Below the pieces are notes generated by a model, which saw only the letters and a list, made by a program, of their open reading frames with translations, was not told where the DNA came from and ran no database searches. Position numbers and translations under genes: made by a program. Below are positions 1 to 39,449 of a stretch of 39,449 nt of DNA, piece after piece. The stretch's first letter is position 1, and each line of letters starts with the position of its first letter. Source of the stretch: Candidatus Bathyarchaeota archaeon (GTDB taxonomy: Archaea > Thermoproteota > Bathyarchaeia > Bathyarchaeales > Bathycorpusculaceae); contig JAUWJK010000002.1 in NCBI GenBank assembly GCA_030607735.1, positions 1 through 39,449 on the forward strand, written 5' to 3'.

Positions 1-2
1 AA

Positions 3-353
3 CTTAAAGAAATTACGGTTGTTAGTGGAGATAAAGTAACACCTACTGCTTCTGTACGATTAAGGCTCAATAAAAAAGAGGTCTGTGGAGCAGCTTTTGG
101 AGTGGGCCCAGTTGATGCTGCAATAAACGCTGTAAAAGCAGCAATAATTGAAACGGAACATATCCATCTAGAAAAATACCATGTAAAAGCAATTACTGGT
201 GGAACTGATGCGATGGTAGAAGTAGTAGTTACTATGCGCAAAGGTAATCGAAAAGTAACGGCTATGGGTGTTCGTGGAGATATTGTAATGGCAAGCATTG
301 AAGCAGTAATTAGTGGAATTAATGTACTAACAACTTTTTACAACTCAGAATAA
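3..353 (+). CDS. LeuA/CimA-family synthase, 3' end only (C-terminal regulatory domain)
   Basis: The reading frame is open from the first complete codon, so this is the last 116 residues of a gene that begins outside the window. It holds the C-terminal LeuA dimer (allosteric) domain seen in 2-isopropylmalate, citramalate and homocitrate synthases: TVVSGDKVTPTASVRL, then FGVGPVDAAINAV, then AITGGTDAMVEVVV, ending in DIVMASIEAVISGIN. The catalytic TIM barrel is not visible, so the substrate cannot be read. From memory, the TVVSG and GGTDA wording resembles methanogen citramalate synthase (MJ1392), which would supply the isoleucine branch. A complete paralogue lies at 5697-7220. With ilvBN following, a branched-chain role is likely, but homocitrate synthase for the LysW pathway cannot be excluded. 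Confidence 0.85.
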   Translation, partial: LKEITVVSGDKVTPTASVRLRLNKKEVCGAAFGVGPVDAAINAVKAAIIETEHIHLEKYHVKAITGGTDAMVEVVVTMRKGNRKVTAMGVRGDIVMASIEAVISGINVLTTFYNSE

Positions 354-566
354 AAAATTCAAAAACCACAAACTTTTTAAAGTGATGAGGCAAGATGAAT
401 ACGAAACGTGAGATTTTAAGGAGATATTATAATGAGGGATCGTATTCTCAACCATGTACGTTTTCTTTGAATCATCTAACCAGAGAGTTATTTCACTTAT
501 AGAATTCACTACTATGTCCAGAAAATCTTTTTACAATAATATTTTGGAGAACAAGAGGAAATAAAA
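354..566 (+). promoter_or_regulatory. Leader region of ilvB with inverted repeat and mini-ORF
   Basis: This 213-nt gap separates the first LeuA-family gene from ilvB. It has a TATA-like TTTTTAAA at about 374-381. An exact 8-bp inverted repeat, GAATACGA (397-404) and TCGTATTC (440-447), encloses a strong SD (AAGGAGAT, 419-426) and the ATG of a 12-codon ORF. A second possible pairing is AAACGT (404-409) with ACGTTT (457-462), which cannot form together with the first as a simple nested hairpin. A second AT-rich box lies around 528-543. The ilvB SD is AGAGGA, about 8 nt before its ATG. Regulatory use is inference. Confidence 0.4.
432..470 (+). CDS. Candidate 12-codon leader peptide before ilvB
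   Basis: An ATG preceded 5 nt upstream by AAGGAGAT opens a 12-residue frame, MRDRILNHVRFL, ending in TGA. The SD is as good as those of the real genes nearby (GGAGGT for leuC, GGAGGAG for leuB). Four of twelve residues are Ile, Leu or Val, which would suit a branched-chain leader peptide, but the sample is tiny. Ribosome-mediated attenuation of this kind is not well established in archaea. An overlapping 35-codon frame (395-502) is an alternative reading. Treat as a candidate only. Confidence 0.25.
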   Translation: MRDRILNHVRFL

Positions 567-2270
567 ATGACTGAAATGTCCGGTGCTAAAGCATTAATAA
601 AATCCCTTGAAAAACAAAAAGTAGATGTAATCTTCGGCATACTCGGAGGAGCTGTACTTCCAATATATGATCATTTCTTAAATTCGGAAATAAGACATAT
701 CCTATGTCGACACGAACAAGGCGCTGCTCATGCAGCTGAAGGATATGCTAGAGCCAGTGGAAAACCTGGCGTATGTTTAGCCACTTCAGGACCAGGAGCT
801 ACAAACTTGGTAACAGGGATTGCAAATGCGTATATGGATTCTGCACCTATTATTGCACTAACAGGTCAAGTTCCAACAACAAGTGCAAACACAACCTATA
901 TGATAGGAAGGGATTCTTTTCAAGAAGCAGACATAGTTGGAATAACATCTCCAATAACAAAATACAATTTTCAGCTAAAGACAGCTGCTGAAATTCCTGA
1001 AACCGTAAAAAACGCGTTCTATATTGCTACAACAGGCAGACCGGGTCCAGTTCTTATTGATATACCAAAAAACCTTCAAACCGAAATTGCAGAAATGGAT
1101 TTTTCAGACAAAATAGGAATAAAAGGGTATAAACCTAGATCAAAACCTCATCCTTTACAAATAAAAAAAGCAGTAAAACTTCTAATGAAAGCTGAAAAAC
1201 CAGTTATACTTTCTGGAGGAGGAGTAATAATAAGTAATGCAGCGAATGAACTTCTCAAAACTGCCGAGGCACTAATTGCACCAGTCGCAACTTCATTTAT
1301 GGGTAAGGGATCTTTCCCTGAAAATCATCCGCTTTCAATCGGCTGTATTGGAATGCATGGAAATCCAGTGGCGAACAAATTATTGTGTGAAGCTGATGTC
1401 GTGTTAGCTGTTGGAACAAGATTCTCGGATAGAGCAACTGGGACATTAGATACGTTTTGTTCATCTGCCAAAAAAATACATATTGATATTGACGCTGCAG
1501 AAATTGGAAAAAACATTGAGGTGGATATACCCATTGTAGCAGATGCAAAAAAAACGCTCAGAGAAATTAACAATAGGATATTAAAACAGGGAAAAAACAG
1601 GGAAGACACTCCATGGAAAATTCGTGTGAAAGAAACAAAACAGCAACTTAATCAACCTCCCAACAAAAATGATAAGAGTTTAAACCCAAAGTCTTTGCTG
1701 TTTGAACTAAGAAAAATACTGCCAAATGATACAATTGTCACAACAGAAGTTGGCCAAAATCAAATGTGGTCAGCACTATATTTTAATGCTTTAAAACCAA
1801 GAACTTTCATAAGTTCGGGTGGATTGGGAACAATGGGTTTTGGTTTCCCTGCAGCTATAGGAGCTAAAGTCGCTTGTCCAAACAAACCAGTGGTGGATAT
1901 AGCTGGGGATGGAAGTTTTAGAATGACAGAACAAGAGCTCGCAACATCAGTTACAGAAGATATTCCAGTAATTGTCATAGTTTTGAACAATTCAGTGTTA
2001 GGTATGGTAGCTCAATGGCAAAGATTATTTTTTAAGAAAAGATATTCTGCAATAAAATTAGGAAATAGCCCCGATTTTGTTAAACTAGCTGAGGCTTATG
2101 GGGCACAAGGTCTAAGAGCCGAATCGTTAAAGGAGTTCTCAGAAGCAGTTAAAAAAGCTCTAAAAAGTGATGTTACAACAGTTATTGACATACCTATATC
2201 ATCAGAAGAAGATGTTACACCAATGGTTCCGCCAGGATGTGGAATAAATGCGCAGGTAGGTAAGTATTAA
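567..2270 (+). CDS. ilvB: Acetolactate synthase, large (catalytic) subunit
   Basis: Acetohydroxyacid synthase joins two pyruvates to acetolactate (valine, leucine) or pyruvate plus 2-oxobutyrate to acetohydroxybutyrate (isoleucine), using thiamine diphosphate; it acts in the cytosol. The 567-residue length is normal for the family. The N-terminal pyrimidine-binding domain carries the activating glutamate E50 in RHEQGAAHAAEGYAR and the SGPGATN signature. The middle domain starts at about residue 190. The C-terminal domain has the ThDP/Mg motif GDG at 447-449 closing with NN at 474-475. SD AGAGGA stands 8 nt before the ATG. Its TAA overlaps the ATG of ilvN by one base, so the subunits are translationally coupled. 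Confidence 0.97.
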   Translation: MTEMSGAKALIKSLEKQKVDVIFGILGGAVLPIYDHFLNSEIRHILCRHEQGAAHAAEGYARASGKPGVCLATSGPGATNLVTGIANAYMDSAPIIALTGQVPTTSANTTYMIGRDSFQEADIVGITSPITKYNFQLKTAAEIPETVKNAFYIATTGRPGPVLIDIPKNLQTEIAEMDFSDKIGIKGYKPRSKPHPLQIKKAVKLLMKAEKPVILSGGGVIISNAANELLKTAEALIAPVATSFMGKGSFPENHPLSIGCIGMHGNPVANKLLCEADVVLAVGTRFSDRATGTLDTFCSSAKKIHIDIDAAEIGKNIEVDIPIVADAKKTLREINNRILKQGKNREDTPWKIRVKETKQQLNQPPNKNDKSLNPKSLLFELRKILPNDTIVTTEVGQNQMWSALYFNALKPRTFISSGGLGTMGFGFPAAIGAKVACPNKPVVDIAGDGSFRMTEQELATSVTEDIPVIVIVLNNSVLGMVAQWQRLFFKKRYSAIKLGNSPDFVKLAEAYGAQGLRAESLKEFSEAVKKALKSDVTTVIDIPISSEEDVTPMVPPGCGINAQVGKY

Positions 2271-2782
2271 TGGAAACCTCAAATACAAAAGTTATCGCAG
2301 CTATTGTGGAGAACAAACCAGGTGTACTCCAGTGTATTGCTAATATGTTTAGAAGAAGAGGATTTAATATCGAAAGCATTACAGTAGGGCACACCGAGAA
2401 AAAGGGGTTAGCAAGAATGACAATAACCCTAAGCGGCGACGACAAGACTATAGAACAAGTAGTTAAACAAATGAACAAACTTATCGACGTTATAAAAGTT
2501 AATTATTTAGAAAAAGAAAATATCGTAGCTAGAGAATTAGCTCTTGTTAAAGTAAAAGCGCTCGATTCTAAGACTAGATCAGACGCCATTAACTGTGTAG
2601 AAGTTTTCAGAGGTCGAGTGGTCGATGTTTCACCAGAATCTTTAACAATTGAGATAACGGGTACTTCCCATAAGATAGATGCATTTCTAAACTTGATGAG
2701 ATCATATGGAATAATGGAGTTAGCAAGAACAGGCTTAACAGCACTCTCTAGAGGAGCTAAATCTATCAGCGTTGACGAATAA
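2270..2782 (+). CDS. ilvN: Acetolactate synthase, small (regulatory) subunit
   Basis: Regulatory partner of IlvB that stimulates the enzyme and confers valine feedback in the family. Residues about 6-80 form an ACT domain, with the typical opening IVENKPGVLQCIANMFRRRG and then GFNIESITVG. The rest, about 90-165, is the C-terminal small-subunit domain with FRGRVVDVSPESLTIEITG and ARTGLTALSRG. The length of 170 residues matches archaeal IlvN (also called IlvH). The start is fixed by the one-base overlap with the ilvB stop. About 107 nt follow before leuC. Confidence 0.96.
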   Translation: METSNTKVIAAIVENKPGVLQCIANMFRRRGFNIESITVGHTEKKGLARMTITLSGDDKTIEQVVKQMNKLIDVIKVNYLEKENIVARELALVKVKALDSKTRSDAINCVEVFRGRVVDVSPESLTIEITGTSHKIDAFLNLMRSYGIMELARTGLTALSRGAKSISVDE

Positions 2783-2808
2783 AAACGCTGAACTAAGTGG
2801 AAAACCTT

Positions 2809-2884
2809 AACTCTTTGTCAAGCAAAGTTGACCGACATATATCAATCTCATCAAATTGAAATTGAATATCTCAAACGGAGGTAT
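2809..2884 (+). promoter_or_regulatory. Probable leuC promoter, with a hairpin after ilvN
   Basis: The ilvN-leuC gap has a small hairpin, CTTTG-TCAAG-CAAAG (about 2813-2827), that can extend by AAC/GTT across a bulge. It is followed by a TATA-like CATATATCA at about 2836-2845. A start site some 25 nt downstream would leave a short leader containing the leuC SD GGAGGT (about 2877-2882). This suggests that leuCDB can be transcribed apart from ilvBN. Judged by eye only. Confidence 0.35.
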
Positions 2885-2889
2885 GAAAA

Positions 2890-4155
2890 GTGAACATTAC
2901 AGAGAAAATCTTAGCAAAATCAGCTGGCGTGAAAAATGTTTACCCCGGCGACATAATAGATAGTAACGTAGATATCTTAATGATACATGATTTAACAGGC
3001 CCCCTAGCAGTCAAATCTTTTGAGAAAATTGGCATAAAAAAAGTGTGGAATAACCAAAAAATCATAGTTGTATTGGATCATCAAATACCTGCAGAATCAA
3101 TCAAAGCAGCAGAATTGCATAAAACTATGCGAAATTTTGCTAAAAAGCAGAAATTAAAGATTTATGATGTTGGAAAAGGCGGTATTTGTCACCAAGTATT
3201 ACCAGAAAAGGGTCATGTACTTCCCGGGGAAATTATTTTGGGAGCCGATTCTCACACATGTACTTACGGTGCATTTGGAGCATTTGGCACAGGGATAGGT
3301 TCAACTGAAGCAGCCGCAGTTATGGCTACTGGCAAAATCTGGCTAAAAGTACCAGAGTCTATTAAAATAAATGTGAACGGTGAATTCAAAAAATTTGTTA
3401 CACCTAAAGATCTAATATTATTTACTATTGGAAAGTTAGGTGCAGGAGGTGCAATATACAAGAGCATCGAATTCTCAGGTTCAACAATATCCACAATGGG
3501 TATGTCAGGAAGAATGACTGTATGTAATATGGCTGTAGAGATGGGTGCTAAAAATGGAATTATCGAACCAGACAAAACCACTAAAAGATTTTTAGAGGGA
3601 AGGATAAAACAACCTGAAAAAGCTTTTGAACTCTTCAGAAGTGACTCAGATTCTATTTATAAACAGACAGTGGATATCAATGTAACAGATCTAGAGCCAC
3701 AGATTGCCTGTTCACCATCAGTAGATAACATAAAAGTTGTTTCGGAAGTAAATAATATTCAGATTGATCAAGCCTTTATCGGTTCATGCACTAATGGAAG
3801 AATAGAAGATTTACGACTAGCTGCTAAAATCCTAAAAGGCAAAAAAGTAAAAGATAATGTAAGAACTCTAGTGATTCCAGCTTCTCAAGAAGTCTATCTA
3901 CAGGCATTAAAAGAGGGATTAGTAGAAACATTCACAGACTCTGGTGCTTTGGTGTGTGGCGCAACATGTGGACCTTGCTTAGGTGGACATATAGGTTTAC
4001 TCGCTAAAGACGAGGTCTGTGTTAGCACTTCAAATCGTAATTTCATCGGTAGAATGGGCAGCAAAGAAGCGAAAGTGTATCTAGCCTCACCAGCGACAGT
4101 TGCAGCTTCCGCAATAGCAGGCAGAATAATTGATCCACAAAAAGTGGAGATTTAA
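2890..4155 (+). CDS. leuC: 3-isopropylmalate dehydratase / homoaconitase-family large subunit
   Basis: Large [4Fe-4S] subunit of the isomerase that moves the hydroxyl of 2-isopropylmalate; archaeal relatives include methanogen homoaconitase (HacA). At 421 residues it is the short two-subunit archaeal/HacA form. Cluster ligands are visible as C300 (GSCTNGR), C360 and C363 (ATCGPC). The substrate-site stretches GADSHTCTYGAFGAFGTGIG and CVSTSNRNFIGRMGS are also present. The start is GTG with SD GGAGGT seven bases upstream. leuD follows after 4 nt. The large subunit alone does not settle substrate; the small-subunit loop suggests a broad or homoaconitase-like enzyme serving leucine, lysine or both. 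Confidence 0.93.
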   Translation: MNITEKILAKSAGVKNVYPGDIIDSNVDILMIHDLTGPLAVKSFEKIGIKKVWNNQKIIVVLDHQIPAESIKAAELHKTMRNFAKKQKLKIYDVGKGGICHQVLPEKGHVLPGEIILGADSHTCTYGAFGAFGTGIGSTEAAAVMATGKIWLKVPESIKINVNGEFKKFVTPKDLILFTIGKLGAGGAIYKSIEFSGSTISTMGMSGRMTVCNMAVEMGAKNGIIEPDKTTKRFLEGRIKQPEKAFELFRSDSDSIYKQTVDINVTDLEPQIACSPSVDNIKVVSEVNNIQIDQAFIGSCTNGRIEDLRLAAKILKGKKVKDNVRTLVIPASQEVYLQALKEGLVETFTDSGALVCGATCGPCLGGHIGLLAKDEVCVSTSNRNFIGRMGSKEAKVYLASPATVAASAIAGRIIDPQKVEI

Positions 4156-4159
4156 AAAA

Positions 4160-4660
4160 ATGAAAATAAATGGAAAAGCAGTAAAATTCGGAAACAATAT
4201 TGATACAGATGTGATTCTGCCCGGAAAATATTTAGTTCTATTTGAACCTAAAGAGTTAGCAAAACACGCTATGGATGGAATAGATCCACAATTTCCTGAA
4301 AAAGCTAAAAAAGGCATAATTGTAGTTGGTGGCAAAAACTTTGGTTGTGGTTCAAGTAGAGAACAAGCTCCAATTGCCTTAAAATATTCTGGTGTAAAAT
4401 GCGTAATAGCAGATAGTTTTGCAAGAATTTTCTTCCGAAACGCAATAAATATCGGATTACCTTTAATGGAATGTGAAGGCATATCAAAAATAGTCGACAA
4501 TAATGACGATCTTACCATAGATATTAATCATGGAAAAATTTCAAATAATACAAAAGACAAAAATCTTCAAGTAAACAAACTTCCACCATTCATCATCGAG
4601 ATTCTAAATGATGGGGGGTTAATAGAAAACTTACGGAGGAGAATAAACAAAAATGAATGA
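4160..4660 (+). CDS. leuD: 3-isopropylmalate dehydratase / homoaconitase-family small subunit
   Basis: Swivel-domain subunit partnering LeuC. NNIDTDVILPGKYLV (about 12-26), the GGKNFGCGSSREQAP signature and DSFARIFFRNAINIGLP identify the family. The ATG at 4160 is chosen over an upstream in-frame ATG at 4130 because the latter lies inside leuC and GTGGAGAT sits at the right distance before 4160; this gives 166 residues, the usual length. The specificity loop after PGK reads YLVL (24-27). In published work on methanogens, isopropylmalate isomerases carry YLRT and homoaconitase carries YLV-type loops, so homoaconitase or dual activity is possible. The stop overlaps the leuB start by 8 nt. Confidence 0.93.
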   Translation: MKINGKAVKFGNNIDTDVILPGKYLVLFEPKELAKHAMDGIDPQFPEKAKKGIIVVGGKNFGCGSSREQAPIALKYSGVKCVIADSFARIFFRNAINIGLPLMECEGISKIVDNNDDLTIDINHGKISNNTKDKNLQVNKLPPFIIEILNDGGLIENLRRRINKNE

Positions 4661-5690
4661 GTATAAAATATCGGTGATATCCGGGGATGGAATAGGTCCT
4701 GAACTGACTGACGCAACCATGGAAGTCTTGAATTCAGTACAAAAGAAATTTGATATAAAATTAAACATGATTGAAGCAGAAGCAGGAGACATATGCTTAC
4801 AAAAAAGAGGGGTCCCTCTACCTGAGAGCAGTATACAAAAAATCAAAGAATCCCATGCATGTTTAAAGGGTCCTGTTGGAGAAACAGCCGCAGATGTAAT
4901 CGTTAAACTCAGATTAATGTTTGATTTGTATGCTAATCTGAGACCAATTAAAACATATCCTTCAATAATTTCTACTCAGCAGAACATAAACATGATATTC
5001 GTTAGGGAGAACACAGAAGATGTTTACAAAGGTCAAGAATTTTCAATTGGAAAAGATACTACCGTATGTCTTAGGGTTATTACCAGAAGAAATTGTGAAC
5101 GCATAGCCAAAAAGGCTTTTGAAATAGCTAGAAAAAGAAATAATAAAAACAAAGTTACTGCAATCCATAAAGCTAATGTCATGCGTATAACTGATGGATT
5201 ATTTGCTTCTGTTTGCAGAGAAACAGCAAAACAATACCCGGAAATTAGTTTTAACGAATTGTATGTCGATGCTGCAGCTATGAGATTAATAAAAGAACCA
5301 CAAAAGTTTGATGTACTAGTAACTCCGAATATGTTTGGAGATATCTTGTCTGATGAAGCTGCTCAACTTATAGGAGGATTAGGTATGGCTCCGGGAGCAA
5401 ATCTGGGTGATAGTTTCGCGTTGTTTGAGCCTATTCATGGTTCAGCGCCTAACAGAGCTGGTAAACAAACTGCAAACCCAATTTCGATGATCTTAGCAGC
5501 TAAAATGATGCTAGATTGGTTAGGTGAAAAATATAATGATCAAAACTGCATTAATGCAGCCACAGCAATAGAAAACGGAGTTATTAAGACACTTTGCGAA
5601 GGACCAACTATTCCAGATTTAGGTGGAAAAACCACAACAATAGGAATGGCAAAAGGCATAGCTGATGCCATAACCTTAGAAGTTGGTTAA
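4653..5690 (+). CDS. leuB: 3-isopropylmalate / homoisocitrate dehydrogenase family
   Basis: NAD-dependent oxidative decarboxylase of the isocitrate/isopropylmalate dehydrogenase family, 345 residues. It shows ISGDGIGPELT at the N-terminus, GETAADVIVKLR and DLYANLRPIKTYP in the substrate helix, RENTEDVYKG, HKANVMRITDG, NMFGDILSDEAAQLIGGLGMAPGAN split by the Mg-binding aspartates, and the NAD-binding FEPIHGSAPNRAGK. GETAADVIVKLR fits archaeal LeuB as I remember it, and by eye I see no arginine where Thermus homoisocitrate dehydrogenase has Arg85. Isopropylmalate is thus the first choice, with homoisocitrate as a possible second substrate. The start is ATG with SD GGAGGAG, overlapping leuD by ATGAATGA. 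Confidence 0.92.
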   Translation: MNEYKISVISGDGIGPELTDATMEVLNSVQKKFDIKLNMIEAEAGDICLQKRGVPLPESSIQKIKESHACLKGPVGETAADVIVKLRLMFDLYANLRPIKTYPSIISTQQNINMIFVRENTEDVYKGQEFSIGKDTTVCLRVITRRNCERIAKKAFEIARKRNNKNKVTAIHKANVMRITDGLFASVCRETAKQYPEISFNELYVDAAAMRLIKEPQKFDVLVTPNMFGDILSDEAAQLIGGLGMAPGANLGDSFALFEPIHGSAPNRAGKQTANPISMILAAKMMLDWLGEKYNDQNCINAATAIENGVIKTLCEGPTIPDLGGKTTTIGMAKGIADAITLEVG

Positions 5691-5696
5691 AAAAAT

Positions 5697-7220
5697 ATGA
5701 GTATTAAAAATGTAAAGTATATTCGAATTTTTGACACCACACTACGGGACGGAGAACAAACTCCAGGTGTAACACTCACTGTAGAAGATAAAATTGAGAT
5801 AGCATGCCAACTAAATAATCTTGGAGTAGATGTAATTGAAGCGGGGTCACCCATGTCATCTGATGGTGAAATGAAGGTTGTCAAGGCAATAGCAAAAGAG
5901 GGGCTAAAAAGTGAAGTGTGTGCTCTAGCACGTGCTACAAAGGGAGATATCGATAAAGCAATCGACTGCGATGTTGATTTAATCCACATGTTTATTCCAA
6001 CATCTCCAGTTCAAATGAAGTATGCAGTAAATTTAACTCCCAACCAAGTCCTATCAGCAACTGTAGACATGATTGAATATATAAAAAAACATGGATTAAA
6101 ATGTGAATTTTCTCCTATGGACGCTACAAGATCTGAAATGCCATTTCTAAAGCAGGTGTGTCAAGCTGCAGAGAAATCAGGCGCAGACATAATTAACATT
6201 CCAGACACAGTGGGTATAATGATACCTAAGAATATGAGTAATTTTATTCAAGAAATTAAATCAACAATTAAAGTTCCAATTAGTGTACATTGCCATGATG
6301 ATTTTGGTATGGCAGTAGCAAATTCGTTAGCAGCTGTTGAAACAGGAGCTTCCCAAGTTCATTGTACAATTAATGGTCTGGGAGAAAGAGCGGGAAACGC
6401 CTCCTTAGAAGAAATAGTTATGGCACTTCATATGCTTTACAAAATTAAAACTGGTATCAACTCAAAATTGCTCTATAGCACCTCTAGAATTGTTTCTACA
6501 TTAACAGGTTTATTTGTTCAAGCCAATAAAGCAATTGTCGGAGAGAATGCGTTTGCGCATGAGTCAGGAATTCACACACGCGGTGTTACAGTTAAACCTT
6601 TGACATTTGAACCTATCAAACCTGAACTAGTAGGCCGAAAAAGAAAACTAGTTGCAGGAAAATTAGCTGGAACAAGTGGAATAAAAACAGAACTAGAAGA
6701 AATCGGAATAAAACCAACTGAAAATCAACTTAAAGAAATTGTAAAAAGGATCAAAGATTTAGGTGACAAAGGAAAAATGGTAACAGACGCAGATCTACTA
6801 GCCATTACTTCAGCAGTAATTGGAGAAGTGATTGCTGAAGAAAAGATTGTTGATCTTTGTGATTTAGCAGTTATGACAGGTATTAAAGTTATACCAACAG
6901 CCTCTGTAAGGCTAGTCTTAGATGGAATCGAGTATAAGGCAGCTGAAACAGGTGTAGGTCCTGTCGATGCCGTATTAAAAGCTATCCAGAAACTAACTCG
7001 AAATCTTGTCAAAATAAGTTTAAATGAATATCGATTGGAAGCAATAACAGGTGGATCAAACGCAGTTGCTGAAGTTGTTATAAAGGTAGAGGACGATAGA
7101 GGAAACGTAATATCAGCTCGAGCAGCCAGAGAAGATATAGTAATGGCTAGCGTCGAAGCGATGATAAATGGAATAAATAAGTGTTTAATAAAAAATCGAA
7201 AACAGGTAAATAAAAAGTGA
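5697..7220 (+). CDS. LeuA-family synthase (2-isopropylmalate synthase, or citramalate/homocitrate synthase)
   Basis: Complete 507-residue acetyl-CoA-dependent condensing enzyme. The TIM barrel opens with IFDTTLRDGEQTPGV (catalytic R17, metal D18), has the metal-binding HCHDDFGMAVANS (H198, H200) and the signature INGLGERAGNASLEEIVMAL. A linker with GENAFAHESGIHTRG follows, then a C-terminal regulatory domain from about 385 (ETGVGPVDAVLKAI, AITGGSNAVAEVVI). Position after leuCDB favours 2-isopropylmalate synthase. Oddly, the stretch that normally reads S-x-E-D-A-T-R is SPMDATR, with Met141 at the Glu position, so specificity or activity may differ. It starts 6 nt after leuB and its TGA overlaps the pheA GTG. 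Confidence 0.9.
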   Translation: MSIKNVKYIRIFDTTLRDGEQTPGVTLTVEDKIEIACQLNNLGVDVIEAGSPMSSDGEMKVVKAIAKEGLKSEVCALARATKGDIDKAIDCDVDLIHMFIPTSPVQMKYAVNLTPNQVLSATVDMIEYIKKHGLKCEFSPMDATRSEMPFLKQVCQAAEKSGADIINIPDTVGIMIPKNMSNFIQEIKSTIKVPISVHCHDDFGMAVANSLAAVETGASQVHCTINGLGERAGNASLEEIVMALHMLYKIKTGINSKLLYSTSRIVSTLTGLFVQANKAIVGENAFAHESGIHTRGVTVKPLTFEPIKPELVGRKRKLVAGKLAGTSGIKTELEEIGIKPTENQLKEIVKRIKDLGDKGKMVTDADLLAITSAVIGEVIAEEKIVDLCDLAVMTGIKVIPTASVRLVLDGIEYKAAETGVGPVDAVLKAIQKLTRNLVKISLNEYRLEAITGGSNAVAEVVIKVEDDRGNVISARAAREDIVMASVEAMINGINKCLIKNRKQVNKK

Positions 7221-8041
7221 AAATAGCCTTTCAAGGAGAAAGGGGAGCATACAGTGAGAATGCCATTTACACCTTTTTTGGTGAAGATGTACAGGTTGAA
7301 CCACGAAAAGACTTAAGAGAAGTTTTCGAAAGTGTCACCAACCAAGAATCAGAATTTGGAGTTGTACCAATAGAAAACTCTTTGGAAGGAAGTGTAAACC
7401 AGACCTATGATCTTTTTTTAACCCACAATCTAAAGGTTAGAGGAGAAATAATAATTAGAATTTCACATTGCCTAATAGCAAATCCAGGCACTACTATAGA
7501 ATCTGTTAAAACAGTTTATTCTCATTCTCAAGCGCTAGCACAAAGCCGTAAATTTCTTGAAAATTGCAAATTCAACTTAATTCCCACTTATGACACAGCA
7601 GGCAGTGTAAAAATGCTTAAAGAAAAAGCCTTGAAAAATGCAGCAGCCATAGCTAGCGAAAAAGCAGCTAAGATATACGACATGTCCATTCTCGCTAGAG
7701 AAATAGAGGATAATCAGACCAACTACACTCGTTTCTTTGTGATATCCAAAGAAGATTCACCCAAAACAGGAAAAGATAAAACATCAATAATTTTTGCAGC
7801 ATCACATACTCCAGGTTCACTATATTCTACATTAGAAGAGTTTGCGAAAAGAAGATTAAATCTTACAAAAATTGAATCAAGACCAACAAAACAAAAACCA
7901 TGGGAATATAATTTCTACCTGGATTTTGAGGGCCACAGAGTCGAACAAAAGTGCAAAGAGGTTCTTGAAATTTTGGAAAAAACTACAACTTTTCTTAAGA
8001 TTTTGGGATCATACCCGCGAGCAAACCAAACCCCAATTTAG
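7217..8041 (+). CDS. pheA: Prephenate dehydratase
   Basis: Converts prephenate to phenylpyruvate, the committed step to phenylalanine. The 274-residue monofunctional protein has the catalytic periplasmic-binding-like domain (FQGERGAYSENA at the start; IENSLEGSVNQTYDLF; the TRF motif at 171-173). A C-terminal ACT domain from about 190 carries HTPGSLYSTLEEFA and the phenylalanine-binding ESRP at 220-223. The GTG start overlaps the previous stop as GTGA. It ends the leftward plus-strand run, and its TAG overlaps the TAA of tyrA on the other strand by four bases. The chorismate mutase and dehydrogenase partners are in the opposing operon. Confidence 0.96.
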   Translation: MKIAFQGERGAYSENAIYTFFGEDVQVEPRKDLREVFESVTNQESEFGVVPIENSLEGSVNQTYDLFLTHNLKVRGEIIIRISHCLIANPGTTIESVKTVYSHSQALAQSRKFLENCKFNLIPTYDTAGSVKMLKEKALKNAAAIASEKAAKIYDMSILAREIEDNQTNYTRFFVISKEDSPKTGKDKTSIIFAASHTPGSLYSTLEEFAKRRLNLTKIESRPTKQKPWEYNFYLDFEGHRVEQKCKEVLEILEKTTTFLKILGSYPRANQTPI

Positions 8042-8910
8042 GTTTCCGAAGATTCCAACATTTTATACATTGCTTTATAAGAACTCTCATAATTAGCGTT
8101 TTTTCTTTTTAGTTTAGATTTTAATTGTTTCATTTTAGCTGTTATCGCTATCGAATCTTTTTTCCTGATCAATTCTAGCCATTCATAAGCTTTCTCAATA
8201 AACATGTTTTCAAGTTCTGCAATTTTAGGCAGATTTAATTGAAGACTATTAAATAGTTCAGGTGTTTCTAATGCCGCAACCTCTGCCAAAGTGAATAACA
8301 TCCTAAAGGTTGTACCAGCAACATTTTTGGTTTCAGAATAGTTCTTCTGATCAAGAAGAACATCACAAGCCACTAAACCTATGAAGTGAGGAAATCCTAG
8401 AACAACAGACATCAATCTATCATGCTTTTTAGGAGCCATAATTAAAACACGCACATCTTTTTGTTCTAACCATTTTTTGAAAGATTCAGCAAACTTTGTT
8501 TCTTCACTATTTGTTGGAGTTAAAATGATTGTTTTATTTTTTAGACTAGTGCTTCCAGGACCAAATACAGGATGCATACCTATAATCAGATTTTTTCCAA
8601 AGTATTTGTGCATAACATCGACAGGGTATTCCTTAATTGAGCAAATGTCTATAATGATTTGGCCTTTTTTTATTTCAGGACTAATAGTTTTTGCTACTTT
8701 TTCAAAAGCATCTATAGAAACACAGATTAGAATCTTGTCTGCTTTCTTAACGGCTTGCTTAAAAGAGGCAATTTCAAAATCTAATTCTTTACCTATTCTT
8801 GCTAGCTTTTTCTTATTTCTAGAAGCTATTACTACTGAGTGACCTTCTCTGCGAAAAAATTGTGCAAACCACACACCCATTTTTCCTGCGCCAATAATTG
8901 CTACTCTCAT
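8038..8910 (-). CDS. tyrA: Prephenate dehydrogenase
   Basis: Oxidative decarboxylation of prephenate (or arogenate) on the way to tyrosine. The Rossmann domain begins AIIGAGKMGVWFAQFFRREG. The second beta strand ends in ASRNKKK, with Arg rather than Asp, which by general Rossmann rules favours NADP (inference). The active-site stretch GMHPVFGPG is present at about residues 115-123, followed by the helical dimerisation domain. At 290 residues it lacks any fused chorismate mutase; that enzyme is the separate aroQ three genes upstream in transcription. ATGA overlap with the preceding aminotransferase. It is the last gene of the minus-strand aromatic operon. Confidence 0.93.
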   Translation of the reverse strand: MRVAIIGAGKMGVWFAQFFRREGHSVVIASRNKKKLARIGKELDFEIASFKQAVKKADKILICVSIDAFEKVAKTISPEIKKGQIIIDICSIKEYPVDVMHKYFGKNLIIGMHPVFGPGSTSLKNKTIILTPTNSEETKFAESFKKWLEQKDVRVLIMAPKKHDRLMSVVLGFPHFIGLVACDVLLDQKNYSETKNVAGTTFRMLFTLAEVAALETPELFNSLQLNLPKIAELENMFIEKAYEWLELIRKKDSIAITAKMKQLKSKLKRKNANYESSYKAMYKMLESSET

Positions 8911-9998
8911 TCATCTAATACCTCACAGATCTTAGAGAGGGCAAGTCTGAGATCAACTTCTGGTGCGGTTAAAGATATTCTGAAGTGATCTCTGTAATCA
9001 CCAAAGGAGGTACCTGGAGCTACTGCCACACCTTTATCAAGAATTTTCATCGCAAATTTTTCAGAATCTAATCCTTCTCGTCTTGGAAAAATATAAAATG
9101 GTGCATCAGGATTTGAAAATTCCAATTTTGCATTAGAAAGAATTTCGGAAGCTATTTTTGCTCTATTGCAATAAACTTCTCTAATTTCATTTGTTAATTT
9201 GTCTCGAATTTCCAACGCTTTCAATGCAGCATCTTGAATAAAGACCGGAACATTTGAAAAAGTTATCTGATTCAATTTACCGATTTTATTTATTAACTCT
9301 CTATTGGCAACTACATATCCAATACGCCAACCAGTCATAGTAAACATCTTGGAAAAACCGGTAATCAATATGTTATTACTATCATAATCCAAAATACTCT
9401 TGGTTTTAACAAAACTAATCTTAGAATAAACTTCATCAGATAAAATTAAGACATTTCTATCCGTTGCTATCTTCACAATACCGTCAACAATTTTCTCATC
9501 CATAACTTTGCTTGTCGGATTACATGGATTGTTTAATATAATCAATCGGGTATCATTGTCTATTAATTCTTCAAATGTCTGCAGATCAACCTGCCAGTTG
9601 GAATCAAGTTCTGTTTTACAAAATCTAGCTTCGACACCTAGAGTTTTTGCTATTAAGCCATAAGCTGTCCAATAAGGTGTAGGAATAACAACGTTTCCAC
9701 CATCTTTTAACAACAAGTACATAGTAGAAAAAATTCCCCATTTAGAACCAGGAGTAATCACAATATTATCAGCTGAAACCCCATGAATTTTTCCAAGCTC
9801 ATTCCTAAGAGTTTGCTCACCAAACCCCGAAGAATATTTTGTCCTACCCTTTTTTATTGCCTCACAAGCAGCTTCAACTATCTCAGAAGGAGTTTCTAGG
9901 TCAGGGTCACCAATATTCAATTTTGTAATTTTTTTTCCTTGATTCTGAAGTTTAATTGCTTTCTCATTGATTTCATATAACAAACCCGACACCTTCAA
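8907..9998 (-). CDS. Class I/II aminotransferase, aspartate/aromatic type
   Basis: PLP-dependent aminotransferase of fold type I, 363 residues. Seen: LNIGDPDLETP, NNPCNPTSKV (N157), SDEVYS (D188, Y191), and the PLP lysine in ITGFSKMFTMTGWRIGY (K217, with R225). Lying between chorismate mutase and tyrA, it most likely transaminates phenylpyruvate and hydroxyphenylpyruvate or prephenate, though aspartate aminotransferase activity is equally usual for this family. The start is uncertain: TTG at 9998 gives the expected N-terminal length but has no clear SD, and a GTG two codons in is possible. It overlaps tyrA by ATGA. Confidence 0.88.
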   Translation of the reverse strand: MKVSGLLYEINEKAIKLQNQGKKITKLNIGDPDLETPSEIVEAACEAIKKGRTKYSSGFGEQTLRNELGKIHGVSADNIVITPGSKWGIFSTMYLLLKDGGNVVIPTPYWTAYGLIAKTLGVEARFCKTELDSNWQVDLQTFEELIDNDTRLIILNNPCNPTSKVMDEKIVDGIVKIATDRNVLILSDEVYSKISFVKTKSILDYDSNNILITGFSKMFTMTGWRIGYVVANRELINKIGKLNQITFSNVPVFIQDAALKALEIRDKLTNEIREVYCNRAKIASEILSNAKLEFSNPDAPFYIFPRREGLDSEKFAMKILDKGVAVAPGTSFGDYRDHFRISLTAPEVDLRLALSKICEVLDE

Positions 9999-10025
9999 AC
10001 TACATATTAATGAAATTAGATTCTT

Positions 10026-10286
10026 TTAACTTTGCACTGCACTGCACATATTAACTATTTGGTGAAAAATTGTAGCAACTTCTTTATAATTAAGTCCGAG
10101 CTTATTTACTTGATTCTTAACATTTTCGTAAACACAATTTTCTCTCAGACTGTCATGGACCGCCATATTATAATCTTTTTTCAGAAGACCAATTGCCCTA
10201 CAAACAGCTACTCTTTTTTGTAACAATAGCAAAAGTTGATTATCAACCTCATCAATTTGCTCTCTCAATTGATTTAATTTCTTCAT
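10026..10286 (-). CDS. aroQ: Chorismate mutase, AroQ type
   Basis: Small all-helical enzyme converting chorismate to prephenate, 86 residues as a free-standing protein. The pattern of a first helix LREQIDEVDNQLLLLLQKR, then Lys-rich K36-K37, then SLRENCVYENV fits the AroQ active site: R8, R25, a lysine at 36/37 and R44-E45, followed by a polar residue in the last helix. It starts at ATG one base after the aroC stop, with GGAG about 12 nt upstream. It feeds both pheA and tyrA. Assignment is by motif and position between aroC and tyrA. Confidence 0.88.
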   Translation of the reverse strand: MKKLNQLREQIDEVDNQLLLLLQKRVAVCRAIGLLKKDYNMAVHDSLRENCVYENVKNQVNKLGLNYKEVATIFHQIVNMCSAVQS

Positions 10287-10287
10287 T

Positions 10288-11394
10288 TCATTTATTCTCC
10301 TTTAAGACATTTGAAATAATACCCGAACGGATCAAATGATCAATCAATACAATAGCAACTGCGGATTCCACAACTGGAACCGCTTTAGGTACAACGCAAG
10401 GATCATGTCTTCCTGATATTTTCATTTTTGTCTCCTTCATAGTTTTCAAATTAACAGTATGTTGTTCTTTTTCAATAGAAGGTGTAGGTTTAAAGGCAAC
10501 ACTAAGGATAATTGGCATTCCAGAAGATAATCCACCCAAAATTCCTCCCGCATTATTTGATGTGGTTACTACTTCTCCGTTAGAAAGACCATATTCATCA
10601 TTATTATCTGAACCATAAATCCTAGTCACCCCAAAACCCAATCCAAAATCTACACCTTTAACTGCAGGAATAGCAAATAGCATTTTAGAAAGATCCCCAT
10701 CTAGGGAATCAAAAATTGGATCACCTATACCAACTGGAACATTTAAAGCCACACATTCTACAATTCCACCAAGACTATTTCCTTCACTTTTAGCCTTCAC
10801 AATTGACTTTTCCATCAGTTTTGCACAATTTAATTCTGGACAACGTACAGCTGTTGCATACCTAAATTTTCTTAGTTCTTCAAAACTCATAGTTCTTTCC
10901 AATTCAATTTTGCCTATTGATTTTGTAAAAGCTAAAACTTCAATATTAAACAGAGACAATAATTTTTTGGCTATTGTACCCGCCATTATTATGGATACTG
11001 TGGTTCTTCCAGAAAAGCGGCCTCCACCACGATAATCATTAAGACCACCATATCTAATACGAGCAGGATAATCAGAATGCCCTGGTCTTGGAAGATCTTT
11101 AATTGATTCATAATCACTTGATTTTATTTCTTTATTTTTTACAGTTAAACAGATAGGTGCTCCTGTTGTAATACCGTTAAACACACCTGAAGAAAATTTA
11201 ACTGTATCTTTTTCAATTCTTCCTGAGACTAACTCGGGTTGTGAGGGAATTCTTTTGCATAATTCTTTATCGATTTCACTTTCAATTATGGATAAACCAG
11301 CTGGACATCCATCAACTATTACACCTATACAAGAACCATGGCTTTCACCAAAACTGGTAATTACAAAGTTTTTACCTATCGAATTTCCCGCCAA
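10288..11394 (-). CDS. aroC: Chorismate synthase
   Basis: Last step of the shikimate pathway, eliminating phosphate from EPSP using reduced FMN. The N-terminus AGNSIGKNFVITSFGESHG is the family signature. PGHSDYPARIRYGG, DYRGGGRFSGRTT and SGRHDPCVVPKAVP are the FMN and active-site stretches. The start is TTG: the only nearby ATG is followed at once by a stop codon, the protein aligns from MAGNS with known enzymes, and GGAG lies nine bases upstream. The 5' end overlaps aroA by 23 nt. The 368-residue length is normal. Confidence 0.97.
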   Translation of the reverse strand: MAGNSIGKNFVITSFGESHGSCIGVIVDGCPAGLSIIESEIDKELCKRIPSQPELVSGRIEKDTVKFSSGVFNGITTGAPICLTVKNKEIKSSDYESIKDLPRPGHSDYPARIRYGGLNDYRGGGRFSGRTTVSIIMAGTIAKKLLSLFNIEVLAFTKSIGKIELERTMSFEELRKFRYATAVRCPELNCAKLMEKSIVKAKSEGNSLGGIVECVALNVPVGIGDPIFDSLDGDLSKMLFAIPAVKGVDFGLGFGVTRIYGSDNNDEYGLSNGEVVTTSNNAGGILGGLSSGMPIILSVAFKPTPSIEKEQHTVNLKTMKETKMKISGRHDPCVVPKAVPVVESAVAIVLIDHLIRSGIISNVLKENK

Positions 11395-12673
11395 TTACAT
11401 CAGCTCCAATTTTTCGTAAATCATTAAAAAATTCTGGATAAGATTTTTTAACACATTCTGGATTCTGAATCTTTGTTTGACCCACAGCCATTAAAGCAGC
11501 AACTGAACAGGCCATTGCAATTCTGTGATCATTATGAGGATCAATTACTGCACCTTTTAAAATACATGGACCTTGGATAACAAGACTAGTTTTGTCCATA
11601 GAGATATTTGCTCCCATCTTTCTTAATTCAAGATAAAGTGACAATAACCTATCAGACTCCTTATACCTTAATCTACTAGCATCATGTATTTTAGAAATCC
11701 CATTAGCAAAACAAGCTAAAGTAGCACAAATAGGAACAAGATCAGGAATATCTCTAGCATCTATGTCAAATGGTTTTATCAAACCATTACATCCCCCAAT
11801 TTCCACCTGATTTTCATAAACTTTAACTATTACACCCATTTGTTTTAAAATCTCCAGAATAGCTTTATCACCCTGCAAAGTTGAAGAATCCAAATTAGTA
11901 ATAATCACATTTGAATTAGTTATTGTTGCCGCAACTAACAAGAAAGCAGCTGAAGAAAAATCACCTGGCACCTTATGATCAAAATTTTGATAAACCTGAT
12001 TTGATTGAATATGCAATTGATCATAATTATCTGCAATTGAAAATAATATTCCATGTTTTGCAAGGACTTCTCGAGTCATTTCAACATAAGATTTAGATTC
12101 AAGAGGTGTGGAGAGATTAATCACAGTATCTGAATTAGCTAATGGGCATGCAAACATTAAACCAGATATAAATTGGGAGCTAACATCTCCTCGAATTAAA
12201 GTTCTACCCCCATTAATCCCTCCACCAAAAACTAAAATTCCAGATTTATTTTCAATTGTTCTCTTTTCGGTTTTTACCCCTAAATCTTGAAGACTTTGAA
12301 GAAGAGGAGCTATTGGCCGTTTTTCTAGAGATTTCCCAAAAGTTAGCAGGGAAGATCCATCAGCCAAACCACTCACTGGCAAAATGAACCGCAGAGTAGC
12401 TCCAGATTCACCACAGTCTATTGGTTTCAATTTACCTTGAAGGGATTGGGATCCATTCACTACCCACATATTATTTTTGATCTTAACCTCTGCACCTAGA
12501 CTTGTAACAGCTCTACAAGTAGCCTCAGTATCTTCTGAAAATAATGGATTTGAGATAACGGATCTACCATGTGAAAGCGCTGAAGCAATTAACATCCTTT
12601 GTGTATAAGCTTTTGATGGGGGTGCACTAACAGTGCCAGTTATACAGTGAGTTGATTTGATAATTGCTTCCAT
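11372..12673 (-). CDS. aroA: 3-phosphoshikimate 1-carboxyvinyltransferase (EPSP synthase)
   Basis: Transfers enolpyruvate from PEP to shikimate 3-phosphate. The N-terminal substrate lysine and arginine are seen in SAPPSKAYTQR (K21, R26). GESGATLRFILP, the PEP-loop equivalent LEKRPIAPLLQSLQDLG, GDVSSQFISGLM, then DIPDLVPICATLA, RYKESDR and DPHNDHRIAMAC follow in order. The ATG at 12673 is preferred to the TTG one codon upstream because it overlaps the aroK stop in TGATG; this gives 433 residues. It lies in the middle of the aromatic operon. Confidence 0.97.
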   Translation of the reverse strand: MEAIIKSTHCITGTVSAPPSKAYTQRMLIASALSHGRSVISNPLFSEDTEATCRAVTSLGAEVKIKNNMWVVNGSQSLQGKLKPIDCGESGATLRFILPVSGLADGSSLLTFGKSLEKRPIAPLLQSLQDLGVKTEKRTIENKSGILVFGGGINGGRTLIRGDVSSQFISGLMFACPLANSDTVINLSTPLESKSYVEMTREVLAKHGILFSIADNYDQLHIQSNQVYQNFDHKVPGDFSSAAFLLVAATITNSNVIITNLDSSTLQGDKAILEILKQMGVIVKVYENQVEIGGCNGLIKPFDIDARDIPDLVPICATLACFANGISKIHDASRLRYKESDRLLSLYLELRKMGANISMDKTSLVIQGPCILKGAVIDPHNDHRIAMACSVAALMAVGQTKIQNPECVKKSYPEFFNDLRKIGADVIGGKFDR

Positions 12674-13548
12674 CAATAGTCAACTACCATCGCTTTTTTA
12701 TGGTTAAGAGATGTTTTGATAATATCGCCATCATATCCTTGAAGCACTAATTTTACCTGATCAATCGTATCATTAGTAACAACTGCCGTCACAGTGGGAC
12801 CCTTTCCACAGAGTCCTGCAGCCAATGCTCCAGCATTTAGAGATTCTAAGGCTATATTAGAATCATAACCCAAAATTGAAGAATAAATAAATCCATTTAA
12901 AGACAGAGCTGTCCAATAATGACCTTGAATAGCTTCTTTGAATGCAATATTTACAAGTGATCTTACAGCTTGAAGTTTAGCAGCATTAATATTAGCAGTA
13001 TAAGCTTTTTTTTCAGGAACTAAAAACAAAACAGAAATATCTGAAGGTAATTCAGCTTGGCTTAAAAGTTTCCTTTTATCATTATCTGTTAAGACTACAC
13101 CTCCAAAATAAGAAGCACAAGCATCATCAAAAGCTCCAGTAAGTGTCACTCCAGAATCAAAAGCGGCATCTACTCCTAACGAGATAACTGATAGATCATC
13201 AATTTGTTTATTAAGAGCTTTCACTGTCGCTAAAGCTACAGCATTAGCTGCCGCACTGCTACTCTTTAAACCTCTAGCAATGGGAATGTTGGACCAAGTT
13301 TTTATTTTTGCGCCATATTGATGGTCGATATTAAAATATTTGAATACTCTAAAAACAGTTTTTTCTAATAATGAAGCATCTTCAGAGGGATCAGACATTA
13401 TTTCACTATTGACAATATTAGGATCATCTGTTAGTGTTACTGAGGCTTTTGTCCATAAATCAACACCTAAAGCTGCTCCCTTCCCTAAAGCAATTGCATT
13501 CACAATCGTAGCTGCCCCATAGGCTATTGCCAAACCTTTTTGGGTCAA
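12673..13548 (-). CDS. aroK: Shikimate kinase, archaeal GHMP type
   Basis: Phosphorylates shikimate at O3. Unlike the bacterial P-loop enzyme, this belongs to the GHMP kinase superfamily found in archaea. The ATP-binding motif is IPIARGLKSSSAAANA (about 87-102). An N-terminal GAATIVNAIALGKGAALGVDL and the C-terminal AGLCGKGPTVTAVV glycine loop complete the fold. Length is 291 residues. The TTG start overlaps the aroE stop as TTGA and is preceded by AGGTG seven bases upstream. The position between aroE and aroA confirms the assignment over other GHMP kinases such as homoserine kinase. Confidence 0.95.
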   Translation of the reverse strand: MTQKGLAIAYGAATIVNAIALGKGAALGVDLWTKASVTLTDDPNIVNSEIMSDPSEDASLLEKTVFRVFKYFNIDHQYGAKIKTWSNIPIARGLKSSSAAANAVALATVKALNKQIDDLSVISLGVDAAFDSGVTLTGAFDDACASYFGGVVLTDNDKRKLLSQAELPSDISVLFLVPEKKAYTANINAAKLQAVRSLVNIAFKEAIQGHYWTALSLNGFIYSSILGYDSNIALESLNAGALAAGLCGKGPTVTAVVTNDTIDQVKLVLQGYDGDIIKTSLNHKKAMVVDY

Positions 13549-14414
13549 TTAAAGGCACCTTTGTTTGATATTTTTTTCAGTATTGCCAGTTTCATGATTT
13601 CAATCGGAGCTTTTCTTCCAGTCCATAATTCAAAAGAAGCAGCCCCTTGATAAATTAGCATTTCAACACCATTTATTGTCTTGGCTCCAACAATTTTTGC
13701 ATCAGATAGTAGTTTTGTTTCCAGTGGATTATAGACAATATCCATAACTGTTAGATCTGAATTTAGCAATTTTGGATCAACTATTGATAGTTTAGAGTTT
13801 GGTATCATGCCAACGTTTGTAGCATTAATGAGCAAATTTGATGATCTAAGGTTCTTTTGTATTGAATCTTGTGATAGAGTTCCATATTGAATATTTGTGT
13901 TAAATTTTAGTTTCAGATCTAATCCAAGATTTTTTACTTTTTTAACATCCCTATTTAGAACAATGAGTTCCTTAACTTTATCAGCAATAGAAAACGCTAT
14001 TGCTCTGCCGGCACCTCCAGCTCCTAGTAGTACAACTTTGCTTGAAGAGAGATCTATCCCATTTTCCTGGAGAGCTTTTACTGCTCCAATCCCATCTGTA
14101 CTATAACCGTGAAGTTGTCCTTTTTTATTAACAATGGTATTAGCAGAATTAAGAAATTCCACAGTTGAATCTATTTCATCCAAATAATTGATTACCTTAT
14201 TTTTATGGGGCATAGTTACATTTAATCCATGAATGTTTAAAGAGCGCATTCCTTGGATAGCCAATTCCAGTTCTGCAGTTCTCACTTTAAATGCTAAAAA
14301 AATAAAATTGAGATTAAGATGGTTAAAAGCTGCATTTTGTATGGTTGGACTAAGAGAATGTTTAATAGGATCACCAATAACACTACATATTTTCGTTTTT
14401 CCTGAAATATCCAT
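13545..14414 (-). CDS. aroE: Shikimate dehydrogenase
   Basis: NADP-dependent reduction of 3-dehydroshikimate. The substrate domain has VIGDPIKHSLSP and NVTMPHK with the catalytic lysine K71; the partner aspartate is in GYSTDGIGA (D107). The nucleotide domain has LLGAGGAGRAIAF and then LNRDVKK, whose arginine after Asn is the usual NADP clamp. Length 289. The ATG lies five bases downstream of the aroD stop; the stop is shared with the TTG of aroK. Confidence 0.96.
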   Translation of the reverse strand: MDISGKTKICSVIGDPIKHSLSPTIQNAAFNHLNLNFIFLAFKVRTAELELAIQGMRSLNIHGLNVTMPHKNKVINYLDEIDSTVEFLNSANTIVNKKGQLHGYSTDGIGAVKALQENGIDLSSSKVVLLGAGGAGRAIAFSIADKVKELIVLNRDVKKVKNLGLDLKLKFNTNIQYGTLSQDSIQKNLRSSNLLINATNVGMIPNSKLSIVDPKLLNSDLTVMDIVYNPLETKLLSDAKIVGAKTINGVEMLIYQGAASFELWTGRKAPIEIMKLAILKKISNKGAFN

Positions 14415-14419
14415 TCATA

Positions 14420-15097
14420 TCATTCCAAAATTTTGTAGATTGATTTCATTTCTTGTACTGAAAGTTGGCCATTAGCTGTCTCAAAACCTTTTTTCAGTGA
14501 AGCAAATGTAAAGTAACTGCCATAAAGAGGCGATAATAATCTGGATATTTTACCAAGTTCACCCATACAAAAACATACCAGATTTATCTTTGTAGATTTT
14601 CGGGAAATAAAATTCAAGATTATCAGATTATCTGCGATTTTATTGGCTGTTGTCACAATTTTAAATACTTCAGCCCCGCTAGATATTTCTTTTTCTAGAA
14701 TAGATTCGAGATCAGAAAGAGACAGAGAGGTGTAGAAATCATGAAAAGAAACTATTGGTTTACAATTTAAATTTTTTAATTCATTAACAAAATTTTTCAA
14801 ATTGGGGGAATATAAACCGACATCAACATATTCAAACCCACTTTTTGCAGCCTCAAGTAGCAATTTCTGCTGTTTTAATCCCGTAATATTAGCTTCTCCT
14901 TTTGAGTTATTTGATAAAATAGAGGCAATTTTCGGTGTATTTCCATGATCAGCTAATTTCTTCAAATGAGTTTTAGATTGAAGAAAATCAAGTCTTACTT
15001 CTATTAGATCCAAATGCAGATCTTCTGTTTCCTCAAGTAGATTATTAGCTTCCAGAAAAGTTTTTGGAAGCAGGGATACACAAATTTTGGCTTTCAA
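14420..15097 (-). CDS. aroD: 3-dehydroquinate dehydratase, type I
   Basis: Class I Schiff-base dehydratase giving 3-dehydroshikimate. Visible active-site residues are E33 and R35 in LIEVRLDF, H119 in VSFHDF, and the Schiff-base lysine K146 in AEVFKIVTTAN. The C-terminal loop FASLKKGFETANGQLSV is also conserved. Length is 225 residues. The TTG start overlaps the DHQ synthase stop as TTGA and is preceded by GGTGAT six bases upstream. The operon order (synthase, dehydratase, dehydrogenase, kinase) follows the pathway order. Confidence 0.95.
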   Translation of the reverse strand: MKAKICVSLLPKTFLEANNLLEETEDLHLDLIEVRLDFLQSKTHLKKLADHGNTPKIASILSNNSKGEANITGLKQQKLLLEAAKSGFEYVDVGLYSPNLKNFVNELKNLNCKPIVSFHDFYTSLSLSDLESILEKEISSGAEVFKIVTTANKIADNLIILNFISRKSTKINLVCFCMGELGKISRLLSPLYGSYFTFASLKKGFETANGQLSVQEMKSIYKILE

Positions 15098-16134
15098 CGC
15101 TCAATCACCGTTTCTGCATCAACGGCAACTCCAAAGTGTCTACCTCCACCTTTTGTTAGATGGATTAACACCTGGTCATTTATCTTCAAATCAGTTACTG
15201 GAATAGAAGTATCAATAGTTACAAGTCGAATAGTTTCGGCATTTTGTAGGATTGTCTTAATTCTTTTTCCTTTAGCTTCAGCTTCGATTAAGATTAACGG
15301 CCTTAACTCAATTTTTATTCTCCCAACATCTGCAGTCCGCAATTTTCCGTTTCTATCAATAATTAATACTTCTTCTCCTGCTTTCAAATCCGACAGGTAC
15401 CGTGTTCTTTCCAGTGATCCAAAGGTATACATCGAAAGAGATCCTGCATTAACTCTAAAAGGACGAGCTTGAACGTAGGGGTTTTCAGTAACCTCGGCTT
15501 CAATCAGAAATAATCCTGAAGATTGACAACCTACTAGCATCCCCTCACCTTGAATCATAAGAGCACAGGTATCCACACAAACTCTTGCTCCTGTTCCAAT
15601 CTGTTTTATCGCTACTATTTTTGCGGGTATTAGATCTAAGGTTAAATTCTGTTTTTTTACAATAGCTATTGTTTTCTTGAGCTCTTCAGAATTAGAAGTT
15701 TTCAATAAAACACCATCAGTTCCCAATTCAAGTACTTCTAAAACTAGCTTAGCATCTTTAGAATTTGAAACCTCTGCAATTATCTTGCTTTTATCTCTGG
15801 TTTTTGCAATTAAATTCTCAAGAGGAATAACACACCAGTCTAAACATGTGAGAAGCAAATAATCAACATAAAAACTAGCGGCATTTGCAGCAGTATTTTC
15901 ATCTTTTTTTCCTTGAATAGCTATTCTTAATGCAATCTTTTTATTTTCGTTTTTTAAGGTCTTAATTTGATTCTCATCTAAACTATTCAAAAGAACAATA
16001 TCATCGTTACCTGAAAGGTTTTCCAATTGATCATTTTTTAGCAAGAAATCACAATTTTCTTTTGAGAGTTTCATTATTGCAAGCTTTTCAGAGTCTGAAG
16101 TTTTCGGAGATATTTCCACCCAGATTTCTTTCAA
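15094..16134 (-). CDS. aroB': 3-dehydroquinate synthase II (archaeal, ADTH-using)
   Basis: Family COG1465. In methanogens it oxidatively deaminates and cyclises 2-amino-3,7-dideoxy-D-threo-hept-6-ulosonate (ADTH) to 3-dehydroquinate with NAD, replacing bacterial AroB. Signatures are VCVDTCALMIQGEGMLVG, SSGLFLIEAE and RPFRVNAGSLSMYTFG, and the C-terminal LTKGGGRHFGVAVD. I place the start at TTG 16134 (346 residues) because AGGTGGAT precedes it at the spacing seen for hom and lysY, and the protein then begins MKEIWVEI like its relatives; a GTG three codons upstream is the alternative. The partner that makes ADTH is not in the window. First gene of the aromatic operon. Confidence 0.94.
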   Translation of the reverse strand: MKEIWVEISPKTSDSEKLAIMKLSKENCDFLLKNDQLENLSGNDDIVLLNSLDENQIKTLKNENKKIALRIAIQGKKDENTAANAASFYVDYLLLTCLDWCVIPLENLIAKTRDKSKIIAEVSNSKDAKLVLEVLELGTDGVLLKTSNSEELKKTIAIVKKQNLTLDLIPAKIVAIKQIGTGARVCVDTCALMIQGEGMLVGCQSSGLFLIEAEVTENPYVQARPFRVNAGSLSMYTFGSLERTRYLSDLKAGEEVLIIDRNGKLRTADVGRIKIELRPLILIEAEAKGKRIKTILQNAETIRLVTIDTSIPVTDLKINDQVLIHLTKGGGRHFGVAVDAETVIER

Positions 16135-16143
16135 TTTATCCAC

Positions 16144-16284
16144 CTTGAATTTTCACAACTCGATTATTTCAAGTTAGTATTATTTACTCCCATAATCAAT
16201 TATTGCTCAATCCTATTTTGTTTTTGGTTTTTTTTATCAAAATCTCTGGAGTTATTTAGTATAAGAATTAACATTTTCAAAAAA
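16144..16284 (-). promoter_or_regulatory. carB / aromatic operon boundary: T-run and candidate promoter
   Basis: Reading on the minus strand, a short T-run (about 16274-16279) follows the carB stop and could end the arg-car transcript. An AT-rich TATA-like stretch, TTATACTAAATAAC, lies around 16250-16264, and another AT-rich box is closer to the DHQ synthase start. This is the longest gap between minus-strand genes here, which supports a separate promoter for the aromatic operon. No strong hairpin is seen. Confidence 0.3.
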
Positions 16285-19200
16285 TTACCAAATTGTCCAA
16301 GGTAGATCGTTCATGTATTCGTTCAAAGAACGAATCGTTTCTCCATTATGTTCTCGTTGTTTTAATACTTTTATTAAAGCCAAAGCAAGCTCCAGATTTG
16401 TGATTACGGGCACATTAAATTCAACAGCTTGTCTTCTAATTATATAGCCATCAGTCAAAACAGCTGAAATATTTTTCTTCTTTCGTCCCATTGGGACATT
16501 TATGACTAGATCAATTTTTCTTCCTTGAAGATAATCAAGAATATTAGGTCTTGCTGTAGTTTCTTTAACCTTATGTAGAACAGAAACATTTTGTAATCCT
16601 GATTTCTGCAAAACCTTAGCGGTATTTTTTGTTGCATAGATCTTAAAGCCCAATTCTTCTAGATCTTTGGCAATAGGTACAACTCTTCTTTTAGGTTCTT
16701 CACCACCAACAGTTATTAGAACAGAACCACCTTTAGGCGGAATTCTAAATTGAGCAGATTGAATCGCCTTTGAAAAAGCATCGGCAAAGTTTTCACCAAG
16801 ACAGGCCACTTCCCCTGTACTAAGCATCTCAACACCCAAAACTGGATCCGCTCCACTTAATCTCATAAAACTAAATTGAGGAACTTTAACGCCTACATGA
16901 GAAATAGGAGGGAGCTCACATGTTGGCAAATTACTAAATTTTTTATTAAGCATAGCCAATGTTGCTAGCTCAATCAGGTTAACTCCTCGAGTTTTACTAA
17001 CAAAAGGTATTGAGCGAGAAGCTCGAAGATTACATTCAATAACATAGACTGTATCATCCTTAACAAGATATTGAATATTAAAAGGGCCTTTAATGTTCAA
17101 GGCTTTAACAATTTTATGAGTTACATCTTCAATTTTATTCTGTATGAGAAGTGAAAGAGTTTGAGGAGGAACGCTAATACTCATAGTTGCATCACCACTA
17201 TGAATTCCAGCGTTTTCTATGTGCTCAACTATTGCACCGATAATACAAGTTTCTCCATCAGAAACTCCGTCAACTTCAACCTCTTTAGCCTTGTCCATAA
17301 ATTTAGAAATAACTACTGGTTGATCACGCGAAACTTTAGCTGCTAATTTAAGAAAACTTTCTAATAAGTTTTCATCGTATGCTACTCTCATTGCGGAACC
17401 AGATAAAACATAGCTAGGTCTAACAAGCACTGGATAGCCAATTTTTTCTGCAAAACGTTTCGCACTAGCAATTGATGTTAATTTGCTCCAGCTTGGCTGA
17501 AGAATGTTTAGTTGATCCAAAAGAGCACTAAATTTTGATCTATCTTCAGCTAAGTCAATATCTTCAGCTGACGTACCCAGAATATTAACTCCAGCTTTTT
17601 CAAGCTTCATTGCTAGGTTATTAGGAATTTGTCCACCAACACTAGTAATTATTCCTGAAGGATTTTCTTTCTCATAAATGTCAAGTATTCGTTCAATACT
17701 TAACTCTTCAAAATACAATTTATCTGAGACATCATAATCTGTTGATACTGTTTCAGGATTATAGTTAATCATTATGGCCTCTTGGATATTATTTTTCTTT
17801 AAAGCCCAAATTGTATTGACTCCACACCAGTCAAATTCGACACTTGATCCAATTCTAAAAACTCCAGAGCCTAACACAATAACTTTGCCAGTATGATTTG
17901 TTAGTTCAATATCATCTTCGTCTCCACCATAAGTTAAGTATAAATAATTTGTTTTAGCAGGCCATTCAGCTGCTAAAGTATCTATTTGTTTTATTACTGG
18001 AATAATATCAGCTTGTTTTCGAAAAGCTCGAATACTCATTTCGTCACTTTGCTGACAAATAGCAATTTGTTCATCAGAGAAACCAATCCGTTTTGCTTCT
18101 CTAATGATGTCTACAGCATCAGTATGATCTAGACTCAATGATTGGAGCTTTTTTTCCATGTTAATTATGTTTTGAAGTTTATATAGAAAAAATGGGTCAA
18201 CACCGCTGAGCTGATAAATTTCTTCAATGGATATACCCAATTTCAATGCTGTTATCAATTTATAAAGACGTTCATCGGTTGGATTAGCTAAAACATTTTT
18301 TATTTGATCTATTGATTCTTTTTCTGGCTCTTCGTTGCAAACCAACCCTTTTTTGCCGTTATCTAACATTCTTGTTGCTTTTTGAAGGGCTTCTTCCAAA
18401 CAACGACCTATCGCCATAACTTCTCCAACAGAGCGCATTTGAGGTCCAATGTGGCGATCTACATTTTTGAATTTTTGCAGATCCCAACGAGGTATTTTGA
18501 TTACAACATAGTCAAGTGCAGGTTCAAAACAAGCAGTCGTAACCTCAGTTACTTTGTTGATAAGTTCGGGGAGAAGATAACCGATTGTCAGTTTGGTAGC
18601 AATATATGCTAGTGGATAACCAGTTACTTTGCTTGCTAGTGCTGAACTTCTTGACATTCGCGAGTTAACTTCTATTACTCGGTATTCTTCTGATTTCTGA
18701 TGTAATGCCCATTGAATATTGCATTCACCAACTATACCCAAATGTCGTATGGCGGTCATTGCTGATGAGCGCATTAGATGATATTCCCTATTTGTTAAAG
18801 TTTGAGATGGAGCTACAACAATAGAGTCTCCAGTATGAACACCCATAGGATCCAAGTTTTCCATATTGCAAACAATTAAACAATTATCAGCATAATCACG
18901 CATTACTTCATATTCAAGTTCTTTCCAATGACCCACATATTCTTCAACAAGCACCTGGGTTATTCTACTTTGAGCTAAACCTAGCCTAACAATTCTTTTT
19001 AAATCCTTATCATTTTTGGCTACGCCTGAACCTTTCCCACCAAGAGTATAAGCTACTCTGATTATTACTGGATATCCAATTTCGTGGGCAACTTCTAAAG
19101 CTTCATCAATTGAAGTTGCAGCTTTGCTTGTCAATGGTGGAACATTAGCTTCAAGCATTACTTTTCTAAAACGTTCTCGATCACCAGTATCCTCTATAGC

Positions 19201-19563
19201 GCTTACAGGAGTTCCAAGTACTTTAACATTATATTTTTCAAAGATCCCCATTTTTGAAAGTTCTATTCCACAATTAAGAGCGGTTTGTCCTCCAAAACCT
19301 AGAATGACACCGTCAGGTTTTTCTTTTTTAATTACTTTTTCAACAAACTCTGGAGTTACTGGAAGAAGGTAAACTTTACCAGAAAGACGAGGATCAGTTT
19401 GAATAGTAGCAATATTTGGATTAATGAGAACAGTCTCTATACCTTCTTCAGTTAGAGCTTTAAGACATTGGCTTCCAGAATAATCAAATTCAGCAGCTTC
19501 ACCAATTTTAATTGCACCGCTCCCTAAAACTAGCACTTTCCGTATCCAATCGAACTTTGGCAG
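16285..19563 (-). CDS. carB: Carbamoyl-phosphate synthase, large subunit
   Basis: Makes carbamoyl phosphate from bicarbonate, glutamine-derived ammonia and two ATP, for arginine and pyrimidines. About 1092 residues: two ATP-grasp halves (first with GSGAIKIGEAAEFDYSGSQ, second with GSGVFRIGSSVEFDWCGV), an oligomerisation segment, and a C-terminal MGS-like allosteric domain. No ATG, GTG or TTG gives the full N-terminus. The first GTG (19536) would start inside the first beta strand, while upstream codons read PKFDWIRKV, matching the family's N-terminus after its Met. The codon at the Met position is CTG (19563), one base after the carA stop, with GGAGG nine bases upstream. I therefore call a CTG start. 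Confidence 0.93.
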   Translation of the reverse strand: MPKFDWIRKVLVLGSGAIKIGEAAEFDYSGSQCLKALTEEGIETVLINPNIATIQTDPRLSGKVYLLPVTPEFVEKVIKKEKPDGVILGFGGQTALNCGIELSKMGIFEKYNVKVLGTPVSAIEDTGDRERFRKVMLEANVPPLTSKAATSIDEALEVAHEIGYPVIIRVAYTLGGKGSGVAKNDKDLKRIVRLGLAQSRITQVLVEEYVGHWKELEYEVMRDYADNCLIVCNMENLDPMGVHTGDSIVVAPSQTLTNREYHLMRSSAMTAIRHLGIVGECNIQWALHQKSEEYRVIEVNSRMSRSSALASKVTGYPLAYIATKLTIGYLLPELINKVTEVTTACFEPALDYVVIKIPRWDLQKFKNVDRHIGPQMRSVGEVMAIGRCLEEALQKATRMLDNGKKGLVCNEEPEKESIDQIKNVLANPTDERLYKLITALKLGISIEEIYQLSGVDPFFLYKLQNIINMEKKLQSLSLDHTDAVDIIREAKRIGFSDEQIAICQQSDEMSIRAFRKQADIIPVIKQIDTLAAEWPAKTNYLYLTYGGDEDDIELTNHTGKVIVLGSGVFRIGSSVEFDWCGVNTIWALKKNNIQEAIMINYNPETVSTDYDVSDKLYFEELSIERILDIYEKENPSGIITSVGGQIPNNLAMKLEKAGVNILGTSAEDIDLAEDRSKFSALLDQLNILQPSWSKLTSIASAKRFAEKIGYPVLVRPSYVLSGSAMRVAYDENLLESFLKLAAKVSRDQPVVISKFMDKAKEVEVDGVSDGETCIIGAIVEHIENAGIHSGDATMSISVPPQTLSLLIQNKIEDVTHKIVKALNIKGPFNIQYLVKDDTVYVIECNLRASRSIPFVSKTRGVNLIELATLAMLNKKFSNLPTCELPPISHVGVKVPQFSFMRLSGADPVLGVEMLSTGEVACLGENFADAFSKAIQSAQFRIPPKGGSVLITVGGEEPKRRVVPIAKDLEELGFKIYATKNTAKVLQKSGLQNVSVLHKVKETTARPNILDYLQGRKIDLVINVPMGRKKKNISAVLTDGYIIRRQAVEFNVPVITNLELALALIKVLKQREHNGETIRSLNEYMNDLPWTIW

Positions 19564-19564
19564 A

Positions 19565-20707
19565 TTAACTAGCCTCCATTAATTTCAAAAATGTATCAAA
19601 GAGAAATTCAGTATCATAAGGGCCAGGAGCTGCCTCAGGATGCCACTGAACTGCAAATACGGGTTTATTTTCGTGTTTAACGCCTTCCACTGTCTTGTCA
19701 TTAGGATTCATAAACCAAGCTTTTAGAGGAGTTTTTGGAAGAGATTCATTTTTGATTGCATATCCATGATTTTGGGTAGTTATATAACAGCGATTAGTGA
19801 TTAAATCTATTGCTGGTTGATTTTGAGAACGATGGCCATACTTTAATTTGTATGTGTCTCCACCTAGAGCTAATGTTAATATCTGAGCTCCAAGACATAT
19901 TCCCATCAAAGGTACTTTTTCAGCTAATTCGTTTATGCATTCAATTGTATTAACACAATTTTTTGGATCACCAGGACCATTGCTTATAAAAATACCATCT
20001 GGTTTGTATTCCATAACCTCTTTAGCAGAAAAATCATAAGGGACTCTTATAACATTAATTCCCCGTTTCAAGAGGTTTCTAATAATACTATACTTCACTC
20101 CACAATCAATTAAAACAATTGTATGATTACCTTTAATGTCATATTCAACAGGTGTCTTAACAGAGACCTGCTTAACTAAATCTATTAAATTAGGATCTGA
20201 AATATGCTTCACTTCTTTCAAAATGCTACCAACGCTTGGCTCATTTTCAGCTTCATAAACTTCAAGTATTCCAAGCATTACACCACGGGTTCTTAATTTC
20301 TTGGTTAGATGTCTGGTATCAATTCCAGAGATTCCTGGAATTTCTTCATCCAATAACCACTTGTTTAAAGTTTTTGTGGACGCCCAGTGATATGGTTTTT
20401 CACAAAGTTCATGAATAACCAGTCCTCTTGGTTGAATTTTTTCAGACTCGAAATAAAGGGGAATATTATAATCAAGATCTAAGGGGGGTACTCCGTAGTT
20501 GCCTATAAGTGGATAGGTTAGGGTGAGTATTTGTCCTTTGTATGAAGGATCTGTTAATGCTTCTGGATAACCAACCATAGATGTTGAAAATACAACTTCA
20601 CCTGAAGTTTTTTCTATTGATCCAAAACCTTTACCGCGAAAAATGGTACCGTCCTCTAATGCTAAAAACGCCTTTTTGTTTTTGCTTGAACTATGTACTG
20701 GTACCAA
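19565..20707 (-). CDS. carA: Carbamoyl-phosphate synthase, small (glutaminase) subunit
   Basis: Hydrolyses glutamine and channels ammonia to CarB. The N-terminal domain (FLALEDGTIFRGKGFG, VVFSTSMVGYPEALTDPSYKG) is followed by a class I glutamine amidotransferase domain from about 195. Its nucleophile is C271 in MGICLGAQ and its partners are H356 and E358 in VQWHPEA. Length 380. The start is TTG, the only plausible start codon in frame, with AGGTAG upstream at about nine bases; it gives roughly ten extra N-terminal residues. The end of the gene supplies the SD (GGAGG) for carB. It lies 13 nt after argH. Confidence 0.95.
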   Translation of the reverse strand: MVPVHSSSKNKKAFLALEDGTIFRGKGFGSIEKTSGEVVFSTSMVGYPEALTDPSYKGQILTLTYPLIGNYGVPPLDLDYNIPLYFESEKIQPRGLVIHELCEKPYHWASTKTLNKWLLDEEIPGISGIDTRHLTKKLRTRGVMLGILEVYEAENEPSVGSILKEVKHISDPNLIDLVKQVSVKTPVEYDIKGNHTIVLIDCGVKYSIIRNLLKRGINVIRVPYDFSAKEVMEYKPDGIFISNGPGDPKNCVNTIECINELAEKVPLMGICLGAQILTLALGGDTYKLKYGHRSQNQPAIDLITNRCYITTQNHGYAIKNESLPKTPLKAWFMNPNDKTVEGVKHENKPVFAVQWHPEAAPGPYDTEFLFDTFLKLMEAS

Positions 20708-20720
20708 AGCCTTATTCTAC

Positions 20721-22232
20721 CTACATTTTTGAATTTTTAAATCTTACGTTTGAAGATAAATCTGAAGAGAGATAAGAAGTAATTATTAACTCCATGTTTT
20801 TTTTAGCATCAGAGAGTTTTTGATTTAGATTTTTTAGAGTTTTTTGAGCAGCTTTGATTTGTTTCTTTTTTGCCGATAAGGCTCTTTTTACTTCAACTGG
20901 TGCAGGTCCACCTCTTACATTATGAGTACCAACAATTTTTTGTGGATTAATACAAAAAGAGATTTGTTTAGCTGAAATTTCTATTTTACAACTAGAAAAC
21001 ATTTTAGAAGTGTTTTGAATCATTTCAGGTGTTAGATCTACAAATGTTAATTTTTTAGTTATTAGCGAGTTTACCAATGTTCCTACAATTTTGTGGGCTG
21101 TCCGGAATGGTATGTGATATTCTCTAGTAAGTAAATTTGCGATTTCAGTTGCTGCTACAAAACTAGGTTTGGATTTTTCCGAGATATCAGCTATTACTTT
21201 CAAATTGGGTAATAGATTAGTCAGAATAATCAATGAAGAATCAACAATTTTGATTGAATTCCAAAGATAAGGAGTAATTTGTTGGAAATCAAGATTATAG
21301 GTTGTCGGCAATCCTTTGAGAGTTGAGGTAGCAGCAACAAAATCTCCCAAGATTCTACTAGCGTTTGCCCGTATGATTTCAAGTAATTCGGGATTTTTCT
21401 TTTGTGGCATAATACTACTAGTTGAAGCAAAATTATCTGGTAAATCAATAACACCAAAATCTGTAGAACTCCAAATAATCAGATCTTCAGATAGGCGACT
21501 TAGAGTCACTGAAATAAGAGTAAAAACAGCTATGGTTTCTATAATAAAATCTCGACTTCCCACTGCATCGATCGAGTTCTCTAAAACCTCATCAAATCCT
21601 AAGAGTTCTGCAACTCTGTTTCGATTTATCTGGAAACTTGTTGTGGCTAATGCTCCTGCACCTAAAGGACAAAGATTAACTCGTTCATATGTTTGTATGA
21701 GTCTTTGTAAATTTCGCTCTAGATTATCAATAAATGATAAGAGATAATGTGCAAATGTAACTGGTTGAGCAGGCTGGAGATGAGTATACTCCAAGATGAG
21801 AGTGTTAATATGATTTTCAGCTGTTTCAACTAAACTTTTTTGCATTTTCAGTATAATATTGACTGAATTAAGCAACTGTTTTCTAAGCAGTACACGAATT
21901 GCTGTAACAACTTGATCGTTTCTACTTTTAGCTATATGAAGATTACCCCCCACCTCTTCGCCAGTATCTTTCAATATTGATTCTTCAATAGCCATATGAA
22001 CGTCTTCACCGGAGAGAGCAGAAGGATTATCTAAAAGTTTTTTTAAGGCGCTAAGAAGAGCAACTCCATCTGATTGTTTAATTATTTCCTGCTCAATTAA
22101 CATTATCACATGAGCTTGATTAATGCGTATAGCAGCATCTGTTAGTACTAAATCATCTTTGAATGAAGATGTAAAACTAGCGACATCTTCTCGAACAGAT
22201 TTTAATCTTCCACCTCTCAACAAGTTTGACAA
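20721..22232 (-). CDS. argH: Argininosuccinate lyase
   Basis: Cleaves argininosuccinate to arginine and fumarate, last step of arginine synthesis. Fumarase/aspartase superfamily signature SSIMPQKKNP is at 272-281, with SRNDQ (103-107) and THLQPAQPVTFAHY around 150-163 as the other two conserved regions. At 503 residues it is somewhat longer than many homologues; the extra length is a Lys-rich, probably coiled-coil C-terminal tail from about 440. The TTG start has GAGGGA upstream. Second gene of the argG-argH-carA-carB operon. Confidence 0.95.
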   Translation of the reverse strand: MSNLLRGGRLKSVREDVASFTSSFKDDLVLTDAAIRINQAHVIMLIEQEIIKQSDGVALLSALKKLLDNPSALSGEDVHMAIEESILKDTGEEVGGNLHIAKSRNDQVVTAIRVLLRKQLLNSVNIILKMQKSLVETAENHINTLILEYTHLQPAQPVTFAHYLLSFIDNLERNLQRLIQTYERVNLCPLGAGALATTSFQINRNRVAELLGFDEVLENSIDAVGSRDFIIETIAVFTLISVTLSRLSEDLIIWSSTDFGVIDLPDNFASTSSIMPQKKNPELLEIIRANASRILGDFVAATSTLKGLPTTYNLDFQQITPYLWNSIKIVDSSLIILTNLLPNLKVIADISEKSKPSFVAATEIANLLTREYHIPFRTAHKIVGTLVNSLITKKLTFVDLTPEMIQNTSKMFSSCKIEISAKQISFCINPQKIVGTHNVRGGPAPVEVKRALSAKKKQIKAAQKTLKNLNQKLSDAKKNMELIITSYLSSDLSSNVRFKNSKM

Positions 22233-22261
22233 AACAGAGTTCCCTCATATGTATACTAAAC

Positions 22262-23488
22262 TTACTCTAAGTCAGTTTTAGCCTCCAAATTCTTATTGAC
22301 TTTTTGCCGTAATATATTAGCCATTTTTGTTTGTAAGCCCCATAGTTCAATAAATCCTTTGGAGTATGATTGCTTAAAACCAGTTTTTATGTTATAGTTA
22401 ACCAAGTTTTTATCATAAAGAGATAGTTTTGATGACCGACCAACAACTTGAAAACTGCCTTTATAAAGTTTCATGCGGACCTCACCTTCTACTTTTTCTT
22501 GAGATTTATTGATGAACGCTTCAAGATCTTCTCTAAGTGGATCATTCCAAAGACCTGCATAAACCAAAAAGGTCCATTGAGTATCCACACTTTGTTTAAA
22601 CATAATCTCGTGACGGGTAAGAACCATTTTTTCCAAATCTTTATGAGCTTCAAGCAATACGGTTGCAGCTGGGCATTCGTAGATTTCCCTGGATTTAATG
22701 CCGATTAATCGGTCTTCGATATGATCAATTCTTCCAACACCATGTTGTCCAGCTATTGTATTCAATGTTTTTATAAGTTGAAGTGGTTCCATGACTTCGT
22801 GGTTCAAACTAGTTGGAACACCGGATTCAAATTTTATAGTTACATATTCAGGAACATTTTTCGCCTTTTCAGGTGAAATTGTCCATTCAAACGCATCTTC
22901 AGGGGGTTCTTGATTAGCATCTTCCAAAATTCCACATTCAATTGAACGTCCCCATATACTTTGATCAATACTATATTTTTTAGCAGCTTTAGAAACAGAT
23001 ATTCCTTTTTTTAATGCATAGGCAATTTCTTCTTCGCGGGTCATGTTCCATTCCCGAATTGGCGCAATTATTTTTAAATTAGGAGCTAGTGAAGCAAAAG
23101 AAATATCGAAACGTACTTGATCGTTTCCTTTACCAGTACAACCATGAGCTAGGCCTGTGGCATTATGTTTTTTTGCAACTTCCACCATTTTATAAACGAT
23201 AAGTGGACGAGACAAACTTGTACTGATTGGGTATTTTCCTTCATATAGAGCGTTAGCTTTTATTGCTGGAAAAACATAATTTTTTGCAAATTCTTTTGTA
23301 ACATCAATTGAATAATGTTTTAAAACGCCTAATTTGTTAGCTTTTTCTGCTATTTCTTTCAAATTTTCTTGTTGGCCAACATTAACTGTAACCGTTATTA
23401 CTTCTGCTGCATATTTTTCTTGGAGCCATTTGATTAGAACAGAAGTATCTAATCCACCTGAATATGCCAACACAATTTTTTCTGTCAT
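22262..23488 (-). CDS. argG: Argininosuccinate synthase
   Basis: Condenses citrulline and aspartate with ATP cleavage to AMP. The N-type ATP pyrophosphatase loop AYSGGLDTS is at residues 8-16, followed by EVITVTVNVGQQ, then AHGCTGKGNDQVRF and the substrate-binding SIWGRSIECG. I start at the ATG at 23488 (408 residues) rather than an upstream in-frame start 45 nt earlier, because GGGGA lies nine bases before this ATG and the protein then begins MTEKIVLAYSGG as usual. First gene of the arg-car operon, divergent from the ACT regulator. Its SD lies in an inverted repeat. Confidence 0.97.
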   Translation of the reverse strand: MTEKIVLAYSGGLDTSVLIKWLQEKYAAEVITVTVNVGQQENLKEIAEKANKLGVLKHYSIDVTKEFAKNYVFPAIKANALYEGKYPISTSLSRPLIVYKMVEVAKKHNATGLAHGCTGKGNDQVRFDISFASLAPNLKIIAPIREWNMTREEEIAYALKKGISVSKAAKKYSIDQSIWGRSIECGILEDANQEPPEDAFEWTISPEKAKNVPEYVTIKFESGVPTSLNHEVMEPLQLIKTLNTIAGQHGVGRIDHIEDRLIGIKSREIYECPAATVLLEAHKDLEKMVLTRHEIMFKQSVDTQWTFLVYAGLWNDPLREDLEAFINKSQEKVEGEVRMKLYKGSFQVVGRSSKLSLYDKNLVNYNIKTGFKQSYSKGFIELWGLQTKMANILRQKVNKNLEAKTDLE

Positions 23489-23497
23489 TTTTTGCTT

Positions 23498-23538
23498 CCC
23501 CTGTTTCTTAAGAGAAATTATTCCAATTACCACAGGGG
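23498..23538 (-). promoter_or_regulatory. Inverted repeat covering the argG ribosome-binding site
   Basis: CCCCTGT (23498-23504) and ACAGGGG (23532-23538) form an exact 7-bp inverted repeat with a 27-nt spacer in the argG-regulator divergent region. On the argG strand the downstream arm contains the SD (GGGGA). If the transcript starts upstream of 23538, the 5' arm could pair with and mask the SD; if it starts within the repeat, the element could instead act as a DNA operator. Candidate TATA boxes on the minus strand are near 23570-23579 and 23544-23551, which leaves both readings open. Confidence 0.4.
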
Positions 23539-23612
23539 CATTATTCTTAAAGGTTGTGACTTTTTTGTTACATAATAAGCTTTAAGTGTACCAAACGATA
23601 CATTGTTGCACC

Positions 23613-24191
23613 ATGACTATCGCTAAAAATGTGAGAAAACACCTTCGAAACAAACCATATTTACTAGAAGCGTTAGAGAAGGGAATAGTAAATCTTAGCG
23701 AACTATCTAGACAGGTGCAAGAAGAGCTAGCAACAAAAAGCACGAGTGCTGTAAAAGCGGCTCTAAGAAGATTTGCAGAAGACCTACAGAAGCATAAACA
23801 AAAAAGAGAGGAAAAAGTTCTAGAAGTTTTAAAAAAGAGCGTATTAGTTGTTTATGATAGAAAGTCAGTAATCATTACAAGTAAAGAGATTAGTGTTAAA
23901 AACGGGATGAAAGTGGATCTTCCCGACAAGTTTGTTTACCTTTTGGATAAAAAAGATTTACCAGAAAGAGTCAATGCATTAGTCAAACATGATAATTGCA
24001 CTATGATAGTTATACACTCTCCAAAAGAGCTAGAAGCAACGCCAGGGGTAGTTGCATTTCTAACAACATTACTATCAGAACAAAAAGTAAATGTTATAGA
24101 ATTTATTTCTTGTTGGACCGAAACAATTATCGTTGTAGAAAAAAAGGATAGTTTCAAAGCTTATGAAGTTTTGTCCAACATGGTGTGTTAA
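23613..24191 (+). CDS. ACT-domain regulator of amino-acid metabolism (COG2150-like)
   Basis: 192 residues from the ATG at 23613; an in-frame start nine codons earlier would add MYQTIHCCT, which looks like leader. The N-terminal 65 residues are helical and charged, with a helix-turn-helix-like LLEALEKGIVNLSELSRQ and a long basic helix. The middle has two beta-rich repeats (VLVVYDRKSVIITSKE, NCTMIVIHSPKELEATP). The last 60 residues are ACT-like: GVVAFLTTLLSEQKVNVIEF followed by TETIIVVEKKDS. This matches the archaeal COG2150 family, predicted to sense an amino acid; the ligand is unknown. No SD is seen, and CTTTAAGT about 30 nt upstream fits a TATA box giving a near-leaderless transcript. Position before thrC and divergent from argG suggests control of one or both operons. 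Confidence 0.82.
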   Translation: MTIAKNVRKHLRNKPYLLEALEKGIVNLSELSRQVQEELATKSTSAVKAALRRFAEDLQKHKQKREEKVLEVLKKSVLVVYDRKSVIITSKEISVKNGMKVDLPDKFVYLLDKKDLPERVNALVKHDNCTMIVIHSPKELEATPGVVAFLTTLLSEQKVNVIEFISCWTETIIVVEKKDSFKAYEVLSNMVC

Positions 24192-24192
24192 A

Positions 24193-24348
24193 ATGCAATT
24201 AAATTGGTTTAATCTAGAATATCAACCCAAAAAACATTATTTAAATTTAATACAACAAAAAATCAAAAAAGATGGCAAAAAGTTTACTATCACATCTTTT
24301 AGCTTAGAAGATATAATAATATCTAAACAAGCACATTCAACAAAATAG
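24193..24348 (+). CDS. Small ORF of unknown function (51 aa) before thrC
   Basis: Starts at an ATG one base after the ACT regulator stop, in the pattern of a coupled downstream gene, and ends 27 nt before thrC. The product is 51 residues and basic (nine or ten Lys), with aromatics at the front and a Thr/Ser/Ile-rich middle (FTITSFSLEDIIISK). There is no signal peptide, membrane segment or Cys pair, and I recognise no family. It may be a small protein acting with the regulator, a leader peptide for thrC-hom-lysC, or chance. Confidence 0.45.
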   Translation: MQLNWFNLEYQPKKHYLNLIQQKIKKDGKKFTITSFSLEDIIISKQAHSTK

Positions 24349-24375
24349 AAAGATTATTTTTATGGAGAAATCATT

Positions 24376-25638
24376 ATGGCGTACCAAGAATGCATCAATT
24401 GTGGAAAAAAATACGAAATAAATGAAATAGTATACTTTTGCAAAAAATGTGGAGATCTTTTAGAAATAAAATACGATTATAACGCCATAAATAAAGCATT
24501 AAGTAAAAGCAATTGGCAAAAAGTCCCTCTTTCAGTATGGAGATATAGGGATTTTATGCCAGTTCAAGATTTCTCAAAGATTGTTTCTCTTAGTGAGGGA
24601 GGAACAGGGTTTCATACTAGCAAACGTTTAGGAAAGATACTGGGAATAAGACAACTTTATGTAAAAAATGAGGGAGAAAATCCAACAGGTTCCTTCAAAG
24701 ATAGAGGTATGACAGTGGGAGTAACAAAAGCTGTTGAACTGGGCGTGAAATCAGTGATTTGCGCCTCTACCGGCAACACTTCTGCTTCATTAGCTGCTTA
24801 TGCCGCAAGAGCGGGACTTAAATGCACAGTACTTATTCCAGCGGGAAAAATTGCTTATGGAAAATTGTCACAAGCAATGATTTACGGTGCCAAAGTTATA
24901 CAAGTACGTGGCAACTTCGATGAATCATTGGAAATTGTACTTAAACTCTCAGAAAAACACAAGGACATATACCTTCTTAATTCGATTAATCCATTTAGAA
25001 TTGAAGGACAAAAAACTTTAGGATTTGAAATTTGTGACCAAATAAATCAAAAAATGCCAGACAGGATTGTGGTTCCAGTGGGAAATGCTGGAAACATTAG
25101 TGCTATATGGAAGGGATTAAAAGAATATCACAAACTAGGTTTTTTGCGTAAACTACCTAAAATGACAGGAATACAGGCATCAGGATCAGCACCCATAGTG
25201 CATGCAGTTAAAAATGGAAGTGACACAGTTATACCTGTTACTTCTCCAGAAACGGTAGCAACAGCTATCAGAATTGGAGCTCCAGTAAGCTGGAAAAAAG
25301 CTCTAAGAGCCATAAGAGAATCAAATGGAACCGCAGAAATGGTAACTGATGAAGAAATTTTGAACGCTCAAAAGTTATTAGCTCAAACAGAAGGATTGTT
25401 TGTAGAGCCAGCTAGCGCATCTTCAATTGCTGGATTAAAGAAATTAATTGATCAAGGGGACATTGACAGAGAGGAACATGTTGTATGTGTTACAACAGGT
25501 CATGGATTAAAGGATCCAGATACCGCTATAAAAATATGTAAAAAACCCATAGAAGTAAAAGCAGATATTGAAGTTATTGAAAAGATTTTGGGTCTCAAAA
25601 AGCGTAATCCATTAGTTAATTCAGAGGTGATATCTTGA
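24376..25638 (+). CDS. thrC: Threonine synthase
   Basis: PLP enzyme converting O-phosphohomoserine to threonine, 420 residues. The N-terminus has a rubredoxin-like knuckle pair, C6/C9 and C22/C25, typical of archaeal threonine synthases. The PLP lysine is K108 in NPTGSFKDRGM; CASTGNTSASLAAYAARAG and the glycine loop PVGNAGNISAIWKG bind the cofactor phosphate. The C-terminus has CVTTGHGLKDP. ATG with GGAGA seven bases upstream. Its stop overlaps hom as TTGA. Homoserine kinase, which makes the substrate, is not in the window. Confidence 0.97.
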   Translation: MAYQECINCGKKYEINEIVYFCKKCGDLLEIKYDYNAINKALSKSNWQKVPLSVWRYRDFMPVQDFSKIVSLSEGGTGFHTSKRLGKILGIRQLYVKNEGENPTGSFKDRGMTVGVTKAVELGVKSVICASTGNTSASLAAYAARAGLKCTVLIPAGKIAYGKLSQAMIYGAKVIQVRGNFDESLEIVLKLSEKHKDIYLLNSINPFRIEGQKTLGFEICDQINQKMPDRIVVPVGNAGNISAIWKGLKEYHKLGFLRKLPKMTGIQASGSAPIVHAVKNGSDTVIPVTSPETVATAIRIGAPVSWKKALRAIRESNGTAEMVTDEEILNAQKLLAQTEGLFVEPASASSIAGLKKLIDQGDIDREEHVVCVTTGHGLKDPDTAIKICKKPIEVKADIEVIEKILGLKKRNPLVNSEVIS

Positions 25639-26660
25639 GAATTATTCTAATTGGGTACGGTGTGGTAGGACAAAGTTTAACAGATATTTTTTTACAACGA
25701 AAAATAGAGAATCTTAGAAATTACGGGTTCAATCCGAAAGTTGTTGCGATCACTGATCGAGGTGGCGCTGCAATAAATACTAAAGGACTAGACTTAAAAA
25801 GAATTCAGAACATAAAAAAAAGAGAAGGGACAGTAGCAGCCGATTCTGTATTTGGACATACACAAATGTCTGGGCAAGACATAATTCAATCAATCGAAGC
25901 AGAAATAATGATTGAAGCAACTTCTACAAACATCACAACCGGTGAACCAGGGATATCAAATATCAAAACAGCTTTTAACTCAGGAAAACATGTAGTGACA
26001 ACAAATAAAGGTCCTTTAGCTCTCTCTTTCCCTACATTAATAGAACTAGCAGAACATAACAAAGTTCTATTGCGTTTTAGTGGTACTGTCGGAGGAGGCA
26101 CGCCAATTCTTGAGTTCGCAAAAAAGTGTCTTGAGGGGGATAGAATAAAAGAGATCCATGGAATCTTAAATGGAACTACAAATTATATTCTCACAGAAAT
26201 GGCAGAAAAAAAAATTACTTTTGAAAAAGCATTAGAAGCTGCACAAAGACTTGGTTATGCAGAAACTAATCCAGCAATGGATATAGATGGTTTGGATGCT
26301 GCCGCTAAAGTTGTTATTATTGGAAACTGGATAATGAATAAAAAATTTACTTTAAAAGATGTGGATATAGTAGGAATTCGTGATATTACTCTCAAAGCAC
26401 TTGAAATTGCTTCTAAAAAGGGAAAAAGAATTAAGTTAATTGGATCAATAGATGGAAAACCAACTGTAGCACCTAAAGAGATAGAAAGAAATGATCCATT
26501 ATGTGTAAACGGGGTCCTCAATGCAGTAACATTTGTTTCAGAATACGCTGGAAAAGAAACTATAATTGGTAGAGGTGCAGGTGGAATCGAAACTGCCAGT
26601 GCAGTTCTGAGAGATCTATTAGACATAAAACATCATTTAGCAAATAAAATACTAAGTTAA
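25635..26660 (+). CDS. hom: Homoserine dehydrogenase
   Basis: Reduces aspartate semialdehyde to homoserine. The nucleotide-binding loop is LIGYGVVGQSL at the N-terminus; VVTTNKGPLAL and FSGTVGGGTPILEF follow. The catalytic region is GILNGTTNYILTEM with GYAETNPAMDIDGLDAAAK, then a short C-terminal segment. At 341 residues it lacks the C-terminal ACT domain of long bacterial forms, so threonine feedback probably acts elsewhere, for example on aspartokinase or through the ACT regulator. The start is TTG with AGGTGAT three bases upstream, overlapping the thrC stop. Confidence 0.96.
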   Translation: MRIILIGYGVVGQSLTDIFLQRKIENLRNYGFNPKVVAITDRGGAAINTKGLDLKRIQNIKKREGTVAADSVFGHTQMSGQDIIQSIEAEIMIEATSTNITTGEPGISNIKTAFNSGKHVVTTNKGPLALSFPTLIELAEHNKVLLRFSGTVGGGTPILEFAKKCLEGDRIKEIHGILNGTTNYILTEMAEKKITFEKALEAAQRLGYAETNPAMDIDGLDAAAKVVIIGNWIMNKKFTLKDVDIVGIRDITLKALEIASKKGKRIKLIGSIDGKPTVAPKEIERNDPLCVNGVLNAVTFVSEYAGKETIIGRGAGGIETASAVLRDLLDIKHHLANKILS

Positions 26661-26681
26661 AATTAACAAAGGTGAGAATAT

Positions 26682-28088
26682 TTGAAGATAATCGTGATGA
26701 AATTTGGAGGAACTTCAATTGGTACTGGTGAAAATATTCGCAATGTAGCTAATATTGTTAGAAATAATTCTAAAAAAGGAAATACAGTAGTGGTTGTTGT
26801 TTCAGCTTTAGCAGGTGTTACAAATCAACTTATTCATGAAGCGGAAGAAGTGAAGAAAGGAAAAGAGGGAAGGATTCAAGAATTTATTAAAGAATTAACC
26901 GAAAAACACCTAGAAACAATAAATAATGCAATTGAAAATAAAAAGTTAAAAGAAGAAACAAAACATTCTGTAAAGAATATAATCGAAGAACTTGAGAAAA
27001 TTCTAATAGGCATATACTATGTTGGCGAACTTACTTTAAAAACAAAAGATCAAGTTTTGTCCTTCGGAGAAAGATTAGCAGCTTTGATAGTATCAGCTGC
27101 TCTAAGAGATGTTAATCTTGAATCACAGTATTTTACAGGAAAAGAAGCGGGTATAGTTACAGATTCGAAGTTTGGAGAAGCAAATCCATTAATGAATTTT
27201 ACTACTCATCAAGTTATTGAAAGAATTAAACCATTACTGGAGAAAAATATGGTTCCAGTCATCACTGGATTCATAGCTGCAAATCAAGATGGTGTAGTAA
27301 CCACATTAGGTCGCGGAGGATCAGATTACACTGCAACTATTTTAGGTGTTGCGCTTGATGTTGATGAAGTTTGGATATGGACAGATGTTGATGGAATAAT
27401 GACTTCAGATCCCAAAATTATCTTAGATGCTAAAACGCTCACTGGACTATCTTACGGGGAAGCTGCTGAAATGGCAATATTCGGGGCAAAAGCTATGCAC
27501 CCCCAAGCGCTAGAACCAGCTATTAAAAAACACATTCCAGTAAGAATTAGAAATGTTTTTAATCCTAAAAATCCTGGAACATTGATTTCGGAAGGCGCAG
27601 AAGTTGAATCAAAAGAAGTTGTCAAGGCAATAGCAATGATCTCAGATGTCTCTATGATTAATATTAGGGGGGCAGGAATGGTTGGGGCCCCAGGAAGCTA
27701 CGCAAAAATATTCAAAATACTAGGAAAAAACAACATAAATGTCATGATGGTTTCAACAGCAGTATCTGAAGCAAATATTTCAATTATTATTCGTAGAAAT
27801 CAACTAGAGAGAGCCATGAGTACATTAGAAATTGCTCTGCTAGGAAGTGATTTGTCTAATAAAATAACATCAGAAGATGACGTTTGCGTTATAGCTGCAA
27901 TGGGTGCTAACATGAAGGGTTCATCAGGAGTTGCATCTAGAATATTTTCAGCAGTTGCAAAAAAGAGAATAAATATCCATATGATAGCTCAAGGTTCTTC
28001 AGAACTCAACATATCTTTTGTTGTAAAAGAGAGAGATGGCCCAATAGCAGTTAGTGCAATTCATGAAGAATTTAATTTAAACAAATAA
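26682..28088 (+). CDS. lysC: Aspartate kinase
   Basis: First step of the aspartate family. The kinase domain begins MKFGGTS (catalytic K7 region), has VVVVVSALAGVTNQL, FGERLAA, and TLGRGGSDYTATILG. A tandem pair of ACT domains fills about residues 310-468 (MVGAPGSYAKIFKILGKNNI and GSSGVASRIFSAVAKKRINI), so end-product inhibition is expected. Start is TTG with GGTGAG six bases upstream; length 468 is normal. Because lysine seems to be made by the LysW route here, this enzyme probably serves threonine and methionine. It ends at a hairpin shared with the converging lysK. Confidence 0.95.
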   Translation: MKIIVMKFGGTSIGTGENIRNVANIVRNNSKKGNTVVVVVSALAGVTNQLIHEAEEVKKGKEGRIQEFIKELTEKHLETINNAIENKKLKEETKHSVKNIIEELEKILIGIYYVGELTLKTKDQVLSFGERLAALIVSAALRDVNLESQYFTGKEAGIVTDSKFGEANPLMNFTTHQVIERIKPLLEKNMVPVITGFIAANQDGVVTTLGRGGSDYTATILGVALDVDEVWIWTDVDGIMTSDPKIILDAKTLTGLSYGEAAEMAIFGAKAMHPQALEPAIKKHIPVRIRNVFNPKNPGTLISEGAEVESKEVVKAIAMISDVSMINIRGAGMVGAPGSYAKIFKILGKNNINVMMVSTAVSEANISIIIRRNQLERAMSTLEIALLGSDLSNKITSEDDVCVIAAMGANMKGSSGVASRIFSAVAKKRINIHMIAQGSSELNISFVVKERDGPIAVSAIHEEFNLNK

Positions 28089-28093
28089 AAAGA

Positions 28094-28130
28094 CTAAATT
28101 AGGAATAACTTAGTTATTTTCCTATTTTAG
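28094..28130. terminator. Hairpin between converging lysC and lysK
   Basis: A long imperfect hairpin: arm 28094-28110 pairs with 28112-28130, interrupted by one mismatch and a two-base bulge, with a one-base loop. It begins 6 nt after the lysC stop and spans the lysK stop and its last codons on the other strand. Its symmetry lets it act for both transcripts, as a terminator or a 3'-end stabiliser. The only long T-runs nearby are short and AT-mixed. Confidence 0.5.
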
Positions 28131-29226
28131 CATGTAACTCACACAATTTAAGAATAGCTTTTTCATAGACTTCTATACTTTTTAGATAGTCGCGAATTTT
28201 TATGTGTTCATCTTTAGTGTGGTCTAAATGAGAATCGCCAGGACCATATGTAACTATTGGAGATTGAATAGCACGACCGAGAATATTCATATCCCCAGTA
28301 CCAGTTTTCCTCAGCAAAACGGCAGGTTTTTTGTTAATTGTTCTTATTGAAAAAGAAAGAGCTCTAACCAAAGGAGAAGTTTTATCCACCTCAAAAGGTT
28401 CATTTGAATCTTCTATTGAATAAGTAATCTTTACTTTTGGATTATCAAATAAATATTTTTCAATCACTTTCTTTATTTCACTGAAAACTTCTGTTGAAGA
28501 AGTTTGAGGAGGAATTCTAAGATCAACATGCATTTCGCTTTTAAAAGGTATTACAGAATTAGCAAATCCACCAATTACCTGTGTTAGACAAGCTGTAATT
28601 GAATTATATGGACTGGACGGAATTTTCGCTGAAGGAAATTTTTGGCTAATTTTTTCCCAAAGCTCAAAAGCTTTTTCAAGAGCATTTTCATAGGCCCATG
28701 GTGTAGAGGAATGCCCAGTTTCTGTTTTACAAATTATTTTTATGTGCAGATTGCCCTTGTAACCAATGGTTATATTTCCTACGCCACTAGGTTCTCCAAA
28801 TATAGCATAATCAGCAGAAATACCATCATTTATTAAATTCTTGACTCCTCGACTAGTTGCTTCTTCTTCAACGACACTAGCGACCACTAGTTTAGCTTTG
28901 AAATTTGGATTTTTCGCAACAGATGATGATGCAAGTATCATCGAAGCTAAGGGACCTTTTGCGTCAACTGCACCTCTTGCATAGATTTTGCCGTTCTCAA
29001 TACGCAATGGAAGATGACCAACAACAGTATCCATGTGTCCACATAGAAGTATTGTCGGTTTACCCACACCAATTTCTCCTATGACATTACCGACAGAGTC
29101 TTTTTTTACAGTAAACCCCAACTTTTCCATTTCTATAACAAGGAAGTCTGAGATGGCTTCTTCACAACCGGAAGGACTGAAAATTCCTAACAAGTTAGTT
29201 AAGAATCGTACTTTTGGATCACCCAT
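28114..29226 (-). CDS. lysK: [LysW]-lysine/ornithine hydrolase
   Basis: M20-family metallopeptidase that releases lysine (or ornithine) from the C-terminal glutamate of LysW. Metal ligands are seen in CGHMDTVVG (H64, D66), GAVDAKGP (D88) and VVEEEATSRG (E120-E122). GEPSG and GYKGNLHIKI belong to the second half and lid domain. The ATG at 29226 (370 residues) is chosen because GGAGA lies eight bases before it; a start nine codons upstream is possible. It overlaps lysJ by eight bases (ATGGGTGA). Last gene of the lysWXYZJK operon. Confidence 0.93.
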   Translation of the reverse strand: MGDPKVRFLTNLLGIFSPSGCEEAISDFLVIEMEKLGFTVKKDSVGNVIGEIGVGKPTILLCGHMDTVVGHLPLRIENGKIYARGAVDAKGPLASMILASSSVAKNPNFKAKLVVASVVEEEATSRGVKNLINDGISADYAIFGEPSGVGNITIGYKGNLHIKIICKTETGHSSTPWAYENALEKAFELWEKISQKFPSAKIPSSPYNSITACLTQVIGGFANSVIPFKSEMHVDLRIPPQTSSTEVFSEIKKVIEKYLFDNPKVKITYSIEDSNEPFEVDKTSPLVRALSFSIRTINKKPAVLLRKTGTGDMNILGRAIQSPIVTYGPGDSHLDHTKDEHIKIRDYLKSIEVYEKAILKLCELHAKIGK

Positions 29227-30406
29227 TTTGTTTGTCTCCAAGTATTGAATCAATAACAGCTATAGCTTGATCAATTTGATCTTTGGTAACTACAAGTGGA
29301 GGTAAAAAACGCAAAACATTTCGTCCTGCATTCAAAATAAGTAAACCTTTGTCTGAAGCTTTTTGAATAATTTTCGTGACATCTTTTCTCAGTTCAATAG
29401 CTAACATTAGACCCAAACCTCGAACTTCTTTAATTGTCTTATATTTGTTTTTTAGTTCTTCTAATTTATTTACAAAATATTTTCCGTTAGTAGCAGCATT
29501 CTCCACTAGCATCTCTTTTTGAAGAGCTGTAATTGCTGCACTTGCAGCGGCACAAACTACTGGACCACCACTAAAAGTGCTGGTATGTTCGCCAGTTTTA
29601 AGAGAGGACATTATATGATCTTTGGCCACTGTTATTCCGATGGGTAATCCGCCTGCAAATGGTTTTGCTAAGCATAAAATATCAGGCGTAATTTTCCAAT
29701 GCTCAAATGCAAATAATTTGCCTGTTCTACCAAAACTTGTCTGGACTTCATCTAGAATTAAGAGAAGTTTATTCTTGTCACATATTTCTCTAACTTCTTG
29801 AAGAAATCCCTTTGAAGGAACACGAACTCCGCCCTCACCACGAATTGGTTCAATCAAAACTGCTGCAGTATTTTCAGTTATAGCTTTCTGCAATTTATCT
29901 AAGTTATCAGGAGGAACATGTTTAAAGTCTGGAACCAAAGGCTCAAAAGGTTTACGATATTTTTTATCCCAAGTAGCAGATAGAGCACCCATAGTTTTAC
30001 CATGATATGCACCCATAAAAGCAATTATTTCAGTTTTTCCAGAGAATTTTCGGGCTAACTTTATTGCACATTCAACAGATTCTGCGCCACTGTTTGATAG
30101 AAAAATCTTATTTAGTCCTTTAGGAGTTAGATGGACAAGTTTTTGAAGTAATTCAGCACGTTTTGGATTATAAAAACCTGAATGGCACGAAATCAAGTTG
30201 GATGCTTGTTCATTTATCGCTTTCACTATTTTTGGGTGGGAATGACCTAAAGCTGCAACTCCATAACTGCTTGTAAAATCTAAATATTTTTTCCCTTGGA
30301 TATCCCATACTATAGCACCCTTTCCTTTAACGAGAACCAATGGTCTTTTTGCATAAACATTTGCCATTAAGTTATTTTCTATATCAAAAATTTCTTGTTC
30401 ATTCAT
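29219..30406 (-). CDS. lysJ: [LysW]-aminoadipate semialdehyde / glutamate semialdehyde aminotransferase
   Basis: Class III PLP aminotransferase (ArgD/LysJ family), 395 residues. SNSGAESVECAIKLAR (about 104-119), the AYHGKTMGALSATW stretch, LDEVQTSFGRTG (D219) and the PLP lysine K248 in CLAKPFAGGLP are all present. In the pathway it aminates the LysW-bound semialdehyde to LysW-lysine or LysW-ornithine, with glutamate as donor. Assignment to the LysW pathway comes from its place between lysZ and lysK. The start overlaps lysZ by eight bases (ATGAATGA); a second ATG four bases in is out of frame. Confidence 0.94.
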   Translation of the reverse strand: MNEQEIFDIENNLMANVYAKRPLVLVKGKGAIVWDIQGKKYLDFTSSYGVAALGHSHPKIVKAINEQASNLISCHSGFYNPKRAELLQKLVHLTPKGLNKIFLSNSGAESVECAIKLARKFSGKTEIIAFMGAYHGKTMGALSATWDKKYRKPFEPLVPDFKHVPPDNLDKLQKAITENTAAVLIEPIRGEGGVRVPSKGFLQEVREICDKNKLLLILDEVQTSFGRTGKLFAFEHWKITPDILCLAKPFAGGLPIGITVAKDHIMSSLKTGEHTSTFSGGPVVCAAASAAITALQKEMLVENAATNGKYFVNKLEELKNKYKTIKEVRGLGLMLAIELRKDVTKIIQKASDKGLLILNAGRNVLRFLPPLVVTKDQIDQAIAVIDSILGDKQNG

Positions 30407-31208
30407 TGCTAATCACAGTTCCACGTTTATGATTCAAAGCTTTAGAAATTGGCATTTTGCCTAAACCAGATGTTATTATTACTTCAGGTACACCTTTATT
30501 GAGTGCGTCCTGGGATGCATGGATCTTAGTACTCATTCCCTGTCCAATCTCTGAAAGAATAGATTTGACCTCAGAAATTTTAAGTTTGGAAACAGGGTTT
30601 CCTTTCAAAAACAAGCCTTCAACATCAGTTAATAATATTAAACGATCAGCAGCAAGACTACAAGCAATAGCAGCAGCAGTTCTATCTCCATCAACATTAA
30701 GTGATTCAAATTCTTCACTAATTGCAATTGGAGTTACAACTGGAGTGTAGTTTTTTTCGAGCAAAGATTTCAACAGTTCCGTATTTACTTCAGTTATCCT
30801 TCCGGTATATCCACCATCAATTACTTTCTTCCGACCTCTTTTATCAACAATAATTAAACGTTTTTTCCGTTTTGCTTTCAGAAGAAAACCATCTAAACCA
30901 GATAGTCCAATAGCAAATATTCCTTGTCTCTCAAAAGCTAAAACTATGTTCTTGTTCATCTTTCCAGCCATTACCATACAAAAAATCTCCATAGTTTCTT
31001 TGTCAGTATATCGACTTCTGAATCCTTGAGGAGAGACTACAAATTTCTGTTCTTTACCTAGGCGTGATGCTACTTCAGTGACTTCGGAACCACCTCCATG
31101 AACAAAAACGATTTTATGATCTTTTAGTAATTCTTTTACATCTTCAACCAGATTTAAAGAAGTACCATCTTTTAGAATACTTCCACCTAATTTAGCAACT
31201 ATCAACAT
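30399..31208 (-). CDS. lysZ: [LysW]-aminoadipate/glutamate kinase
   Basis: Amino-acid kinase family (ArgB/LysZ), 269 residues; phosphorylates the side-chain carboxylate of LysW-bound aminoadipate or glutamate. Seen: AKLGGSILKDG at the N-terminus, VHGGGSEVTEVA, a YTDKETMEIFCMVMAGK helix, GGYTGRITEVNTELLK, LNVDGDRTAAAIA, LLTDVEGLF and the GQGMSTKIHAS loop that binds the nucleotide. YTDKE and MVMAGKMNK are the wording I associate with archaeal LysZ rather than bacterial ArgB. The ATG lies 6 nt after the lysY stop. Confidence 0.94.
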   Translation of the reverse strand: MLIVAKLGGSILKDGTSLNLVEDVKELLKDHKIVFVHGGGSEVTEVASRLGKEQKFVVSPQGFRSRYTDKETMEIFCMVMAGKMNKNIVLAFERQGIFAIGLSGLDGFLLKAKRKKRLIIVDKRGRKKVIDGGYTGRITEVNTELLKSLLEKNYTPVVTPIAISEEFESLNVDGDRTAAAIACSLAADRLILLTDVEGLFLKGNPVSKLKISEVKSILSEIGQGMSTKIHASQDALNKGVPEVIITSGLGKMPISKALNHKRGTVISNE

Positions 31209-31214
31209 ATTAAA

Positions 31215-32267
31215 TCACATCGGATGAAAACCAATGCTGTTTAGACCTGTTTCTTCAGGAACGCCCATAAGTATATTTAAACATTGAACACCTTGACCTG
31301 AAGCACCTTTAACCATGTTGTCGATGGCCGAGAAAACTATCAGACGATTAGCCCGCGAATCAATCTCAAATCCAATGTCACAAATGTTTGTTCCCAGTAC
31401 AATTTTTGGGTTTGGTAATGTGTATGGGCCTCGTTTACATTTAACTAAACGAATAAACGGTTCATCTGAATAATAATCTCGAAAAACTTTCCAAACATCT
31501 TTATTCGTAAAAGATTGTTGTGGAAAAAGATGAATTGTCGAAAGAATACCTCTAACCATATTTACTGCATGAGGTGTAAATGAAACTAGGCAATTACTTT
31601 TTGTTAAATTATTTAGCTCTTGTTGAACTTCGGCGATATGTCGATGTCCATTGACTTTGTATGGACGTACTCCACCAAATCTTTCAGGATGATGGGAGAC
31701 TATCGTAGGTTTACCACCTCCGCCTGAAGATCCTACTTTTAGATCTACAATTATCTTTTCTGTTTCAACAAGTCCTGCATTAACTATTGGTGCTAATCCC
31801 AAAATAGTAGCTGTTGCCATACATCCTGGACACGCGACTAAAGTCGCGTTCTTAATAGCGTCTCTATGAAGCTCTGGCAATCCATAAACAGCAATCTTGA
31901 GAAGATCAGAGTTAGAATGTGTCCACCCATACCATTTTTCATAATCATCCGGATTTTTTAGTCTAAAATCAGCACTCATATCAATAACTTTTAGCCCTAC
32001 TTCTAGAAGTCCTGGAATTAGATTCACTGCACCACCATGTGGAGTAGCTGTAAAAACAATGTCACAATTTTTTTGAAGTTCAGAAATATTTTGAGGAACA
32101 AATTTCAACTGAGTTACACCTCTAAGATTGGGATGTATATTAAAGACATAATCACCAACACTCTGACGAGATGTGACCATAGTGACTTCGATGTTTGGAT
32201 GGAGAAGCAATAAACGAAGAAGTTCTCCACCAACATATCCTGAACCACCTATTATTCCAATTTTCAA
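31215..32267 (-). CDS. lysY: [LysW]-aminoadipyl/glutamyl phosphate reductase
   Basis: ArgC/LysY family NADPH-dependent reductase forming the LysW-bound semialdehyde. The Rossmann loop is GIIGGSGYVGGELLRLL. The catalytic cysteine is in VACPGCMATATILGLAP, with the general-base histidine region SHHPERFGG and GHRHIAEVQQEL downstream. I place the start at TTG 32267 (350 residues, beginning MKIGIIGG) since AGGTGAT stands four bases before it, as at hom; the GTG three codons upstream overlaps that SD. It follows lysX by a short gap of about 22 nt. Confidence 0.94.
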   Translation of the reverse strand: MKIGIIGGSGYVGGELLRLLLLHPNIEVTMVTSRQSVGDYVFNIHPNLRGVTQLKFVPQNISELQKNCDIVFTATPHGGAVNLIPGLLEVGLKVIDMSADFRLKNPDDYEKWYGWTHSNSDLLKIAVYGLPELHRDAIKNATLVACPGCMATATILGLAPIVNAGLVETEKIIVDLKVGSSGGGGKPTIVSHHPERFGGVRPYKVNGHRHIAEVQQELNNLTKSNCLVSFTPHAVNMVRGILSTIHLFPQQSFTNKDVWKVFRDYYSDEPFIRLVKCKRGPYTLPNPKIVLGTNICDIGFEIDSRANRLIVFSAIDNMVKGASGQGVQCLNILMGVPEETGLNSIGFHPM

Positions 32268-32289
32268 GATTATCACCTAAAGAGTATTA

Positions 32290-33468
32290 TCATATTAGAC
32301 TTTTAGCACCTTTTATCAACGGAATTGCAACATTAATTCCAGCAATTAACCGTGTATGCTCCCAGAATTCTGGACAAGAATTCGATTCATGAAAAACAAT
32401 AGCATCTTTATTTTTTTCTATGCTTTCATCAATAATATTTTTAACTTTTTGATAAGGTTTAGTAACCATATAGTCTTGGAAAGATTTTTCTAGTTTATCA
32501 TTCCACAAAGAGAAGTTACTTTGTTTATGTTTCTCAGTTTTAATTTTCCGTATTGACTCAAAAACAGTTAACGCTTTTTCAAGTTCAAGTTTCAGTTGAT
32601 AGTCGTCAACAAGTTTATTTTCCTGAATATTTATCATTCCATCTAGGGCAAAAAGCCAAGCTTCTTGATCTTTACTAAGCGCTTTGCCACTTTTAATTGA
32701 TAAATCTATGATATTGGAGGGTAGTTTTGCAGCAAAAACGGCGTTTCCTAGATAGGTATTTGTTCGAAAATCTTTAAGTCCAGCCCGTGCTAGCGCTACT
32801 GGATGACAAATTGGAAACTTTCCTTGTTCTTTATATACTATTATTCTTAAATCAAAAAACCATTTTTTAATATACTCCTGGGCAACGATACCTATGGGAT
32901 TTATTATCGATGGCTTAGTTTCTCGAATATTGAAAAGTAGTTCTTCTCGATTGTTTGAAAGCAGCATTCCTTTTCCATGAGTGCCAGAATCAGGTTTTAT
33001 TACTATTCCTTCATCAAGAAATAGAGTATCTTGAAAAAGATCCGCAATATCAAGTTCATTGTGAAGGATTTTTCCATTTTTTAGCATGTTTGAAGAGTCA
33101 CAAGGAATAAAAACTGTTTTAGGAATAGGAATTCCTTCTTTCCATAAATGAAGTAGAGTTCTTAATTTGCTGTAACAAATAAACTCAATAGAAGAGGAGT
33201 TTACAGTTTTTTTACCTAAGAGTTCAAAAAGGTAACCCGCTTGAAGTCTTCTGTTCTTGCTTTGAGCTCTATTTAAAACGACTTTGGTATCTTTTATAAT
33301 CTGTGTAAAAACTTTACCCTTGGTTTTAGCTAAGAAATTATTGTTGAATATCGAGAACGCAATTTTTCGAAATGGTATAAAGGTCAAGTCTACTCCAAGT
33401 TTTTTAGCAGTTAGTTTTATCCCCATTTCATCTGTTTCAGAACGTTCGTATAGAAGGGCAATGCTCAT
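32290..33468 (-). CDS. lysX: LysX-type ATP-grasp ligase, divergent, with large insertion
   Basis: Joins the amino group of 2-aminoadipate (LysX) or glutamate (ArgX) to the C-terminal Glu of LysW. Residues 1-245 follow the family: VVLNRAQSKNRRLQAGYLFE, GIPIPKTVFIPCD, the ATP-grasp IVIKPDSGTHGKGM and VAQEYIKKWFFDLRIIVY. Metal ligands D276 (FALDGM), E361 and N363 (FHESNSCPEF) remain. However, it has 392 residues against about 280 normally. Most of the surplus is a charged helical insert, about 280-354, between the metal-binding D and E. The loop usually reading NTARGG is NTYLGN (237-242). The start is ATG with GGAGAT eight bases upstream. Its place between lysW and lysY supports the role; substrate is unsettled. 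Confidence 0.85.
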   Translation of the reverse strand: MSIALLYERSETDEMGIKLTAKKLGVDLTFIPFRKIAFSIFNNNFLAKTKGKVFTQIIKDTKVVLNRAQSKNRRLQAGYLFELLGKKTVNSSSIEFICYSKLRTLLHLWKEGIPIPKTVFIPCDSSNMLKNGKILHNELDIADLFQDTLFLDEGIVIKPDSGTHGKGMLLSNNREELLFNIRETKPSIINPIGIVAQEYIKKWFFDLRIIVYKEQGKFPICHPVALARAGLKDFRTNTYLGNAVFAAKLPSNIIDLSIKSGKALSKDQEAWLFALDGMINIQENKLVDDYQLKLELEKALTVFESIRKIKTEKHKQSNFSLWNDKLEKSFQDYMVTKPYQKVKNIIDESIEKNKDAIVFHESNSCPEFWEHTRLIAGINVAIPLIKGAKSLI

Positions 33469-33548
33469 CTTGTAGTATCTCCAAAAAAATTATTTATAAA
33501 AAAAAGTAGATGTTTTATCTCTTTAGTTAACGAGGTCAATAAGAGCAA

Positions 33549-33725
33549 TTACTCGCCCCAGTCTTCTCCCTCGATAGTTAATTCTTGTAATTCTATACAC
33601 CCATCTTTAATTTCCTTTACTTCGAGTTCAAGTCCGCAACTCTCACAGCTAACAATTTCACCTTTTTCTGCATCAACTGGAATTGATAGAGTTGTATCAC
33701 AATCGGGACAGGTATTTTTATTCAT
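33549..33725 (-). CDS. lysW: LysW amino-group carrier protein
   Basis: Small acidic carrier that protects the alpha-amino group of the pathway intermediate by an isopeptide-like bond to its C-terminal glutamate, and presents it to LysX, LysZ, LysY, LysJ and LysK. The 58-residue product has a zinc knuckle with C6-P-D-C9 and C27-E-S-C30-G, many Asp/Glu, and the hallmark C-terminus EDWGE. The ATG at 33725 is preferred over one 15 codons upstream because GAGGTGA lies about five bases before it and the N-terminus then starts just ahead of the first zinc ligand. First gene of the operon; divergent from the Lrp-family gene. Confidence 0.97.
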   Translation of the reverse strand: MNKNTCPDCDTTLSIPVDAEKGEIVSCESCGLELEVKEIKDGCIELQELTIEGEDWGE

Positions 33726-33801
33726 TATCTTCACCTCTGTTGTTTCTAAAGCTGTAATTTGGTTATTCATTTAGTGTCACCAATTTTTTAATCGGAAATG
33801 T

Positions 33802-33855
33802 CTCTTTCAAGAGGCGTCTTTCTTTTAAACTTTACGACTTATTTGTAACAAATTG
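33802..33855. promoter_or_regulatory. Divergent lysW / Lrp-gene control region with two palindromes
   Basis: Two dyads flank a shared TATA-like sequence (CTTTTAAACTT, about 33822-33832). They are CTCTTTCAAGAG at 33802-33813 (5-bp arms, 2-nt spacer) and ATTTGTAACAAAT at 33843-33855, a perfect 13-bp palindrome about its central base. Archaeal Lrp-family regulators commonly bind short AT-rich palindromes near the TATA box of their own and neighbouring genes. In Sulfolobus, LysM, an Lrp member, lies beside and controls the LysW operon. That these are operators is inference. Confidence 0.5.
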
Positions 33856-34018
33856 GGGGATTGTTGTCCCATTTAGAACAAAAAAACTTTTGAATTTACG
33901 AATTTCGAATAATAAAAAAGAAATAACATCTGAAAAAAAATTAAAACCTAAATTTTTAGTTAAAATAATTCAGAAAGCGTTAAATTTTTCTGTTCACAAG
34001 AAATACCTGGGATCGCAA

Positions 34019-34429
34019 ATGGATGATAAAGATAAACAGATTATACAATTACTAAAGAAAAACGGGAGAGCAAGTTATGGTAATTTAGGTAACAAAGTTG
34101 GACTATCAGAGGGCGCAATTCGAAAAAGAATTAAAACATTAACTAATTCTGGAGTAATAAGAAAGTTTACAGTGAAGATTGGAGAAATAGAAGGCGCAGA
34201 AGCTATCACATTATTAGCAACATCACCATCTTCTCCAACACAAGAGGTTTCAAAAAGAATTAAAGAAATTCCCAATGTCGAAACAATCTACGAAGTCACT
34301 GGTGAGTATGATATCGTTGCTGTTATTACTGGAATGAATGTGGTTGAAGTCAATGAATGTATCGAGAAAATACGAAGAGTAAATGGAATAATGAAAACTA
34401 ATACTATGATAGTTCTACGTAGCCGATAA
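34019..34429 (+). CDS. Lrp/AsnC-family regulator, LysM-like by position
   Basis: 136 residues from the ATG at 34019. The frame stays open 43 codons upstream to a TTG at 33890, but that extension is low-complexity Lys/Asn/Ile and does not resemble the family, whose members start just before the DNA-binding domain. Residues 1-55 form the helix-turn-helix: MDDKDKQIIQLLKKNGRASY, then LGNKVGLSEGAIRKRIKTL. Residues about 70-136 form the ligand-sensing RAM domain, with VETIYEVTGEYDIVAVITG. It is divergent from lysW, the same arrangement as the lysine-responsive LysM of Sulfolobus, so a lysine- or arginine-sensing role is likely. Confidence 0.9.
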   Translation: MDDKDKQIIQLLKKNGRASYGNLGNKVGLSEGAIRKRIKTLTNSGVIRKFTVKIGEIEGAEAITLLATSPSSPTQEVSKRIKEIPNVETIYEVTGEYDIVAVITGMNVVEVNECIEKIRRVNGIMKTNTMIVLRSR

Positions 34430-34568
34430 GAAACACTTTATTTGTCATTAAAACCAAGTAATTAATGAACAGCACAATTTATCAGTGAAAAATAACTAGA
34501 AAGTTAATAAAAAAAAGATTTTAAATTATTTTTGATTAATATTAAATGTTTATGGAAATAGTTTTCAG

Positions 34569-35414
34569 ATGGCAAAATATTCTGCTTTGTGCATAAGAAC
34601 CAAATATTGGAGTCCTGGAGAAGATTACTTAAGTATTATTGTCGAATCTATTAAAAAAAATGTGAAAAATAATGATTATGTTATTTTATCTGAAAAAGCA
34701 ATTTCAACTGCAATGGGCAATTACATCGATGAAAATATCATCAACGTGAGCTTAACCGCAAAATTGATTTCACGTTTTTGGATGCGGATTAATTGGGGAT
34801 ATATTCTTGGTTTTTTATGTCATTTCGGTAGAAGACTAATCCAAAGACTCAGAGAATATCCTCTTGATGAAGGAAGTCGACATAAACAAATAATCTTACA
34901 GTACGCAGGATTTTGGGAAGCTTTAATGTGGGGTTCAGAAGGGGGAATTGATGGATCAAACCTGCCGTATGCATTTGTTTCTTTACCTTTAAAAAATCCA
35001 ACTAAAATAGCAAAAAAAATCTGTCAAGAAATTCAAAATAAACTTAATAAAAATGTTATTGTAATAATCGTCGACACCGACAAAACATATACGTTTAGAA
35101 ACTTTCATTTTACACCACATTCAAAAACAATAATAGGAATCCATTCTTTTGGAGGGTGGATTGTATATTCAGCCGCCAGAGCACTTAAACTAAAAAAGAA
35201 GTCGACGCCAATAGCCATTGGAGGAAGAATTTTACATACAAAAAAAGCTCTAACAATTGCTAACATTGCCGATAAAGTGAGAGGAGCAGGTACTGGCACA
35301 ACAGTGTGGGATATGGCAGCGAGGTTTAATATCGGAATCACAGAAATGAGTTGGGAAATGATTAAAAATTTTAAACATAAACCAATTGTGATAATAAGAG
35401 AAAAAAATAATTAA
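34569..35414 (+). CDS. CofE-like (F420-0:glutamyl ligase family) protein
   Basis: 281 residues. The family hallmark is EGGIDGSNLP at 124-133, matching the N-A-G-I-D-x-S-N-x-P motif of coenzyme F420-0:L-glutamate ligase (CofE, COG1478). Other matches are VILSEKAISTAMGN near the N-terminus and IVDTDKTYTFRN at about 168-178. True CofE adds glutamates to F420-0 with GTP. This protein has an extra aromatic and hydrophobic segment (about 67-95) and a divergent second half, so it is more likely a paralogue of unknown substrate. A TATA-like TTTTAAATTATTT lies about 50 nt upstream of the ATG. No cofactor-F420 genes are nearby. Confidence 0.72.
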   Translation: MAKYSALCIRTKYWSPGEDYLSIIVESIKKNVKNNDYVILSEKAISTAMGNYIDENIINVSLTAKLISRFWMRINWGYILGFLCHFGRRLIQRLREYPLDEGSRHKQIILQYAGFWEALMWGSEGGIDGSNLPYAFVSLPLKNPTKIAKKICQEIQNKLNKNVIVIIVDTDKTYTFRNFHFTPHSKTIIGIHSFGGWIVYSAARALKLKKKSTPIAIGGRILHTKKALTIANIADKVRGAGTGTTVWDMAARFNIGITEMSWEMIKNFKHKPIVIIREKNN

Positions 35415-35508
35415 TATTTCTAAATTTAATAAAAATAAAGAAAAGAAAATCAATTCAAAGCAGTAAAGAATAAACCTCTCATTTTCTTAAATGAAACAAG
35501 TGAGAATA

Positions 35509-37032
35509 ATGGAAAAGGATAGGTTAGACACTTTTTTCAACCCTTCATCTGTGGCAATTATTGGCGCAACTAAAAAAATAGAAAAAGCAGGACATGTAAT
35601 ATTCAAAAATTTTGCAGATAATAAAAAAAGGGGAATCTATAAAGGAAAAATTTATCCAGTGAACCCCAAAGAGAAAAAAATTCTTGGATTCAAATGTTAT
35701 CGTAGAATTACTGAAATCCCAGGAGGAGTAGAACTAATTGTTATTGTTGTTCCAGCTAAAGTTGTACCGCAAATTATGATAGATGCAGCTTCTAAGAAAG
35801 TTAAGACTGCAATAATCATTACTGCGGGTTTCAGAGAAATAGGAGAAAAAGAGTTAGAGGAACAAGTAGTTCGCACTGCTAATGATGCAGGAATAAGAAT
35901 TTTGGGTCCAAATTGTTTGGGAGTATATTATTCAAAAACAGGCGTAGATACTCTTTTTCTCCCTGAAACAAAGGTTTTAACAACTGGTGATGAAATTATT
36001 GCAACTCCTCGTCCCTTATTTGGGAGAATAGCAATAGTTACTCAAAGTGGCGCTTTTGGCATTGCAGCTCTAGACTACCTAGCTGGAAGACAGATTGGTA
36101 TTAGCAAATTTGTGAGTTTTGGAAACAAAAGTGACGTTACTGAAACTGAGATGATACATTATTTACTTTCAGATAAAGAAACTAAAGTAATACTGTTATA
36201 TGTTGAAGATATAAAACATGGAAGAAAATTTCTTGAAATAGCCAAAAATGTTTCATTTAAAAAACCTATCGTAGTAATAAAATCAGGCAGGAGTTCTGCT
36301 GGAGCAAGAGCAGCTGCATCTCATACAGGTGCTATCGCAGGATCAGATAAAGTGTATGATACAGTTTTTAAACAGACAGGAGTATTTCGTGCTGACGATA
36401 TGGAAGAATTTTTTGATGCGGGAAAAGCATTGTCAATGCAACCACCAGCATTAGGAAAAAATATAGGAATTCTCACAGATGCGGGCGGTCCAGGGATTAT
36501 GGCAGTAGATGAATGTTCAAGAAAGGGTTTACACGTAAATCGTTTTTCAATAAAGACACTAAATAAATTCCAAATATTGAAAAATCAGGGAATTTTGCCC
36601 AAGTTTGCTTCAATTTCTAACCCAGTTGACCTCACAGGGTCAGTAACAGATGAAATGTTTGAAGAAGCAGTAGATCTTATGTTTCAAGATCCAGATATTC
36701 ATGGAATAATATTACTTGGATTACATCATCTTCCAGCTCTTCGTGAAAAATACATCGATGGTGTAGCTAGAATTTCAGGAAAATACCAAAAACCTATTGT
36801 CATGTGTGATATTGGTGAAACTGAAATGGCGTTATATACCCGTTTCAGATTTGACAAACTAGGTATCCCAGCCTACCCATCTCCAGAGGATGCAGCCAGA
36901 GCAATGAATTCGTTAGTCAAGTATGGAGCGTTCTTAAAAAAGAATAAATATGAAAAAGAATACATATCTCATTTTTTTCAAGAAGAAGGACCTATAAGCA
37001 GAGATGAATTGAAACTTCATCACCATCTTTAA
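35509..37032 (+). CDS. NDP-forming acyl-CoA synthetase, alpha-type subunit
   Basis: 507 residues from the ATG at 35509; an in-frame ATG six codons earlier lacks an SD, while GTGAG precedes this one. The CoA-binding domain opens with FFNPSSVAIIGATKK. Next are the two succinyl-CoA-ligase-like domains, with LGPNCLGVY, VTQSGAFGIAALDYLAG, and the phosphorylated histidine H272 in AAASHTGAIAGSD; a last domain starts near NIGILTDAGGPGIMAVDE. This is the alpha chain of ADP-forming acetyl/acyl-CoA synthetase, which makes ATP from acyl-CoA in archaea. The ATP-grasp beta chain is not in this window. Its 3' end overlaps ribK on the opposite strand by 41 nt. Confidence 0.88.
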   Translation: MEKDRLDTFFNPSSVAIIGATKKIEKAGHVIFKNFADNKKRGIYKGKIYPVNPKEKKILGFKCYRRITEIPGGVELIVIVVPAKVVPQIMIDAASKKVKTAIIITAGFREIGEKELEEQVVRTANDAGIRILGPNCLGVYYSKTGVDTLFLPETKVLTTGDEIIATPRPLFGRIAIVTQSGAFGIAALDYLAGRQIGISKFVSFGNKSDVTETEMIHYLLSDKETKVILLYVEDIKHGRKFLEIAKNVSFKKPIVVIKSGRSSAGARAAASHTGAIAGSDKVYDTVFKQTGVFRADDMEEFFDAGKALSMQPPALGKNIGILTDAGGPGIMAVDECSRKGLHVNRFSIKTLNKFQILKNQGILPKFASISNPVDLTGSVTDEMFEEAVDLMFQDPDIHGIILLGLHHLPALREKYIDGVARISGKYQKPIVMCDIGETEMALYTRFRFDKLGIPAYPSPEDAARAMNSLVKYGAFLKKNKYEKEYISHFFQEEGPISRDELKLHHHL

Positions 37033-37378
37033 CGTTTAGACTATGCCGCAAATTCAATGGAGCAATAAGTTCTAAAACATTCTCTGGATAATGTGCAACA
37101 ATAGGAACGATAATAGCACATTTGTGAGAATTTACTAAAGCAGGAACTACTATTCCATGACAAAAACCGTCAGCAGGCATAATTCGGGTACAATTCTTAT
37201 TTTTTAAAAGATTAATAAACTCCAAATTCTTTTCACAAAGCATTACATTTAAGGTTCCAGGATAGGGTCTAAAATGCAGTTTCTCTTGAATCTGGTTTAT
37301 AACCCACAATAAAGTAAGGAATTGTTCACCTTCTCCTTTACCTGAAAAAATTTTTCCTTTAAGCTTTATTTTTTTCAA
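36992..37378 (-). CDS. ribK: CTP-dependent riboflavin kinase (archaeal RibK)
   Basis: Converts riboflavin to FMN using CTP, in the cytosol; an archaeal family (DUF120). The 128-residue protein has the expected SGKGEGEQFLTL at the start, the RPYPGTLNVML strand (about 37-47), ADGFCHGIVVPALVN with the substrate region, and the C-terminal IAPLNLRHSLNVKDGDEVSI. The start is TTG without an obvious SD and could be leaderless. The gene converges on, and overlaps by 41 nt, the acyl-CoA synthetase gene. Confidence 0.88.
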   Translation of the reverse strand: MKKIKLKGKIFSGKGEGEQFLTLLWVINQIQEKLHFRPYPGTLNVMLCEKNLEFINLLKNKNCTRIMPADGFCHGIVVPALVNSHKCAIIVPIVAHYPENVLELIAPLNLRHSLNVKDGDEVSIHLCL

Positions 37379-37442
37379 GAATTAAAAACACTTCCAAAAG
37401 GATCCAGAATAAAAAGTTACTAAATCCCTAATTTTTTTAGGT

Positions 37443-37811
37443 TTATTTTTGTTCTTTTAACCATCCTGCAACTGTTTGGAGAACTTGGTCAGAGGACATA
37501 TCAACAACTGGAATTAGCATTTTCTCCTTTGTTTCAATAGTTGGAGCATATTTTGGCATAATTGAATAACCAATAAAAGACCAATAGAGTTTCCCTTTTT
37601 CAATTAGTTCTTTTGCTACAATTTGACTTGAAGCAAGAAGGGGAAAATAAAGAAATACCATCCCATCTACCCAATTAAGCCCAGCCAATTTACCTCCAGC
37701 TATTATAGAAACAAAACGAGCTAGTTTTTCTGGAGTTGAAAAACGTGTTCGCTCCATAATTACAATTTCTTTAAAAGGCTCATAACTAACCGAGACACGA
37801 TTTTCGACCAT
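37443..37811 (-). CDS. Uncharacterised 122-aa protein
   Basis: I do not recognise the family. From the ATG at 37811, which has GTGAT four bases upstream, the product is 122 residues, mixed alpha/beta, without signal peptide or membrane helix. Notable stretches are SVSYEPFKEIVIMERTRFST at the N-terminus, a glycine-containing SIIAGGKLAGLNWVDGMVFL in the middle, and the C-terminal SSDQVLQTVAGWLKEQ. A hydrophobic FLYFPLL and one GYSIMPKYAPT also stand out. It lies 64 nt upstream of ribK on the same strand and is divergent from ino1, which does not define a role. Confidence 0.75.
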   Translation of the reverse strand: MVENRVSVSYEPFKEIVIMERTRFSTPEKLARFVSIIAGGKLAGLNWVDGMVFLYFPLLASSQIVAKELIEKGKLYWSFIGYSIMPKYAPTIETKEKMLIPVVDMSSDQVLQTVAGWLKEQK

Positions 37812-37934
37812 AATAATCACGAATACACACTATTGTAGTAGTTATTCCCTTTTATTATTATCATTTTTTTAGAAAAAGTTATAGCGTAGACAGAACATTA
37901 AGCCTTAATAATAATTCGATGGAAGTTTAGTGAT

Positions 37935-39014
37935 TTGTCAGAAATTCGGGTAGCACTTATTGGCGTAGGCAACAGCGCTTCCGCTTTAATTCAAGGTACA
38001 CAATATTATAGAGATGCAAAAGAAAACACCACTGTTCCTGGGTTGATGCATGTAAATTTTGGTGGTTATCATATAAGGGATATTAAATTTGTCGCCGCCT
38101 TTGAGGTAAATAAAGAAAAAATTGGTAAAGATCTTTCTGAAGCAATATTTCTTAAACCAAATTGTTGTAAAAAATTTTCAAATGTACCAAGATTAGATGT
38201 TAAAATCTCAACTGGCCCAATCTTAGACGGTGTAGCAGATCATATGAAACAAGTTTTTAACATATATGACGAAAATACCCATAATAGCGATAATGTTGTG
38301 GAGATTTTAAAGAAAACAAAAACAGATGTTCTAGTGAATTATTTACCTGTAGGAAGCAAAGAGGCAACTCGTTTTTATGCTCAAGCTGCTATAGATGCTG
38401 GGTGCGCTTTTGTAAACTGTATACCTGAATTTATTGCTTCAAATCAAGAATGGAGCAAGAAATTTGAAACTGCGGGGCTTCCAGTAGCAGGAGATGATAT
38501 AAAAAGTCAAGTGGGTGCAACAATCCTTCATAGAAATTTAGTTCGTTTATGTATTGACAGAGGTGTAATAGTGGATGAAACATATCAACTAAATTTAGGC
38601 GGAGATACAGACTTCTTAAACATGACTGTTGAAGAAAGATTAAAATCAAAGAGGATAAGCAAAACAGAAGCAGTTACAAGTTTAGTTCCCTATGACCTGC
38701 CAACTAGAATAGGCCCTTCAGATTATGTTCATTTTTTGAATAATAAAAAAATATGTTATATTAAACTTAAAGGTCGAAAATTTGGAGATCGTCCAATTTC
38801 AATGAATGTTAAACTTGAAGTTGAAGATTCTCCAAATAGTGCAGGTGTAGTCATAGATTTAATCAGAGCGGTAAAAATTGCGTTAGATAGGAAAATAAAA
38901 GGATCCTTACTAAGTGTATCGTCTTATGCATTTAAACACCCACCAATTCAAGTTCCTGATTCAATAGCAAAAAATTGGGTAGAAGAATATATCGAAGGAA
39001 AAAGAGAGAGATAA
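37935..39014 (+). CDS. ino1: Inositol-1-phosphate synthase
   Basis: NAD-dependent cyclisation of glucose 6-phosphate to inositol 1-phosphate, the precursor of inositol-containing archaeal ether lipids. NAD loop VALIGVGNSASALIQG (6-21), DVLVNYLPVGS, FVNCIPEFIAS, then the catalytic domain GDDIKSQVGATILHR and LNLGGDTDFLNM; C-terminal VEDSPNSAGVVIDLIRA. At 359 residues it is the short archaeal form. The start is TTG with GGAAG about nine bases upstream. AT-rich sequence and a TATA-like CTTAATAATAA at about 37900 precede it, in the gap shared with the divergent unknown gene. Confidence 0.95.
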   Translation: MSEIRVALIGVGNSASALIQGTQYYRDAKENTTVPGLMHVNFGGYHIRDIKFVAAFEVNKEKIGKDLSEAIFLKPNCCKKFSNVPRLDVKISTGPILDGVADHMKQVFNIYDENTHNSDNVVEILKKTKTDVLVNYLPVGSKEATRFYAQAAIDAGCAFVNCIPEFIASNQEWSKKFETAGLPVAGDDIKSQVGATILHRNLVRLCIDRGVIVDETYQLNLGGDTDFLNMTVEERLKSKRISKTEAVTSLVPYDLPTRIGPSDYVHFLNNKKICYIKLKGRKFGDRPISMNVKLEVEDSPNSAGVVIDLIRAVKIALDRKIKGSLLSVSSYAFKHPPIQVPDSIAKNWVEEYIEGKRER

Positions 39015-39055
39015 ACCTCTCTAATGACTATCTGGGATTTAGAGGCTAATTAAAG

Positions 39056-39102
39056 CTTTTAAGTACAGAAAGTCAGAATAATATTATCTGGAGAAAAAGC
39101 AG
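39056..39102 (+). promoter_or_regulatory. Probable gcvH promoter and SD
   Basis: A TATA-like CTTTTAAG (39056-39063) lies 40 nt before the gcvH ATG, leaving a leader of roughly 15-20 nt that contains GGAGA eight bases before the start. A weak CCTCT/AGAGG inverted repeat (39016-39020 and 39041-39045) just after ino1 may mark the end of the previous transcript. Confidence 0.35.
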
Positions 39103-39449
39103 ATGGTGAAAGTAGGCGAATATGAAGTACCTGAAGGACTATATTTTTCCGATGATTTTGAATGGATTAAAGTTGAAGGAGAAAAAGTTCGAATGGGGAT
39201 TAGTGATTACGCTCAAAAACAACTTCGTGAAATAGTCTATATTGAGCTCCCAGAGAAAGGAACAGAACTAATTCAAAACGAACCCTATGGTACATTGGAA
39301 TCAGTAAAAGCTGTTTCTGATTTAATATCAGCTTTAAGTGGAACAATAGAAAAAGTAAATACAGAAATTCAATCAGATCCTGAACTTCTAAATACTGATC
39401 CTTTTGGAAAAGGTTGGCTAATTCTCTTAAAACCTTCAAATTTAGAAGA
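39103..39449 (+). CDS. gcvH: Glycine cleavage system H protein, 3' end outside window
   Basis: Lipoyl carrier protein of the glycine cleavage complex, shuttling the aminomethyl group between P, T and L proteins. The frame is open to the end of the window (115 codons), so the gene is truncated by the window edge. Visible are the family's SDYAQKQLREIVYIELPEKG and the lipoylation motif ESVKAVSDL, with K69 as the modified lysine. Next comes LSGTIEKVN, then DPFGKGWLILLKP. ATG with GGAGA upstream. No other glycine-cleavage gene is seen here. Confidence 0.95.
   Translation, partial: MVKVGEYEVPEGLYFSDDFEWIKVEGEKVRMGISDYAQKQLREIVYIELPEKGTELIQNEPYGTLESVKAVSDLISALSGTIEKVNTEIQSDPELLNTDPFGKGWLILLKPSNLE

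Follow-up and report, generated by a model that had tools for sequence, protein, structure and literature searches.

Does a long and strongly divergent ATP-grasp protein, encoded in an archaeal operon for carrier-protein-dependent amino acid biosynthesis, act as the LysX/ArgX-type ligase of that pathway, and what is contributed by the segment that makes it longer? The question is raised by a gene located on the minus strand (32290..33468) of the window, that is, the whole stretch of 39,449 nucleotides analysed here, from contig JAUWJK010000002.1 of a Candidatus Bathyarchaeota archaeon (assembly GCA_030607735.1). Its intact open reading frame encodes a LysX/ArgX-like ATP-grasp ligase of 392 amino acids (hereafter, the long form), an assignment supported by structural matches and by a 61-member alignment. 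Solved LysX/ArgX chains contain 273-282 residues (PDB), in agreement with an earlier sequence-only reading in which this protein was described as about 110 residues longer than usual.

Operon and genomic context

The long-form gene stands at the position of LysX in a LysW-X-Y-Z-J-K operon, all the genes of which lie on the same (minus) strand. Directly upstream is located the gene encoding the carrier protein LysW, which ends in EGEDWGE (33549..33725; 65 bits with NF041070, cut-off 75, and above the cut-off of Pfam PF21344); its start was placed at an internal Met, the listed ORF extending to 33770. Downstream appear the genes encoding LysY, an ArgC-type reductase (31215..32276; TIGR01850, 432 bits), LysZ, the [LysW]-aminoadipate/[LysW]-glutamate kinase (30399..31208; NF010662, 300 bits, above cut-off), LysJ, an ArgD-type aminotransferase (29219..30406; TIGR00707, above cut-off), and LysK, of the [LysW]-lysine/ornithine hydrolase type (28114..29253; TIGR01902, above cut-off). 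A LysM-like transcriptional regulator (33890..34429, plus strand; NF040947, 166 bits, cut-off 180) is divergently oriented from the operon. The minus strand also carries the genes for argininosuccinate synthase, ArgG (22262..23533; TIGR00032, 535 bits), and argininosuccinate lyase, ArgH (20721..22232; TIGR00838, 476 bits), both above their cut-offs. The same gene order is found in operons containing ordinary LysX in the same taxonomic order and, therefore, the long form corresponds to LysX by position.

The LysW operon is the last element of an amino acid biosynthesis supercluster that takes up nearly the entire window (567-33770), whose first part includes acetolactate synthase, LeuC/B/A-type enzymes, prephenate dehydratase and dehydrogenase, and shikimate genes, followed by CarA, ArgH, ArgG, ThrC, homoserine dehydrogenase and aspartate kinase. 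An ATP-grasp ORF of 1083 amino acids adjoining CarA is probably CarB. Beside the regulator, a plus-strand ORF of 281 amino acids (34569-35414) encodes a divergent CofE-like protein (CofE being the coenzyme F420-0:glutamate ligase), with a match of 48 residues only and 40 bits against a cut-off of 181.

The insert and the metal-binding residues

Most of the extra length of the protein, about 76 residues, resides in a single insert (residues 280-356; 32401..32631, minus strand), the remainder corresponding mostly to two short N-terminal extensions near residues 42-52 and 121-137. Profile alignment to ordinary LysX proteins of the same order places the insert within the hairpin between the strand bearing Asp276 and that bearing Glu361/Asn363, and these residues align with the D...E-x-N of the ordinary enzymes, confirming the earlier proposal that the insert separates both halves of the metal site. 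Asp276 (32641..32643), a metal ligand by homology, directly precedes the insert and is invariant in 61 sequences. On the other side, residues 360-373 (HESNSCPEFWEHTR; 32350..32391) comprise, according to the alignment, the metal-binding Glu361/Asn363 together with the stretch in which the five-residue specificity motif falls; the metal region reads HESNSCPEF, as had been pointed out, and H360, E361, N363, C365, P366, F368, W369, E370, T372 and R373 are invariant in the 61 long forms. The same 61-sequence alignment shows invariance of the ATP- and metal-binding residues K158, D206, R208, N237, D276, E361 and N363, as well as of D160.

The insert is 75-78 residues long throughout the 61 aligned long forms, and when 43 inserts were aligned alone, K310, F319, W322, L326, E327 and Y339 were invariant. 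Its net charge is near neutral (mean -1, range -8 to +10). Pairwise dN/dS values, restricted to pairs in which synonymous change is unsaturated, range between 0.06 and 0.24 for the insert and between 0.04 and 0.14 for the rest of the protein; thus, the insert is under purifying selection, yet looser than the core, evolving about twice as fast in dN/dS. An AlphaFold2 model of the whole protein, built with the 61-row alignment (mean pLDDT 90.4, pTM 0.90), predicts three helices in the insert (residues 289-310, 319-334 and 337-352), which still fold as a unit when the insert is modelled alone (mean pLDDT 90.6). A Pfam search gave no known domain for the insert above cut-off, and the best structural match obtained with Foldseek had only E = 3.

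None of 66 ordinary LysX/ArgX proteins carries this insert, the few over-long frames among them being due to N-terminal upstream read-through, and the proteins that do carry it form one clade (support 100/100). That the insert results from an assembly or frame error, or from an intron or intein, has practically no probability, since nothing speaks for it beyond the origin of the contig in a metagenome-assembled genome, while the frame is open throughout, the segment is under purifying selection, and the same length and invariant residues recur across numerous assemblies made independently, some of them single-contig genomes.

Altered loops

It has been described that the GSWGR motif of LysX/ArgX recognises the EDWGE tail of LysW, and a five-residue specificity motif has also been defined in these enzymes (PMC10433800). 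GSWGR is conserved in 65 of the 66 ordinary LysX/ArgX proteins. At the equivalent position, established by comparison with these proteins, the window protein reads KPDSGTHGK (residues 158-166; 32971..32997, minus strand), with GTHGK in the place of the motif; nearly all long forms contain G[TS]HG[KRNYL] here, mostly GTHGK/R. Judged by GSWGR, the long form thus falls outside LysX/ArgX. This replacement, overlooked by the sequence-only reading, is, on alignment, a larger change than that of the NTARGG loop, to which the latter had drawn attention.

The loop that is NTARGG or NxALGG in ordinary enzymes indeed reads NTYLGN in the window protein (residues 237-242; 32743..32760, minus strand), as shown by the alignment, and its residues 238-241 are poorly modelled, being the only ones in the whole-protein model with pLDDT <50. 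What is special in it is the change of A to F/Y and that of the final G to N. The replacement of Arg by Leu, in contrast, is ordinary, because NxALGG is present in 19 of the 66 ordinary proteins (NVALGG in the ArgX of Sulfolobus tokodaii), so that the loop is less striking than had been supposed. Finally, the substrate-signature site following the metal motif reads WE[NQH]TR in the long form instead of K/R-G/N-x-x-x, and fits neither type.

Distribution in Bathyarchaeia

In the order to which the source genome belongs, the long form was found in 72 of 163 genomes and an ordinary LysX scoring over cut-off in 25, while the two were never found together (0/163). Taking the class Bathyarchaeia as a whole, 88 of 257 genomes, distributed over several families, contain the long form. 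When about 85,000 species genomes were scanned with two conserved peptides, a design that misses forms without them, 75 loci were recovered, without exception archaeal. Almost all of them bear the titles Bathyarchaeota, Bathycorpusculum or Bathyarchaeum, the remaining ones being titled to phylum only or as 'uncultured archaeon'; within the reach of this two-peptide scan, no long form was found outside Bathyarchaeia-type archaea.

Neither form of LysX scores over cut-off in 66 of the 163 genomes of the order (e.g. G032, G033, G075, G103, G106, G150 and G157). Seven LysX-less genomes were tested for ArgG and all lacked it, genomes that are 95-100% complete included, which suggests arginine auxotrophy or the use of another route.

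Some loci depart from the general organisation. Genome G253 (Zod_Metabat.1465), in which LysA is also present, has two long-form LysX genes, at loci L200 (G253:C42) and L201 (G253:C61), the latter being a solitary LysW-LysX pair. Two long-form genes also appear in the bin796 chromosome (L202/L203, G216:C1), 33 kb apart and neither with a detected adjacent LysW: one precedes LysZ-J-K, without LysY, and the other stands alone beside LysM. In genome G026 (L067 / L149), a tandem pair of LysW genes is located ahead of the long LysX. Genome G024, assigned to family f4, carries an ordinary LysX operon beside ArgG (L083, G024:C181:500-9000), plus LysA; the other f4 genomes with LysX have the long form, and transfer, contamination or misplacement are possible explanations. 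A seemingly truncated long LysX (L082, G016:C1:454000-462500) was discarded as an assembly gap, a run of N following after about 165 residues and then another gene.

Probable identity as a LysW ligase

The current family models do not recognise the long form. With NCBIfam TIGR02144 (LysX_arch) the window protein scores 78.1 bits against a cut-off of 275.6, with TIGR00768 (RimK family) 83 against 143.4, and with MptN 27 against 350. When the whole-protein model was used as query in Foldseek, the top 12 matches were all LysX/ArgX entries, the best solved structures being ArgX with LysW (3vpb), LysX/ArgX (5k2m) and LysX (3vpd), with TM-scores of 0.81-0.88 on the target. A profile of the long-form family retrieved only LysX/ArgX chains from the PDB, with no RimK at E 0.001, and it gave up to 70 bits with ordinary LysX and 0 with MptN-like proteins, none of which appeared at the search threshold.

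The 392-residue protein is the sole LysX-like gene detected in its genome. A hidden ordinary LysX elsewhere was discarded, given that the other RimK-domain matches are accounted for: two are single-domain proteins (MptN-like and MfnD-like) and the remainder belong to larger ATP-grasp proteins.

Low sequence similarity, the equivalog scores below cut-off and the absence of GSWGR could be taken as indications of a RimK-family enzyme adding glutamate to something other than LysW. Such a role is highly improbable for the only LysX candidate of a genome in which LysW is encoded directly upstream, the more so when the slot is kept in nearly all loci, the long form and ordinary LysX exclude each other, and the former co-occurs with ArgG. 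The long form is thus very probably the ligase that acts on LysW in the carrier-protein pathway, in a version peculiar to its lineage that here would serve arginine. Rather than a new system, it represents a known enzyme in variant form, and because GSWGR is absent and the LysX_arch score lies below cut-off, it is better filed as a divergent sister form of LysX/ArgX than as a standard member.

By homology, the reaction would begin with ATP turning the carboxylate of the C-terminal Glu in the EDWGE tail of LysW into an acyl phosphate; attack on the latter by the alpha-amino group of glutamate would give LysW-Glu, aminoadipate being the alternative attacking substrate. LysZ, LysY, LysJ and LysK would then make ornithine, to be converted to arginine by ArgG/ArgH.

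Glutamate and aminoadipate as probable substrates

The source genome encodes a LysA scoring over cut-off, with DapA on the same contig as LysA, and ArgG/ArgH are in the window. Taking into account that no aminoadipate genes adjoin the window operon, it most likely leads from LysW-glutamate to ornithine and arginine; judging from this gene content, the long LysX encoded here most probably attaches glutamate to LysW in the service of arginine synthesis. Within the family of the source genome, 57 genomes have the long form, and 53 of these have a LysA over cut-off; one more has a partial match.

In family f4, by contrast, LysA is present in 0 of 15 long-form genomes. A homocitrate-synthase-like gene adjoins the operon in all 12 f4 long-form genomes with enough flank, and is mostly followed by homoaconitase-like and homoisocitrate-dehydrogenase-like genes, an aminoadipate assignment that rests on position and sequence, because these families also include enzymes of the leucine pathway. 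ArgG was found in 11 of the 14 f4 genomes tested and, their long LysX being a single one, it would serve both substrates; thus, f4 long forms probably use aminoadipate as well as glutamate. A comparable arrangement exists at locus L200 of genome G253, where a single gene run holds a LysW-X-Y-Z-J-K operon with a long LysX and genes resembling those of homocitrate synthase, homoaconitase and homoisocitrate dehydrogenase, although LysA is present in the same genome.

These data bear on the suggestion, made in the sequence-only reading, that the insert might change the choice between aminoadipate and glutamate. The idea that this choice is set by the insert or by the altered loop draws on the proximity of the insert to the metal residues and to the region of the five-residue specificity motif (PMC10433800). 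It is, however, very unlikely, since the same insert and NTxLGN loop are found both in LysA-containing genomes with Arg-type long forms and in LysA-less genomes with aminoadipate-flanked operons, a distribution that contradicts the suggestion and indicates that the insert does not set substrate choice. Moreover, Arg-type and Lys-type long forms can be told apart at no more than eight scattered columns, none of which lies in the NTxLGN loop or in residues 359-392.

Divergence and origin

Comparison of long-form with ordinary genomes gave mean identities of 26% for LysX, 58% for LysY, 53% for LysZ, 55% for LysJ, 43% for LysK and 47% for LysW. Inside each group LysX identity is 60-66%, that is, LysX is as conserved as the neighbouring genes. 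Only LysX, therefore, has been replaced or remodelled within the operon.

The single clade comprising all the long forms is joined to the tree by a stem 3.6 changes per site long. In a tree built without MptN, for which nearly all long forms had been stripped of the insert, this clade is again placed outside the sampled ordinary LysX/ArgX of Thermoproteota, a position that could be due to long-branch attraction. An ancient third branch and a burst of change in LysX both fit the data, the very long stem being compatible with either. It may tentatively be proposed, with rather more doubt than conviction, that the long form is a third, ancient branch of LysW ligases with a different carrier recognition, in which the three-helix module and the new loops replace the reading of the tail by GSWGR, LysW has co-evolved, and glutamate or aminoadipate is used.

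Role of the insert

The three-helix insert would lengthen the hairpin connecting both metal-binding strands. Its possible participation in holding LysW has to be considered together with changes in LysW itself: in long-form operons this protein contains CGLELEV and, ahead of the tail, LQEL, where ordinary operons have CG[LM]D and PAE, while the tail stays EDWGE with either form of LysX. That these changes track the form of LysX fits co-evolution, as far as can be read from sequences in which shared ancestry is a confounding factor. Docking gains plausibility from the loss of GSWGR and from the alteration of LysW alongside the LysX form, and the fact that LysX has diverged more than any other gene of the operon likewise speaks for a change in carrier recognition. 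It is possible, although slightly short of an even chance, that the insert, the GTHGK loop, the WExTR segment and the LysW changes together constitute an alternative hold on LysW replacing the GSWGR mode.

Simple electrostatic docking is not supported: with a net charge averaging -1, the insert does not present the kind of plain basic surface to which an acidic LysW could bind. Its lack of net positive charge and its faster evolution suit a scaffold or an oligomer contact equally well as LysW binding. Thus, the insert could be a module that joins LysX subunits, or docks LysZ, LysY or LysJ to pass LysW on, having little to do with tail recognition. The near-neutral charge, the evolution faster than that of the core, the predicted folding as an independent helical unit and the location on a hairpin that points away from the metal site are consistent with this role. 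It nevertheless seems rather unlikely, considering that by itself it leaves the loss of GSWGR and the linked LysW changes unexplained, and that the invariance of W322, F319, K310 and Y339 points to a contact that is specific and conserved.

Significance and comparison with known systems

The open-access literature, which leaves out most subscription papers, contained nothing linking Bathyarchaeia with LysX or aminoadipate lysine synthesis, and nothing combining LysX, ATP-grasp and insertion. The long form is real and widespread in Bathyarchaeia, and seems not to have been described before. It fills the LysX slot in a sizeable share of an abundant, uncultured class of archaea, and the members concerned probably make arginine, and in some lineages lysine too, with a strongly remodelled enzyme; the family cut-offs now in use would score such Bathyarchaeia as LysX-less (78 bits vs 275.6). 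The long form also constitutes a natural experiment in carrier-protein recognition by an ATP-grasp ligase once the motif described as reading the carrier tail has been replaced. Furthermore, given that the insert is common to Arg-type and apparently two-substrate members, the glutamate/aminoadipate question can be studied on a second, independent scaffold.

With the RimK and MptN alpha-L-glutamate ligases the long form has the ATP-grasp family in common, although its profile retrieved neither MptN-like proteins at the search threshold nor any RimK from the PDB at E 0.001. LysX from Thermus thermophilus (1uc8, 3vpd) has the same fold, metal ligands and LysW partner with an EDWGE tail, but it is an aminoadipate enzyme of the AAA lysine pathway, lacks the insert and contains the motif NHTMEFKNS. 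The bifunctional LysX/ArgX of Thermococcus kodakarensis (5k2m) has the same fold and acts on two substrates, as we infer for the f4 long forms, whereas it lacks the insert and conserves GSWGR and NTARGG. The best match in both sequence profile and structure is ArgX from Sulfolobus tokodaii (3vpb/3vpc), which has in common with the long form the Leu of the NxALGG loop, the PEF that follows the metal motif and the presumed use of glutamate, and differs from it in the absence of the insert, in GSWGR instead of GTHGK and in KGF instead of WExTR, with 17% identity in the structural alignment. Also comparable are the ordinary LysX/ArgX proteins of Bathyarchaeia from the same order (e.g. L038): they are 284-289 residues long, contain GSWGR and NVARGG and are 26% identical to the long form, a divergence affecting LysX only, and yet they occupy the same slot of the same operon, with the same LysW tail and the same neighbours.
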